Origin: Azospirillaceae bacterium
GTDB taxonomy: Bacteria; Pseudomonadota; Alphaproteobacteria; Azospirillales; Azospirillaceae
Length of the DNA stretch: 64,000 bases
Assembly (NCBI GenBank): GCA_035645145.1
Contig: DASQNC010000025.1
Span: 248,001 to 312,000, forward strand
Reading direction: 5' to 3'
The translations under genes were made by a program, and so were the position numbers. Numbering within the stretch: the first letter of the stretch is position 1; each line of letters starts with the position of its first letter. This document shows, piece by piece, positions 1 through 64,000 of the stretch. The notes under the pieces were generated by a model. That model was not told the origin of the DNA and made no database searches. It saw only the letters and a program-made list of their open reading frames with translations.

Positions 1-169
1 GCCCCAGCCCTTCTCATGCCGCCGAGCGCATGTCTCCACGCACACGGCTTCGTCCTCAAGCGCCAGCAGCGCTCCACTGGGCTTGCGCGCCCCTGTTGGA
101 ACACTGGGGCGGCGCGGGGCCCGGTGGCGCCCGCCACTCAGCAAAAGTCGAAACGTTCGCTGGGCGGTT
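1..169. other. Window edge, no gene recognised
   Basis: This is the stretch downstream of kdsA up to the window edge. I see no convincing reading frame on either strand and no RNA gene. In related genomes eno often follows kdsA, but its start is not visible here. A gene beginning at the very edge on the minus strand (ATG at 15-17) cannot be judged. Confidence 0.4.
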
Positions 170-1003
170 TCAGGCGCTGGCCGCTCCCTTGGCGATGCGG
201 TCCAGTGCCGCCAGTGTCCGCAGGATGCCGGGCAGGTCCTTCAGGTGGACCATGTTCGGCCCGTCGCTGGGCGCGCGGTCCGGCTCCTCGTGCGCTTCCA
301 TGAACACGGCCGCGACGCCCACGGCCACGGCCGCGCGCGCCAGGACGGGAACGAACTGGCGGTCGCCGCCCGACCGGTCCCCCTGCCCGCCCGGCCGCTG
401 GACGGAATGGGTCGCGTCGAACACCACCGGATAGCCGGTTTCGGCCATGACCGGCAGCGACCGCATGTCGGACACGAGCATGTTGTAGCCGAAGCTGGCC
501 CCCCGCTCGCACAGCAGGATGTCCTGGTTGCCCGTGGACGCCACCTTGGCGGCGACGTTCCGCATCTCCCACGGCGACAGGAACTGCCCCTTCTTCACAT
601 TGACGGGCTTTCCGGTCCGGCCGGCGGCGACCAGCAGGTCGGTTTGCCGGCACAGGAAGGCGGGAATTTGCAGGAGGTCAACCGCTTCGGCCACCGGTGC
701 GCACTGTTCGGGAGCATGCACGTCGGTGATGACGGGCAGCCCCAGCGTGGAGCGCACCTCCGCCAGCACCTCCAGCCCCTTGTCCATGCCAAGCCCACGA
801 TCCCCCGACACGGACGTGCGGTTCGCCTTGTCGTAGGACGACTTGTAGATCAGCCCGACGCCCGCCGCGGCGGCCATCTCCTTGAGCGCCGCCGCCGTCT
901 CCAGTGCGTGCGCCCGGCTTTCCAGGGCGCAGGGGCCCGCGATCAGGACGAACGGCAGGTCGTTGCCGATTGCGAGATTGCCGACCTTGATGTGACGGTT
1001 CAT
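170..1003 (-). CDS. kdsA: 3-deoxy-8-phosphooctulonate synthase (KDO-8-P synthase)
   Basis: Condenses phosphoenolpyruvate with arabinose 5-phosphate to make KDO-8-phosphate, a precursor of the inner core of lipopolysaccharide; cytosolic. The 277-residue product has the family's length and hallmark stretches: AGPCALES near residue 22, DKANRTS, ITDVHAPEQ, LPxFL-type IPAFLCRQTDLL, NVKKGQF and SDGPNMV. Residue 25 is Cys, where the E. coli enzyme has Asn. In this family that Cys marks the metal-dependent class. I chose the ATG at 1003, since homologues begin close to NRHIKVGN; an in-frame upstream start at 1033 adds ten residues without a better ribosome site. It follows pyrG on the same strand, separated by a strong hairpin. 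Confidence 0.95.
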   Translation of the reverse strand: MNRHIKVGNLAIGNDLPFVLIAGPCALESRAHALETAAALKEMAAAAGVGLIYKSSYDKANRTSVSGDRGLGMDKGLEVLAEVRSTLGLPVITDVHAPEQCAPVAEAVDLLQIPAFLCRQTDLLVAAGRTGKPVNVKKGQFLSPWEMRNVAAKVASTGNQDILLCERGASFGYNMLVSDMRSLPVMAETGYPVVFDATHSVQRPGGQGDRSGGDRQFVPVLARAAVAVGVAAVFMEAHEEPDRAPSDGPNMVHLKDLPGILRTLAALDRIAKGAASA

Positions 1004-1110
1004 GGGGAGGCTCGATGGAAGCGGAGGAAACAATTCAGGATAACAGGCCGGCCGCGGGCCGGAACAGCTTGGGGCGGGATCGGAACCCGATCGCGCCCCC
1101 CTTTACGAAA

Positions 1111-1141
1111 GTTGGGGGCGGCCTGACGAGCCGCCCCCAAC
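1111..1141 (-). terminator. Hairpin terminator between pyrG and kdsA
   Basis: A perfect 12-bp inverted repeat (1111-1122 with 1130-1141) flanks a 7-base loop. On the minus strand it follows the pyrG stop by about 20 bases, and only a short T-containing stretch follows the stem. It probably ends or weakens transcription from pyrG into kdsA. Confidence 0.6.
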
Positions 1142-1161
1142 CTTTCCGCGATCAATTCCAA

Positions 1162-2829
<1,668 letters not shown>

Positions 2830-2853
2830 CTAACAACTCGCTTGACGTGATTA

Positions 2854-3195
2854 TCAGCGCAGGGGAGCGGCGGGAGCCTGATTCGGGGTCTGCTGGCCGG
2901 CCGGGGCCGCCGGGGCGGCAGGCTGCTGGAACGGGGTCGGCGGCAGCGTGTCGACGATCGAACGCGGACGGTTGTGCGCCCCCGCCAGAATCGCCAGCAC
3001 CACGCTGGTCAACATGAACGCACCCGCCAGGATCGCCGTCGTGCGGGTCAACAGGTTCGCCGTGCCGCGCGCGGTCATGAAACCGCCGCCACCCCCGCCG
3101 ATTCCAAGACCACCCCCTTCCGAGCGCTGGATGAGGACCACGCCGACAAGGGCCAGGGCGATCAACAGGTGGACGACGAGGATGACGGATTCCAT
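2854..3195 (-). CDS. secG: Preprotein translocase subunit SecG
   Basis: Small inner-membrane subunit of the SecYEG channel that assists protein export. The 113-residue product has two hydrophobic segments (about residues 3-22 and 52-70), with the conserved cytoplasmic loop QRSEGGGLG followed by a glycine run and LTRTTAILA. The Pro/Ala-rich tail is the usual variable C-terminus. A GAAGG ribosome site lies nine bases before the ATG. It sits between tpiA and pyrG on the same strand. No tRNA gene follows it, unlike in enterobacteria. Confidence 0.95.
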   Translation of the reverse strand: MESVILVVHLLIALALVGVVLIQRSEGGGLGIGGGGGGFMTARGTANLLTRTTAILAGAFMLTSVVLAILAGAHNRPRSIVDTLPPTPFQQPAAPAAPAGQQTPNQAPAAPLR

Positions 3196-3264
3196 GGACG
3201 CGAACCTTCAACAACCGACCGGGACGCAGGACCGGCGGTGATTACCCGAACGGAGGATGCGGCG

Positions 3265-4020
3265 CTAGCGCGAACTGCGCGCGATCGCCCAGAAATCCTC
3301 CGCCTTGAGGCTGGCACCGCCCACCAACGCCCCATCCACATCGACAAGCGCGAGGATTTCGGCCGCGTTCGACGGCTTCACCGAACCACCGTACAAGATG
3401 CGCACCCCGTCGGCCGACGCAACCCGTGCGGCAAGCTGGCTGCGGATGTGACCATGCATGGCGGCTATGTCGTCCAGCGTGGGCGTCTTGCCCGTCCCGA
3501 TGGCCCACACCGGTTCGTAGGCCACCACCGTGTTCGCGGCGGTCGCCCCATCGGGGATCGAGCCCGCCAATTGCCCGGCGACCACGTCAAAGGCCCGCCC
3601 CTGCTCGCGTTCCGCCTCGGTCTCGCCGACGCAGACGATCGCCGTCAACCCGGCGCCGTGCGCGGCCGCCACCTTCGCGCGCACCACCGCGTCCGTCTCG
3701 CCGTGGTCCTGCCGGCGCTCGGAATGGCCCAGGATGACGTACGCGCACTCCGCATCCCTCAGCATCGGGGCCGAAACGTCGCCGGTGTGGGCGCCATTGG
3801 CCTTGGCATGGCAATCCTGCGCCCCCAGCCGGAGGGCGCTGCCGGACAGCACCTCGCCGACGGGCAGCAGCCACGGGAACGGCGGGCAGACCAGAAGCTC
3901 GGCCGCGGGTTGCCCTTCGGCCTGGACCTTCTGAAGGAGCGCACTGGCAAGCGACGTTCCCTCGGTCCGCAGTCCGTTCATCTTCCAGTTTCCGGCGATC
4001 AGGGCGCGGCGGCTCGTCAT
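3265..4020 (-). CDS. tpiA: Triosephosphate isomerase
   Basis: Interconverts dihydroxyacetone phosphate and glyceraldehyde 3-phosphate in glycolysis and gluconeogenesis; cytosolic TIM barrel. The 251-residue product keeps the catalytic Lys in AGNWKMN, the catalytic His in ILGHSERR, the catalytic Glu in [13 protein letters not shown] (with the mobile loop) and the phosphate-binding YGGSV. I chose the ATG at 4020 because a GAGGA ribosome site sits about nine bases upstream; the ATG at 4029 would touch that site. It is the first gene of the tpiA-secG-pyrG-kdsA run and is divergent from ppiD. Confidence 0.96.
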
Positions 4021-4188
4021 GTCGTGCATTCCTCGTGCGTTGGAGGCCCGGAGGCGTCCGGGGATGCCCTCGCTTTAGCAACCGGCGCCGCCGCGGGCAA
4101 TTCGACGTTGCCGGTAGCCGAACCGGCTCCCTATAGTGCCCGCCGCCCTGCAAAGGGGCTGCGCCTTTGGTCGAAAGCGTTCCGGTCC

Positions 4189-6069
4189 ATGCTCCAATCC
4201 ATCCGTGACAAGGCCTCGTCCTGGATCGTCAAGGTCCTGTTCATCGTGCTCGTCCTCAGCTTCGCCGTCTGGGGTGTGGGCGACATCTTCCGCGGCGGCG
4301 GCCCGCAGCGGACCGTGGCCGAGGTCGGCGACACCGAGATCACGACCCCGGAGGTGGATCGGGAGTTCCGGCAACTCCTCAACCAGTACCGGCAGCTCTT
4401 CGGCGGTCAGTTCGATATCGAGCAGGCACGTCAGTTCGGCCTCGTCGACCGGGCGGTCGAATCCCTCGTGCAGCAGGCCCTGTATATGGAGGCCGCACGG
4501 GAAGCCGGCCTTCGCGTGGGCGACGACCTGTTGCGTCGGGAAGTCCAGAAGGTGCCGGCCTTCCGCAACGCCGCCGGTCAGTTCGATCCCAACCAGTTCC
4601 GTCTGGTGCTTCAGCAGAACGGCCTGAGCGAGCAGGGCTTTGTCGAGATGCTGCGCGCCGAAATCATCCGCGGGCAGCTGGTCGGGGCGGTCACGGCGGG
4701 CGTCGATGCCCCGGATCCGCTGGTGTCGGACCTCTTCCGCTTCCGGGGCGAACGCCGCGTGGCCGAGGTGATCGACATCCCCGCCGCCCGGTTCAACGAC
4801 ATTCCCGAACCGGATGAAGGCGCCCTGTCCAAATTCCATCGGGAACATCCCGACCGCTTCATGCGCCCGGAAACGCGCGACGTCGTCGTTCTCAAGCTCA
4901 CGACCGACGATGTGATGGACGAGGTTTCGGCCAGCAACGAGGAGATCGCGCAGCTGTACCAGGCGCGGATCACGGACTTCCGGCAGCCGGAGCGCCGCAC
5001 CGTGGCGCTGGTGCAAGCCAACGACGAGGAGACCGCGCGCCGGATCGCCGATGCCGCCAAGGAGTCGGGCGACATCGCCGCCGCGGCGACTGCGGCCGGC
5101 ACCGATGCCATTCCGGTGGAGCGCGCCACCCGCGAACAACTCTTCCCGGAGGAAGTGCGCGAACCCGCCTTCACCACGCCCGAGGGCGGTGTCGCCGGAC
5201 CTTTGCAGACCCCGCTCGGCTGGTACGTGGTCGGTGTGAAGGAGGTTCAGCCGGCGACCGAAAAGACGCTGGCGGAGGTGCGTGAACAGCTGTCCCAGAC
5301 GGTCCGGCAGGAGAAGGCCGCCGAACGCCTGTACGACATGGCCAACAGGATCGAGGATGCGCTGGCCGGCGGCGCCACGCTGGAGGAGACGGCCGAGCGC
5401 AACCAGCTTCGACTGGAAAAGGTCCGGAACGTGGATGCCACCGGGCGTATCGCGGGCGGCGCACAGGCGCCGGCGATCCCGGGTCTGGCCCAAATCCTCG
5501 GCACCGCCTTCTCCCAGGACCAGGGGACGGCCAGCCGGCTGCTGGAAACCCGTGAGGGCACCTACTACGCCGTCCGGGTCGACGCGGTCACGCCATCCGT
5601 CCTGCCCCCGCTGGCCGAGATCCGCGACCAAGTCGCAGCCGGCTGGAAGGCGGAGGAACGGCTGCGGCGGGCGGGCGAGTTGGCCCGGAGCCTCGTCACC
5701 GAAATCGAAGGCGGAAAGACCCTGGATGCCGTCGCCGAGGCTCACGGGCTGGACACCGCCACCACGGAGCCCTTGTCGCGGTCGCCCGGCGGCAGCCCGG
5801 TACCTCCCACGATCCTCAGCCGCCTGTTCGAAATGAAACCCGGTGGCCTGACCCTGGCCGAAAGCCCGGCGGGCTGGACGGTGGCCCGCCTCGTGGAGGT
5901 GCAGGCCGCCGACCCCGCGGCGTCGGAGCCGCAGGTCCGCCAACTGGGCGAACAGGTGGACCAGGCGATGGCCCGCGACCTGCTGGCGCAGTTCACCGGC
6001 GCCTTGCGCCAGGCGATCCCGGTGGACATCAATCGTCGCGCGATCGAGGAATTGACGCGCAGCAATTGA
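4189..6069 (+). CDS. ppiD: Peptidylprolyl isomerase PpiD / SurA N-terminal domain protein
   Basis: Inner-membrane-anchored periplasmic folding factor that helps proteins leaving the Sec channel. The 626-residue product is close to the 623 of E. coli PpiD. A short cytoplasmic N-terminus (MLQSIRDKASSW) precedes one transmembrane segment at about residues 15-33. A SurA_N-type chaperone domain follows (EVDREFRQLLNQ onward), then a parvulin-like domain at about residues 240-360 with EPAFTTPEGGVAGPLQTPLGW, then a long C-terminal chaperone region. The frame is open far upstream, but the ATG at 4189 gives the family's N-terminus. It is followed by trpD after 51 bases. Confidence 0.92.
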   Translation: MLQSIRDKASSWIVKVLFIVLVLSFAVWGVGDIFRGGGPQRTVAEVGDTEITTPEVDREFRQLLNQYRQLFGGQFDIEQARQFGLVDRAVESLVQQALYMEAAREAGLRVGDDLLRREVQKVPAFRNAAGQFDPNQFRLVLQQNGLSEQGFVEMLRAEIIRGQLVGAVTAGVDAPDPLVSDLFRFRGERRVAEVIDIPAARFNDIPEPDEGALSKFHREHPDRFMRPETRDVVVLKLTTDDVMDEVSASNEEIAQLYQARITDFRQPERRTVALVQANDEETARRIADAAKESGDIAAAATAAGTDAIPVERATREQLFPEEVREPAFTTPEGGVAGPLQTPLGWYVVGVKEVQPATEKTLAEVREQLSQTVRQEKAAERLYDMANRIEDALAGGATLEETAERNQLRLEKVRNVDATGRIAGGAQAPAIPGLAQILGTAFSQDQGTASRLLETREGTYYAVRVDAVTPSVLPPLAEIRDQVAAGWKAEERLRRAGELARSLVTEIEGGKTLDAVAEAHGLDTATTEPLSRSPGGSPVPPTILSRLFEMKPGGLTLAESPAGWTVARLVEVQAADPAASEPQVRQLGEQVDQAMARDLLAQFTGALRQAIPVDINRRAIEELTRSN

Positions 6070-6120
6070 CGGGCGCCCGCCGGATACGGCGGGGCCCGGG
6101 TGTTCCGGGGAGGAAGGCGG

Positions 6121-7158
6121 ATGCCGGGGGCGGACATAACCCAGATGAAGGCGTTGATCGCCCGCGTGGCCGCGGGCGAACGTCTGAACGAGGCGGACGC
6201 CATGACCGCCTTCGACGCCATCATGTCCGGCAATGCGACACCGTCGCAGATGGGCGGCTTCCTCATGGCCCTGCGGATCCGCGGGGAAACCGTGGACGAG
6301 ATCACGGGCGCCGCGCGCATCCTGCGGGCCAAGGCGGTTCCCATCCGCGCGCCCGCCGGGGCCATCGACACCTGCGGCACCGGCGGCGACGCCTCCGGCA
6401 CCTTCAACATTTCGACATGCACCGCCTTCGTGGTCGCCGCCTGCGGCGTGCCGGTCGCCAAGCATGGGAACCGCGCCATGTCGTCCCGGTCGGGCGCGGC
6501 CGACGTGTTGACGGCGCTCGGCGTCGATGTGGAGTGCGACATGGCCGCCGTGCAGCGCGCGCTGCACGAGCTCGGCATCTGCTTCCTGATGGCGCCGCGC
6601 CACCACACGGCCATGCGGAACGTTGCGGGCACGCGTGTGGAGTTGGGCACGCGAACCATCTTCAATCTGCTGGGCCCCCTGTCGAACCCGGCAGGCGCCC
6701 GGCGCCAGCTTCTGGGTGTTTTCTCGCGGGATTGGGTCGAGCCGTTGGCCCACGTGCTCGGCCGCCTGGGCGCGGAATCCGCCTGGGTCGTCCACGGAAC
6801 GGACGGGCTCGATGAGCTGACGACGACCGGCGTCTCCCACGTGGCCCAACTCCGCGGCGGCGAGGTGACGAGCTTCGAGGTGGAGCCGGGACACGCCGGC
6901 CTGCCGGTGTCCAATCCGGCGGACCTCAAGGGCGGCGATGCCGAAACCAACGCCGCGGCCCTGCGCGCGGTCCTGTCGGGGGCGCACGGGGCCTACCGGG
7001 ACATTGTCCTTCTCAACGCCGCCGCAGCCCTTGTCGTGGCCGGAAAGGCGGCCGACCTGCGCACGGGGGCGGACATGGCCCGCCAAGCGGTGGACAGTGG
7101 TGCCGCCCGTGGCAAGCTCGACGCGCTCGTGGCGCTGACACGGGGAGCGGCAGCGTGA
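6121..7158 (+). CDS. trpD: Anthranilate phosphoribosyltransferase
   Basis: Transfers phosphoribose from PRPP to anthranilate, the second step of tryptophan synthesis. The 345-residue product carries the PRPP-binding [14 protein letters not shown] at about residues 80-93, the anthranilate-site [17 protein letters not shown], and [10 protein letters not shown]. The start at 6121 has a GGAGGA ribosome site six bases upstream; an in-frame ATG at 6100 is upstream of that site. Its stop overlaps the GTG of trpC, so the two are translationally coupled. trpE and trpG are not in this window, although trpG often precedes trpD in relatives. Confidence 0.96.
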
Positions 7159-7967
7159 GCGGCAACCCGGCCCCGGCGGGCGATGTCCTGGCCCGCATCT
7201 GCGCCGACAAGCGCGCCGACCTCGCGGTGCGGATGGCGTCCCGTCCCTTCGCCGAAGTCGACCGCGCCGCACGGGTCGCCGGGCCAACGCGCGGATTCAA
7301 GGCGGCCTTGGATGCGCGCACGCGGGCGGGGCGCTACGGGCTGATCGCCGAAATCAAGCGCGCCTCGCCCAGCCGGGGACTGATCCGCGCGGACTTCGAT
7401 CCCGTCCGCTTGGCGCAAGCCTATGCGGAGGGGGGGGCCACCTGCCTGTCGGTCCTGACGGATGGTCCCTACTTCCAGGGAACGGACGCCCATTTGCAGG
7501 CGGCGCGCGGCGCCTGCCCCTTGCCGGTGCTGCGCAAGGACTTCATGCTGGACCCGTATCAGATCGCCGAAAGCCGTGCCCTTGGCGCCGATTGCGTCCT
7601 GCTGATCATGGCGGCGCTGGACGACGGGCAGGCCGGCGAACTGGCGGCGGCGGCCATCGAGTACGGGTTGGACATGCTGGTCGAGGTCCACGACGCCCCG
7701 GAAATGGAACGGGCCCTGCGATTGCCCGCATCCGCGCTGCTCGGCGTGAACAACCGCAACCTCAAGACCCTGTCCATCGACCTCGCCACGACCGAGGCGC
7801 TGGCCGCGATGGTTCCGCCCGGCCGGCAACTGGTCAGCGAAAGCGGGCTCCACACACCGGCCGATCTGGCGCGCATGGCCAAGGTGGGCGCCCGCTGCTT
7901 CCTGGTCGGCGAGTCCCTCATGCGGCAGGACGATGTGACCGCCGCCGTGCGGGCGCTCCTCGCATGA
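7155..7967 (+). CDS. trpC: Indole-3-glycerol phosphate synthase
   Basis: Closes the indole ring to form indole-3-glycerol phosphate in tryptophan synthesis; cytosolic TIM barrel. The 270-residue product shows [13 protein letters not shown] (catalytic Lys), [15 protein letters not shown] (catalytic Lys), [10 protein letters not shown] and [11 protein letters not shown]. It is the monofunctional form, without a fused TrpF. Translation starts at a GTG overlapping the trpD stop (GTGA), and its own stop overlaps the moaC start (ATGA), so trpD-trpC-moaC is tightly coupled. Confidence 0.96.
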
Positions 7968-8440
7968 GCGGCCTGACCCACTTCGACGCCAACGGCAACG
8001 CCGTCATGGTGGACGTGACGGCCAAGGACGTGACCGAGCGCACGGCCACCGCGAAGGGCGCCGTGTTCATGACGGCGGACACGCTCCGCCTCGTCATGGA
8101 GGGCGGCATGAAGAAGGGCGACGTGCTGGCGGTGGCCCGGCTGGCCGGCATCATGGGCGCCAAGCGCACCCCCGACCTGATTCCCCTGTGCCACCCCCTG
8201 CCCCTCACCGGCGTCATGGTCGATCTCGCGTGCGATTCCGACCGGGGCTGCATCGAGATCACCGCGACGTGCAAGCTTGCCGGGCGGACGGGGGTGGAGA
8301 TGGAGGCGCTGACCGCGGTCACCGTGGCGGCGCTGACCATCTACGACATGTGCAAGGCCGTGGACCGGTCCATGCGCATTGGAGATGTGCGCCTGGTCCA
8401 CAAGAGCGGCGGCAAATCGGGCACGTACGAGGGCGCGTGA
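7964..8440 (+). CDS. moaC: Cyclic pyranopterin monophosphate synthase
   Basis: Converts the MoaA product to cyclic pyranopterin monophosphate in molybdenum cofactor synthesis. The 158-residue product has [25 protein letters not shown]-type N-terminal sequence, the active-site region [17 protein letters not shown], and the C-terminal MCKAVDRSM, in which Asp and Lys are catalytic. The ATG overlaps the trpC stop by four bases, and its TGA shares one base with the moeA ATG. Being next to moeA supports joint expression for cofactor assembly. Confidence 0.96.
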
Positions 8441-9651
8441 TGCTTTCGGTCCAGGCGGCGCTGGAACGGATCCTGGAGACCGCCCACCCGCTTCCGGCGG
8501 AACTGGTGGCCCTGCCGGACGCGCTCGGGCGGGTCCTTGCGGAACCCGTGACCTCCCGCCGGACCCAGCCGCCGATGGCCGTTTCCGCCATGGACGGCTG
8601 GGCCGTCCGCGCCGCGGACATTGCCTCGGTACCGACCGTGCTGCGACAGATCGGGACCGTTCCCGCCGGTGGCCGCTTCGACGGGTGCGTCGAGGCCGGG
8701 ACGTGCGTGCGCATCTTCACCGGCGCCCCCCTGCCCGAAGGGGCCGACGCGATCCTGATCCAGGAGAACGCGTCGGCGGCCGCCGACGCCGTGACCGCCC
8801 TCGAGTCGGTGCCGCCGGGCCGGCATGTGCGTCCCGCGGGCCTCGATTTCCAGGCGGGGGAGCCCGGCTTGCCGGCCGGTCGTGCCCTGAGGGCGCGTGA
8901 CATCGGCTTGGCGGCGGCGATGAACGTGCCCTGGCTGATGGTGCACCGGCGCCCCCGGGTGGCCATCCTGTCCACGGGCGACGAGATCGTCCTGCCGGGG
9001 GATCCCGTCGGGCCGAACCAGATCGTCAGCGCCAACGGCCCGGCCCTGGCCGCCCTCGTCACGGCCTGCGGCGGCGTGCCCATTCACCTGGGTATCGCGC
9101 CGGACGAGGCGGGGGCGCTGCGGCGGATGGCCGAGGGCGCCCGTGGCGCCGACCTTCTGGTCACATCGGGCGGGGCCTCCGTCGGGGACCACGACCTGGT
9201 CCGCGATGTGCTGGGCGAAGGGGGGCTTGCGATCGATTTCTGGAAGATCGCCATGCGCCCGGGCAAACCGCTGATGTTCGGCCGCGCGGGCGGGGTCCCG
9301 CTCCTCGGCCTGCCGGGCAATCCGGTGTCGGCGTACGTGTGCGCGCTGCTGTTCCTGCGCCCGCTGCTGCTCGCCATGCAGGGTCTGGCGGTCGGGGACG
9401 AGACCGTGGCCGCCCGTCTGGGCGCCCCCCTGCCCGCCAACGACCAGCGCCAGGACTATCTGCGGGCCGAGGTGTCGCTGGACGGGGACGGCGTGCCGGT
9501 CGCAACGCCGTTCGCCAAGCAGGACAGTTCGATGATGACGCTGCTGGCCCGGTCCGACGGGCTCATCGTCCGCGACCCGCATGCCCCGGCCGTGTCGGCC
9601 GGGGCGACGGTGCGCCTGCTCCGGTTCCCTGCTGGCGGACCGGCGCTTTAG
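8440..9651 (+). CDS. moeA: Molybdopterin molybdotransferase
   Basis: Inserts molybdenum into adenylated molybdopterin, the last general step of molybdenum cofactor synthesis. The 403-residue product has the MoeA pattern: PPMAVSAMDGWAVR near residue 45, RIFTGAPLPEGAD, LSTGDEIV, TSGGASVGDHDLV and GLPGNPVSA (molybdopterin-binding fold), then the C-terminal beta domain. The start codon overlaps the moaC stop (TGATG). It is the last gene of the trpDC-moaC-moeA run and is followed by a strong hairpin facing the convergent RTX gene. Confidence 0.96.
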   Translation: MLSVQAALERILETAHPLPAELVALPDALGRVLAEPVTSRRTQPPMAVSAMDGWAVRAADIASVPTVLRQIGTVPAGGRFDGCVEAGTCVRIFTGAPLPEGADAILIQENASAAADAVTALESVPPGRHVRPAGLDFQAGEPGLPAGRALRARDIGLAAAMNVPWLMVHRRPRVAILSTGDEIVLPGDPVGPNQIVSANGPALAALVTACGGVPIHLGIAPDEAGALRRMAEGARGADLLVTSGGASVGDHDLVRDVLGEGGLAIDFWKIAMRPGKPLMFGRAGGVPLLGLPGNPVSAYVCALLFLRPLLLAMQGLAVGDETVAARLGAPLPANDQRQDYLRAEVSLDGDGVPVATPFAKQDSSMMTLLARSDGLIVRDPHAPAVSAGATVRLLRFPAGGPAL

Positions 9652-9711
9652 GCTTGATCGACGACAAGACCGTGTGTCGGCCTGTCGGACGAAATGGCTT
9701 TCCCGTTTCGG

Positions 9712-9742
9712 AAGGGGGCCGGCTCGAAGAGCCGGCCCCCTT
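9712..9742. terminator. Bidirectional terminator between moeA and the RTX gene
   Basis: A perfect 14-bp inverted repeat (9712-9725 with 9729-9742) encloses a GAA loop. It has A's on its left edge and T's on its right, so it can act on both strands. It lies between two convergent genes, 60 bases after moeA and 6 before the end of the RTX gene. Confidence 0.8.
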
Positions 9743-9747
9743 GCCGG

Positions 9748-11538
9748 TTACGCCAGGGTCAATTCGGCCCCGGACGTGCCGCCGAGCTTGGCGGTGCCGA
9801 GATCGACGAGGCCGGTGAGCTCCACCACGACATCGGCGTTGTCCACGAAGCTGGCACCGGCGCTCCGGTCCTGGACGACGTAGGTGTTGCCATCAAACTG
9901 GAACCAGGAAATGGCGGAATTGACGCTGCCGTCGCCGGTGGCCGCGGCGTTCAGGTAATCCTGGAACGTCGCCCCAGCATCCAAACTGACCTTCGCCGCG
10001 GCAAAGGTCTCGGTGCCCCGGTCCACGAGCCGGATGGTGTCACCCGCGGCGGCATCGGTGATGGTGTCGTACTGCGCGCCGGTTGCGGGCACACCGATCA
10101 CGAAGGTGTCGGTGCCCGAACCGCCGGTCAGGCTATCCTTGCCGCCATCGCCGCTGAGGATGTCATTGCCCGAACCGCCCGTAAGGGTGTCGTTACCGGC
10201 ACCGCCGGACAGGGTGTCCACCTTGCCGGCCGCCGAGTTGCCGGTGATCTGATCGTCGCCGGCGCCGCCCTTGACCGTCACACCTGTGGTGGCCAGGGAG
10301 GCGGCGGCCACCGTCAGCTTGCCACCGGCGCCGGTGGCGGTGATGCCGCTGCCGTCGATGAGTGTTGCCGCCGTCAACGTGGATCCTGTGAGGTCCACAC
10401 CGGCATCGCCGGACACCGTGACCGTCTTCGCCTGCCCCGCGTTCAACATTGCCTTGAAGGCGGTCGTGGCGGCCGTGGTGTCGGTATCGTCGGTCACGAT
10501 GTTGATGGTCTCGACATCCGCCACCGTGACGGCGGCGGTGTTGGCGAACCCGTCGGTTGCCGCCAACTTCAGGGTCAGCACGTCCGCCGTGCCGGTCGCC
10601 GCATTCTTCACCGCCACGCTGGACGCCGCGGCCACGGCGGCGGTCAGCTCCAGCGTACCGCCCGAGGCCAGGTTGGTGACCGTCAGGCCACCTGCGGTGA
10701 CACCGGCCACCGCCAATTGCGCGATGTCGTCCACCTTGGCCATGTCGAGGGCCGTGGCCGCACCCACCGGACCGATGGCCAGCCGCTCGAACCCGCTGAC
10801 GCTGGTGGCGAACACGGTGCCCCCCGCCAGCGCCGCGGCGTCGGCCGCGCCCATGGACAGCGTGTCGGTGCCGCGGCCGCCGTCGATCTTATCCTGCGCG
10901 GTCAGCGTCTCGCGCGTGGCGACGACGGTGTCGTTGCCGCGGGTGCCGGTCACGGTGTCGGCCCCTGCGGTCAACGTGAAGGTCTCGCCGGGCGAAACCT
11001 TCGGACCTTTGGCAAGCACCGCCTTGACCTGGGCGGCCACCGCCCCCTTGGCCGCCAGGACCGAGCGGTCGGAGGCGTCGATGCCGGCCAGGAAGGCGCG
11101 GACAGCCTGGGCGACGGCGGAGCCGTTGTAGCTCTCGATCTCCTCGGGCGTGTCGAGTTCCTTGGTGAAGACCTCGGCCACCTCGACCTTGTTGGCGACC
11201 ACCTTGGCGTCGTCGTTCTGCGCGCCAGCGGTCATGGCATAGGCGATGTTGCCGACGTTGACCTTGCCCTTGGCGAGCGCGTCGGTCCAGAACGCCAGCC
11301 CGCCGGCCTCGGCGTTGCGGCCGAACAGGTTTTGATAGAGCTGGTTGACCACCTCGGCGTGGGTCTTGCCGGCGTACAGCTCCTTGTACTCATTGGACGC
11401 GCTGAAGGCGTTGATGATGGCGGCCATGTCACCGCCGGCCTTGGCGATCTGCTGCTCCCACCAAACCAGGCCCTCCGGATCGGCGGGGCGGTTGAAGAAG
11501 GCGATGTAGGCCTTCTGGATGGCGGCACGGGTTGTCAT
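9748..11538 (-). CDS. DUF4214 / RTX calcium-binding repeat protein, likely secreted
   Basis: Predicted 596-residue acidic, Ala/Thr/Gly-rich protein. Residues about 1-125 form a DUF4214 domain (AYIAFFNRPADPEGLVWWE and LYQNLFGRNAEAGGLAFW). The middle is a repetitive beta-rich stretch like bacterial surface-layer proteins (SGFERLAIGP, DVETINIVTDD). Residues about 423-480 hold RTX nonapeptide repeats (GGAGDDQIT, GGAGNDTLT, GGSGNDILS, GGSGTDTF) that bind calcium. The C-terminal 60 residues (WFQFDGNTYVVQDRS) resemble uncleaved type I secretion tails. There is no N-terminal signal peptide and no ABC exporter nearby. I chose the ATG at 11538; the longer frame starts inside the promoter. The biological role (adhesin, S-layer-like or matrix protein) is unknown. 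Confidence 0.85.
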   Translation of the reverse strand: MTTRAAIQKAYIAFFNRPADPEGLVWWEQQIAKAGGDMAAIINAFSASNEYKELYAGKTHAEVVNQLYQNLFGRNAEAGGLAFWTDALAKGKVNVGNIAYAMTAGAQNDDAKVVANKVEVAEVFTKELDTPEEIESYNGSAVAQAVRAFLAGIDASDRSVLAAKGAVAAQVKAVLAKGPKVSPGETFTLTAGADTVTGTRGNDTVVATRETLTAQDKIDGGRGTDTLSMGAADAAALAGGTVFATSVSGFERLAIGPVGAATALDMAKVDDIAQLAVAGVTAGGLTVTNLASGGTLELTAAVAAASSVAVKNAATGTADVLTLKLAATDGFANTAAVTVADVETINIVTDDTDTTAATTAFKAMLNAGQAKTVTVSGDAGVDLTGSTLTAATLIDGSGITATGAGGKLTVAAASLATTGVTVKGGAGDDQITGNSAAGKVDTLSGGAGNDTLTGGSGNDILSGDGGKDSLTGGSGTDTFVIGVPATGAQYDTITDAAAGDTIRLVDRGTETFAAAKVSLDAGATFQDYLNAAATGDGSVNSAISWFQFDGNTYVVQDRSAGASFVDNADVVVELTGLVDLGTAKLGGTSGAELTLA

Positions 11539-11581
11539 GTCTGGATGCGTCTCTGTGGAGAGAATAAAGCAACGGAAGACT

Positions 11582-11610
11582 ATTATACCACTATCGATAG
11601 TCAAACAACC
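11582..11610 (-). promoter_or_regulatory. Extended -10 promoter of the RTX gene with palindromic operator
   Basis: On the minus strand TGGTATAAT (11590-11582) is an extended -10 element; the -35 region near 11605-11610 is weak. The perfect 12-bp palindrome ACTATCGATAGT at 11590-11601 abuts the -10, where a repressor could bind. The predicted leader is about 35-40 bases. The surrounding 100 bases are markedly AT-rich for this genome. Confidence 0.5.
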
Positions 11611-11786
11611 GAAGGCAATCGGATCAATTTGTCTTATTCTTATCACACTCCGTGACCTGGACCCGCCCATGCGGGCGCGGACCGAGGTCGTGGGGCCTGT
11701 TTGAAAGACTTGCCAACCCGGTCACCGGGGCGGCGGTCGACCTCAATCCGGCAACCCGCCGCCCCCCGGGTCATTCGCAGACCACG

Positions 11787-12134
11787 TCAGCGTGCGGCGA
11801 CGACCACGATCTCGACCAGATACTCCGGTGCGGCCAGGCGGGCTTCGACGGTGGCCCGCGTCGGCGGATTGGCCCGGCTCACCCAGGCCTCCCAGGCCCT
11901 GTTCATGGAATCAAAGGTGGCAATATCGGCGAGATAAACCGTTGCCGCCAGGATGCGCTCCTTGTCCGTGCCCGCCTCGGCGAGCAGGGCATCGATCTGG
12001 CGCAGGACGTCGCGGGTCTGGGATTCGACATCCGTCGAACCGTCCTCGGCAACCTGACCCGACAGATAGACGGTGTTGCCGTGGATGACGGCCTCGCTCA
12101 TCCGCGGGCCGATGTGCAAACGCTGAATAGACAA
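11787..12134 (-). CDS. RidA family enamine/imine deaminase, last gene of the hut operon
   Basis: Members hydrolyse reactive enamine/imine intermediates or related compounds. The 115-residue product matches the compact family: VYLSGQVAEDGSTDVESQTRDVLRQIDALLAEAG, ATVYLADIATFDSMNRAWEAWV and the C-terminal PEYLVEIVVVAA. The conserved Arg appears in PPTRATVEARL. I chose a TTG start at 12134 because AAAGG sits eight bases upstream and homologues start SIQR; the next ATG would cut off 11 residues. It lies 137 bases after hutG on the same strand, so a link to histidine breakdown is plausible but unproven. Confidence 0.85.
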   Translation of the reverse strand: MSIQRLHIGPRMSEAVIHGNTVYLSGQVAEDGSTDVESQTRDVLRQIDALLAEAGTDKERILAATVYLADIATFDSMNRAWEAWVSRANPPTRATVEARLAAPEYLVEIVVVAAR

Positions 12135-12271
12135 GTCCGGGACCTTTCGTTTGACGAACGGCGCGGCGACCCGCGCCCGGCGTCTTTGCCACCGAACAGA
12201 AGCGTGCGCCACCGTGGACATCCCCACACGGGATGGCGTGGCGCGGGGACGAACCGGCCACGAGGTGCCGC

Positions 12272-13234
12272 TCAGGCTGTTCCTGCGCCGGCCAGACGAT
12301 AGGCCAGTCGCGCGGCGACCCGGGCGGTGCGGCCATCCACGTCGTGATCCGGGTTGAGCTCGGCAATGTCCGCAACGCGGAGTTTGCCCGATGCCGCCAC
12401 CGCATCGACGAGGGGTTCGACCACTTCCAGCGGTACGCCGCGGCTGGCCGGCGCGCTCACTCCCGGCGCGACCGCGGCCGGCAAGACGTCGAGGCAGATC
12501 GTCAGATAGACGTGACGCACGCCGTCGAGGAAAGCCCCCAACCGCGCCAGCACCCGGTCGCGGGCGAGAAGATCCATTTCCTCGTCGCGCATCCACTCCA
12601 CGCCGAGTGCCCTGGCACGGGCGAAGAGCGCCGCCGTGTTGGCGGCCTCGCTGACCCCCAGGCAGCAATAGCGGAACGGCAGGCCACGCGCGGCGCAGTC
12701 GTCGGCGATCTGCCGGAAGGGCGTCCCCGAACTGGGCACGGCATCGCCACGCAAGTCGAAATGGGCATCCAGGTTGACGATGCCGATGCCGTGCCGCTCC
12801 TCCTCGGGCAGGGCACGCAGCAGTCCCTGGAAGCTGCCGTAGGCGATCTCGTGCCCCCCGCCGAGGCCGAGGGGGAATTGCCCATCCGCAAGCAGGGCGG
12901 CCACCTGCGCCGCATAGGCCTCCTGCGCCTCTTCGAGCCGGCCGTCCGCCGCGGCGACCGTGCCGGCATCCCACAAGGGCCGCGGTCCGCGGTACGGCAG
13001 CCCGGCCATTGCCCGGCGCAAGGCATTGGGTCCGCCCCCCGCGCCCGGGCGGCCGAGATTGCGCTGAACCCCGACGTCGCAGGCGAAGCCGAGCAGGGCC
13101 AGCCCCCTCCCCTGCCCCCACCCTCGCCCCGGCTGCCAGGGGGCGACCTGCTGGTGCCAGCGGCGTCCAAGCTCGCCTTCCACCAGATCGTCGCGGCGGC
13201 CCTGCCACAGCCCCATGTCGGCGGGTTCAAGCAT
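12272..13234 (-). CDS. hutG: Formimidoylglutamase (arginase family)
   Basis: Hydrolyses N-formimidoyl-L-glutamate to glutamate and formamide, the last step of the four-enzyme histidine pathway. The 320-residue product is an arginase-fold enzyme with manganese-binding motifs [18 protein letters not shown] and the third motif in [17 protein letters not shown]. That wording is typical of formimidoylglutamase rather than arginase or agmatinase. The ATG at 13234 overlaps the end of hutI by eight bases, showing coupling. The open frame upstream of this ATG is antisense-like sequence within hutI and is not used. Confidence 0.92.
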
Positions 13235-14459
13235 GGGACGTGACTCCGGCGAAGACGCGGCGGCGCAACGGATTGACGCCGAACTGATAGGCCAGCTCGG
13301 CCGGGCCGGAGATATCCCAGAGTACGAAATCCGCGCGCTTGCCCACGTCGAGTGTGCCGATCGACTCGGCACGGCCAAGCGCCCGGGCGGCATTGCGGGT
13401 GACTCCGGCCAGCGCCTCCTCCGGCGTCAGACGGAACAGGATGCAGGCCATGTTCAGCATGAGCCGTAGCGACACGAAGGGCGAGGTGCCGGGATTGTGA
13501 TCGGTCGCAATGGCAATGGGGACCCCGGCCGCGCGCAGACCGGCCACCGGCGGCGGATGGGCGTCGCGCAGGAAGTAGTAGGCGCCGGGCAGCAGCACCG
13601 CGACGGTTCCGGCCGCCGCCATGGCGGCGATGCCGGCCTCGTCCAGATGCTCCAGGTGGTCGGCGGACAGGGCGCCGTGACGGGCCGCCAGGGCCGCACC
13701 GCCCTGGTTGCTGAGCTGCTCGGCATGGCACTTCACCGCCAGGCCCGCGGCGCGGGCGGCGGCGAACACCCGGTCGCACTGGGCGGGCGAGAAGGCGATC
13801 GTCTCGCAGAAGACATCGACGGCTTCGGCAAGATTGGCATCTGCCGCAGCCGGCACGATGCGCTGGCAGATCTCCTCGACGTAGCCATCGGGATCGTCGC
13901 GGTGTTCCGGCGGCACGGCGTGGGCCGCGAGCAGGGTCGGCACCACCTCCATGGGCACCGTACGGCCCAGACGGCTCACGACCCGCAGCGACTTCAGCTC
14001 GTCCTCGAGGCTGAGCCCGTACCCCGACTTGACCTCGATGGTCGTCACCCCATCGGCCATCAAGGCCCGTGCGCGCTTGAGGGCGGCGGTCAGGAGACCA
14101 TTCTCGTCGAGCGCCCGCGTCGCCCGCACCGTGCTGACGATGCCACCGCCGCGCCGGGCGATCTCGGCATAGTCGACGCCTTGCAGACGCATTTCGAACT
14201 CGGCGGCACGGCTGCCGCCATAGACCAGATGGGTGTGGCAGTCGATCAGGCCGGGCGTGATCCAGCCACCGCAGCAGTCTTCGACCCGCGGCGCCAGGGT
14301 GGCAGGCGCAGCAGGCAGGTCGGCCGCGGGGCCGACCCAGGCAATCCGTCCGGCCTTGATCCCCAGAGCGCCGTCCGGGATGGCACCATAGGGCGCGCCG
14401 CCTTCGCGCATCGTTGCCAGATGCGCGTTGACCCAGAGGCTGTCGAACATCGCCGTCAT
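13227..14459 (-). CDS. hutI: Imidazolonepropionase
   Basis: Opens the ring of imidazolonepropionate to N-formimidoylglutamate, third step of histidine breakdown. The 410-residue amidohydrolase has the metal-binding [10 protein letters not shown] near residue 78, [38 protein letters not shown] and the catalytic Asp in [10 protein letters not shown]. The ATG at 14459 overlaps the hutU stop as ATGA. The product is complete, and the downstream hutG overlaps its end. Confidence 0.96.
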
Positions 14460-16135
14460 GGCCGCCCTCGGCCGCCGAGCATGGGCAGATCGAGCCCGTG
14501 CTCGCGCGCGCAGGCAATCGCCTCGGGATACCCGGCGTCGGCGTGGCGCATGACACCGCTGGCGGGGTCGTTCCACAGCACGCGCTCGATGCGGCGGTCG
14601 GCCTCCGCGGTGCCGTCGCAGACGATCACCATGCCCGAATGCTGCGAGAAGCCCATGCCGACACCGCCGCCATGGTGCAGGCTGACCCAGGTGGCGCCCG
14701 AGGCGCAGTTCAGCAGTGCATTGAGCAGCGGCCAGTCGGAAACCGCATCCGAACCGTCGCGCATGGCCTCGGTCTCGCGGTTGGGGCTGGCCACCGAGCC
14801 GGAGTCCAGATGGTCGCGGCCGATGACCACGGGAGCGCTCAATTCGCCGCTGCGCACCATCTCGTTGAACGCCAGCCCCAGGCGGTGGCGGTCGCCCAAC
14901 CCCACCCAGCAGATGCGGGCCGGCAGTCCCTGGAACTGGATGCGCTCCCGCGCCATGTCGAGCCAGTTGTGGAGATGCTTGTTGTCGGGCAGCAGCTCCT
15001 TCACCTTGCGGTCGGTCTTGTGGATGTCCTCGGGGTCGCCCGACAGTGCCGCCCAGCGGAACGGGCCGATGCCCCGGCAGAACAGCGGGCGGATATAGGC
15101 CGGCACGAAGCCGGGGAAGTCGAAGGCGTCGGCGACACCCTCTTCCCGCGCCATCTGGCGGATGTTGTTGCCGTAATCGAGCGTCGGCACGCCGGCCTTG
15201 TGGAAGGCCAGCATGGCCCGGACCTGCTCCGCCATGGACCGCCGCGCCGCGGCCTCCACGCCCTTGGGATCGCGCTCCCGCTTCTCCGCCCACTCGGCCA
15301 GGGTCCAGCCCTTGGGCAGGTAGCCGTTGACCGGGTCATGGGCCGAGGTCTGGTCGGTCACGACATCGGGGCGGATGCCGCGCCGGTGGATCTCCGGAAA
15401 GATCTCGGCGGCATTGCCGAGCAGCCCGACCGAGACCGGCTTCCTCTCGCGGCAGCTTTCCCCGATGATCGCCAACGCCTCGTCCAGCGTGTCGGCCCTC
15501 GTGTCGAGGTAGCGGGTCTTGAGCCGCATTTCGATGCGGCTGGGCTGGCACTCCACCGCCAGGCACGAGGCGCCGGCCATGGTCGCCGCGAGCGGCTGCG
15601 CGCCACCCATGCCGCCCAAGCCCCCCGTCAGGATCCACCGGCCGGAGAGGTCGCCCCCGTAGTGCTGCCGGCCGACCTCGACAAAGGTCTCGTAGGTGCC
15701 TTGGACGATGCCCTGCGTGCCGATGTAGATCCACGAGCCGGCCGTCATCTGGCCGTACATCATGAGACCCTTGCGGTCCAACTCGTGGAACTTGTCCCAC
15801 GTCGCCCAACGCGGCACGAGGTTGGAGTTGGCGATGAGGACGCGGGGCGCATCCTTGTGGGTGCGGAACACCCCGACCGGCTTGCCGGACTGGACAAGCA
15901 GCGTCTCGTCCTCCTCCAGCCGCTTCAGGGCTGCGACGATGCGGTCGAAGCTTTCCCAGTCGCGCGCCGCCCGGCCGATGCCGCCGTAGACCACCAATTC
16001 GCCTGGACGCTCCGCCACTTCCGCGTCGAGGTTGTTCATCAGCATGCGCAACGGCGCCTCGGTCAGCCAGCTTTTGGCTTGCAACTCGGGGCCACGGGAT
16101 GCGCGGATGCGGCGCTCATTGTCGATACGGGTCAT
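14456..16135 (-). CDS. hutU: Urocanate hydratase
   Basis: Converts urocanate to imidazolonepropionate using tightly bound NAD+, second step of histidine breakdown. The 559-residue length is typical. Visible signatures are [17 protein letters not shown], the NAD-binding [14 protein letters not shown], the active-site Cys in [13 protein letters not shown], and [24 protein letters not shown] ribosome site lies six bases before the ATG. It follows hutH after a 42-base gap and overlaps hutI by four bases. Confidence 0.97.
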
Positions 16136-16177
16136 CGGAAATCCTCACGCCAGTCGTCGGCGAAGCCGTTGCGGGGT

Positions 16178-17740
16178 TCAGGCGGGCACGATCGGGTCGC
16201 AGCGGGGCAGAACGTCCGGGCCGGCCGCCTCGGCGAGCCGGCCCGATGCGACCAGGGCCGTGGCCGCCGCCATGTCGGTGGCGAAGAAGCGGTCCTCCTC
16301 CAATGTCGGCACCTCGCGGCGCAGGCAGGCCCGCACCCGCTCCAGCCGTTCGCTCGACCGCAGCGGCGCATGGAAGTCGCAGCCCTGCGCCGCCGCCAGC
16401 AGCTCGATGCCGATCACGTTGGCCGTGTTGCGCGCCATGTCGAGCAGCCGTCGCGCGCCGTGCGCCGCCATGGACACGTGGTCCTCCTGGTTTGCCGAGG
16501 TCGGAATCGAGTCGACACTCGCCGGGAAGGCCCGCTGCTTGTTCTCCGACACCAGTGCCGCCGCGGTGACCTGCGGGATCATGAAGCCGGAGTTCAGGCC
16601 CGGCCGCGGCGTGAGGAATGCCGGCAGGCCCGACAGCGCGGGATCGACCAGCATCGCGATGCGCCGCTCCGCGATCGACCCGATCTCGCACAGCGCCATC
16701 GCGATCATGTCCGCCGCGAAAGCCACCGGCTCGGCGTGGAAGTTGCCGCCCGAAACGACCTCGCCCGTGTCGTGGAACACCAGCGGATTGTCGGACACGC
16801 CGTTCGCCTCGGTCTCCAGCGTTGCCGCCGCTTGGCGGAGCAGGTCCAGACAGGCGCCCATGACCTGCGGTTGGCAGCGCAGGCAATAGGGGTCCTGGAC
16901 CCGCGCATCACCGACCAGGTGCGAGGCCCGGATCGCGCTGCCGGCCATCAGGCTTCGCAAGGTCGCGGCCACCTCGATCTGTCCGGGCTGCCGCCTCAGC
17001 TTCTGGATCCGCGGGTCGAACGGTCCATCGGACCCCTTTGCCGCGTCGGTGGAAAGCGCGCCGGTTATCAGGGCGGCCTGCAACACCCGTTCGGCTTCGA
17101 ACAGGCCTGCCAGCGCAAGCGCCGTCGACGCCTGGGTGCCGTTGAGAAGGGCCAACCCTTCCTTGGGCCCGAGCTCCAGCGGCCGGAGCCCCGCCCGGTG
17201 CAAGGCGTCCAGGGCCGGGCACCGCGCGCCGGCAACGAAGAACTCGCCGATGCCCATCATGGCGGCCGTCATGTGCGAGAGCGGCGCGAGATCACCCGAA
17301 GCGCCGACCGACCCCTGGGCCGGAACCACGGGCACAAGCCCCGCAGCCAGGCAGCCTTGCAGATGGGCGACCGTCTCCCAACGCACGCCCGAGGCCCCCT
17401 GCGCCAGACTGGCCAGCTTCAACGCCATCATCAGGCGGGTGACCGGCACGGGCAGCGCCTCGCCGACACCGGCGCAGTGGGAGAGGACGATGTTGCGCTG
17501 CAGCCGGGCGAGATCGGCGTCGTCGATGCGGATGCTGGCGAGTTTCCCGAAGCCCGTGTTGATGCCGTACACCGGTTCGCCCTTGGCGAGGATCGTCCCG
17601 ATGACGCGCGCCCCCGCTTCGACCGCCTCCCGGCAGGCGGGGTCGAGCCGAATGTCGGAGCCGAAGTACACGGCACGCCAGACCGCCAGCGGAACATCGC
17701 CGGGAACGAGGGTTTGGTGGCTGGATGTCGGACGGTCCAT
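16178..17740 (-). CDS. hutH: Histidine ammonia-lyase
   Basis: Removes ammonia from histidine to form urocanate, the entry step of histidine breakdown. The 520-residue product carries the Ala-Ser-Gly triad (residues 147-149, in [14 protein letters not shown]) that cyclises into the MIO cofactor. It also has YGINTGFG near residue 58, SQEDH-type [10 protein letters not shown] and a C-terminal active-site Glu region. The ribosome site is GAGAGGA before the ATG. It is first in the hutHUIG-ridA operon, divergent from hutC across 414 bases holding a likely operator. Confidence 0.97.
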
Positions 17741-18154
17741 CGCTTTCCTCTCCGGACGCGTGCAGGGGGGTGGAGCCGGGCTCGGTTCAGCCGGCCGTTC
17801 GATGTTCGGACGGGCGGGACGTCACCGCATTTCCGCACCGGTCATACCGGCAGGGCATCCGCCGGCTGGTATGCTTGCGCCAGATCGCTGCGACCTTGTT
17901 GGACATGCCTCACGCCTTCAGGCCGGGGGCTCGGGCGCCCATTCCGTGGCCGGATCGATATGTCTATACAAATGAGGGCATGATCGTCGACGGTTGTCCA
18001 GACCCGGACACCCGACCTTTCGGAGAGCCGGAGAAGACGGGTTACCACCTGCAATCCACGACCGCCTCAGGGTCGTTGCGCGTTCGACGCCGACAGGAAA
18101 GATTGCCCACATGAGCTTGTCATCGACGCCCACCCACTCGTCCTACGGAGCTTT
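17741..18154. promoter_or_regulatory. hutH-hutC intergenic regulatory region
   Basis: This 414-base divergent region holds no supported gene. It contains the candidate HutC operator at 17961-17970 and must include promoters for both the hut operon and hutC. Much of it is GC-rich, but there is an AT-richer island near 17955-17985. The distance from that island to hutH (about 220 bases) implies a long leader or additional promoter sites. Confidence 0.6.
17961..17970. promoter_or_regulatory. Candidate HutC operator
   Basis: TGTCTATACA differs by one base from the symmetric TGTATATACA-type site known for HutC repressors. On the minus strand it overlaps a plausible -10 (TATAGA, 17968-17963) with a weak -35 (TCGACG, 17990-17985) sixteen bases upstream, so a bound repressor would block the hutH promoter. 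In such systems urocanate releases HutC. Confidence 0.6.
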
Positions 18155-18886
18155 ATGAGCGCAACCCTGAACCAGCGCATCCGCACGGACATCGAGAACA
18201 AGATTCTTTCGGGGGAGTGGGCGCCCGGACATCGTATCCCCTTCGAGATCGAATTGGCGGAGCAGTACGGCTGCTCGCGGATGACCGTGAACAAGGTTCT
18301 GTCCGCGCTGGCCGACACCGGGCTGATCGAACGTTACCGGCGCGCCGGCAGCTTCGTCGCCCGACCGCGGACGCAATCGGCGGTGCTGCACATTCCCGAC
18401 ATCCGGGCCGAAGTGGAAGCCCGCGGTGACCGCTACCGCTACGAACTCGTCGCGCGGAACCTGCGTCCCGCTTCCGCCGAGGATATCGCCAAGCTGGCAC
18501 CCACCTGCGTCAACCCGGGCGGGAACAGGACCACCGGCCGAGTGCTGGCCCTCCACTGCCGCCATTTTGCCGGGGACGAGCCCCTCGCGGTCGAAGAACG
18601 GCTGATCAACCTGGGGGCCGTCCCGGACGCCGCCGACCAGGACTTCTCGGCGACGCCACCCGGAACCTGGCTTTTGGGGCACGTGCCCTGGACCGAGGCC
18701 GAGCACCAGATCCTCGCCCGGAATGCCGGCCCCCATGCCGCACTGTTGGTGGTGCGGCCCGAAACCGCCTGCCTCGTCGTCGAGCGCCGCACTTGGCGTA
18801 CCGGCGAGACGGTGACCTTCGTCCGCCTGACCTATCCGGGCCACATGTACCGGCTGGTCGCCCAATTCACACCGGCACCGGGCTGA
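18155..18886 (+). CDS. hutC: Histidine utilization repressor (GntR/HutC family)
   Basis: Represses the hut operon until urocanate binds. The 243-residue product has an N-terminal GntR winged helix (residues about 5-70; LSGEWAPGHRIPFEIELAEQYGCSRMTVNKVLSALADTGL region) and a C-terminal UTRA ligand domain with LVVRPETACLVVERRTWR and VTFVRLTYPGHMYRL near the end. GGAG lies four bases before the ATG. It is transcribed away from hutH with the likely operator between them, which fits this role. Confidence 0.94.
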   Translation: MSATLNQRIRTDIENKILSGEWAPGHRIPFEIELAEQYGCSRMTVNKVLSALADTGLIERYRRAGSFVARPRTQSAVLHIPDIRAEVEARGDRYRYELVARNLRPASAEDIAKLAPTCVNPGGNRTTGRVLALHCRHFAGDEPLAVEERLINLGAVPDAADQDFSATPPGTWLLGHVPWTEAEHQILARNAGPHAALLVVRPETACLVVERRTWRTGETVTFVRLTYPGHMYRLVAQFTPAPG

Positions 18887-18959
18887 CTGACCGAAAGCCC
18901 TGGGCTGTGTCGGTTGCGGCTCCACTGTCGGCGGCCGCGCGCTTTAGTGGAATGACCAC

Positions 18960-18989
18960 TTGACGGAAAGGCGCGAACTAAAATAGAAC
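18960..18989 (+). promoter_or_regulatory. lexA promoter with SOS box
   Basis: At 18975-18989 the sequence GAAC-TAAAATA-GAAC is the reverse complement of the alphaproteobacterial LexA box GTTC-N7-GTTC. It overlaps the spacer and -10 region (ATAGAA, 18983-18988) of a promoter whose -35 is TTGACG at 18960-18965 with 17-base spacing. This places LexA over its own promoter, the usual autoregulation. Confidence 0.8.
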
Positions 18990-19055
18990 ATCCGGGATGT
19001 TGCGGGTTTGTTCCGTGCCCGCACGGTCCAGGCCACCGTCCAGGGGTGTCGGCCA

Positions 19056-19766
19056 ATGCTGACGCGCAAGCAGCAAGAGCTTCTGTTCTTCATCAACGAC
19101 CGCCTCAGCCAGGACGGCGTTTCCCCCTCCTTCGACGAGATGAAGGAGGCGCTGGGCCTTAAATCGAAATCGGGCATCCACCGTCTCATCACGGCGCTTG
19201 AGGAGCGAGGCTTCATCCGGCGCCTTGCGCACCGCGCACGTGCGCTCGAAGTGCTCAAGCTGCCGGAGACGAGTGCCGGCGCACGGGGCGGGGACCAGGG
19301 GCGCGGATCCAACATCATCCGGCCGGATTTCTCCGGCGGGTCCGGTGGTGCGCCGTCCGCGCGCGACCCCCGCGGTCAGGCTCCGGAGACCGTCTCACTC
19401 CCCCTCTATGGGCGGATTGCGGCCGGTCTGCCGATCGAGGCGATCCGAACGGACAGCTCCATCGACGTGCCGGCCTCCCTTCTGGGAATGGGCGAGCATT
19501 TCGCATTGGAAGTCGTCGGGGACTCCATGGTGGAGGCCGGCATCCTTGATGGGGACACCGTGATCATCCAGCGCGGCGAGCAGGCGGACAATGGTTCCAT
19601 CGTCGTCGCCCTGGTCGATGGTGAGGAAGTCACCCTTAAGCGTTGGCGGCGCAAGGGCAATGCCATCGCCCTGGAAGCCGCCAACCCGAATTACGAAACC
19701 CGCATTTTCGGATCCGACCGGGTACGGGTGCAGGGGCGTCTGGTCGGCCTGATGCGCAAATATTGA
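19056..19766 (+). CDS. lexA: SOS response repressor and protease LexA
   Basis: Represses DNA-damage genes and cleaves itself when RecA filaments form. The 236-residue product starts with a winged-helix domain ([33 protein letters not shown]) and ends in an S24 peptidase domain. The self-cleavage bond is Ala-Gly at residues 123-124 (RIAAGLP), with catalytic Ser157 (VVGDSMV) and Lys195 (EVTLKRW). The linker at residues 70-110 is Gly-rich and longer than in E. coli, as usual in alphaproteobacteria. An open frame extends upstream to 19008, but the ATG at 19056 gives the family start. Confidence 0.96.
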
Positions 19767-19788
19767 CCGCCAATCCTGGCCGTCGGAA

Positions 19789-21963
19789 CTAACGCACGCT
19801 CCAGGGCCATTCGCCCTGCCGGTCCCGCACCGTTTCCACCCGCCAGGAGCCATCGGCTTCGATGTGGATGGCATGGACTCCTTTCCGGAACCGATCCCAG
19901 CGGTGGATCACCCTGGGTGCCCGACAGTAGGGCGCCGCGCGGTCGGTAACCACGATCTGGGCTGTTCGGCAAACCGGTGTCAGGACGGCCCGGTCCATGA
20001 TGAATGCGACCGTCACCCCGTGGCGGCGGTAAAAGCAACGCTGGGCGTCGCAGTCCAGCACGCCGTCGACCGACCGCCCGTTGCGTGGAAACACGGGGGA
20101 CCGCGCCTCCGGATCGGCGCCGTCGCGCCGGCGCCAGTTCTCGGCATGGAAACGCCCGGCCCGGGCCGAGGACAGGACGAGGGTCCCGTCGGCGGCACGA
20201 ACCGCGGCCAGACGGCCATCGTCGGATAACAGGACCGCAGGCCGCTCCCCGGCGACGACGGCCAGGGTGCCACCCGCCAGAACACCGAGCAGCCCCCAGA
20301 CGCGCAGGCGCGTTCGCCACAAGCAAAGCCAAAGCCCGCCGCCGACCACCAGCAGAAAGGCGGAATCCCCGACGGCCGGAACGCGGACCAGTGCCCCGGG
20401 AAGGTCCGCCACCACGCGGGCGACCTCGATCAGCACGTCCACGCCCCAGCCCATGGCGACCAGGGCCGGACTTTCCACACCGAACGGCATCAGAAGACCG
20501 GCGACGATGCCGGCCGGCATGATCCAGAACGCGGTCAGCGGAATCGCGGCCATGTTCGCGAGAACGCCGTGGACCGACAGCTGCTGGAAATGGAACAGGC
20601 TGAACGGCGCGGTTGCCATGGTTGCCACGACCGAGCTGATCAGGATCGCGCCGAAGTGCAGGGCCCCCTTCCCGATCCAGCCCGTACGGCTTCGAATCAT
20701 CCGCAGCCGGGGTTGCAGGACCTCGTACGCGGCGGTCAGCGCGGCGACGGCCGCGAAGGACATTTGGAAGCTGACGCCCAGGACGCTGTCGGGGGCCAGC
20801 GCGATGACAACGACGGCGGCGAAGGCGACCGTTCGCATGCTGATGGCGGTGCGATCCGTCAGGACGGCCAACAGGACCAGGCCGACCATCAGCATCGAAC
20901 GGGCCGTGGGCACCGGTGCCCCCACCAGCAGCGTGTAGCCGCCGGCCACCAGAAGGGACACGACCGCCGCGATCTTCTTGATGGGCAGGCGCAATGCGAC
21001 CGGCGGCATAGCCGCAAGTCCGGCACGGACGACGAAGAGGATGCCGCCGGCCACCAGCCCGATGTGCAGGCCGGAAATGGACAGCAGATGGGCCAGACCG
21101 CTGTCGCGGAACCACCGTATCACCTGGGCGTCGATCCCGGTCTGCTGCCCGTTCAACAGGGCGGTCGTGATTGCCGCGGATGGACCATCGACGGCAGCGG
21201 CCACGCGGTCCGCCACATGCTGGCGGGCCTTCGCGAACCACAGGGCGATACGGTCGACCGGCCCGGCCGGCGGCCCCTCGATCCGCTGGAGGCGACCAAC
21301 CGCGAACCCCATCCCGCCGATCCGGTCGAAAAAGGCGTTCCGCCGGAAATCGAAGGCATCGGGCTCGACGGGCCCCGGCGGTGGTCGCAGGACCGCGCGG
21401 ACACGGATCAAAGCGCCGGGCTCCGGCGCCGCATCGCTCCGACGCAAACGGATGCGGACGCGCGCCGGCGTGCGCTCCGGCACCAGCCCCTCGACCCGAA
21501 CCTCGCCCAGCAGCACACGGGGGCCGCCGGGCATCCGATCCACCGCCAGGACCCGCCCGGCCACGGCGGCCGAGCCGACCGGTTTTTCGAGCACCGGTGC
21601 GGACACCAGGGCCGTGCGGATCTGGGCGGACAGGTATCCCCCCGTCACCGCCAGGACGGCGGCCGCGACCAATGAAAGGAGGAATGCCCGCCGCACGACG
21701 AGCCAGCCCAGGGCGGCGGCGCAGAACGCCACGATCCCGATGGCCGGATGCGGTTGGGAGGCAATCGCGAAATGCGCCACCACACCCGAAGCCATGAGGA
21801 CGGGAAGCCAAAGGGCAAGCCGCTCCCGCTCGGCCTGCACCGTATTGCCGACCGCGCGCGCGAGGGGGACCGTGGGGCGTTCCGACGCGGGCGCCGGCTG
21901 GATATCGGAGATGCGGTCGGTCACGGCGCGGCTCCGCGCAGGCTGCACGGCCCGCGGGTTCAT
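19789..21963 (-). CDS. comEC: ComEC/Rec2 family DNA-uptake channel protein
   Basis: Predicted inner-membrane protein related to the ComEC channel that moves single-stranded DNA into the cytoplasm in competent bacteria. The 724-residue product has about ten transmembrane helices. It has an N-terminal DUF4131-like segment (residues about 50-240), then the Competence domain with LLNGQQTGIDAQVIRWFRDSGLAHLLSISGLHIGLVAGG-type sequence and GAPVPTARSMLM. The C-terminal 150 residues are soluble and lack a full metallo-beta-lactamase metal site (no HxHxDH), as in many alphaproteobacteria. It is convergent with lexA (22 bases apart) and divergent from gltX. Whether the cell is competent is unknown. Confidence 0.9.
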   Translation of the reverse strand: MNPRAVQPARSRAVTDRISDIQPAPASERPTVPLARAVGNTVQAERERLALWLPVLMASGVVAHFAIASQPHPAIGIVAFCAAALGWLVVRRAFLLSLVAAAVLAVTGGYLSAQIRTALVSAPVLEKPVGSAAVAGRVLAVDRMPGGPRVLLGEVRVEGLVPERTPARVRIRLRRSDAAPEPGALIRVRAVLRPPPGPVEPDAFDFRRNAFFDRIGGMGFAVGRLQRIEGPPAGPVDRIALWFAKARQHVADRVAAAVDGPSAAITTALLNGQQTGIDAQVIRWFRDSGLAHLLSISGLHIGLVAGGILFVVRAGLAAMPPVALRLPIKKIAAVVSLLVAGGYTLLVGAPVPTARSMLMVGLVLLAVLTDRTAISMRTVAFAAVVVIALAPDSVLGVSFQMSFAAVAALTAAYEVLQPRLRMIRSRTGWIGKGALHFGAILISSVVATMATAPFSLFHFQQLSVHGVLANMAAIPLTAFWIMPAGIVAGLLMPFGVESPALVAMGWGVDVLIEVARVVADLPGALVRVPAVGDSAFLLVVGGGLWLCLWRTRLRVWGLLGVLAGGTLAVVAGERPAVLLSDDGRLAAVRAADGTLVLSSARAGRFHAENWRRRDGADPEARSPVFPRNGRSVDGVLDCDAQRCFYRRHGVTVAFIMDRAVLTPVCRTAQIVVTDRAAPYCRAPRVIHRWDRFRKGVHAIHIEADGSWRVETVRDRQGEWPWSVR

Positions 21964-22019
21964 GCTAAGGGAAGCCCCGACAGCACATTAGCACCGAACG
22001 TAACCTACGGTAGTTGACG

Positions 22020-23426
22020 ATGACCGTCGTGACCCGCTTCGCTCCCTCGCCGACCGGTTTCCTCCACATCGGCGGGGCCCGCACAGCCCTGTTCAACTGG
22101 CTGTTTGCCCGCAGGCACGGCGGCAGGTTCCTGCTGCGCATCGAGGACACCGACCGGGCAAGGTCCACCGATGCGGCGGTCACGGCCATCCTGGAAGGCC
22201 TGAAGTGGCTCGGCCTGGATTGGGATGGCGAGGCCGTGTCCCAGTTCTCGCGCGTGCGGCGCCACGCAGAGGTGGCGCACCAGATGCTGGCCGAGGGCAC
22301 CGCGTACCGCTGCTACGCCACCCAGGAGGAGTTGGCCGAGCTGCGGGCGTACCAGGAGGCCAACAAGCTCCCGCTGCGGTACGACGGGCGGTGGCGCGAC
22401 CGCGACCCGTCCGAGGCGCCGGCGGGGGCCAAGCCGGTGATCCGCCTGAAGGCGCCGACCGAAGGCGAGACGGTCGTGCGCGACCACGTCCGCGGCGAAG
22501 TCAGGGTCCAGAACGCGCAACTGGACGACATGGTGCTGCTGCGCTCCGACGGGACGCCGACCTACATGCTGGCCGTCGTGGTCGACGACCACGACATGGG
22601 GGTGACCCATGTCGTGCGCGGCGACGACCATTTCACGAACACATTCCGCCAGCTTCAGATCTACCGCGCGATGAACTGGCAGCCGCCCGAGTTCGCGCAT
22701 GTGCCCCTCATCCATGGGGCCGACGGGGCGAAGCTGTCGAAGCGGCACGGGGCGCTGGGCGTGGAGGCCTACCGCGACATGGGCTACCTGCCCGAAGCCG
22801 TGCGCAATTATCTGCTGCGCCTGGGTTGGGCCCACGGCGACGACGAGATCATTCCAACCGACAAGGCGATCGAGTGGTTCAACCTGGAGGGCATCGGGCG
22901 CTCCCCTGCCCGCTTCGATTTCGCCAAGCTGGACAGCCTGAACGCCCACTATATGCGCGAAGCCGACGCCGCCCGGCTTTGCAACCTGATCCTGCCGCGT
23001 CTCGCCGACATCCTCGGACGACCGCTCGGGGAAGCCGAGCGGAACATGCTGTACCGCGCGATGCCGGGCCTGAAGGCGCGTGCGAAGACGCTGAAGGACC
23101 TGGCGGAAAGTGCCGCCTTCTATTTCCGGGCCACTCCGTTGACCATGGACGACAAGGCGAAGGCCCAATTGCAGGGCACAGGTGCCGAACTGCTCGCCGC
23201 GTTGAGGGACGCGATGGCCGGGCTGGCCGACTGGCGGGCGGACGCGATCGAAGGCGCGGCCCGGGATCTGGCCGAAGCCCGCGGGGAGAAGCTGGGCAAG
23301 CTTGCGCAGCCGCTGCGGGCGGTGTTGACCGGCTCGACCATCTCGCCCCCGGTCTTCGAGGTGGCCGAAATCCTGGGCCGGGACGCCACGTTGCGTCGCA
23401 TCGCGGACGCACTCGGGTCGCATTGA
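22020..23426 (+). CDS. gltX: Glutamate--tRNA ligase
   Basis: Charges tRNA-Glu, and possibly tRNA-Gln before amidation. The 468-residue class I synthetase has [22 protein letters not shown] at the N-terminus (HIGH box at residue 16) and the KMSKS-type loop KLSKRHG near residue 239. The C-terminal anticodon-binding helical domain is complete. The ATG at 22020 gives the standard N-terminus; a TTG six bases earlier is in frame but unlikely. comEC is divergent with only 56 bases between, so the promoters are close-packed. Confidence 0.96.
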
Positions 23427-23532
23427 TACCCATGCTGCGTTGCCAAAGAAATTACGGCGCTTTATTGTCACCGATGACCTTGCGCCCGGCAGAGTCGGGC
23501 GGCCTTGCCAACCGGAATCAGGACGAAATCGC

Positions 23533-24855
23533 ATGAGCGCTGAGAGCACTTCGCGGCCGGCGAACGCCACCGTCTCCCTTGGCGATACCGCCACGGGCAA
23601 GTCGGTCCAACTGCCGGTCATGAAGGGATCGACGGGCCCGGATGTCGTCGATATCCGCAAGCTCTATGGCGAAACCGGGATGTTCACCTATGACCCGGGT
23701 TTCACATCCACGGCGGCTTGCGAATCGAAGATCACCTACATCGACGGTGACAAGGGCGTCCTGCTGCACCGCGGCTATGCGATCGAAGAGCTGGCCGAGA
23801 AGAGCGACTTCATGGAGGTGTGCTACCTGCTCCTCCATGGAGAGCTCCCGACCGCGGCGCAGAAGACCCAGTTCGAGCACAGCATCACGTACCATTCGAT
23901 GGTGCATGAGCAGCTCACCGCCTTCTACCGCGGCTTCCGGCGCGACGCCCACCCGATGGCGATCATGTGCGGCGTCGTCGGTGCGTTGTCCGCCTTCTAC
24001 CACGACTCCACGGACATCGAGGATCCGAAGCAGCGGCTTGTGGCGTCCCACCGCCTGATCGCGAAGATGCCGACCCTCGCCGCCATGGCGTACAAGTATT
24101 CGGTCGGCCAGCCGTTCATGTATCCGCGCAACGATCTGAGCTACGCGGAAAACTTCCTGTACATGACGTTCGCCGTTCCGTGCGAGCCGTACAAGGTGAA
24201 CCCGGTCCTGGCAAAGGCGATGGACCGGATCTTCATCCTCCACGCCGACCACGAACAGAACGCGTCGACCTCGACCGTGCGCCTGGCCGGCTCGTCGGGT
24301 GCAAACCCGTTCGCGTGCATCGCCGCCGGCATCGCCTGCCTGTGGGGCCCCGCCCACGGTGGCGCGAACGAGGCGGTGCTCAAGATGCTCGAGGAGATCG
24401 GGACCAAGGACCGCATCCCCGAGTTCATCAAGCGCGCGAAGGACAAGAACGACAGCTTCCGGCTGATGGGCTTCGGCCACCGCGTCTACAAGAACTACGA
24501 TCCGCGCGCCAAGGTGATGCAGCAGACCTGCAAGGAGGTCCTGGACACCCTCGGCATCAAGGACGACCCGCTGTTGGACATCGCGGTGGAGCTCGAGCGG
24601 ATTGCGCTTCAGGACGAGTACTTCGTCGAAAAGAAGCTCTATCCGAACGTCGACTTCTACTCGGGCATCATCCTCAAGGCGATGGGCTTCCCGACCAGCA
24701 TGTTCACCGTGCTGTTCGCGCTGGCCCGCACCGTCGGCTGGATCGCCCAGTGGATGGAAATGATCGACGATCCGGTGCAGAAGATCGGCCGCCCGCGCCA
24801 GCTCTACACCGGCCACACGCACCGTCCCTACGTGTCGCTCACCCAGCGTGGCTAA
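23533..24855 (+). CDS. gltA: Citrate synthase (type II)
   Basis: Condenses acetyl-CoA and oxaloacetate to citrate, entry step of the TCA cycle. The 440-residue product has the Gram-negative hexameric type N-terminal extension and the catalytic residues in [11 protein letters not shown] (His), [14 protein letters not shown] (His) and PNVDFYSGI (Asp). AGGACG lies eight bases before the ATG at 23533; the frame is open further upstream but without homology. It follows gltX on the same strand after a 106-base gap that may hold its own promoter. Confidence 0.97.
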
Positions 24856-25060
24856 GCAGGCATCCAATCGTGCCGGAGGACGGGGGGGCTCGGAACGGCC
24901 TCCCCGCGTTCCGGTGCGTATCACCGGGCTGCGGCAGGCCAGGGTGCGGCTGGATGCAGCCAACGACAACAAGGGCCCCATGGCAACGCGTCGGCGGCGT
25001 GCTTGGTTTTGGGCGGCCCTGACGGCGGCTCTGGCAGCCGCCGCGGCATACGCCCTTTAA
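24848..25060 (+). CDS. Small hypothetical protein with C-terminal membrane segment
   Basis: A 70-residue basic product with GTG start overlapping the last eight bases of gltA. The N-terminal 45 residues are Arg/Lys-rich and end in AANDN, a short pattern that I recall in small alphaproteobacterial proteins. The last 20 residues ([18 protein letters not shown]) are a plausible tail-anchor helix. No function is recognised. The overlap suggests translational coupling to gltA, but the gene could be spurious. Confidence 0.4.
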
Positions 25061-25071
25061 GCAGGGCGCCC

Positions 25072-25095
25072 CGGACGGCGCGACGGCGCCGTCCG
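25072..25095. terminator. Hairpin between gltA/small ORF and lpxB (convergent)
   Basis: A perfect 10-bp inverted repeat (25072-25081 with 25086-25095) with a GACG loop sits two bases from the lpxB stop. It is positioned to end transcription from both sides. There is no clear T-tract. Confidence 0.5.
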
Positions 25096-25097
25096 TT

Positions 25098-26258
25098 CTA
25101 TCGCACCAAACGCCGCGCCCCGATTTCGGCGAGAACCACATCCGCCGCGCGCTCGCTCGGCGGCGCGCCGCCGGCCCCCAGCCACGCGGCCACGTGGTGA
25201 AGCCCCGCGATCTGCGCATCGCGCGCCGTCGGTGAGTCGAGCAGTTCCGCAATCGCGGCCGCGAGCCGGTCGGGCCGGCAATCCTGCTGCAGGAGTTCCG
25301 GGACGAGCATCCGCTCCAGCATGATGTTGACGAGGTTGACGTATTTGATGCGGATGAGCCTACGGACCGCCCAGGCCGTCAGCGGGTGGACCTTGTAGGC
25401 GACCACCGCCGGAACCCGCGCCAACGCAAGTTCCAGGGCCACCGTCCCCGAGCAGGCGAGTGCGCAATGGGAAGCGGCAAAGGCGTCGAACTTTTCCTCG
25501 TCGCCGGTCACCACGATGACCGGGAACGGCCAGTCGCGGGTGGCATTGCGGACCGTTTCCTCCCAGTGCGGCAAGGTCGGAACGCAAATGGCCAGACCGG
25601 GGTGGGTTTCCCGGAGGCGGCGAAGCGTATCGGCGAACACCGGCAGCAGGGCTCCGATCTCGCCGCGCCGGCTGCCGGGGAGAACCACGACCAAGGGCTG
25701 GCCCGCGGCAAGCCCGTGCCGGGCCCGGAACCGCTCGGCCAAGCCGGCGTCCGCTCCGCTCTCGACCACGGGATGCCCGACAAAGGTGCAGGCCACCCCC
25801 TCCCGCTCGAAATAGGGCGGTTCGAACGGCAGCAGGGCCATCAGATGGTCCACCGACCGCGCCACCTTTTTCGCCCGTCCGGGACGCCATGCCCACACCG
25901 ATGGCGCGACATAGTGGATGAAGGGAATGCCCAGCGGCCGACACCGCTTGGCGACACGGAAGCAGAAATCCGGCGCGTCGATGGTCACCACCGCATCGGG
26001 GCGGTGGGTTCGGATCGCCTCCACCACGGCACCCATCCGTTTCAGGATCAGGCGGAGCCTCGGCAGCACTTCCGCGACGCCCATGACCGCGATGTCGGAC
26101 ATCGGGAACAGCGATGCCAGTCCCACGGCTTCCATCCTCGGGCCGCCGACCCCGAAGAACTCCACCGGCTGATCGCCGGCCTTCCGCCGCAACGCCGTGA
26201 TGAGCCGGGCGCCCAGCACATCGCCCGATGGTTCCCCCGCGATCACGAGCACGCGCAC
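25098..26258 (-). CDS. lpxB: Lipid-A-disaccharide synthase
   Basis: Joins UDP-2,3-diacylglucosamine and lipid X into the lipid A disaccharide at the inner membrane. The 386-residue product begins RVLVIAGEPSGDVLGARLI and shows VTIDAPDFCFRVAKRCR, HYVAPSVWAWRPGRAKK, VGHPVVES, LPGSRRGEI and ACSGTVALELAL, all typical of the GT19 family. I chose the GTG at 26258, which gives the family start MRVLVIAGEPSG just past the lpxI stop, with GGGGA upstream. The longer frame reaches into lpxI. It is the last gene of the fabZ-lpxA-lpxI-lpxB run. Confidence 0.95.
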   Translation of the reverse strand: MRVLVIAGEPSGDVLGARLITALRRKAGDQPVEFFGVGGPRMEAVGLASLFPMSDIAVMGVAEVLPRLRLILKRMGAVVEAIRTHRPDAVVTIDAPDFCFRVAKRCRPLGIPFIHYVAPSVWAWRPGRAKKVARSVDHLMALLPFEPPYFEREGVACTFVGHPVVESGADAGLAERFRARHGLAAGQPLVVVLPGSRRGEIGALLPVFADTLRRLRETHPGLAICVPTLPHWEETVRNATRDWPFPVIVVTGDEEKFDAFAASHCALACSGTVALELALARVPAVVAYKVHPLTAWAVRRLIRIKYVNLVNIMLERMLVPELLQQDCRPDRLAAAIAELLDSPTARDAQIAGLHHVAAWLGAGGAPPSERAADVVLAEIGARRLVR

Positions 26259-26262
26259 GGGC

Positions 26263-27087
26263 CTAATCCCCGATTTCAAGGCCGACGATGAACAGGCCAT
26301 GCCGATCGGCGGCCTCGATCAAGCCGGCGAAATCGACGACCAGTGTCCCGCCGGCACGGGCCGCGATGCCCCGCAACCCGGCTGCGGCAGCCTCCTCGAC
26401 CGTATCCGGCCCGATCGTCGGAAGGTCGAGGCGGTGATCCTGTTGCGGTTTCACCAGCTTCACCAGGACACCACCGGGGCCGCCGCGCCGAAGGCCGCCA
26501 CAGCGGCGCACAAGCGCGTCGGTGCCCTCGATGGCCTCGACCCCGAGCACCAAACCCTGCTGGACGACCACCGACTGCCCCACATCGACCGCGCCGAGTG
26601 CGCGCGCGACCTCAAGCCCCCGTGCGATGTCCGCTTCGGCCTGGGCGTCCGGCCGTACGGCCGTGGGCACGCCGGGGGCTAGCAGAAGGTCTGCCCAAAG
26701 CTGATGGGCGCCGACCACCCGGAACCGCTCCTCGTCCTCGAGGATGCGGGCGAGCGTCCGCATGATGCCGTCGTCGCCCAGGGCCCGAAAACCAATCGAG
26801 GCGAGGATCTTCGCGGCGCGCCAATCGGGCTTCAGGTCGCTCAGCGACGGGCGGCGCACCGGCCCGAAGAAAACCAGGTCCCGAACCCCGTTCCCGTGCA
26901 GCCAATTGATGATGGCCCCCACCTGCCCCATGGAGGCCCAGAGGTGAGGGAAGCCCTCGACGGTGGCCGCATCGGTCTGGCCATGGAGGGCCACGATGAA
27001 CACTTCGCGGCCGTTGGATCTGCAAATCTCGGCCAGCCGACGCGGGAGCGCTCCGCCCCCGGCGATCAGCCCGAGCTTATCCGCCAT
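26263..27087 (-). CDS. lpxI: UDP-2,3-diacylglucosamine pyrophosphatase LpxI
   Basis: Cleaves UDP-2,3-diacylglucosamine to lipid X and UMP; LpxI replaces LpxH in alphaproteobacteria. The 274-residue product has KLGLIAGGGALPRRLAE at the N-terminus and the C-terminal LpxI domain with KPQQDHRLDLPTIGPDTVE, in which the Asp-rich TIGPDT stretch belongs to the active site. The ATG at 27087 overlaps the end of lpxA by 11 bases. lpxB follows within five bases, consistent with consecutive pathway steps. Confidence 0.94.
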   Translation of the reverse strand: MADKLGLIAGGGALPRRLAEICRSNGREVFIVALHGQTDAATVEGFPHLWASMGQVGAIINWLHGNGVRDLVFFGPVRRPSLSDLKPDWRAAKILASIGFRALGDDGIMRTLARILEDEERFRVVGAHQLWADLLLAPGVPTAVRPDAQAEADIARGLEVARALGAVDVGQSVVVQQGLVLGVEAIEGTDALVRRCGGLRRGGPGGVLVKLVKPQQDHRLDLPTIGPDTVEEAAAAGLRGIAARAGGTLVVDFAGLIEAADRHGLFIVGLEIGD

Positions 27088-27880
27088 TCGTGCTACGGGG
27101 CAGGCAGACCGCGCGCTTGGACTCCTCGCGCATGAACCCGATGACCCGGCTGACGACGGGGTTCTCGGCGAAGGCGCGTGCCACCTCCTCCATGCGCTCG
27201 GCCAGGGTTCCTTCCGGCGCGAACAACATCCGATAAGCGCTGCGCAGGGTCCGGATGTCTTCCCGATTGAAACCGCGCCGCTCCAAACCGACAAGGTTCA
27301 GCCCCGACAGGCGGGCGCGCTCCCCCATCACCAGCCCATAGGGGATCACGTCGTTCTCGACGCCCGACATGCCCCCGATCATCGCGTGCTCGCCGATGCG
27401 GCAGAACTGGTGGACTGCGGAAAGCCCCCCCAGGAACGCATGGTCCCCGACGACGACATGGCCCGCCAACGTGGCGCAGTTGGCGAGGACCACGCGGTTG
27501 CCGACGATGCAATCGTGGGCCACATGCGACGACGCCATCAACAGGCAGTCGTCCCCGATCCGGGTCACCATACCCCCCCCGGCGGTTCCCGGCTGGATGG
27601 TCACGTATTCGCGGATCCGGTTGTTCCGGCCGATGATGACTTCGGACGGTTCGCCCTTGTACTTCAGATCCTGCGGCGGGTGGCCGATGGACGCGAAGGG
27701 AAAGACGACCGTGCCCGCCCCGATCCGTGTCCGCCCCGCCACCACGACATGGGACAGGAGTTTCACGCCTTCATTGAGTTCGACGTCGGGTCCGATCACG
27801 CAGAAGGGACCGACCTCGACACCGTCGGCCAAACGCGCGGCCGGGTCGACAACCGCTGAAGGATGGATGTTGGCTGCCAT
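27077..27880 (-). CDS. lpxA: Acyl-ACP--UDP-N-acetylglucosamine O-acyltransferase
   Basis: Adds the first acyl chain to UDP-GlcNAc, beginning lipid A synthesis. The 267-residue left-handed beta-helix protein starts IHPSAVVDPAARLADGVEVGPFCVIG, with hexapeptide repeats through residue 190. It contains the catalytic His in MASSHVAHDC (near residue 125) and HQFCRIGEHAMIGG. The C-terminal helical part is present. It starts seven bases after the fabZ stop. Confidence 0.96.
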   Translation of the reverse strand: MAANIHPSAVVDPAARLADGVEVGPFCVIGPDVELNEGVKLLSHVVVAGRTRIGAGTVVFPFASIGHPPQDLKYKGEPSEVIIGRNNRIREYVTIQPGTAGGGMVTRIGDDCLLMASSHVAHDCIVGNRVVLANCATLAGHVVVGDHAFLGGLSAVHQFCRIGEHAMIGGMSGVENDVIPYGLVMGERARLSGLNLVGLERRGFNREDIRTLRSAYRMLFAPEGTLAERMEEVARAFAENPVVSRVIGFMREESKRAVCLPRSTNGG

Positions 27881-27887
27881 CTTGCGC

Positions 27888-28355
27888 TCAGCTGTCCATG
27901 ATCATGGCGGAGAAGGTTGCCTCGGCGCAGAGCTGGCCGTTCACCCTGGCCTCTCCACGGAATTTCCAAACATTGGCCCGGTGGCGGATCTTCTCCACGT
28001 GGATGTGCGCCGTGTCACCCGGAGTGAGCGGGCGCCGGAATCGCGCATCGTCCACCGTCATGAAATAGACGAGCTTGCCTTCCGCGGCCGATCCCAACGT
28101 GTGGACGACCAGAACGGCCGCCGTCTGCGCCATGGATTCGATGATCAGCACGCCGGGCATGACCGGGCGGCTGGGGAAATGCCCCTGGAAGTACTGCTCG
28201 TTGATGGAAACGTTCTTGATCCCGACGGCGCTGTGGTCGGGGACCACGTCGACCACGCGGTCGATCATCAGCATCGGATATCGATGCGGGATCATCTCCA
28301 TCACGCGCGTGATGTCGATCTCCGCGATGGCCGGCTTGTCGGCGGTCACGTCCAT
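27888..28355 (-). CDS. fabZ: 3-hydroxyacyl-ACP dehydratase FabZ
   Basis: Dehydrates 3-hydroxyacyl-ACP in fatty acid elongation and so balances membrane lipid against lipid A, which uses the same substrates. The 155-residue hot-dog protein has [13 protein letters not shown], the active-site His in [16 protein letters not shown] and the Glu in [14 protein letters not shown] lies about ten bases before the ATG. It is 106 bases after skp; lpxD, often between them, is missing. Confidence 0.96.
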
Positions 28356-28461
28356 TTGAAAGCCATCCTGGCGACCGTTCCTAGAGTGTGGACCTTGTGC
28401 CCGATCCCGTCCGGATCTTCAACTTTCGAGGACGAGGACCGGCGCGGATCGGCACACCCGG

Positions 28462-29100
28462 TTATTGCTGCGGGACGGAGAGCGCGACTTCCGGCAGGCG
28501 TTGGTTGAGGCGCTCGAGAATCGTCTGCGTCGCTTCCAGCGCGCGGTCGAAGATCACGACCTGGTGCTTCGCCAGCACGATGTTCGCCCCCCGCTCCAGG
28601 GCCACCTCCGCGACGATCTGCATGATGTGGCCCTGTACGACGCGCATGGCATCGCTCATGGCCTGCTCCAACGACCGGCTGCGGGCCTGGACCTGCCGCT
28701 GGCCCTCCAGGACCTGCAATTCGAATTCACGCCGCCGTTGCGCGAAATCCTCCTGCGAAAGCTGTCCGCGTTGGCGGGCCAGTTCCTGCTCGACCTGGCG
28801 CAGCTTCTCCTCCTGCGTGGCGATCTCGCGTTGGAAGGTCTCCCGCTGTTGCTCCAGCGCGCGCTGGACCCCCCGGGCCGCACGCGACTCCTGCTGCACG
28901 CGCTGCATATCGACCACCATGATATGCGGCGCGGCAACTTGGCCGAACGGTGCCTGGGGTGGCGCCCCGAGCGCCGATGGCGGCTGAATGGTCGCCGGGG
29001 CTTGGCCGGGCCTCGGGCTCAACTCGGCCTGCCCTTGCGCGGACTGCCCCCACGCCAGCGCAACGGCAAGACACGCAGAGGCAACCGCTACTCGTCTCAT
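28462..29100 (-). CDS. skp: Periplasmic chaperone Skp / OmpH family
   Basis: Holds unfolded outer-membrane proteins in the periplasm on their way to the BAM complex. The 212-residue product has a signal peptide (about residues 1-23, cleaved after AQG), then a Pro/Ala-rich linker longer than in E. coli Skp. The OmpH domain follows (IMVVDMQRVQQES), with a long charged coiled coil at about residues 80-170. It directly follows bamA by two bases, its usual place. I chose the ATG at 29100, as the longer frame enters bamA. Confidence 0.9.
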   Translation of the reverse strand: MRRVAVASACLAVALAWGQSAQGQAELSPRPGQAPATIQPPSALGAPPQAPFGQVAAPHIMVVDMQRVQQESRAARGVQRALEQQRETFQREIATQEEKLRQVEQELARQRGQLSQEDFAQRRREFELQVLEGQRQVQARSRSLEQAMSDAMRVVQGHIMQIVAEVALERGANIVLAKHQVVIFDRALEATQTILERLNQRLPEVALSVPQQ

Positions 29101-29102
29101 GC

Positions 29103-31463
29103 TTAAAATCTGGTGCCGAAGCTGAAGCGGAACAACTCGTCCTTGTCGTAGGGCTCCTTCAGGATCGGCTTGGCCAAATCGATCCGAATGGGCCCGAGCG
29201 GCGATGCCCATGAAACACCGACACCAACGGACAAGCGAAGCGACCCCTCGTCCACGAAACGTTCGTTGGGCCTCGGATCGACATCGGCATCCGTCAACAC
29301 GCCCATGTCGGTGAAGGCACGCCCTTTCACACCGAGTTCCTGTGGCAACCCAAGCGGGAAGGTCAGCTCGGCAGTTGCCCGGTAGATCCGGTTGCCGCCC
29401 AACGCGTCATCCACGCCGTTGGTCAGGTCGCGCGGACCGGCGCCGGCCCGCCGGAAGCCGCGCAGGTTGTCGCCGCCCAGGAAGAAGCGGTCCGTGATCG
29501 CCACCCGTTCGCCCAAGCCGAAGATCTGGCCGACCTCACCGCCGACGCTCAGCACCCAATCCTCGGCAATCGGGTAGTGGTAGGCCGCCGACACGCGGGC
29601 GCGGGCGAATTGGGCATCGCCGCCCAGACCCGCGAAGTCCGTGGTCAGGCGAAGCACATAGCCTTCGGTCGGGTCGATACGGCTGTTCCGCCGGTCGTAG
29701 GACAGTTCCTGTCCGACCAGGGATGTCAGGCGCGTCCCTTCCTGCTCGCGGATGAACCGCGAGGCGCGGGCCGGCACGTTCTCGATCGTCGTCCGGGTCA
29801 GCGAGTAATAGGCCCGCTGGCGCAGGTTCTCCGCCAGCGGATAGCCGAGCCGGAACGCCCCGCCGACGTTCCGTTCGTCGTAGGAGCTTTCCTCGCGGTT
29901 GTCGCGCGTCCGCCGGAACAGGTCGAAACCCGCGGACAGGTCGCGCTCCAGGAAATAGGGCTCCGTGAAGCTCAGATCCGCCTGCGTGCCCCGGCCGGAC
30001 ACCGTGAAGCCGACGCGCAGATCCTGGCCGCGCCCGAGCAGGTTCCGCTCGCGCAGGGAGATGTCGCCCAGAATACCGTCCGCTGTCGAATAGCCGGCGC
30101 CGAACGAAACTTCGCCGGTCGACTGCTCGGCCACCTCGACTTCGACAACCGCCTGATCGGGCTGGGTCCCTTCCAGGCGGCGCACCTCGACCTTTTCAAA
30201 GAATCCCAGATCACGCACCCGCTGCTCGGACCGCCTCAGGCGGGACGCACTGAACGGGTCGCCTTCGGCGATGTCGAACTCGCGCCGGATCACCTGGTCC
30301 AGCGTGCGCAGGTTGCCGACGATGTTGATGCGTTCGACGAAGACGCGGGGGCCTTCGTTGATCTCGTAGACGATGTCGACCGTCAGGTTTTCCTTGTTGC
30401 GCGTGACGCGCGGCCGAATGTCGACGAACGCGTACTGCAAATCGGAAAGCTGGGAGGTCAGCGCGGTGACCGTCCGCTCCACCAGGGACGCATCGTACCA
30501 CCCGCCTTCCTTGGTGGTGACGGTGGCCCGCAACACCTCCGGATCGACCCCCGGGATGTTCGCCTGGATGTCGACGTTCCCGAACTTGTAGCGCTCGCCC
30601 TCTTCCAAGGTGAAGGTGATGAAGAAGCCGGTGCGGTCGGGCGCAAGCTCCGCGACGGCGGACAGGACCCGGAAGTCCGCATAGCCGCGCGACAGGTAGA
30701 AGCGGCGCAGCAGCTCGCGGTCGAAGGTCAACCGGTCGGGGTCGTAGTTGTCGGTGGAACTGAAAATGCGCCACCAGGCGGACTCGCGCGTCTGGATCTC
30801 CTGCCGCAGGCGGGAGTCGCTGAACTGCTCGTTGCCGACGAAGGTGATGCGGTTGACACCGGTCAGGGATCCTTCGTCGATCTCGAAAACGAGGTCGACT
30901 CGGTTCTGGTCGAGCTGGATGATCTTGGGCTCGACAATGGCGGCAAACCGGCCGCTGCGACGGTAGAGTTCCTGGACCCGCTGGACGTCGTTCTGCACCC
31001 GACTGCGCGTGTACACAACACGCGGCCGCAGCTGCACTTCGGCTTGCAGCTGCTCGTCCGTGAGGCGCCGGTTTCCTTCGAATGCAATGCGGTTGATGAT
31101 CGGGTTTTCGGCAACCCGGACCACCAGGGCATCCCCGTCACGCCGGACGGTCACGTCCGCGAAGAGACCCGTTGCGAAGACCGCCTTCACCGACTCGTCG
31201 ATGCGGTCGGCATCGAACGGGTCGCCGGGCATGACCAGCAGGTAGGAACGGACCGTCGCCGGATCGACGCGCTGCGCGCCTTCAACCCGGATTTCCCGGA
31301 CAGTGCCGCCGGAAAGGGACTGCGCGACCTGATTGACGCCATGGCGTGCGGGCGCATTGCCGCCCGTCTGGGCTAACGCCGCCGCGGGCGATGCCACGGC
31401 GACGACCGCAGCCGCGGCGCACGCCGTCGCGATGCGCCCCTTGCCGCTGCTCTGTTTGGACAC
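29103..31463 (-). CDS. bamA: Outer-membrane assembly factor BamA
   Basis: Core of the BAM complex, inserting beta-barrel proteins into the outer membrane. The 786-residue product has a signal peptide (cleaved near AALAQ, residue 32). Five POTRA domains follow, starting VREIRVEGAQRVDP near residue 55, and a C-terminal 16-strand barrel. The barrel keeps the loop-6 motif as LRGFRRAGAGPRD (canonical VRGF) and ends in the aromatic signature FSFGTRF. It lies between rseP and skp on the same strand, the standard order. Confidence 0.97.
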   Translation of the reverse strand: MSKQSSGKGRIATACAAAAVVAVASPAAALAQTGGNAPARHGVNQVAQSLSGGTVREIRVEGAQRVDPATVRSYLLVMPGDPFDADRIDESVKAVFATGLFADVTVRRDGDALVVRVAENPIINRIAFEGNRRLTDEQLQAEVQLRPRVVYTRSRVQNDVQRVQELYRRSGRFAAIVEPKIIQLDQNRVDLVFEIDEGSLTGVNRITFVGNEQFSDSRLRQEIQTRESAWWRIFSSTDNYDPDRLTFDRELLRRFYLSRGYADFRVLSAVAELAPDRTGFFITFTLEEGERYKFGNVDIQANIPGVDPEVLRATVTTKEGGWYDASLVERTVTALTSQLSDLQYAFVDIRPRVTRNKENLTVDIVYEINEGPRVFVERINIVGNLRTLDQVIRREFDIAEGDPFSASRLRRSEQRVRDLGFFEKVEVRRLEGTQPDQAVVEVEVAEQSTGEVSFGAGYSTADGILGDISLRERNLLGRGQDLRVGFTVSGRGTQADLSFTEPYFLERDLSAGFDLFRRTRDNREESSYDERNVGGAFRLGYPLAENLRQRAYYSLTRTTIENVPARASRFIREQEGTRLTSLVGQELSYDRRNSRIDPTEGYVLRLTTDFAGLGGDAQFARARVSAAYHYPIAEDWVLSVGGEVGQIFGLGERVAITDRFFLGGDNLRGFRRAGAGPRDLTNGVDDALGGNRIYRATAELTFPLGLPQELGVKGRAFTDMGVLTDADVDPRPNERFVDEGSLRLSVGVGVSWASPLGPIRIDLAKPILKEPYDKDELFRFSFGTRF

Positions 31464-31475
31464 CGACGGTCCCCC

Positions 31476-32609
31476 TTAGAACACGAGATCGCGGATGAAT
31501 TGGACCACGCTGAGCTGGACGAGATCGTTCCAGGTCGCAAAAGCCATGAGGGTAAGTACCAGAGCGAACCCCAGGCGCAAACCGTATTCCTGAGCCCGTT
31601 CGCCGAGCGGGCGACCGCGGACGGCCTCGATCGCATAGAACAGGAGGTGGCCGCCGTCCAGAAGCGGAACCGGAAACAGGTTGATCAGTCCGAGATTGAT
31701 CGAGAGCAGGGCCGCCAGCGTGATCACGGCCACGACTCCCACCTGCGCGGCCTGGCCGGAGACCTGCGCGATGCGCAACGGCCCTCCAAGCTCCTCGGTC
31801 CCCCGCAGACCAAGGATGATGTCGCGGAGATAGCCGAGCGTGGTCGTGGTGACGTTCCAGGTCTCGGCCATGGCGGCGCGAAGGGCGGACAGCGGATTGT
31901 GGGTCTTGTACTCGACCCCCGTGCGCGCGATCCCCAGACGCCCGAATTTGTGGACGTTCCCGAACCGGTCGGGCTCGACGCGCAGCTGCGGGGTCACTTG
32001 GATTTCCTGCATCCGCCCGTCGCGCTCGACCTCGAGCGTCAGGGTCCGGTCCGCGTTCATCCGCACTTGCTGCTGGATTTCCTCGAACCGGGAGACGCGC
32101 CGCCCGTCGATCGAACGGATCACGTCGCCGGGCCGGAGCCCCGCCACGGCGGCAGGGCTGTTTTCCTCGACCCCTCCGATGTCCGGCGGCGTGTAGGGTT
32201 GGCCGTAGGCGATGAACAGGCCGGCAAAGACCAGGATGGCGAACAGGAAGTTGGCGATGGGCCCGGCGGCCACGATCGCCGCCCGCTGCCACAGGCGCTT
32301 GGTGTGGAAGGAGCCGGAGAGATCGACGGCATTAAGGCCGGAGACGTCGGCCGGCCTTGCGCTGGCCACGTCGGCGTCCCCGAACATCTTGACGTAGCCG
32401 CCCAGTGGGATCGCCGACACCTTCCAGCGGGTGCCGGTCCTGTCATAACGGCCGAACAGCTCAGGGCCGAAACCGATCGAGAAGACTTCGACCTTCACGC
32501 CGCATCGGCGCGCGACCCAGAAGTGCCCGAACTCGTGAACGAACACGAGAACGCTGAGGACGAGGATGAAGGGAACGAAGTAGCCCCCAAACCCTGTGAT
32601 GAGGTCCAT
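31476..32609 (-). CDS. rseP: RIP metalloprotease RseP
   Basis: Site-2 intramembrane zinc protease that cleaves membrane-bound regulators such as anti-sigma factors. The 377-residue product shows HEFGH at residues 25-29 in the first transmembrane helix, a single PDZ domain (residues about 120-205; GGVEENSPAAVAGLRPGDVIRSIDG region) and the third metal ligand in NLFPVPLLDGGHLLFY. One PDZ rather than two is common in alphaproteobacteria. I chose the ATG at 32609; a TTG at 32624 is in frame. It lies between dxr and bamA. Confidence 0.94.
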   Translation of the reverse strand: MDLITGFGGYFVPFILVLSVLVFVHEFGHFWVARRCGVKVEVFSIGFGPELFGRYDRTGTRWKVSAIPLGGYVKMFGDADVASARPADVSGLNAVDLSGSFHTKRLWQRAAIVAAGPIANFLFAILVFAGLFIAYGQPYTPPDIGGVEENSPAAVAGLRPGDVIRSIDGRRVSRFEEIQQQVRMNADRTLTLEVERDGRMQEIQVTPQLRVEPDRFGNVHKFGRLGIARTGVEYKTHNPLSALRAAMAETWNVTTTTLGYLRDIILGLRGTEELGGPLRIAQVSGQAAQVGVVAVITLAALLSINLGLINLFPVPLLDGGHLLFYAIEAVRGRPLGERAQEYGLRLGFALVLTLMAFATWNDLVQLSVVQFIRDLVF

Positions 32610-32635
32610 GGCCCCGGCCTGCAATCTTTGAAGGA

Positions 32636-33829
32636 TCAGCGCGAAAACGAAAGGCGTCCGACGACCGCTTCGGCATGTCGGCGGGCGCCGGCATCCAGTG
32701 CCAGGACATCATCCAGCGTGGAAAGGTGTCCGGGATCGACGCTGGACAGCGTCTCCTCGTTCACCCGTTCGATGTCGAGGAACCCGATGCGGCCATCCAG
32801 GAATGCCTGCACGGCCGTCTCGTTCGCCGCGTTGAGGATAGTAGGCCCGCCCCCTTTTGTTTGCAAGGCGACCCGGGCCACGCGCAGGGCCGGGAAGCGG
32901 GCATCGTCGGGAGGTTCGAAGGTCAGCGCACCCACCTGCGCCAGATCGAGGCGCGCCGCGGCGGCCGGCATGCGATCGGGCCATGCCAGGGCATAGGCGA
33001 TGGGAATTCTCATGTCCGGGGTGCCGAGCTGCGCCAGCACGGACCCGTCGATGTATTCGACCATGCTGTGGACAACGGACTGCGGGTGCACCAGCACGTC
33101 GATCCGGTCTTCCGGCATGGCGAAGAGATAGTGCGCCTCGATGAGCTCCAGCGCCTTGTTCATCATGGTGGCGCTGTCCACCGAGATTTTCGCCCCCATG
33201 CTCCAGACCGGGTGCGCGACGGCCTCGGCGGGCGTGGCGGCCGCCATCCGGTCGCGCGTCCAGTTCCGGAACGGCCCGCCCGACGCGGTCAGGATCAACC
33301 GTTCGACCGAGGCGCGCCGAGGGGCATCGAAAACCTGGAAAATCGCGTTGTGTTCGCTGTCCACGGGCAGCAGCGTGGCCCCATGCCGCACCACCTCCGC
33401 GGTCATCAGGTCGCCGGCGCAGACCAGCGTTTCCTTGTTCGCGAACGCGACCACCGCACCCCGGCGGACGGCTTCGAGAGTCGGAGGAAGCCCCGCCGCA
33501 CCAACGATCGCCGACATCACCCATCCGGCCGGGCGCGCGGCCGCCTCGGCGACCGCGGACGCACCGGCGGCGGCCTCGATGCCCGTGCCGGCCAAGGCAT
33601 CCTTGAGGTTCTGGTAGGCGGACGGATCGGCCACCACAGCCAGGCGCGCACGCAACGTGCGGGCCTGGGCGGCAAGGCGGACCCAATCCTTGTTCGCGGT
33701 AAGGGCCTCCACCTCGTAGGCGCCGCCGCCGCGCTCAAGCAGTTCGCACGTCAGCCGCCCAACCGAGCCCGTCGATCCAAGAACGGTCACCCGCTTGGAT
33801 CCGGCACCGTTCACCACCATCCCAGCCAC
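32636..33829 (-). CDS. dxr: 1-deoxy-D-xylulose 5-phosphate reductoisomerase
   Basis: Makes 2-C-methyl-D-erythritol 4-phosphate with NADPH, the committed step of the MEP isoprenoid pathway. The 397-residue product has the NADPH-binding VTVLGSTGSVGRLT, ANKETLVCAG, the metal site VDSEHNAIFQ, ASGGPFR and VHPQSVVHSMVEY. The start overlaps the end of cdsA by 19 bases (cdsA stops at 33811), indicating coupling. Its product feeds undecaprenyl diphosphate made by the neighbouring uppS. Confidence 0.96.
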   Translation of the reverse strand: MAGMVVNGAGSKRVTVLGSTGSVGRLTCELLERGGGAYEVEALTANKDWVRLAAQARTLRARLAVVADPSAYQNLKDALAGTGIEAAAGASAVAEAAARPAGWVMSAIVGAAGLPPTLEAVRRGAVVAFANKETLVCAGDLMTAEVVRHGATLLPVDSEHNAIFQVFDAPRRASVERLILTASGGPFRNWTRDRMAAATPAEAVAHPVWSMGAKISVDSATMMNKALELIEAHYLFAMPEDRIDVLVHPQSVVHSMVEYIDGSVLAQLGTPDMRIPIAYALAWPDRMPAAAARLDLAQVGALTFEPPDDARFPALRVARVALQTKGGGPTILNAANETAVQAFLDGRIGFLDIERVNEETLSSVDPGHLSTLDDVLALDAGARRHAEAVVGRLSFSR

Positions 33830-34557
33830 CTGCCGAAGAGGACATGGAAAACGAACAGCGCGGGACCGGCGGCAAGCAGGCCGTCGACACGATCGAGAAG
33901 GCCGCCATGGCCGGGGATCAGGTTCCCGCTGTCCTTCACATCAAAATGCCGTTTGACCGCGGACTCGAACAGATCACCCCCCTGCGCAATCACGGCCAGG
34001 ACGGCAGCCACCGCGGCCGCAATCCCGATGCGGCCATCGAAAACCGCAGCCGTGCCGGCGCCGAAAAGGGCGGCCCCCGCCATGCCCCCCAGCAGACCGG
34101 ACCAGGTTTTCTTCGGGCTGACGCGCGGCCACAGCTTCGGCCCCCCGACCGTGCGCCCGACGGCATAGCCGCCGACATCCGTCGCCCACACGGACAGAAG
34201 AAGGAACCAACACAGGCCGAAACCAATGGCCGGCTCGTCGCGGACCCACATCAGCGCACCGCTGCCGATGGCGATGTAGGGAATCCCGAACCCTACAAGG
34301 CCCGCATGGCGCGAGCCCGCCTTGGCAGCCGCCAGGCCAAGCGCCACACCGCCGAGCATTGAGGCCAGAGCCATCGTGCCCGGCCCCAGGAGCATGTCGA
34401 TGAGTTGAAGGCCGGCAACCGCCGCCAGTGAGACGCCGACCCAAGGGGACGGTTGCTCGGGCTCGACAAGCCGCACCCACTCCCGGACGGCGAGTGCGGC
34501 AAAAACCAGCACGAGCGCACGGAACGGCAGGCCACCGACATAGGCCACCGCCAACAC
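33811..34557 (-). CDS. cdsA: Phosphatidate cytidylyltransferase
   Basis: Makes CDP-diacylglycerol from phosphatidate and CTP for all phospholipids; multi-pass inner-membrane protein. The C-terminal signature is intact: SPKKTWSGLLGG and the metal-binding KRHFDVKDSGNLIPGHGGLLDRVDGLLA. As called from GTG at 34557 it has 248 residues and several membrane helices. The reading frame continues upstream to the uppS stop and encodes DLGTRFLSALALGP, which looks like the normal N-terminus of the family. That stretch has no ATG, GTG or TTG, so the true start may be an unusual codon between 34558 and 34625. Confidence 0.88.
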   Translation of the reverse strand: MLAVAYVGGLPFRALVLVFAALAVREWVRLVEPEQPSPWVGVSLAAVAGLQLIDMLLGPGTMALASMLGGVALGLAAAKAGSRHAGLVGFGIPYIAIGSGALMWVRDEPAIGFGLCWFLLLSVWATDVGGYAVGRTVGGPKLWPRVSPKKTWSGLLGGMAGAALFGAGTAAVFDGRIGIAAAVAAVLAVIAQGGDLFESAVKRHFDVKDSGNLIPGHGGLLDRVDGLLAAGPALFVFHVLFGRWLGWW

Positions 34558-34625
34558 GGCCGGACCAAGGGCAAGCGCCGAAAGGAACCGCGTGCCCAGG
34601 TCGCCCTTTATCCGGGGACGATCGC

Positions 34626-35357
34626 TCAGCTAAGGGTCCCCGCGCTTGTGCCGAAGCGCCGCTCCCGGCGCTGGAACTCGGCCAGAGCATCTTCCAGATC
34701 CCGCTTCCCGAAGTCGGGCCACAACGTGTCCAGGAACACGAATTCCGCGTAGGCACACTGCCAAAGCAGGAAGTTGCTGAGCCGCTTCTCGCCACTGGTC
34801 CGGACAAGCAGATCCGGGTCGGGCAGGCCGGCGGTCAGCAGGGATGACTCCACCTGCACCTCGTCGATCTCCGACGGGCGAAGCTCACCCGCAACCACCT
34901 TCTCCGCCAGGCGGCGCGCGGCGGCCGTGATCTCCTGACGGGCGCCGTAGCTCAAGGCGATGGTGAGATGGAAGCGGCTGTTGGCCCGCGTGACCTCGTG
35001 GGCATGCTCGATCAACTGGACGATGTCGGGGGCGAGCTTTGTGAAATCGCCGATAACCCGCAGACGGGTCCCCGTCTTATGGAGTTCCGCCAACTCGCTG
35101 CGAAGATACAGACGCAGGAGCTGCATGAGGTCCGAAACCTCGCCCGCGGGCCGCCGCCAATTCTCGGACGAGAACCCGAACAGGGTGACGTACTCGATTC
35201 CGAGTTCACGGGCGGCCTCGCAGGTCCGCCGAACGGCATCGACACCCTTCTTGTGGCCGGCCGTACGGGGAAGGCCGCGGCCGACGGCCCAACGGCCGTT
35301 GCCATCCATGATGATGGCAACGTGCCGTGGCGGCGCGGCTGGTTTCGACCCCGGCAT
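34626..35357 (-). CDS. uppS: Isoprenyl transferase (undecaprenyl diphosphate synthase)
   Basis: Extends farnesyl diphosphate with cis isoprene units to undecaprenyl diphosphate, the carrier lipid for peptidoglycan and polysaccharides. The 243-residue product has the catalytic HVAIIMDGNGRWA near residue 12, GHKKGVDAVR, LFGFSSENWRRP, and the C-terminal DPDLLVRTSGEKRLSNFLLWQCAYAE-type motif ending with EFVFLDTLWPDF. The ATG at 35357 lies just downstream of the frr stop. Confidence 0.96.
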   Translation of the reverse strand: MPGSKPAAPPRHVAIIMDGNGRWAVGRGLPRTAGHKKGVDAVRRTCEAARELGIEYVTLFGFSSENWRRPAGEVSDLMQLLRLYLRSELAELHKTGTRLRVIGDFTKLAPDIVQLIEHAHEVTRANSRFHLTIALSYGARQEITAAARRLAEKVVAGELRPSEIDEVQVESSLLTAGLPDPDLLVRTSGEKRLSNFLLWQCAYAEFVFLDTLWPDFGKRDLEDALAEFQRRERRFGTSAGTLS

Positions 35358-35362
35358 GGGGC

Positions 35363-35920
35363 TCAGACCTGCATGATTTCTTTTTCTTTGCTCGCCAGCG
35401 TCTCGTCCACTTTCTTGATGTGCTGGTCGGTCAGCTGCTGAACCTTGTCGGCCAGCTTCTTGTGTTCGTCCTCGGAGATGTCGCCGTCCTTTTCCGCCTT
35501 CTTCAGCATGTCCATGCCGTCCCGCCGCACATTGCGGATCGCGACACGGGTCTGCTCGGCGTACTTGTGGGCGACCTTCGCCAATTCCTTGCGGCGCTCC
35601 TGGGTCAATTCGGGAAGCGGCACGCGGATGGTGCTGCCCTCGGTTTGGGGATTGAGGCCGAGACCCGAGTCCCGGATCGCCTTCTCGACCGCCTTGACCA
35701 TGCCGCGGTCCCAAACCGTGACCGATAGCATGCGCGGCTCGGGCACGCTGATGGTGCCGACCTGGTTCATGGGCAGGCTGCTGCCGTAGGCGTCCACGAC
35801 GATGGGCTCCAGCAGGCTCACGGACGCCCGGCCCGTGCGGAGGCCAGCCAATTCCTTACGGAACGCTTCGAGCGCACCGTCCATCCGGCGCCCGAGATCG
35901 TCGACGTTGGGCTGGGCCAC
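35363..35920 (-). CDS. frr: Ribosome recycling factor
   Basis: Splits the post-termination ribosome together with EF-G. The 185-residue product has the standard two-domain length and the signatures [24 protein letters not shown]-like [15 protein letters not shown], and the conserved stretch [22 protein letters not shown]-type helix. Translation begins at GTG, supported by GAGGA seven bases upstream. It starts three bases after the pyrH stop. Confidence 0.97.
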
Positions 35921-35923
35921 GGG

Positions 35924-36670
35924 TCAATCCTCCTCGGTGATGATCGTGAAGCGTCCACGACCCGAAACAACGTCGGCGAACGCTCCGGCGGTGTGGATCG
36001 AAAACACCACGATCGGGATGCGATTCTCACGGGCAAGCGATATGGCCGATGCGTCCATGACCTGCAGGTCCCGCGACAGGACCTCCAGATAATTCAAGCG
36101 ATCGTACCGCTTGGCATCCGGTGTTTTGGTGGGATCTGCGGAATAGACACCATCGACCTTCGTCCCCTTCAGGAGGAGGTCGCAGCCCATCTCCGACGCC
36201 CGCAGGGCGGCCGCCGTATCGGTGGTGAAGAACGGGTTTCCGGTGCCGGCGGCGAAAATCACCACCCGCCCCTTTTCCATGTGGCGGACGGCCCGGCGGC
36301 GGATGTACGGCTCGCACACCGAGGACATCGGAATGGCCGACTGGACCCGTGTGGTGACGCCCATCCGCTCCAAGGCGGACTGCATGGCGAGCGAGTTCAT
36401 CACCGTCGCCAGCATGCCCATGTAGTCGGCCGTGGCGCGTTCGATGCCCGCCGCCGCGGACGAAATACCGCGAAAGATGTTGCCGCCACCGACGACGGCG
36501 CACACCTCCGTGCCGAGCGCGCGGACCGCCCGGATGTCCTGGGCGATCCGTTCGACGGTCTCGGGATCGAGGCCATAGCCCCTCTCCCCCATGAGGGCTT
36601 CGCCCGAGATTTTCAGCAGAACCCGCTTGTAACGGGGACCTTGCGCTTGCGTCTCAAGCGAAGCCGTCAT
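35924..36670 (-). CDS. pyrH: Uridylate kinase
   Basis: Phosphorylates UMP to UDP; hexameric, usually GTP-activated and UTP-inhibited. The 248-residue amino acid kinase fold begins [15 protein letters not shown] and includes [25 protein letters not shown] and [20 protein letters not shown] four bases before the ATG lies in the short gap after tsf. The tsf-pyrH-frr order is common. Confidence 0.97.
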
Positions 36671-36677
36671 GTCATCC

Positions 36678-37601
36678 TCAACCAGCCAGGGAGGCCACTT
36701 CCGCGGCGAAGTCGCTCTGCTCGCGCTCGATGCCCTCGCCCAACTGGAAGCGGGCGAACGCAGCGATCTTCACCGGCGCACCAATCTCCTTGGCCGCGCG
36801 CTCGACAACCTGCGCGACCTTGGTCTCGCCGTCCACGACATAGGTCTGCTCCAGGAGCACGACCTCTTCGTAGTACTTGCGGATGCGCCCTTCGACCATC
36901 TTCTCGATGATGTTCTCGGGCTTGCCGCTGGTGCGGGCCTGCTCAATCAGAACGTTGCGCTCGCGCTCCAGCTTGGCCGGGTCGACGTCGGAAACGTTCA
37001 GGGCTTCCGGGCGAGCCGCCGCGATGTGCATGGCGATCTGCTTGCCGAGTTCGGCCAGCTTCGCCGTGTCACCGGTGGACTCGAGCGCCACCAGGACGCC
37101 GATCTTGCCGAGGCTCGGGGCCAGCGCGCTGTGCACGTAGCTGGCAACCAAGCCCTGGCCAACCGACAGGCGGATGACGCGGCGCAGGTTCATGTTCTCG
37201 CCGATGGTGGCGATCAGGTGCGTCAACTCGTCCTGCACCGTCCGGCCGGACCCCGGGAACGGGGCGGCCTTGACGGCCTCGACATCGCTCACGCCGCCCA
37301 GGACGACCTGGACGATCTTCGACGCGGCGTCTTGGAACTTGTCGTTCCGGGCAACGAAGTCGGTCTCGGCGTTCAACTCCGCGATCGCACCGGCGGTGCC
37401 CGACGCCGCGACGGCGACGAGCCCCTCGGCCGCGACGCGGCTCGACTTCTTGGCGGCGGCGGCAAGCCCCTTCTTGCGGAGCCAGTCGACCGCCTCCTCC
37501 ATGTTGCCGTTGGTTTCGGTCAGCGCCCGCTTGCAGTCCATCATGCCGGCGCCGGTCTTCTCGCGAAGCTCCTTGACGAGCGCGCTGGTCACTTCGGCCA
37601 T
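36678..37601 (-). CDS. tsf: Elongation factor Ts
   Basis: Exchanges GDP for GTP on EF-Tu. The 307-residue product has the N-terminal [21 protein letters not shown], the core contact region [14 protein letters not shown] with the conserved TDFV, and the typical C-terminal subdomain. CGGAGA lies nine bases before the ATG. It follows rpsB after 39 bases, the near-universal order. Confidence 0.97.
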
Positions 37602-37640
37602 GGGTTCAAATCTCCGTTTCGGAATTCCGGGGGCCGGGCC

Positions 37641-38417
37641 TTAGGCGGTGGCCGTCTCGTCCGCGGTCTCCGGCAGATCTTCCGCCGGCAGATCCTCCTG
37701 CTCACCGACATCGACGCCCGACGCCTGCAGCTCGGCCTGGAGGCCGTCCAGCACCGCATCGGCGATCAGGTCGCAATACAGGTCGATGGCGCGGAGCGCA
37801 TCGTCGTTCCCCGGGATCGGATAGGCGATGCCTTCGGGGTTGGAGTTGCTGTCCACCACGGCGATGACCGGAATGCCGAGCTTGTTGGCTTCCTGGACGG
37901 CGATGGATTCCTTGTTCGTGTCGATCACGAACAGGACGTCCGGCAGCCCGCCCATGTCCTTGATGCCGCCGAGGGCCCGCTCGAGGTTGTCGCGCTCGCG
38001 CGTCATCTCCAGCAGCTCCTTCTTGGTCAGGGCATTGCGGAGCTCGTCGAAGCGCTCGTTCATCTCCTTCAGGCGGCGGATCGACTGGGAGATGGTCTTC
38101 CAGTTGGTCAGCATGCCGCCGAGCCAACGATGGTTCACATAGTACTGCCCGCAGCGCTGGGCCGCCGATGCGACCTTCTCCTGCGCCTGGCGCTTGGTGC
38201 CGACGAACAGGACGCGACCGCCGCCCGCCACAACCGACCGCACGGCCTGCATGGCCTGGGACAGCATGGGCACGGTCTGTTCGAGGTTGATGATGTGCAC
38301 GCCGTTGCGCACGCCGAACAGGTACGGCTTCATCTTCGGGTTCCACCGGCGGGTGTGGTGGCCGAAGTGCACGCCGGCCTCGAGCAGCTGGCGCATGGTG
38401 AAGGTGGGCATCGTCAT
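37641..38417 (-). CDS. rpsB: 30S ribosomal protein S2
   Basis: Small-subunit ribosomal protein. The 258-residue product shows [57 protein letters not shown] and [26 protein letters not shown]. An acidic C-terminal tail is present. AAGGAA lies seven bases before the ATG at 38417; a second ATG two codons on is also possible. The 200-base leader after dnaE probably holds its own promoter. Confidence 0.97.
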
Positions 38418-38599
38418 CGGAATGTTCCTTTTCCGGTTCGTCCTCCGCGGGCACGCCCGCCCCCGGGATGGGGACGGACACCGGAGCGGCCCACCGGCGC
38501 CCCGGTAGGGGTCAACGCGATGGTCCGCAAGCCCGCGTGTGGGATTTGCGACGGGCGCTTAACTAATCGGTCCCCGGCCCTTTGGCAAGGCGTTCGGCG

Positions 38600-38618
38600 A
38601 GGGGCGTCGGCGGCCCCT
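38600..38618 (-). terminator. Weak hairpin just after dnaE
   Basis: A 6-bp perfect GC stem (38600-38605 with 38613-38618) and 7-base loop begins right after the dnaE stop. It has no T-tract, so it may only pause transcription before rpsB. Confidence 0.3.
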
Positions 38619-38619
38619 G

Positions 38620-41600
38620 CTAAAGGTCCTGCACTTCGACGACGCCGGGGATCGACTTGATGGCCGCGCGCCCCTGGGCGTTGATCGAGTAGCGCTCGTC
38701 CAACGCCAGTTCGATTTCCTTGTAGCGGTCCATCTCGACCACGATGTGGATGGGCCGCCCGCCGCGTCCGAGCATGTCCAACGTCTTCTTGAGGTACGGT
38801 ACGGGCGCGGGGTCGCGCAGCACGATGCGCAGCCCCTCGGCCGAGGCGGCGACCACTTCCTCCAGGAGCTTGATCTCGTTGGCGCTCAGGCGGAACCCCT
38901 CGCCATTGACCTGCATGTCCACGGTGAGCAGGACGGCCTTGCCGTTCTCCAGGAACGCGCGGCTCTGGGCCAGCGTCTCGGAGAACACCATCACCTCGTA
39001 GACGCCGGTCGCGTCCGAAAGCTGGACGAAGGCGAAGCGGTTGCCGGTCCGCGAGTTGCGCTCCTGCCGGGCGATGACGATGCCGGCCATCTTGAAGCGG
39101 GTGGGCTTGCCCGATCCGATCCTGGCCGGCAGTTCGGCCGCCTTGACGACCTGAAGCCGCTGCAATGGACGGGCGTAACCGTCCAGCGGGTGGGCGGAGA
39201 GATAGAATCCGATCGCGTCGAACTCGTAGCGCAACCGCTCGAGCGGATCCCAGTCGGGGACGTCCGGCAGCGCGGGCGCCTTGAGGACACCGCCGCCGAC
39301 CGGCCCGCCGAACAGGCTGACCTGCCCGCTTTCCCGCTCCTCGGCGGCCGCGTGGGCCTGCCGGACCAGCATCTCCATCGAGGCGCGGACCTGATGGCGG
39401 TTCTGGTTCAGGCTGTCGAAGGCCCCGGCGCAGGCCAGGTTCTCCAGCATCTTCTTGTTGATCGCCTTGGTATCAAGGCGCCGCGCAACGTCCATCAGGT
39501 CCTTGAACGGGCCGTTGCGGTCCCGTTCGGCCACGAGCGCTTCCATCGCCTGCTGGCCGACGCCTTTCACCGCGGCGAGCGCGTACCGGATCCCCTGCTC
39601 GCCGTTCGGCAACGCCTCCACCGCGAAGATCGCCTTGGACTTGTTCACGTCGGGCGGCAGCAGCGTGATCTTCAACCGGCCCAGCTCCTGCCGGTGCAGG
39701 TTGAGCCGGTCCGTGTTGCCCATGTCCAGGGTCATGGTGGCGGCCATGAACTCGACCGGGTAGTTCGCCTTCAGATAACCCGTCTGATAGGCCACCTGGG
39801 CGTAGGCCGCCGCGTGCCCCTTGTTGAAGCCGTAGCCGGCGAACTTGGCGGCCTGCTCGAAGATCTCGCGCGCGATCTGCTCGTCGATGCCGTTCTTGAT
39901 GCACCCCTCGACGAACTTCACGCGTTCCTTGTCCATCTCCTCCTTGATCTTCTTGCCCATCGCGCGGCGCAGCAGGTCGGCACCGCCCAGCGTGTAGCCG
40001 GCCAGCTTCTGCGCGATCATCATGACGTCCTCCTGGTACGTCATGACGCCGAAGGTCTCGTAGAGGATCGGCTCCAGGTCGGGATGCAGGTACTCGGGCT
40101 GCGCCTCCCCGTGCTTGCACGCGATGTAGCGGGGAATCGAGTCCATCGGACCCGGCCGGTAGAGCGCCACCAGCGCGATCAGATCCTCGATCCGATCCGG
40201 CCGCATCTTGCGCAGCAGGTCCCGCATGCCCGAGCTTTCAAGCTGGAACACGCCGGACGACTCGCCACGGGCCAGCATCTGGTACGTCTTGGGGTCGTTG
40301 AAGTGCATCGACGCCGTGTCGACCTCGACCCCCCGGTCGCGGATCAGGAGTTCGGACTTGGCGATGACGGTGAGGGTCTTCAGGCCGAGGAAGTCGAACT
40401 TCACCAAGCCGGCCTGCTCGACGTACTTCATGTTGAACTGCGTGACCGGCATGTCCGAACCGGGATCGCGGTAGAGCGGCACCAGCTCGTCCAACGGGCG
40501 GTCGCCGATCACCACGCCGGCGGCATGGGTCGAGGCGTGCCGGTACAGGCCTTCCAGCCTGAGCGCGATCCCGATGAGCCGACCGATCTGCTCGTCGTTG
40601 GTGCGCATTTCCTGCAACAGCGGCTCGCTGTCGATCGCCTGCTGCAGGGTGACCGGGTTGGCCGGGTTGTTGGGGATCAGCTTGCAGATCCGGTCCACCA
40701 CCGGATAGGGCAACTGCATCACGCGCCCGACATCGCGCACCACGGCGCGGGCCTGCAACTTACCGAAGGTGATGATCTGGGCGACCTTGTCGCGCCCGTA
40801 CTTCCCCTGGACGTAGCGGATGACCTCGTCGCGCCGCTCCTGGCAGAAGTCGATGTCGAAGTCCGGCATCGACACGCGCTCGGGGTTCAGGAACCGCTCG
40901 AACACCAGGCGGAAGCGCAGCGGGTCCAGGTTGGTGATGTCCATGGCCCAGGCCACGATGGACGTCGCCCCCGAGCCGCGGACGCCGACCGGGATCCCGT
41001 TTCGCCGGGTCCACTTCATGAAGTCGGAGACGATCAGGAAATAGCCCGGGAACTTCATGCCGATGATGACGCCCAGCTCGTAGCGGAGCCGGTCCCAGTA
41101 CGGCTTCTCGCGCTCGCTGTCCGGCTCCGGCGGCTGTCCCGGGAACACCACGGTGTCCAGGCGCCGACGCAGCCCCGCCTCGGCCTGGGCGGTCAATTCC
41201 TCATCCTCGGTCCGGCCGCTCTCGGTTGGGAACGGGGGAAGGATCGGGTTGATCTTCTTCAGCAGGAAGCCGCAGCGTTTGGCGATGACGACCGTGTTCT
41301 CCACCGCTTCGGGCAGGTCGGCGAACAGCTCCCTCATCTCGTCCGGCGACTTGAAATAATGGTGCGGGGTGACCCGGCGCCGATCGGACTCGGTCAGATA
41401 GCGGCCTTCGGCGATGCACAGCAGCGCGTCGTGCGCCTCGTACATCTCCGCGTCGTTGAAGAAACAGTCGTTGGTGGCGACCAGCGGCAGCCCGTGCTTG
41501 TAGGCGAGTTCGACCAGATCGTCCTCGATCCTGTCCTCAACCTCGAAGATGGCGCTATCGGGATGGCGTTGGAGTTCGACGTAGAGCCGGTCGCCGAAGG

Positions 41601-42108
41601 ATCCGGCCAGGCGGACCAGAAGCTCCTCGGCCGCCGCCTTCTGGCCTTGGGCGAGTAAGCGCCCCACCCCGCCCCCGGCACCGCCCGTCAACGCGATCAG
41701 GCCGGCGCTGTACTGCTCCAGCTCCTCGTAGACGACCTGCGGGGGCAGGCCGGTTTCGGTCTCCAGATACGACTTGGAGATCAGCTTCAGCAGGTTCCTG
41801 TAGCCCTCGGCCGTCTGCGCCAGGAGCACCACCTGGTCGGGTGAGGTCGACTTCCCGCCGGCGGACGCACGCGGCCCCCCTTCCGACCGGCCCACCGACA
41901 GGATGGTGCCGATGATCGGTTGCACACCCGCGTCCACCGCCGCCTGGGCGAATTCCAGGCCACCGAACAGGTTGCCCGTATCCGTCACCGCGACGGCGGG
42001 CATGCGGTGCTTGCGGCAGAGCTTGACCAAGTCCTTGATCTTGATCGCCCCCTCTGACAGCGAATAGGCCGAGTGGACGCGCAGATGGACGAAGTCGGCG
42101 TGCGGCAT
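38620..42108 (-). CDS. dnaE: DNA polymerase III alpha subunit
   Basis: Replicative polymerase subunit. The 1162-residue product has an N-terminal PHP domain (FVHLRVHSAYSLSEGA), the palm with two catalytic Asp in MPDFDIDFCQERRDEV (about residue 418), IITFGKLQARAVVRDVGR, FDFLGLKTLTVI (third Asp), the fingers AGYTLGGADLLRRAMGKK and GYGFNKGHAAAYA, a tandem HhH region, and a C-terminal OB domain (FKMAGIVIARQERNSRTGNRFAFVQLSD region). The usual VGPGRGSGAGS loop is VGVRGSGATS here, one residue shorter. A perfect hairpin lies in its leader. LexA boxes were not seen near it. Confidence 0.96.
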   Translation of the reverse strand: MPHADFVHLRVHSAYSLSEGAIKIKDLVKLCRKHRMPAVAVTDTGNLFGGLEFAQAAVDAGVQPIIGTILSVGRSEGGPRASAGGKSTSPDQVVLLAQTAEGYRNLLKLISKSYLETETGLPPQVVYEELEQYSAGLIALTGGAGGGVGRLLAQGQKAAAEELLVRLAGSFGDRLYVELQRHPDSAIFEVEDRIEDDLVELAYKHGLPLVATNDCFFNDAEMYEAHDALLCIAEGRYLTESDRRRVTPHHYFKSPDEMRELFADLPEAVENTVVIAKRCGFLLKKINPILPPFPTESGRTEDEELTAQAEAGLRRRLDTVVFPGQPPEPDSEREKPYWDRLRYELGVIIGMKFPGYFLIVSDFMKWTRRNGIPVGVRGSGATSIVAWAMDITNLDPLRFRLVFERFLNPERVSMPDFDIDFCQERRDEVIRYVQGKYGRDKVAQIITFGKLQARAVVRDVGRVMQLPYPVVDRICKLIPNNPANPVTLQQAIDSEPLLQEMRTNDEQIGRLIGIALRLEGLYRHASTHAAGVVIGDRPLDELVPLYRDPGSDMPVTQFNMKYVEQAGLVKFDFLGLKTLTVIAKSELLIRDRGVEVDTASMHFNDPKTYQMLARGESSGVFQLESSGMRDLLRKMRPDRIEDLIALVALYRPGPMDSIPRYIACKHGEAQPEYLHPDLEPILYETFGVMTYQEDVMMIAQKLAGYTLGGADLLRRAMGKKIKEEMDKERVKFVEGCIKNGIDEQIAREIFEQAAKFAGYGFNKGHAAAYAQVAYQTGYLKANYPVEFMAATMTLDMGNTDRLNLHRQELGRLKITLLPPDVNKSKAIFAVEALPNGEQGIRYALAAVKGVGQQAMEALVAERDRNGPFKDLMDVARRLDTKAINKKMLENLACAGAFDSLNQNRHQVRASMEMLVRQAHAAAEERESGQVSLFGGPVGGGVLKAPALPDVPDWDPLERLRYEFDAIGFYLSAHPLDGYARPLQRLQVVKAAELPARIGSGKPTRFKMAGIVIARQERNSRTGNRFAFVQLSDATGVYEVMVFSETLAQSRAFLENGKAVLLTVDMQVNGEGFRLSANEIKLLEEVVAASAEGLRIVLRDPAPVPYLKKTLDMLGRGGRPIHIVVEMDRYKEIELALDERYSINAQGRAAIKSIPGVVEVQDL

Positions 42109-42124
42109 GGAGGTTCCGGTCGAG

Positions 42125-42153
42125 GAGCGTTGGCGGCCAGAGTGCCAACGCTC
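42125..42153 (-). promoter_or_regulatory. Perfect hairpin in the dnaE leader
   Basis: A 10-bp perfect inverted repeat (42125-42134 with 42144-42153) with a 9-base loop lies 17 bases upstream of the dnaE start codon. It could end transcription from the upstream hydrolase gene or affect dnaE translation. No T-tract follows. Confidence 0.4.
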
Positions 42154-42277
42154 GGCACGCAGGTCCAGATGCGCCCCGGGGATCCGCCGGCCGGGGAGGC
42201 GGAACGGGCCGCCCCACCCGGATGCGGCATCGGGGCGCCAGATAGGGGGCTTCCGCTTGCCGGCGCCCCCTTCCGGC

Positions 42278-43141
42278 TCAGGCCAGCGTCTCGCGGAGGA
42301 AGGCCAGGGTGCGGTCCCACGCGAGGCCGGCCGCCTCGGCGTTGTACCGCTCGCCGCCGGTATCGTTGTGGAAGGCGTGGTTCACACCCTCGTACATATG
42401 CAGCCGGTACCGCTTGCCGGCCGCTTGAAGCGCAGACTCGAACGCCGGCAGGCCGGCATTGATACGCGTGTCCAGGGATGCGTAGTGCAGCAGCAGCGGC
42501 GCCTGAATCCCGCCGACGGCTTCGCTGTCGGGCGCCGGACCATAAAAGACGATCGCGGCATCGAGATCCGGCGCGTCCGTGGCCAGACGGGCGACCGTCC
42601 CGCCGCCCCAGCAGAATCCGACCGCGCCGACCTTGCCGTTCGACGCGGGATGGGTCTCGAGGAAGCGGATCGCGGCCTTCAGGTCCGATTGCACCCTCCG
42701 GGCGTCCAGGCGGGCGAACATGCCGCGCGCCTCGTCCGCGTCCTTCGGCGTGCCGCCGAGTTGGGCAAGGAGATCGGGCGCAAAACCGATGAAGCCGGCC
42801 TTCGCCAAGCGCCGGGCCACATCCTCGATGTGCGGGTTCAGGCCCCGGTTCTCGTGAACGACCACGACCGCCCCCGAACGTTCCGCTTTCGTCGGCACGG
42901 CCAGATAGCCCGGCAGTTGCCCATCGCCCGCGGGGACGGCGGCACGCTCGGCCCGGATGGACGGATCGTCGGGCGGCACCGTCCGAGCCAGCGCGTGGTT
43001 CGGTTCCAGGACCGGAAGCAGCGCGGCTGCGGCCGCGGCGCCGCCCGCCAGTCTCGCGAGCCGGTCCAGGAAGACCCGCCGGTCCAAGGGGGCGTGGGTG
43101 TATTCGTCATAGAGCGCGATGATGCGCGGGTCGATCGCCAT
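42278..43141 (-). CDS. Dienelactone hydrolase family protein, likely exported
   Basis: Alpha/beta hydrolase of the carboxymethylenebutenolidase family; substrate unknown. The 287-residue product keeps the catalytic Cys in VGFCWGGG, the Asp in SLDTRIN and the His in NHAFHND. Residues about 20-50 (RRVFLDRLARLAGGAAAAAALLPVL) look like a Tat signal, with twin Arg followed by a hydrophobic stretch, so periplasmic location is likely. I chose the ATG at 43141. It lies between lolD and dnaE on the same strand; relatives often have these two adjacent, so this may be an inserted gene. Confidence 0.85.
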   Translation of the reverse strand: MAIDPRIIALYDEYTHAPLDRRVFLDRLARLAGGAAAAAALLPVLEPNHALARTVPPDDPSIRAERAAVPAGDGQLPGYLAVPTKAERSGAVVVVHENRGLNPHIEDVARRLAKAGFIGFAPDLLAQLGGTPKDADEARGMFARLDARRVQSDLKAAIRFLETHPASNGKVGAVGFCWGGGTVARLATDAPDLDAAIVFYGPAPDSEAVGGIQAPLLLHYASLDTRINAGLPAFESALQAAGKRYRLHMYEGVNHAFHNDTGGERYNAEAAGLAWDRTLAFLRETLA

Positions 43142-43182
43142 ACCCCGGTGCCCCCCTTGTCTGCCGAACACCGGCGGCATCC

Positions 43183-43914
43183 TCACGCCGACGGAATGTG
43201 CTCCACCAACACGCCGTCGCGCATTTCCAAAACCCGGTCCATGCGCTGGGCCAGTTCCAGGTTGTGGGTGGCCACCAGGGCACCGAAATCGCCGCCCCGG
43301 ACGAGGCCGGCCAGCATCTCGAACACCTCGTCGGCGGTGCGATGGTCCAGGTTTCCGGTCGGCTCATCCGCCACCAGCAGGCGGGGCCGGTTGGCAAGCG
43401 CGCGTGCAATCGCCGTCCGTTGCTGCTCGCCCCCGGACAGCCGCGCGGGACGGTGCGACACCCGTCCGGCCAGCCCCACCCGGGCCAGCAATTCCTCGGC
43501 CCGCGCCCTGGCCTGCCTGCGCGGGACGCCGGCGATCATCTGCGGCATCTCCACGTTCTCGAGCGCGGTAAATTCCGGCAGCAGATGGTGGAACTGGTAA
43601 ACGAAGCCGATCGCGCGGCGGCGCAACGCGGTCCGGTCCCCGTCGGACATGCGGCTCGCATCCTTGCCGTCGACGATCACCTTCCCGGCGTCGGGACGTT
43701 CGAGCAGGCCCGCGAGATGCAGCAGGGTCGATTTGCCGGCGCCCGACGGGCCGACCAGCCCCACCAGTTCGCCGGGCCGGACAACAAGGTCCACGCCGCG
43801 CAGGATCTGCAACTCCTCGCCGGCCTGCCGGTAGGTCCGCACCACGCCGTGCATTTCCAGCATGGCGCCGCCGGCCACTGCGCGCGGCGCCTCGGCCAAG
43901 GCCACATCACTCAT
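43183..43914 (-). CDS. lolD: Lipoprotein-releasing ABC transporter ATPase LolD
   Basis: ATPase that powers release of outer-membrane lipoproteins from the inner membrane. The 243-residue product has Walker A GPSGAGKST, the Q-loop region VYQFHHLLPEFTALENV, the ABC signature LSGGEQQR, Walker B LLVADEPTGNLD and the switch His in ATHN. The LLPEF wording is typical of LolD rather than other ABC ATPases. The ATG at 43914 overlaps the lolC stop by eight bases, showing coupling. Confidence 0.95.
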   Translation of the reverse strand: MSDVALAEAPRAVAGGAMLEMHGVVRTYRQAGEELQILRGVDLVVRPGELVGLVGPSGAGKSTLLHLAGLLERPDAGKVIVDGKDASRMSDGDRTALRRRAIGFVYQFHHLLPEFTALENVEMPQMIAGVPRRQARARAEELLARVGLAGRVSHRPARLSGGEQQRTAIARALANRPRLLVADEPTGNLDHRTADEVFEMLAGLVRGGDFGALVATHNLELAQRMDRVLEMRDGVLVEHIPSA

Positions 43915-45154
43915 AACGAAGGGCCTCCACGGGATCGAGGCGGGCCGCACGCCAGGACGGATACACCGTGGCCGCGAAGGACAAGCCCAGCGCCATGAGC
44001 GCGACCTGGACCACCTCCGCCCACTCGATCTTCGCGGGCAGGTGCGACAGGAAGTAGATCTCGGCCGAGAACAGCTCGGTGCCCGTCAGGCCCTGGAGCA
44101 GCTGGCGGATGGACTCGATGTTCAGCGCGAAGGACACGCCGAGAACCAGTCCGAACAGTGTGCCGATGACACCGACCGACGCGCCGGACAGGAAGAAGAT
44201 GCGCATCACCATGCCGCGCGTGGCGCCCATCGTGCGCAGGATGGCGATGTCCCGCCCCTTGTCCTTCACCAGCATGATCAGGCTGGAGATGATGTTGAAG
44301 GCGGCGACCATGATGATCAGCGACAGGATCAGGAACATCACGTTCCGTTCGACCTGCAGCGCGTTGAAGAAGCTGGAGTTGATCTGCTGCCAGTCCACGA
44401 CACGGGCCTCCGGCCCGGCGGCGGCGGACAGCATCGACCGCATGGGGCGGACGTCGGTGGGATCGGTGACCATCACCTCCAGCGTGCCGACCTGCCCTTC
44501 CAACCGGAAGAAGACCTGGGCCGGTTCGAGCGGCATGAAGATGAAGTTGTTGTCGTACTCGAACATGCCGACGTCGAAGATGGCGGCCACGGTGAACGCC
44601 CGCTGGCGCGGCGTGGTGCCGAAGGCCGTCGGCGTTCCTCGCGGGCTGACCAGGGTGATCTGGTCGCCGACCCCCAGCCCGAACCGATGGGCCATGCGGA
44701 TCCCGATCGCCACGCCCTCGCCGCCGAAATCCCGCAGGCTGCCCATGACGATGTGGTCGGACACCACCGGCCGCGTGCGGATGTCCTCGGGCCGGACCGC
44801 GCGCACGATCGCACCCGATGCGTTCCCGCGGACGGTGATCAGCGCCTGCGACTCGATGGACGGGGTCACGCTGACGACACCGGGAACCCGCCGCAGGCGC
44901 TCGGCCAGGTCGGTCCACTCGGTGAACATCCCGCCCGACGCGGCGACCACGTTCATGTGCCCGTTCAGGCCGAGGATGCGCCCCAGGAGTTCGGCCCGGA
45001 ATCCGTTCATCACCGCCATCACGATGATGAGGGTGGCCACGCCGAGCCCGATCCCCAGCAGCGAGAATCCGGCGATCACGGAGATGAATCCCTCCTGCCG
45101 GCGGGCGCGAAGATAGCGCATCGCGACCATGCGTTCGAACGCGCCGAAGATCAC
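43907..45154 (-). CDS. lolC: Lipoprotein-releasing ABC transporter permease LolC/LolE
   Basis: Membrane subunit of the LolCDE-type complex that extracts lipoproteins. The 415-residue product has the FtsX-type layout: one transmembrane segment near residue 25-55 (FISVIAGFSLLGIGLGVATLIIVMAVMNGFR), a large periplasmic domain, then three C-terminal helices. KDKGRDIAILRTMGATRGMVMRIF is the cytoplasmic coupling helix, and the protein ends DPVEALRYE. As usual in alphaproteobacteria, a single permease gene serves, so LolC/LolE cannot be separated. I chose the GTG at 45154, with a strong AAGGAGG six bases upstream (45161-45167). Confidence 0.93.
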   Translation of the reverse strand: MIFGAFERMVAMRYLRARRQEGFISVIAGFSLLGIGLGVATLIIVMAVMNGFRAELLGRILGLNGHMNVVAASGGMFTEWTDLAERLRRVPGVVSVTPSIESQALITVRGNASGAIVRAVRPEDIRTRPVVSDHIVMGSLRDFGGEGVAIGIRMAHRFGLGVGDQITLVSPRGTPTAFGTTPRQRAFTVAAIFDVGMFEYDNNFIFMPLEPAQVFFRLEGQVGTLEVMVTDPTDVRPMRSMLSAAAGPEARVVDWQQINSSFFNALQVERNVMFLILSLIIMVAAFNIISSLIMLVKDKGRDIAILRTMGATRGMVMRIFFLSGASVGVIGTLFGLVLGVSFALNIESIRQLLQGLTGTELFSAEIYFLSHLPAKIEWAEVVQVALMALGLSFAATVYPSWRAARLDPVEALRYE

Positions 45155-45178
45155 CGATGGCCTCCTTGTTCGGCCCTC

Positions 45179-45213
45179 GAGCACGGCTCGATCCCATGGA
45201 TCGAGCCGTGCTC
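45179..45213. repeat. Perfect 16-bp hairpin upstream of lolC
   Basis: A 16-bp perfect inverted repeat (45179-45194 with 45198-45213) with a CAT loop sits 12 bases upstream of the lolC ribosome site. No T-tract follows on either strand. It is the first of two adjacent long hairpins in this gap. Confidence 0.7.
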
Positions 45214-45228
45214 CGTCTGCTTGTTTGA

Positions 45229-45276
45229 TGGAGCAAATTCCACTCAGGTGGTTCTGCCTGAGTGGAATTTGCTCCA
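45229..45276. repeat. Perfect 20-bp hairpin between proS and lolC
   Basis: A 20-bp perfect inverted repeat (45229-45248 with 45257-45276) encloses an 8-base loop. Its stem is AT-richer than the surroundings (core GCAAATTCCACTCAGG). It is 15 bases from the first hairpin. It resembles an intergenic palindromic (REP-like) element more than a plain terminator. Confidence 0.7.
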
Positions 45277-45346
45277 GGGACGTCCCGCAGGATAAGCGGC
45301 ACCGGAACCGCGGCGTTCCGGTGCCTTCCGGCTTGGTCGGACGGTC

Positions 45347-46660
45347 TTAAGCCGTCAGCTTCGCCATTGCCGCTTCCGGGGAAAGCTCTTCCCGCTCCCC
45401 GGTCGCGCGGCGCTTGAGTTCGACGGTTCCGGCCTTCAGCCCACGCGGCCCGACCATCAGCTGCCACGGCAGACCGATCAGGTCCATGTTCGCGAACTTG
45501 ACACCCGGACGCTCGTCGCGGTCGTCGTAGAGCACGTCCACGCCGGCCGCCTGCAGCTTCCCGTAAAGCTCGTCGCAGACCCGGTCGCACTCGGCGTCAC
45601 CCGATTTCAGGTTGATCAAACCAACCTTGAAGGGGGCGACCGCGTCCGGCCAGATGATGCCGTTCTCGTCGTGGCTCGCCTCGATGATGGCGCCGAGCAG
45701 GCGGGAGACGCCGATGCCGTAGGACCCCATCTCGACCGTCACCGGCTCGCCGCCCGGGCCGGCAACCACGGCGTTCAGCGCCTTCGAGTACTTGGTGCCG
45801 AAGTAGAAGATGTGCCCGACCTCGATGCCGCGGCGGCTGACCAGCTCGGACTCCGGGACGGGCAGCGCCTTGGGATCGTGCATCTCCTCGGTCGCGGCGT
45901 AGAGCGACGTGTACTGCTGGAAGATCGGCTCCAGGTCCCCGTCGTACGAAACCGTCTCGGCCAGCACATCGGTGTTCAGCCAATCCTTGTGGCAGAACAC
46001 CTGGCTTTCCCCGGTGTCGGCCAGGATGATGAACTCGTGGCTGAGGTCCCCGCCGATGGGGCCGGTGTCGGCCCGCATGGGAATCGCCTTCAGGCCCATG
46101 CGCGCGAAGGTGCGCAGATAGGCCAGGAACATCTTCTGGTAGGACCGGCGCGCAGCCTCGGGCGTCAGGTCGAACGAGTAGTTGTCCTTCATCAGGAACT
46201 CGCGACCGCGCATGACGCCGAACCGCGGGCGCACCTCGTCCCGGAACTTCCATTGGATATGGTAGAGGTGCTTCGGCAGGTCGCGATAGGACTTCACCTC
46301 GTTGCGGAAGATCGTGGTGATCATTTCCTCATTGGTGGGCCCGTAGAGCATCTCGCGCTCATGCCGGTCCAGGATGCGCAGCATCTCCTTGCCGTAATCG
46401 TCGTACCGGCCGCTTTCGCGCCAGATCTCCGCCGGCTGGATCGTCGGCATCAGCATTTCCTGCGCGCCGGCCGCATCCTGCTCCTCGCGCACGATCTGCT
46501 CGACCTTCTTCAGCACCCGGAAGCCCAGGGGCAGCCAGGCATAGATCCCCGCGGCCTGCTGCCGGATCATGCCGGCACGCAGCATGAAGCGGTGGGACAG
46601 GATCTGCGCTTCGGCAGGGTTTTCCTTCAACGTCGGCAGAAAGTAGGCTGAGACGCGCAT
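45347..46660 (-). CDS. proS: Proline--tRNA ligase (short alphaproteobacterial type)
   Basis: Charges tRNA-Pro. The 437-residue class II synthetase lacks the editing insertion of the 570-residue E. coli form, as in most alphaproteobacteria, where editing is done in trans. Motif 2 is in [27 protein letters not shown] (split here as RDEVRPRFG and RGREFLMKD). Motif 3 is [15 protein letters not shown]. The anticodon-binding domain is at the C-terminus. It is first in the proS-lolC-lolD run. Confidence 0.95.
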
Positions 46661-46788
46661 ATCCGGCTGCGATCCTTGGCACGTGTGCTCGGGAAGCGCG
46701 GCACTCTAAGGAAAGCCGCCCCCCCTGTCCATGCCGCCCCGAACCCTCGGGCGGAGTGCCCCGGCGATCGGGGCAGTGCCTCGGTTCG

Positions 46789-47271
46789 CTACCGGCGCTG
46801 CCGGCAAAGCAGGTAAAGCTCGCGCTCGGATGCCGACGTCAGGGGGTTCCCGTTGATCAACACCTCGTCCCCGGCGACGGTGATGGTTGCGGCAACCGCG
46901 TCGCCGACGAACAACCCCTGCCCCGGCGGAATGTTCATCCGCGGGTTGAGCTTGTCCTGCGGCACCCCGAGCCGCTTGGCGAGGTCGACACCGATCTGGA
47001 TTTCGACGGGCACGACTTGGGGGCCGGGCGTGCCATAGGACCCCGGAAGGTCGGCCGGGGCGACCCGCCGGCCACCCCGCTCCGCCCCCCCTCGCTCCGC
47101 ACCGGGCCGGTGGGCGACATCGGCATTCGGGATGTGGCGCTCCAGCACACGGCACACGCGCGGGTCGACGGACTGCGGCCCGGCATCGCGCGGAGCCTGC
47201 TGCGCCAAGGCGGTCCCGGCCGAAAGCGCCAAAAGGGCAAGCGCCGGAACGAGTCGCGCCTTTGAAAACAT
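46789..47271 (-). CDS. Small secreted hypothetical protein
   Basis: A 160-residue product with a clear signal peptide (residues about 1-24, cleaved near ALA-QQ). The mature part is Arg/Gly/Pro-rich and has two Cys, DPRVCRVLERHIPNADV and LYLLCRQRR at the end, which could pair in the periplasm. GVDLAKRLGVPQDKLNPRMNIPPGQGLFVGDAVAA is a well-structured-looking central section. I do not recognise the family. It is divergent from the purine permease gene, with 178 bases between. Confidence 0.75.
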   Translation of the reverse strand: MFSKARLVPALALLALSAGTALAQQAPRDAGPQSVDPRVCRVLERHIPNADVAHRPGAERGGAERGGRRVAPADLPGSYGTPGPQVVPVEIQIGVDLAKRLGVPQDKLNPRMNIPPGQGLFVGDAVAATITVAGDEVLINGNPLTSASERELYLLCRQRR

Positions 47272-47449
47272 CCGCACCACATCCGAACGTTGGGCAACCC
47301 TGTCGGTTGTGCGAGTAATCCTATCAGATTGCCCTATGCGTGCAAAATTTGCTTTCGAATTTCACCCGGCCCTTCCGTCCCAGACGAAGTAAGACCATTG
47401 TGCGGGCGCGTTCGCGGGTGCGGTATCCGCGTCGGAAGGGTGTTGAACC

Positions 47450-48739
47450 ATGCTCAATTCCATCTTCAAGCTGGACCAGCACGGCACGACCGTGCGCACC
47501 GAGGTGGTCGCCGGGATCACGACGTTCCTGACGATGGCCTACATCATTTTCGTCAACCCGCAGATCCTGTCGGCAACCGGCATGGACCACGGGGCCGTGT
47601 TCGTGGCGACCTGTCTCGCCGCGGCGGTGGCGTCCGCCATCATGGGGCTCTACGCCAACTACCCGATTGCGCTGGCGCCGGGCATGGGCCTCAACGCCTT
47701 CTTCACCTTCGCCGTCGTGAAGGGCATGGGCCACACGTGGCAGGTGGCACTCGGCGTGGTCTTCGTGTCCGCCGTCATCAACATCATCCTCAGCGTACTG
47801 CCCGTCCGCGAAGCGATCATCAACGCCATTCCAAAGAGCCTGAAGCTGGCGATCTCCGGCGGGATCGGGCTGTTCCTGGCCATCATCGGGCTCCAAAACG
47901 CAAAGGTCATCGCCCCCCACCCGGTCACCATGGTGACACTGGGCGACATGACCGCGCCGGAACCGATCCTGGCGGGGGTCGGATTCATCCTGATCGCCGT
48001 CCTGACCGCCCGCCGGATCCCGGGATCGATCATCATCGCCATCCTGGCGGTGACCGCGATCGGCATTGCGACCGGCGTTTCGCAGTTCGGCGGCCTCGTG
48101 TCGGCCCCCCCGAGCCTTGCGCCGACGCTGCTGCAGCTTGACCTCGCGGGTGCGCTGCAACTCGGCCTGCTGGGCGTCATCTTCGCGTTCGTGTTCGTCG
48201 ACCTGTTCGACACGGCGGGCACCTTCGTCGGCGTCAGCCACCGCGCCGGCCTGCTGACCCCGGACGGCCGCATGCCGCGTCTTGGCCGCGCCCTTCTGGC
48301 CGACAGCTCGGCCAGTGCCATCGGCGCGGTGCTGGGCACCTCGTCCACGACCAGCTACATCGAGAGTGCGGCGGGCGTGAACGCCGGCGGCCGCACCGGC
48401 CTGACCGCGGTCGTCGTTGCCATCCTGTTCCTGCTGGCGCTGTTCTTCTCGCCCCTGGCGGGCTCCATCCCGGCTTATGCGACGGCGCCGGCACTGCTGT
48501 TCGTCGCCTGCCTGATGGCCCAGGGCCTGGCCGAGATCGACTGGAGCGACGCCACCGAGTATGCCCCGGCGGTCGTGACCGCCGTCGCCATGCCGTTCAC
48601 CTACTCGATCGCCCACGGCATCGCCTTCGGCTTCATCACCTATGCCGCGGCGAAGGTGTTGAGCGGGCGCGTGTCGGAGGCGAAGCCTGCCGTCCTCGTG
48701 CTCGCGGTTCTGTTCACCGTGAAGTACGCGTTCGAGTAA
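47450..48739 (+). CDS. Purine permease, AzgA (NCS2-like) family
   Basis: Predicted proton-coupled importer of adenine, guanine or hypoxanthine. The 429-residue product has 12-14 transmembrane helices and the AzgA signatures ITTFLTMAYIIFVNPQIL, the substrate-region ALAPGMGLNAFF, GIGLFLAIIGLQNA, and FVDLFDTAGTFVGVSHRAGLL followed by LGTSSTTSYIESAAGVNAGGRTGLTAV. GAAGGG lies nine bases before the ATG. The leader has a small palindrome at 47342-47352 (GCAAAATTTGC) but no riboswitch I can recognise. It stands alone. Confidence 0.93.
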   Translation: MLNSIFKLDQHGTTVRTEVVAGITTFLTMAYIIFVNPQILSATGMDHGAVFVATCLAAAVASAIMGLYANYPIALAPGMGLNAFFTFAVVKGMGHTWQVALGVVFVSAVINIILSVLPVREAIINAIPKSLKLAISGGIGLFLAIIGLQNAKVIAPHPVTMVTLGDMTAPEPILAGVGFILIAVLTARRIPGSIIIAILAVTAIGIATGVSQFGGLVSAPPSLAPTLLQLDLAGALQLGLLGVIFAFVFVDLFDTAGTFVGVSHRAGLLTPDGRMPRLGRALLADSSASAIGAVLGTSSTTSYIESAAGVNAGGRTGLTAVVVAILFLLALFFSPLAGSIPAYATAPALLFVACLMAQGLAEIDWSDATEYAPAVVTAVAMPFTYSIAHGIAFGFITYAAAKVLSGRVSEAKPAVLVLAVLFTVKYAFE

Positions 48740-48749
48740 GTCGCCGGCC

Positions 48750-48804
48750 AATGCGGGACCGTACGGGCGGGGCCATGCGCCCTCCGCCCGTACGGTCCCG
48801 CATT
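48750..48804. terminator. Long perfect hairpin after the purine permease
   Basis: A perfect 21-bp inverted repeat (48750-48770 with 48784-48804) with a 13-base loop starts 11 bases after the permease stop, between convergent genes. The run ATTT follows on the plus strand. It is likely a bidirectional terminator, although the stem is unusually long. Confidence 0.65.
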
Positions 48805-48918
48805 TCACGGTGTCATGGACGCCGGACGGCAGATCCGCGCATGCGGCCGCGTCGACGCGATGGGCGTCGGCGATCCATCGGTGGGGATCGGAAGGCGCGG
48901 GCCGGCGTCGGCCGGATT

Positions 48919-50649
48919 TCAGTCGGCCGCCGTCCCCAGCTTGCCGCCTCTGCGTTCGAGGAGCGCGTCGGGGCTCAGCGGCTTACTGAACAGGTAGCCC
49001 TGTAGCCGATCGCAACCGAGCTCGACCAACAGGTTGCGTTGCGCCACGGTTTCGACGCCCTCGGCAACGATTTCCAGGCCCAATCCCTTGGCCAAGCCGA
49101 TCGCGGCACGCACCAGGGCGACGTCGCGCCCGTCGCCGGGCAGGCAGTCGATGAAGCTGCGGTCGATCTTCAGCGCGTGCACGGGAAGGCGCTGAAGATA
49201 GCTGAGCGACGAATAACCGGTTCCGAAATCGTCGATGGCGGTCTGGATTCCCATTCCGGCCAGCCGCTCGATCATCCGTACGGCGGCGTCGAAATCGCCG
49301 ATCGCGGCCTGTTCGGTAATCTCAATGCCCAAACGCCCGGCAAGCAACGGATAGGTGCTTACGAGCACGCCGAGCTGATCGACCAACGAGTCCGCGTTCA
49401 GGCTCTTGCCCGACACGTTCACATACACCCGGGGCAGGTTGAGGCCGGCCTCGTCCCAAGCGCGGAGCTGGCGTGCGACCTCGACCAGCACCCAGCCGGT
49501 CACCGGCACGATCAGCCCGCTGTCCTCGGCCAGCGGGATGAACTCCGTCGGCGGCACGGCGCCAAGGTTCGAATGGTTCCAGCGCAACAGCGCCTCGGCC
49601 GCAACCACGTCGCCCTCAGGGTTGACGATGGGCTGGTAGACCAACGCGAACTCGTTGCGCGCAATCGCCTGCGCCATGTGCAAGCGAAGCTGGGCACGCC
49701 GGCTGGCGCTGGCCGCCAGGGTCGGCGTGTAGAGGACCGCAACCCCGCCTCCGCGCGCCTTCGCCTCCTGCAGGCCCAGCTGGGCCTTCCCCAACAGTTC
49801 CTCGGGAGCCCGGATGGACGGATCCGCCAGAACACAACCGACGCTGCAATTCAGTTGCAGCATATGGCGTTCGGCGGGAAGCGGCGAGGCGAACCGTTTG
49901 CTCACCGTCTCGGCAAGGCGGGCCGCCCCGGACGGTGTCATGCCGGGCACCAGGGCGGCAAACTCGTCGGCGGAGATGCGGGCGAGAACAGCGCCCGGCG
50001 GAAGCGTGCTTTCCAGCAGAACCGCCGCCGCCCGGAGGACGGCATCGCCCACGGTGTGGCCAAGGGTCTCGTTCACCTCGCGGAACCGGTCCAGATCCGC
50101 GGACAACAATGCAACTCCCGGCTGCCCGAGCCGCCGTCCGACCTCGCCCAGGAAACCAATCCGGTTCAACCACCCCGTGAGAAGGTCGTGCGACACCGCG
50201 CTGGGACCATGGTCATCCTGCACGTCCCGGATGACGACAACCTGCAGGCATTCGCCCCCGACCATGGCGCTGCCGAGGCTGCACGAGACGGGGAAGGTCG
50301 ACCCGTCGCGGTGGTGCGCCATCTGCCACAGGGGGAATGCCGGCCGACGGTTTGTCCGGCCCAGGTCCGGGTCACTCCACGAAGGCACGTCCGGCTGATC
50401 CGGCCGGGGAAGCGAAAGAAGCTGCGCCACCGGCCGCCCGATCAGATCGCCCGCCTCATAGCCGAAAAGGTCGGCAACGGCCGTGTTGGCGAACCGGATC
50501 ACCCCACCCGTATCGGCAACGAGAATGGCTTCTGCGGTCGCATTGAGAATGCCCTCGATGGCCGTCACCAGATCAGTGCGGCCACCCGATCCAGGCATTC
50601 CCCGCCGAAGGGTCGGTACAGTACGGGACCGTTTCCATGGCATCTGCAT
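48919..50649 (-). CDS. PAS-GGDEF-EAL protein, predicted c-di-GMP phosphodiesterase
   Basis: Cytoplasmic signalling protein of 576 residues, likely degrading the second messenger c-di-GMP. A PAS domain (residues about 25-145; ILVADTGGVIRFANTAVADLFGYEAGDLIG region) may sense an unknown cue. The GGDEF domain (about 150-310) has SADEF at residues 226-230 in place of GGDEF, so cyclase activity is doubtful. The EAL domain (about 322-570) keeps EALLRW (352), EITEQAAI, DDFGTGYSSLSYLQRLP, KIDRSFI, EGVET and QGYLFSKPL, so it should be active. It is a single gene with an AT-rich upstream region. Confidence 0.92.
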   Translation of the reverse strand: MQMPWKRSRTVPTLRRGMPGSGGRTDLVTAIEGILNATAEAILVADTGGVIRFANTAVADLFGYEAGDLIGRPVAQLLSLPRPDQPDVPSWSDPDLGRTNRRPAFPLWQMAHHRDGSTFPVSCSLGSAMVGGECLQVVVIRDVQDDHGPSAVSHDLLTGWLNRIGFLGEVGRRLGQPGVALLSADLDRFREVNETLGHTVGDAVLRAAAVLLESTLPPGAVLARISADEFAALVPGMTPSGAARLAETVSKRFASPLPAERHMLQLNCSVGCVLADPSIRAPEELLGKAQLGLQEAKARGGGVAVLYTPTLAASASRRAQLRLHMAQAIARNEFALVYQPIVNPEGDVVAAEALLRWNHSNLGAVPPTEFIPLAEDSGLIVPVTGWVLVEVARQLRAWDEAGLNLPRVYVNVSGKSLNADSLVDQLGVLVSTYPLLAGRLGIEITEQAAIGDFDAAVRMIERLAGMGIQTAIDDFGTGYSSLSYLQRLPVHALKIDRSFIDCLPGDGRDVALVRAAIGLAKGLGLEIVAEGVETVAQRNLLVELGCDRLQGYLFSKPLSPDALLERRGGKLGTAAD

Positions 50650-50799
50650 GATATGGCCCTAATCGATCCGACCGGCAGGCGAACGGTCATAACCACATGA
50701 TGTTCGCATATGGAAAGGTAGGGCCAAGTCGTTAACGGGCCGTTACATATATAGGCTTTGAAACCTAATTGTATGAAATTGATGCAACCCGGTCGCAGG

Positions 50800-50831
50800 C
50801 CGGCGGCGGCGCGTCGCCAAGCCGCCGCCGG
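50800..50831 (-). terminator. GC-rich hairpin after ssb
   Basis: A perfect 11-bp inverted repeat (50800-50810 with 50821-50831) with a 10-base loop begins about 15 bases after the ssb stop on the minus strand. There is no T-tract. Confidence 0.45.
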
Positions 50832-50846
50832 TCGAAATCCGCGTCG

Positions 50847-51383
50847 TCAGAACGGAATTTCGTCGTCCAAATCATCCTGGCGCGAAGGGCGGCTGCCACC
50901 ACCCGACCGGCCACCGCCGCTGCCTCCAGTGCCGCCTCCACCGCCGCCGCCGTAATCGCCTCCGAACGAGCCGTAGTCGTCACCGCCGCCACCGCCGTAG
51001 CCGCCGCCACCGCCGCCGCCGCCGCCGCCCTCACTGCGGTCGAGCAGGGTCAGTTCACCACGGTACGGGCGGAGCACAACCTCGGTCGTGTAGCGTTCCT
51101 GGCCGGACTGGTCCGTCCACTTGCGGGTCTCCAACTGCCCCTCGATGTAGACCTTGGACCCCTTCTTCAGGAATCGCTCGGCCACACCGACCAGGTTTTC
51201 GTTGAAGATGACGACCGAGTGCCACTCGGTTCGCTCGCGCCGCTCGCCGGACGACTTGTCCTTCCAACTTTCGGATGTGGCGATGCGCAGCGTGGCGACA
51301 CGGCCGCCGTTCTGCATGGACCGGACCTCCGGGTCTTTCCCGAGGTTGCCGAGGAGGATCACCTTGTTGACGCTGCCAGCCAT
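50847..51383 (-). CDS. ssb: Single-stranded DNA-binding protein
   Basis: Coats single-stranded DNA in replication, recombination and repair, and recruits partners by its tail. The 178-residue product has an OB fold (residues about 1-110; [43 protein letters not shown]), then a Gly-rich linker of about 50 residues. It ends DDLDDEIPF, the standard acidic partner-binding tip. The linker DNA is a low-complexity CCGCCG-type run. It is divergent from uvrA with a LexA box between, the classic arrangement. I chose the ATG at 51383; the longer frame lacks homology. Confidence 0.96.
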
Positions 51384-51523
51384 GCTCGTCTGCCTTTCCC
51401 GAAGCGCGGGCCACCTGTCCAAAAAAACGGCGCACCGTACACCCGCATCGTGGCCGTCGCCACCGTGGCCATCGCCGCCATGCTCATCACCACGGGAACA
51501 TCGGGTGGCGCGCGGGCCGGCGC

Positions 51524-51552
51524 TTGGCAATGTTCCCTGTATGTTCTATTAT
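51524..51552 (+). promoter_or_regulatory. uvrA promoter with LexA box (ssb/uvrA region)
   Basis: TTGGCA (51524-51529), a 17-base spacer and TATTAT (51547-51552) form a near-consensus promoter directed at uvrA. The spacer contains GTTC-CCTGTAT-GTTC at 51532-51546, an exact match to the alphaproteobacterial SOS box GTTC-N7-GTTC. LexA bound here would block uvrA and possibly ssb, which is divergent. Confidence 0.85.
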
Positions 51553-51675
51553 GGCGTCTGCGCGGAACGGACGCAACCCGGTGTGCGGACATTGTGGTCA
51601 AGCCGCCTCGCACGCACCATCTTTGCCATCGGCGGTCCTCCGCAGCACGCCCCATAATCCACGGCATTCCCCTCC

Positions 51676-54537
<2,862 letters not shown>

Positions 54538-54719
54538 ACGCCCTCCATCCTGCGCGAGGGTGTGCGCGGTGGCTGTGTGATCCACGCACCGACGCCGTCG
54601 GCGCACCTCCAGGCACTCAGGACGTGGCTTGCCGCGATCGAAGGTGCCGCCGCCTTGCCCCCGGACGATGCGTCTGCCACATGAGGGGGCGTTGATGTCC
54701 GGGGAATGTGTTTGAGGCC

Positions 54720-56087
54720 ATGAATCCGATCCATGTCGTTGGCGGCGGGCTTGCCGGAAGCGAGGCTGCCTGGCAGATCGCCGAGGCGGGCGTGCCGGTC
54801 GTCCTGCACGAGATGCGCCCCGTGCGCTCGACCGATGCCCACAAGACCGACGGGCTTGCGGAGCTGGTCTGCTCGAACTCCTTCCGGTCCGACGATTGGC
54901 AGTACAACGCCGTCGGCCTGCTGCACGAGGAGATGCGGCGCTGCGGGTCGCTGGTCCTGCGCTGCGGCGATGCCCACAAGCTGCCCGCCGGCGGGGCGCT
55001 GGCGGTGGACCGGGACGCGTTCTCCGCCGCCGTGACCGCCGCCATCGCGGCGCACCCCCTGATCACCCTCGAGCGGGGCGAGGTCGCCGGCCTTCCGCCT
55101 GCGGACTGGGACAGCGTCGTGGTGGCCACCGGCCCCCTCACCTCCCCGGCCCTGGCCGAAGCGATTCAATCCCTTACGGGTGAAAGCTCGCTCGCCTTCT
55201 TCGACGCCATCGCGCCGATCGTCTATCGGGAGAGCGTGGACCTGTCGAAGGCCTGGTTCCAGTCCCGGTACGACAAGCCGGGCCCTGGCGGCACCGGAAA
55301 GGACTACATCAACTGCCCGTTGGAGAAGGATGAGTACGAGGCCTTCATCAACGAGTTGCTGACGGCGCCGAAGACCGAGTTCAAGGAGTGGGAGGCGAAC
55401 ACCCCGTACTTCGAGGGCTGCCTGCCCATCGAGGTGATGGCCTCGCGCGGTGTGGACACCCTGCGCTACGGCCCCATGAAGCCGGTGGGTCTGACCAATC
55501 CGCACACCGGCCGCCGGCCGTACGCCGTGGTGCAGCTTCGCCAGGACAATGCCCTGGGCACGCTGTACAACCTGGTCGGGTTCCAGACCAAGTTGAAGTA
55601 CGCGGAGCAAACCCGTGTTTTCCGGATGATTCCGGGCCTGCAGAACGCCGAGTTCGCGCGCCTGGGCGGATTGCACCGGAACACCTTCCTGAACAGCCCG
55701 CGCCTGCTGGACGGAACGCTGCGGCTGAAGGCGCAGCCCCGCCTGCGCTTCGCCGGCCAGATCACGGGCTGCGAAGGCTATGTGGAAAGCGCGGCCGTGG
55801 GCCTGATGGCCGGCCGGTTCGCGGCGGCCGAACGGCTGGGACAGACGCCATCGGTGCCGCCGGCAACCACGGCGTTCGGCGCCCTTCTGGGCCATATCAC
55901 CGGCGGTGCGGACGCCGAGACGTTCCAGCCGATGAACGTGAACTTCGGCCTGTTCCCCCCGCCGGAAAAGGATGCGCGCGGCCGGGAGCCGAAGGGCAAG
56001 GACCGCAAGCTCGCCCAATCCACCCGCGCGCTGGCGGACCTCGACCGCTGGCTGGACCGGACGCCGACGGAAGCCGCGGCGGACTAG
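54720..56087 (+). CDS. trmFO: Methylenetetrahydrofolate--tRNA-(uracil-5-)-methyltransferase TrmFO
   Basis: FAD- and folate-dependent enzyme that methylates U54 in the T-loop of tRNA. The 455-residue product starts [22 protein letters not shown] (FAD-binding GGGLAG), followed by [61 protein letters not shown] and [14 protein letters not shown] chose the ATG at 54720 because homologues start there; a GTG at 54708 is in frame. A hairpin region follows the gene. Confidence 0.94.
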
Positions 56088-56131
56088 GCGGGACCAAGCC
56101 GGCATCCATGGAAGGATGAGGAAAACGCTGT

Positions 56132-56172
56132 AACGGCTGGTTCTTCGGACATATTTCCGAGGTCCAGCCGTT
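56132..56172 (+). terminator. Hairpin downstream of trmFO
   Basis: A 9-bp perfect outer stem (56132-56140 with 56164-56172) encloses a second, shorter stem-loop around CGGA/TCCG. It lies about 45 bases after the trmFO stop, before a decayed ridA gene. Confidence 0.4.
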
Positions 56173-56320
56173 CCTCTCCATCCATCCCGACCGACGCGGG
56201 GAACCGCCGAATTCGTCCGGCTTTCATTACAGCCGCACGCCGGAACGCAACGGCCCTATCAGGGTTCCCCCTTGCCGGGCCGGCATTCCACCGCACCGGC
56301 GCCCGGCCCAGGGAACCGAC

Positions 56321-56680
56321 ATGACAAACGTTCAGCGCCGGACCCCGAACACTGTCGCGCCGCCGGTCAGCAGTGTTGGTGCGATCCGGTGCGGATGTCC
56401 TGCATCTCGCCGGACAAGTGGGCGCCTTCCACCCGATCTGCCGACGCAAGCCGATCACGCGTTCCGGAACATTGTCGAGGTGCTCCGGGCCGCGGGCATG
56501 GACCCGTCCCGCTTGGTGAAGGCAACCATTCTGCTTGTTGCGGGCCAACCTTTGGGACCGGTGCGCGAGGCCCGCCAAAAGCATCTCGGCGATGTGCGCC
56601 CCGCCTCCACGCTCTTTTATGTGCCGCAGCTTGTTGGCCCGGAATACCTGATCGAGGTGGAGGCCATTGCCGCGCGTTAG
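56321..56680 (+). pseudogene. RidA family gene with internal frame damage
   Basis: The frame is open for 119 residues and both ends are clearly RidA-like: RTPNTVAPPVSSVGAIR at the N-terminus and LPPDLPTQADHAFRNIVEVLRAAGMDP, FYVPQLVGPEYLIEVEAIAA at the C-terminus. Between them (about 56391-56431) the family's core strand ADVLHLAGQVGAF is encoded in the next reading frame, not in the open frame. So two small indels that cancel have scrambled about 14 residues and perhaps removed others. The product probably does not fold normally. Sequencing error is the main alternative. Confidence 0.7.
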
Positions 56681-57450
56681 CCGGCGGTGTAGCCGCCGTC
56701 GATCACCAGTTCCGTGCCCGTGACGTATGCGGCCGCGTCGGAGGCGAGATAGGCAATGGCCTCGGCCACCTCGTCCGCTTTGGCGAAACGCCGGAGCGGG
56801 GTTTGGGCGGACAGGGCGGCATAGGCCGCCGCCTCGCCTTCGCGGTTCCGCAGGTCGCGGAAGAACGGCATCTCCTCCCACATCGGTGTCTCGACGCCGG
56901 ACGGCACGACGGCGTTGACCCGCGCCCTGTCCGGCGCCCCTTCCAGCGCGGCAACGCGGACAAGCTGCCCCAGCGCCGCCTTGCTGGCACCGTAGGCGGC
57001 GGTGTTCGGCACCGCCTTGAGCCCCGACGCGGACGAGACCACCACCACCGCCCCGCCACGACCGTGTTCGCGCATCGCGCGAAGGCCGGCCCGGACGGCC
57101 AGGAAAGCCCCGTCCAGGTTCACGGCCATGACCCGTCGCCAATCCGAAAGCCCGAGGTCGACCAAGGGGGCGGCGTGGGCGATACCGGCCGCGGCCACCA
57201 CGATGTCCGGGCCGCCCAGACCGTCCACCACATCCAGCGCCCGCGACCAGGACCCTTCATCCGTGACGTCGAGCGTCAGCGCCTGGGCCGCCGGCCCGAT
57301 CGCCGTAGCCGCTTCGGCGGCGGCTTCGGCGTGGCGATCCGCGACCAGAACGCGGGCCCCCTCATTCGCCAAAAGGCGGGCCACAGCGCGGCCGATGCCG
57401 CCAGCCCCGCCCGCGATCAGCGCGACACGTCCCGAAAAGCGGTGAGCCAT
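56677..57450 (-). CDS. SDR family oxidoreductase
   Basis: NAD(P)-dependent short-chain dehydrogenase, substrate unknown. The 257-residue product has the nucleotide-binding AGGAGGIGRAVA near residue 14, DVTDEGSW, the NAAG-like VAAAGIAHA, the catalytic Ser in SSASG and the catalytic YGASK, and ends TGTELVIDGGYTAG. The Asp in VADRHAE after the second strand favours NAD+. GGAGGG lies three bases before the ATG. Its stop overlaps the convergent ridA remnant by three or four bases. It is 29 bases downstream of the NDUFAF6-like gene on the same strand. Confidence 0.9.
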   Translation of the reverse strand: MAHRFSGRVALIAGGAGGIGRAVARLLANEGARVLVADRHAEAAAEAATAIGPAAQALTLDVTDEGSWSRALDVVDGLGGPDIVVAAAGIAHAAPLVDLGLSDWRRVMAVNLDGAFLAVRAGLRAMREHGRGGAVVVVSSASGLKAVPNTAAYGASKAALGQLVRVAALEGAPDRARVNAVVPSGVETPMWEEMPFFRDLRNREGEAAAYAALSAQTPLRRFAKADEVAEAIAYLASDAAAYVTGTELVIDGGYTAG

Positions 57451-57479
57451 AGGCCCTCCGGTCCATCCACCTTGGAGCG

Positions 57480-58331
57480 TCACCACCGTCCGCGCGCAGC
57501 CGCCCACGCAAGGCGGAGCTGACGGAACGGGTTCTGCATCTGCACACGGGGGGCGAACACGTCGAATCCGGCCCGCTCGATCACACCCAGGTAAAGGTCG
57601 GCCAGGACGGCCGGCAGCAGCGCCGCACGGGCGGCCGGCGGCACTTCGCGCCGCAAGGCGCGGGCGGCGTCCAGGTGCCGGCGAGCCTCCGCCACAACCA
57701 TCCGGACCACATTGGAAAGCGACGGCGGTGGCTTAAGATCGAACAGGGACTGCTGCCCGATCCCCTCGGCCGCCAGCAGATCGGCGGGAAGGAACAGGCG
57801 GCGGTCCCTCGCGTGGAAGGGCACCGCCCGGAGAATCCCGGCAAGGGCATAGGCGGTGCCGACCCGCCTCGCCGCCTCGGTCACCGCCGGGCTGCGTGCG
57901 CCTAGAATTTCCGCCGACAGTTGGATCGGCGAGGCGCCGGTGACCTCCGCGTAGTTCACCAGGCACACGAGGTTCGCAGGCGGTTCATCCGACAGATCCT
58001 CCTCCCGCACGTCGATCAACCGGTCGAACAAGGACTTGGACAGATCGTGCGCCCGGATCGCGGGAGCGAGTTCGGACAGGACGGCGTGTTGCCGGACCTC
58101 GCCCGCATACAGCGCATCCACGGCTTCGCGCCACCATTGCAGGCGGATCAGGCCCAGGGTCGGCTCGCTGACCACCTCGCGTGTCTTCGCCACCTCCAGG
58201 TTGAAGGCGTAGACGGCCCACAGCTCCGCCCGCCGCGCAGGCGGTGCGAAGAGGCTAATCAGAAAGCGGTCCGCATCGAACTTTCGGACCTCCTCCCCGC
58301 AATACGTAAGGTCAGCGGCACGCTGGGCCAT
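57480..58331 (-). CDS. Squalene/phytoene synthase-fold protein, NDUFAF6-like
   Basis: A 283-residue all-helical protein of the squalene/phytoene synthase superfamily. It shows DRFLISLFAPPARRAELWAVYAFNLEVAKTREVV, IRLQWWREAVDALY and AYALAGILRAVPFHARDRRLFLP. The two Asp-rich DxxxD motifs needed for prenyl synthesis are absent, as in human NDUFAF6 and its alphaproteobacterial relatives, which act in respiratory complex I assembly. A structural or assembly role is therefore more likely than terpenoid synthesis. It is divergent from the HpnC-like gene and lies two genes from an NDUFAF3-like gene. Confidence 0.8.
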   Translation of the reverse strand: MAQRAADLTYCGEEVRKFDADRFLISLFAPPARRAELWAVYAFNLEVAKTREVVSEPTLGLIRLQWWREAVDALYAGEVRQHAVLSELAPAIRAHDLSKSLFDRLIDVREEDLSDEPPANLVCLVNYAEVTGASPIQLSAEILGARSPAVTEAARRVGTAYALAGILRAVPFHARDRRLFLPADLLAAEGIGQQSLFDLKPPPSLSNVVRMVVAEARRHLDAARALRREVPPAARAALLPAVLADLYLGVIERAGFDVFAPRVQMQNPFRQLRLAWAAARGRW

Positions 58332-58431
58332 TGGACGGGTTCTATCCGCAGGGTTTCCGGAGCGGGTGAAGGTCCTTTATAGTAGCCGGGCTCGCCTAGG
58401 AAACCATGTTCCTCGACAGCCAGCCTCCAGC

Positions 58432-59364
58432 ATGAGCGGGCCCCGCACGATGGCCGAGTTCCGCAGCATCGCCTCCGCCACCGGGTCCGGCACCGGCGCC
58501 AAGCCGCTGCCCATCACGCTCCGGCCCGGCGAGCCCCCGGCCCGCACCCAACGGGCCCGAAGCCGTCTCCTGGTGCGGCCACGCCTGCTGCGGCGGGATC
58601 TACGGCCGCATATCCAGGCGCTCGAAGGCTTCATGCGCTTGGCCGAAGGCATCGCCGACGACCCGCTGATGGAATCCGAGACCAAGCTCCATCACCTGGA
58701 TGCGCTGGAGCGCGCCTTGACCGAGGGCAAGGCGCGTCGCGGGTACCTGAAGCCCGGTCTCGACCTTCGCGACAGCCTCCAGGCAAGCGGGGTCAGCGAC
58801 CGTCATGCCCGTCAGATCCTGCAGGCGTTCCGCAAGGATGCGGCCGGGCAAACCTGCCGGACGTGGAGCGACCTGCTGCTCTACTGCCGATACGCCGCCG
58901 CCCCGGTCGGGCGGTACATGCTGGAACTGCACCGGGAAAAGGCGGCCGACGCGACCGCCGCATCGGATGCCCTGTGCGCAGCCGTCCAGATCCTAGCGAG
59001 CCTGCAGGACTGCCGGTCCGATTGGGTGGACCTCGGCCGCAGCTATGTACCGTTGCAATGGTTCGACGAGGCCGGAATCAGTGCGGAGCGGCTGGTCGAG
59101 ACCGCATCCGACAGCAGTCTCAGGGGCGTGTTCGACCGTTTGCTGCGCCAGGTCGACGGCCTGCTCGCCCGTTCCGCCTCGCTGCCCGAGCTCATGTCCG
59201 ATCGGCCCCTGCGGATGGAGACGGCGACCGCGCACGCCCTGGCCGTCGCGTTGCGCAAGCGTCTGGCGGTTGCGGACCCGCTGGCCCGCAGGGTCACGGT
59301 GCCGTTCGGGGCCCGCCTGACGGCAAGGGCCATCGGTATAATCCAAGGGTATGGACGGCATTGA
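58432..59364 (+). CDS. hpnC: HpnC-like squalene/phytoene synthase family protein
   Basis: Predicted hydroxysqualene synthase of hopanoid synthesis. The 310-residue product matches HpnC in layout: LRRDLRPHIQALEGFMRLAEGIADDP, SGVSDRHARQILQAFRKDA, WSDLLLYCRYAAAPVGRYMLELH, SDALCAAVQILASLQDC and SYVPLQWFDEAGIS. The first Asp-rich motif is AEGIAD rather than the expected ADNIAD/ADDIAD; the second (QDCRSDW) is kept. The N-terminal FPVG-type region is altered. hpnD and hpnE are not nearby. The start is uncertain: ATG at 58432 or 58450, or further upstream at 58366. The function may differ from true HpnC. Confidence 0.65.
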   Translation: MSGPRTMAEFRSIASATGSGTGAKPLPITLRPGEPPARTQRARSRLLVRPRLLRRDLRPHIQALEGFMRLAEGIADDPLMESETKLHHLDALERALTEGKARRGYLKPGLDLRDSLQASGVSDRHARQILQAFRKDAAGQTCRTWSDLLLYCRYAAAPVGRYMLELHREKAADATAASDALCAAVQILASLQDCRSDWVDLGRSYVPLQWFDEAGISAERLVETASDSSLRGVFDRLLRQVDGLLARSASLPELMSDRPLRMETATAHALAVALRKRLAVADPLARRVTVPFGARLTARAIGIIQGYGRH

Positions 59365-59458
59365 TCGGTCGCGCCACGTGCGACACGTCTTCACAGCCTC
59401 ATTTCTTCGGCCTATGTGAACGGCGTGGCCTGACCAACAACCAACGCCAGAGGAAACC

Positions 59459-60061
59459 ATGGCCTTCGAGCTTCCGCCGCTGCCCTATGCCCACGACGCG
59501 CTGGGACCCTACATGTCCAGGGAAACGCTCGAGTTCCACCACGACAAGCACCACCAGACCTATGTCACGGCGCTGAACAACCTCATCAAGGACACCCCGA
59601 TGGCCGGGATGAGCCTCGAGGAAGTGTGCAAGGCGTCGTACGGGGATCCGTCCAAGCAGGCCATCTTCAACAACGCCGGCCAGCACTGGAACCACACCCT
59701 GTTCTGGCCGTCGATGAAGAAGAACGGCGGCGGCGCCATGCCGTCGGAGTTGGAAAACCGGATCAAGAGCGACTTCGGATCGGTCGACGCGTTCAAGGAG
59801 GCCTTCACCCAGGCCGGCCTGACGCAGTTCGGCAGCGGCTGGGCCTGGCTGGTCGTCGACAACGGCAAGCTCACCTGCGCGAAGACGCCGAACGGCGAAA
59901 ACCCGATGGTTCAGGGCAAGCACGTCCTGCTCGGATGCGATGTGTGGGAGCACTCCTACTACATCGACTACCGCAACCGCCGGGCGGACTACCTGAAGGC
60001 CTTCCTCGACAATCTGGTGAACTGGGAATTCGTGGCCCAGCGCCTGGCCGCCGCCAAGTAA
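59459..60061 (+). CDS. sodB: Superoxide dismutase (Fe type)
   Basis: Converts superoxide to oxygen and hydrogen peroxide in the cytoplasm. The 200-residue product has the four metal ligands: His27 (EFHHDKHHQTY), His79 (GQHWNHTLFW), and Asp/His in CDVWEHSYYIDYRN. The Gln in AGQHWNH, together with length and overall wording, favours the iron form. AGAGGAA lies a few bases before the ATG. A strong terminator follows, so the gene is probably monocistronic. Confidence 0.96.
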   Translation: MAFELPPLPYAHDALGPYMSRETLEFHHDKHHQTYVTALNNLIKDTPMAGMSLEEVCKASYGDPSKQAIFNNAGQHWNHTLFWPSMKKNGGGAMPSELENRIKSDFGSVDAFKEAFTQAGLTQFGSGWAWLVVDNGKLTCAKTPNGENPMVQGKHVLLGCDVWEHSYYIDYRNRRADYLKAFLDNLVNWEFVAQRLAAAK

Positions 60062-60091
60062 GGCCGGCTGCTGCCCGTCCAGGACAACAAG

Positions 60092-60114
60092 AGGGGCCCT
60101 TCGGGGCCCCTTTC
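60092..60114 (+). terminator. Rho-independent terminator of sodB
   Basis: A perfect 8-bp stem (60092-60099 with 60104-60111) with a TTCG loop is followed by T's. It begins 30 bases after the sodB stop. Confidence 0.85.
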
Positions 60115-60163
60115 ACTTGCAGCCACCGGCTTGCCGTCGGCCGGGGGCAACCGTCCGGAACGC

Positions 60164-60541
60164 TTAGGTCGGGAAAAGGGCGGCCGCGACCTTCCGACCC
60201 TCGGACAACAGGACATTGTACGTCCGGCAGGCGGCTCCCGTGTCCATCACGTCAACCACGATGCCCCCGTCGCGAAGGGTTTGACGCAGGACCCGCGGCA
60301 GCAACTGCATTCGCGGGCCACTGCCCAGCAACAGAACCTCCACCTCGTCCTTCCGGTCCAGGACCGGCCCGAAGTGGTCGGCCGCGAGCTGGGCGAAAGC
60401 GGCGGGTGCGGCCCAGGCCATCACATCGCCGGGAAACACGATCATGGCGTGCCGGTAGACCGTTCCCGACACCCGGAACAGGCCGGGGCCGTAGCTGTCG
60501 ATGACCTTGCGGTCGGCCGGAATGATGGGTGTGACGTCCAT
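60164..60541 (-). CDS. Mth938-like domain protein (NDUFAF3 homologue)
   Basis: A 125-residue single-domain protein of the Mth938/DUF498 family: IDSYGPGLFRVSGTVYRHAMIVFPG, VEVLLLGSG and VDVMDTGAACRTYNVLLSEGRKVAAALFP. The human relative NDUFAF3 helps assemble respiratory complex I, and in alphaproteobacteria the gene commonly sits by secD/secF. Here it follows secD by 72 bases on the same strand, with no secF between. A role in membrane-protein assembly is inferred, not shown. Confidence 0.88.
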   Translation of the reverse strand: MDVTPIIPADRKVIDSYGPGLFRVSGTVYRHAMIVFPGDVMAWAAPAAFAQLAADHFGPVLDRKDEVEVLLLGSGPRMQLLPRVLRQTLRDGGIVVDVMDTGAACRTYNVLLSEGRKVAAALFPT

Positions 60542-60613
60542 GTGCGTCTCCCTCCCGAATTGGCGGCTCCGAGGACGGCTTCAAAATGCCCCCCGCCCCC
60601 GGGTGCGCCCCCC

Positions 60614-62179
<1,566 letters not shown>

Positions 62180-62195
62180 GGAGGAGGCGCCGTCT

Positions 62196-62639
62196 TTACT
62201 GCTGCTTGCCGCGGCCGAAGACCTTGATCAGGCCCGAACCGACTTTGGAAGCCGGGGGCGCGGCGGGCGTCGGCGCGGCGGGTTCCGCCGCGGCATCGTC
62301 GCCCTTGCCGCCACCCTTGGCGGGCTCGGTCTTCGCCAGGACGGCCGAGATGGTCGGCTTCAGAATGCGCACGCGCACGCCTTCGGCGATCTCCACGGTC
62401 ACCTCGTCGTCGGCACCGACCTTCACGACGGAGCCGACGATGCCGCCGCCCGTCACCACGCGGTCGCCCCGCCGCAGTGCTTCCAGCATTGCCTTGTGCT
62501 CGCGCATCTTCTTCTGCTGCGGCCGCAGCAGAAGGAAATAGAAGACGACGAAGATCAGGAGCAGCGGCAGGAACTGCATGATCTCGACGCCCCCGGGGGC
62601 GGCACCGGCGGCCTGTGCATAGGCGGTGGATACCAACAT
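62196..62639 (-). CDS. yajC: Preprotein translocase subunit YajC
   Basis: Small inner-membrane accessory of SecDF. The 147-residue product has one transmembrane helix (about residues 20-40; LPLLLIFVVFYFLLLRPQQKK, the signature), then GDRVVTGGGIVGSVVKV. An unusually long Ala/Pro/Lys-rich C-terminal tail extends beyond the usual 110 residues. GGAGA lies about six bases before the ATG at 62639. It is the first gene of yajC-secD-Mth938. Confidence 0.94.
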   Translation of the reverse strand: MLVSTAYAQAAGAAPGGVEIMQFLPLLLIFVVFYFLLLRPQQKKMREHKAMLEALRRGDRVVTGGGIVGSVVKVGADDEVTVEIAEGVRVRILKPTISAVLAKTEPAKGGGKGDDAAAEPAAPTPAAPPASKVGSGLIKVFGRGKQQ

Positions 62640-62841
62640 TCTCGTCTCCAATGCGTGCGAACCCCGGCCTGGATATGGGGTCTGACGCTTGTCTCAAGGC
62701 GGGCGGACTATAGCCATCCGGGCCCCGCTTGCAAATGCAACGCGACGGCCCGCCCCATCCAGGCCGCGGTTGCCGGAGGCGCGGCCTGTGGCTACGGTCG
62801 CCGGACAACGCCGACGAAACCCGCCCAAAGTGCATCAACAG

Positions 62842-63708
62842 ATGACCGACGGTTCCAACACCGACCTGACGGTTCTTCTCTCCCGCATCGCCGACGCGCT
62901 GGAGAGGATCGCCCCGCCCGCGCCGCGTCCGCCGACCCTCGAAGGGGCCGACGCGTTCGTCTGGCATTCGAACCCCGACCGTCTGGATTCGGTGGCCAGG
63001 GTGAACCGCGTCGAACTTGGGCTATTGCAGGGGGTCGAGCGGCAGCGGGATACCCTGCTGGAGAACACGCGCCGCTTTGCCGCCGGCCTGCCTGCCAACA
63101 ACGCGCTCCTTTGGGGTGCCCGTGGCATGGGCAAGAGTTCGCTGGTCAAGGCCGTGCATGCGCAGGTCTGCGAGGAACGCCCGGGATCCCTCGCCCTGGT
63201 CGAGATCGCGCGCGAGGACATTCCCGCGCTGCCCCGCCTTCTGGGCCATCTGCGCGCGCAACCGCGGCGCTGTGTCCTGTTCTGCGACGACCTGTCCTTC
63301 GCCGGCGAGGATGCGACCTACAAATCGTTGAAGGCCGTCCTGGACGGTGGCGTCGAGGGGCGGCCGGAGAACGTCGTCTTCTACGCCACCTCCAACCGCC
63401 GGCATCTGATGCCGCGCGAGATGATCGAGAACGAACGCTCGACGGCGATCAACCCGGCCGAGGCGATCGAGGAAAAGGTCAGCCTGTCCGACCGCTTCGG
63501 GTTGTGGCTGGGCTTCCACAACTGCGACCAGGACACCTTCTTCGCGATGGTCGAGGGCTATGCCGCGCGTTTCGGCCTGGACCTGCCGCCCGAGGAACTG
63601 CACGCGCAGGCGGTGGAATGGTCGGTGACCCGCGGCAGCCGATCGGGACGCGTTGCCTGGCAATTCATCCACGACCTGGCCGGGCGGCTGGGCAAGCGGC
63701 TGGCGTAG
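62842..63708 (+). CDS. DUF815 family AAA-type ATPase
   Basis: P-loop ATPase of unknown role, 288 residues. Walker A is GARGMGKSS at about residue 93, the Walker B-like stretch is RRCVLFCDDLSF, and FYATSNRRHLMPREM is the sensor-1 region typical of DUF815. The IVYRTNR-like EEKVSLSDRFGLWLGF completes the family pattern. I chose the ATG at 62842; a GTG at 62830 is in frame. It is divergent from yajC and convergent with the M23 peptidase gene, a common alphaproteobacterial neighbourhood. Confidence 0.88.
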   Translation: MTDGSNTDLTVLLSRIADALERIAPPAPRPPTLEGADAFVWHSNPDRLDSVARVNRVELGLLQGVERQRDTLLENTRRFAAGLPANNALLWGARGMGKSSLVKAVHAQVCEERPGSLALVEIAREDIPALPRLLGHLRAQPRRCVLFCDDLSFAGEDATYKSLKAVLDGGVEGRPENVVFYATSNRRHLMPREMIENERSTAINPAEAIEEKVSLSDRFGLWLGFHNCDQDTFFAMVEGYAARFGLDLPPEELHAQAVEWSVTRGSRSGRVAWQFIHDLAGRLGKRLA

Positions 63709-63742
63709 GGATCGGATCATCCCCCGCCGGGAAGCCGGTGCC

Positions 63743-63770
63743 GGACGGTCAGCTTGCCCGCTGACCGTCC
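63743..63770. terminator. Hairpin overlapping the end of the M23 gene
   Basis: A perfect 11-bp inverted repeat (63743-63753 with 63760-63770) with a 6-base loop spans the last codons and stop of the M23 gene and follows the DUF815 gene by 34 bases. It could end transcription from that gene. No T-tract is seen. Confidence 0.45.
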
Positions 63771-64000
63771 ATGTGCTCCATCGGATTGACCGCCCGGCTG
63801 CCGCGCCGGACCTCGAAGTGCAACTGGGGAGAGGTCACCCCGCCCGACTGTCCGACCGTTCCGATGGCCTGCCCCCGCGTGACGCGCTGGTTGCGCTCGA
63901 CCTTGATCTCGTCCAGGTGGGCATAGGCCGTCATCCAGCCGTCGGCGTGGCGGATCAGCACCAGGTTTCCGAACCCGCGCAGCTCGTTGCCGGCGTAGGC
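63749..64000 (-). CDS. M23 family metallopeptidase, C-terminal part
   Basis: The C-terminal 83 residues of a LytM/NlpD-type domain, cut by the window edge: FGNLVLIRHADGWMTAYAHLDEI, QRVTRGQAIGTVGQSGG and the final metal-site motif LHFEVRRGSRAVNPMEHM. Such proteins cleave peptidoglycan, or as NlpD-like activators switch on amidases, in the envelope. The visible part keeps His in AYAHLD and LHFEV, but the first metal ligands are outside the window, so activity cannot be judged. Confidence 0.88.
   Translation of the reverse strand, partial: AYAGNELRGFGNLVLIRHADGWMTAYAHLDEIKVERNQRVTRGQAIGTVGQSGGVTSPQLHFEVRRGSRAVNPMEHMDGQRAS

What the first reader, a model, noticed from the sequence alone, without database searches (positions are those of the whole stretch)
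60542..60613. secF missing from the yajC-secD locus
SecD here is the separate, 521-residue form, not fused to SecF. In related genomes secF usually follows. Here only 72 bases separate secD from the Mth938-like gene. Either secF has moved elsewhere or this SecD works without it.
Basis: partly seen in the sequence, partly recalled or inferred. Interest (0 to 1): 0.5.

Follow-up and report, generated by a model that had tools for sequence, protein, structure and literature searches.

The report
SecF supplied by a stand-alone paralogue
In this bacterium the export-motor gene secF is missing from its usual place beside secD, apparently because an old, separately inherited secF elsewhere in the genome took over its job, an arrangement also seen in several other groups of bacteria.

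Summary
In detail: yajC-secD is followed, after 72 bases, by a DUF498/Mth938 gene, with no secF or detectable remnant between. One intact 313-aa SecF, the only one found, lies on another contig of the assembly. It probably did not simply move. In the SecF tree 27 of 27 stand-alone SecFs form one clade (careful subset 21 of 21, support 100/100) spanning this family, Micavibrio-like genomes and other alphaproteobacteria, with no in-operon member. Joining this family's stand-alone SecFs with a sister genus's in-operon SecF is rejected in the careful analysis (p 4e-8) but borderline in a quick one (p 0.055). One genuine stand-alone SecF (L256), left out, lies outside the clade. Five genomes carry both kinds of secF and one secD. 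Traces of a hemA-secF-exoD setting recur; here hemA is 13 kb away. Best reading: an old second secF took over and the operon copy was lost. Pairing of this SecD and SecF is inferred. Ordinary function, new evolutionary variant.

The parts
60614..62179 (-). secD, 521 aa, stand-alone (not fused to secF)
   Evidence: TIGR01129 490.6 bits; Pfam SecD_1st, SecDF_P1_head, SecD_SecF_C; D425 aligns to D340 of the SecDF structure 3AQP
62196..62651 (-). yajC, 151 aa, directly upstream of secD on the same strand
   Evidence: TIGR00739 92.9 bits, cut-off 44.2
60542..60613 (.). 72-base gap where secF stands in most relatives; no secF remnant detected
   Evidence: sequence read; no match to SecF; G007 keeps secF here
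60164..60541 (-). DUF498/Mth938-like gene, 125 aa, the usual gene after secF
   Evidence: PF04430 118.4 bits

Best explanation
The yajC-secD locus has lost its in-operon secF. SecD's partner is now a SecF encoded by a stand-alone gene at another locus (contig C36, about 72749-73690, - strand). That gene belongs to an old, separate SecF lineage that probably once sat beside hemA and exoD and existed next to the operon copy. With two SecFs present the operon copy was dispensable and was lost, here and apparently more than once in Alphaproteobacteria. SecD and the stand-alone SecF are expected to assemble in the membrane after separate translation into an ordinary SecDF(-YajC) complex that uses the proton gradient to help pull exported proteins across. 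Shown: absence at the locus; one SecD and one SecF found in the assembly; an intact SecF with the residues aligned to D637 and R671 of 3AQP; the separate clade; genomes with both copies. Inferred: the order of events, and physical pairing of this SecD with this SecF.
For: One SecF over cut-off in the assembly; the other SecD_SecF_C hits besides SecD lie in long frames (1056-1092 aa) of RND size. SecF tree: 27 of 27 stand-alone rows form one clade among 82 (97*); careful tree 21 of 21, 100/100, in all 200 bootstrap trees. Grouping this family's five stand-alone SecFs with genus g7's two in-operon SecFs is rejected, p 4e-8; own pairs in G162 and in G202+G383 rejected, p 2e-5 and 1e-3. Five genomes hold in-operon plus stand-alone secF and one secD: G106, G162, G202, G302, G383. 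Shared setting: hemA, secF and exoD together in G003, G009, G013; exoD directly after secF in G162; hemA within 1 kb of secF in G106 and G167; hemA 13 kb from secF on the same contig in G000. D206 and R240 kept in 27 of 27 stand-alone SecFs. dN/dS of the stand-alone gene 0.153 and 0.055 in two close pairs of other genomes.
Against: The same grouping test on the larger quick tree was borderline (p-AU 0.0548). One genuine stand-alone SecF (L256, G104) is outside the clade and was left out. In G000 secF is not directly next to hemA or exoD, and G202, G302, G383 and most others show none of these neighbours. G167, one of the two hemA-linked genomes outside the family, is rated 10% contaminated. 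G001, the one other genome of the genus, shows no secF; this fits an assembly gap but is not proven. In the SecD tree the Micavibrio-like SecDs nest among this family's (97/85*), which plain vertical descent does not predict. No experiment shows the pairing.
Confidence: 0.77

Rival explanations
1. Simple relocation: the operon's own secF moved to another place in an ancestor of these genera, with no second lineage involved.
For: secF is elsewhere and single in G000; one quick-tree test could not exclude it at 0.05 (p-AU 0.0548).
Against: The careful-tree test rejects it (p 4e-8); the stand-alone clade also contains Micavibrio-like and other genomes, and five genomes have both copies.
Confidence: 0.1
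2. The stand-alone secF spread between lineages by horizontal transfer and displaced in-operon secF, rather than being an old paralogue kept or lost by descent. Present-day function would be the same.
For: SecF of these genomes is one clade while their SecDs fall in two separate groups (united in 0 of 200 bootstrap trees); in-operon secF present or absent changes at least 6 times on the rpoB tree of 48 genomes, and stand-alone SecF present or absent 9 times on 52.
Against: Pieces of the same hemA/exoD/aminotransferase setting recur in distant genomes; SecD (95/93*) and rpoB (89, not starred) both put the Micavibrio-like group close to this family; no stand-alone-type SecF turned up on plasmids (51 records matched, best 48.8% identity).
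Confidence: 0.3
3. Tree artefact: SecFs that leave the operon evolve faster and are drawn together wrongly.
For: The clade has a long stem (0.24-0.46).
Against: Mixture model with no long end branches flagged in the SecF trees; shared gene neighbours do not depend on the tree; genomes with both copies exist.
Confidence: 0.07
4. SecD works without SecF, or an assembly error hides secF.
For: No secF in the 72-base gap.
Against: Intact secF in the same assembly; same arrangement in independent genomes, two of them with few contigs (G003 1, G013 4).
Confidence: 0.01

Closest known systems
Bacterial yajC-secD-secF operon and SecDF(YajC) complex (separate SecD and SecF chains in PDB 5MG3, recalled as E. 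coli; SecDF 3AQP, 5XAM)
   Same: Same two subunits, same domains and key charged residues; SecD and SecF as separate chains.
   Different: secF is not beside secD; it is a lone gene of a distinct SecF clade.
Second SecDF copies in Streptomyces coelicolor (PMC4139356; abstract, outline and passages seen) and Vibrio secD2-secF2 (PMC11470409; start of abstract in search listing only)
   Same: A second SecDF set beside the first; in Streptomyces of separate ancestry.
   Different: In what I saw of these papers a SecD+SecF set is doubled, adjacent, fused or in one operon; here only secF is doubled, and in this genome the operon copy is gone.
secDF2 behind ApdP arrest peptides in Alphaproteobacteria (PMC10987492; passages seen)
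   Same: Extra SecDF genes in alphaproteobacteria, Azospirillales included.
   Different: Those are secDF genes with an upstream regulatory peptide; the stand-alone secF has no secD beside it.

Membership tests
SecD (TIGR01129) | Score above curated cut-off over the full model | tested here: met
   490.6 vs 244.4 bits, model 1-397
SecF (TIGR00966) | C36 protein scores above cut-off over the full model | tested here: met
   310.4 vs 160 bits, model 1-278 of 279
SecDF proton-driven complex | Charged residues D340, D637, R671 of 3AQP conserved (their role is recalled) | tested here: met
   SecD D425; SecF D206 and R240
SecDF proton-driven complex | SecD and SecF bind each other and aid export | not testable with these tools
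   needs experiment
yajC-secD-secF operon | secF directly after secD | tested here: not met
   72-base gap to the DUF498 gene
Stand-alone SecF clade (defined here) | Falls in the clade of SecFs without adjacent secD | tested here: met
   97* in 82 rows; 100/100 in 53 rows
Stand-alone SecF clade (defined here) | hemA/exoD neighbourhood | tested here: inconclusive
   G000: hemA on the same contig 13 kb away; no exoD match in the 16 kb around secF

The most novel reading that the evidence does not exclude
Alphaproteobacteria carry an ancient second SecF, at home beside hemA and exoD, that shares one SecD with the operon SecF. Some cells therefore hold two alternative SecDF complexes with a common SecD, and in several lineages the stand-alone SecF has become the sole partner: a natural subunit swap inside the protein-export motor.
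Probability: 0.43. Interest if true: 0.55.

Novelty: new variant of a known kind. Interest (0 to 1): 0.4.

Why it matters
SecD and SecF are usually taken as one unit, encoded together and often fused. A lineage in which SecF comes from a separate paralogue, and genomes with two SecFs for one SecD, give natural material to ask whether SecF sets substrate or ion preference, whether joint translation of the pair matters, and how partners of a membrane motor are exchanged. It also warns that 'secF missing' in an operon can mean replacement, not loss.

Tried and rejected
The first rpoB tree was wrong: reversed open frames were picked for some GC-rich loci; it was discarded and redone by alignment to one RpoB. 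In one search two of 17 rows labelled 'alone' fell outside the clade: L116 is a contig-break artefact (the end of secD lies at its edge), L256 is a real stand-alone second SecF of G104. Both were left out, as were other rows dropped to save time (130 SecF rows were extracted, 100 went into, 82 into with new ones added, 53 into).

In one search G385, G134, G168 and G175 were labelled in-operon. G385 has no secF beside secD, though its SecF itself was not looked at; the other three carry stand-alone-type SecF and their secD was not looked for. The count was redone without G108, G134, G168 and G175 (6 changes in 48 genomes; such counts cannot tell gain from loss, and in-operon here includes this family's other, often fused, SecDF type; G003 and G058, which also carry such a fused copy, were counted as lacking in-operon secF). 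A second count, stand-alone SecF present or not, gave 9 changes in 52 rows, with G001 and G385 assumed to have it.

Adjacency in the 385-genome draw was checked only for the 30 best-matching loci (17 with secD beside secF, 13 without, G000 included), so the frequency of the stand-alone type in the class is not known. A search of plasmids for mobile copies gave none of this type (51 records, best 48.8%). Seven paper searches listed no report of a stand-alone SecF lineage; they cover only the open-licence library. No structure was predicted.

The family is called Azospirillaceae-like by inference and memory (G003's size recalls Rhodospirillum centenum; Azospirillum replicons matched at 48.5-48.8%, like genus g11). 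'Micavibrio-like' for G101, G102, G167, G182, G285, G373 and G448 rests on their place beside G099 in the rpoB tree.

Full report
What is there. The window holds yajC (62196-62651), secD (60614-62179) and a DUF498/Mth938-like gene (60164-60541), all on the minus strand, with 72 bases between the last two. The DUF498 start codon is preceded by GGAGGGAG, a fair ribosome-binding site by eye. No piece of secF was detected in the gap. In G007, of the same family, the order is yajC-secD-secF-mth938 with secF in this place.

Where secF is. The own-genome search with the SecF model found one full SecF, G000:C36:72818-73654 (-), 310.4 bits; the only other hit is the C-terminal domain of SecD itself. 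The Pfam search adds three weak hits in frames of 1056-1092 aa, the size of RND pumps. The ORF is L067:7750-8691, 313 aa, which is C36 72749-73690. The contig fits the genome: stretches on both sides of secF match G001, the one other genome of the genus, at 68-81% identity, and GC is 68.9% there against 67.8% in the window. The assembly is rated 2.99% contaminated. G001 shows no SecF. Its contig C206 ends at the point matching L067:6235, and C281 begins, by extrapolation, near L067:12900, so secF would fall in the unassembled stretch between them. That is an inference.

Relatives. In some searches the family has 59 genomes (counted by eye from the rows): 50 with secF next to or fused to secD, 6 without it beside secD (G000, G001, G003, G009, G013, G058), 3 not assessable from the rows. 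In G003, G009, G013 and G058 secF lies elsewhere, 65-69% identical to G000's. G003, G058 and G007 also carry a fused secDF of another lineage.

A separate SecF lineage. The four best, 62-64% identical, are from two Micavibrio MAGs and two unclassified ones and have no secD beside them. In all, 8 of 80 lack an adjacent secD: L148, L149, L150, L151, L156, L166, L176, L204. In 7 of these 8 genomes a secD over cut-off lies on another contig; in L204's (G108) none was found. The L166 genome (G106) has a normal secD-secF pair as well. A draw of 385 genomes of the class, of which only the 30 best loci were checked for neighbours, added G182, G448, G167, G373 and G285 (secF and secD on different contigs) and G162, G383, G202 and G302 (an in-operon secF plus a stand-alone one). 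G167 is rated 10% contaminated. A loose search of 19 secD loci of split genomes found no SecF beyond SecD's own C-terminal domain; in G107 and G105 the contig ends 230 and 739 bases after secD. In G162, G383, G202 and G302 one SecD each was found at E <= 1e-30, in G106 one over cut-off: five genomes with two SecFs and one SecD.

Trees. In the 100-row SecF tree 15 of 17 rows labelled stand-alone form a clade (99*). The two outside are L116, a mislabel from a contig end, and L256, a true stand-alone second SecF of G104 that groups with this family's other SecF type. With 82 rows, L116 and L256 left out, 27 of 27 form one clade (97*). In the careful 53-row tree 21 of 21 do, support 100/100 and all 200 bootstrap trees. 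Forcing this family's five stand-alone SecFs together with genus g7's two in-operon SecFs is rejected on the careful tree (lnL 108 lower, p 4e-8); so is pairing the two SecFs of G162 (p 2e-5) or those of G202 and G383 (p 1e-3). The first test on the 82-row quick tree gave lnL 56 lower and p 0.0548, so this point rests on the careful analysis. SecDs of the 18 split rows fall in two groups, never united in 200 bootstrap trees: one of 15 rows with this family, g7 and the Micavibrio-like genomes (95/93*), one with G062, G107, G207, G385 and G105 (96/89*). Inside the first, the Micavibrio-like SecDs join G000, G001 and G058 (97/85*) and leave g7 and G003, G009, G013 outside, which plain vertical descent does not predict. 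On the rpoB tree the presence of in-operon secF changes at least 6 times in 48 genomes (tree).

Neighbourhood. In G003, G009 and G013 the stand-alone secF lies between hemA (5-aminolevulinate synthase; the name is recalled, Pfam gives Aminotran_1_2) and exoD (PF06055), near a class III aminotransferase gene and an exonuclease-PAS gene; G058 keeps only the last. Outside the family exoD follows secF directly in G162, hemA lies within 1 kb of secF in G106 and G167, and the aminotransferase gene lies within 5 kb in G162 and G134. In G000 hemA is on the same contig, 13 kb from secF. G012 and G018 have exoD and hemA-aminotransferase in the same order with another gene between (255 aa, 94% identical in the two) and no secF there. 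The stand-alone gene thus seems to have an old address, much eroded; most of the 27 loci keep no trace of it.

Function. SecF of G000 aligns along its length to solved SecDF and SecF chains (3AQP, 5XAM, 5MG3). Positions D637 and R671 of 3AQP are D206 and R240 here, kept in 27 of 27 stand-alone SecFs; the other 55 rows have R in all and D in 54. D340 is D425 of SecD. That these residues are needed for proton-driven export is recalled, not read here. Two close pairs give dN/dS 0.153 (G202/G302) and 0.055 (G099/G100) for the stand-alone gene, against 0.082 for in-operon secF in the first pair; I had no such close pair for G000 itself. As one SecD and one SecF were found in G000, they most likely work together.

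Known context. Doubled SecDF sets are known in Streptomyces (PMC4139356; abstract, outline and passages seen) and Vibrio (PMC11470409; listing only), and secDF2 genes with upstream arrest peptides occur in alphaproteobacteria (PMC10987492; passages seen). Seven searches listed no report of a lone SecF lineage replacing the operon gene. The system is the known SecDF motor; the variant lies in where its SecF comes from.

Recounting changed some statements: the G012 gap and the absence of a secF remnant were tested, and 'six lineages' became 'several', because 6 changes of state are not six losses. I lowered two odds slightly (0.78 to 0.77, 0.45 to 0.43) for that and for the SecD nesting.

Noticed in passing
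L078 (G058), about 140 bases upstream of fused secDF; L115 (G098), just upstream of the fused frame: Stop-to-stop frames of 153 and 154 residues end in RAPP plus 2-3 residues, like the ApdP arrest peptides described upstream of secDF2; seen in 2 of 6 fused loci scanned.
   Followed up: partly
G020 (same family, rated 100% complete, 290 contigs): No SecF match and a best SecD match of only 2.3e-10, so secD and secF both seem absent from the assembly.
   Followed up: no
G104:C294:11266-11772 (L256): A second, stand-alone SecF that groups with this family's other SecF type, not with the stand-alone clade.
   Followed up: partly
L102 and L103 (G062): One genome with two stand-alone SecFs on different contigs and secD on a third.
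   Followed up: partly
window 59459-60061: The sodB beside the locus is 78-85% identical to those of G007 and G001 but only 45-47% to those of G003, G009 and G013, so it was probably replaced in one of the lineages.
   Followed up: no
L334, L335, L336, L337, L249, L251, L253, L255: Next to the stand-alone secF of 8 of 9 Micavibrio-like genomes lies a gene matching a type IV leader peptidase-like protein (PF01478 in L334; 30-42% identity in the others).
   Followed up: no
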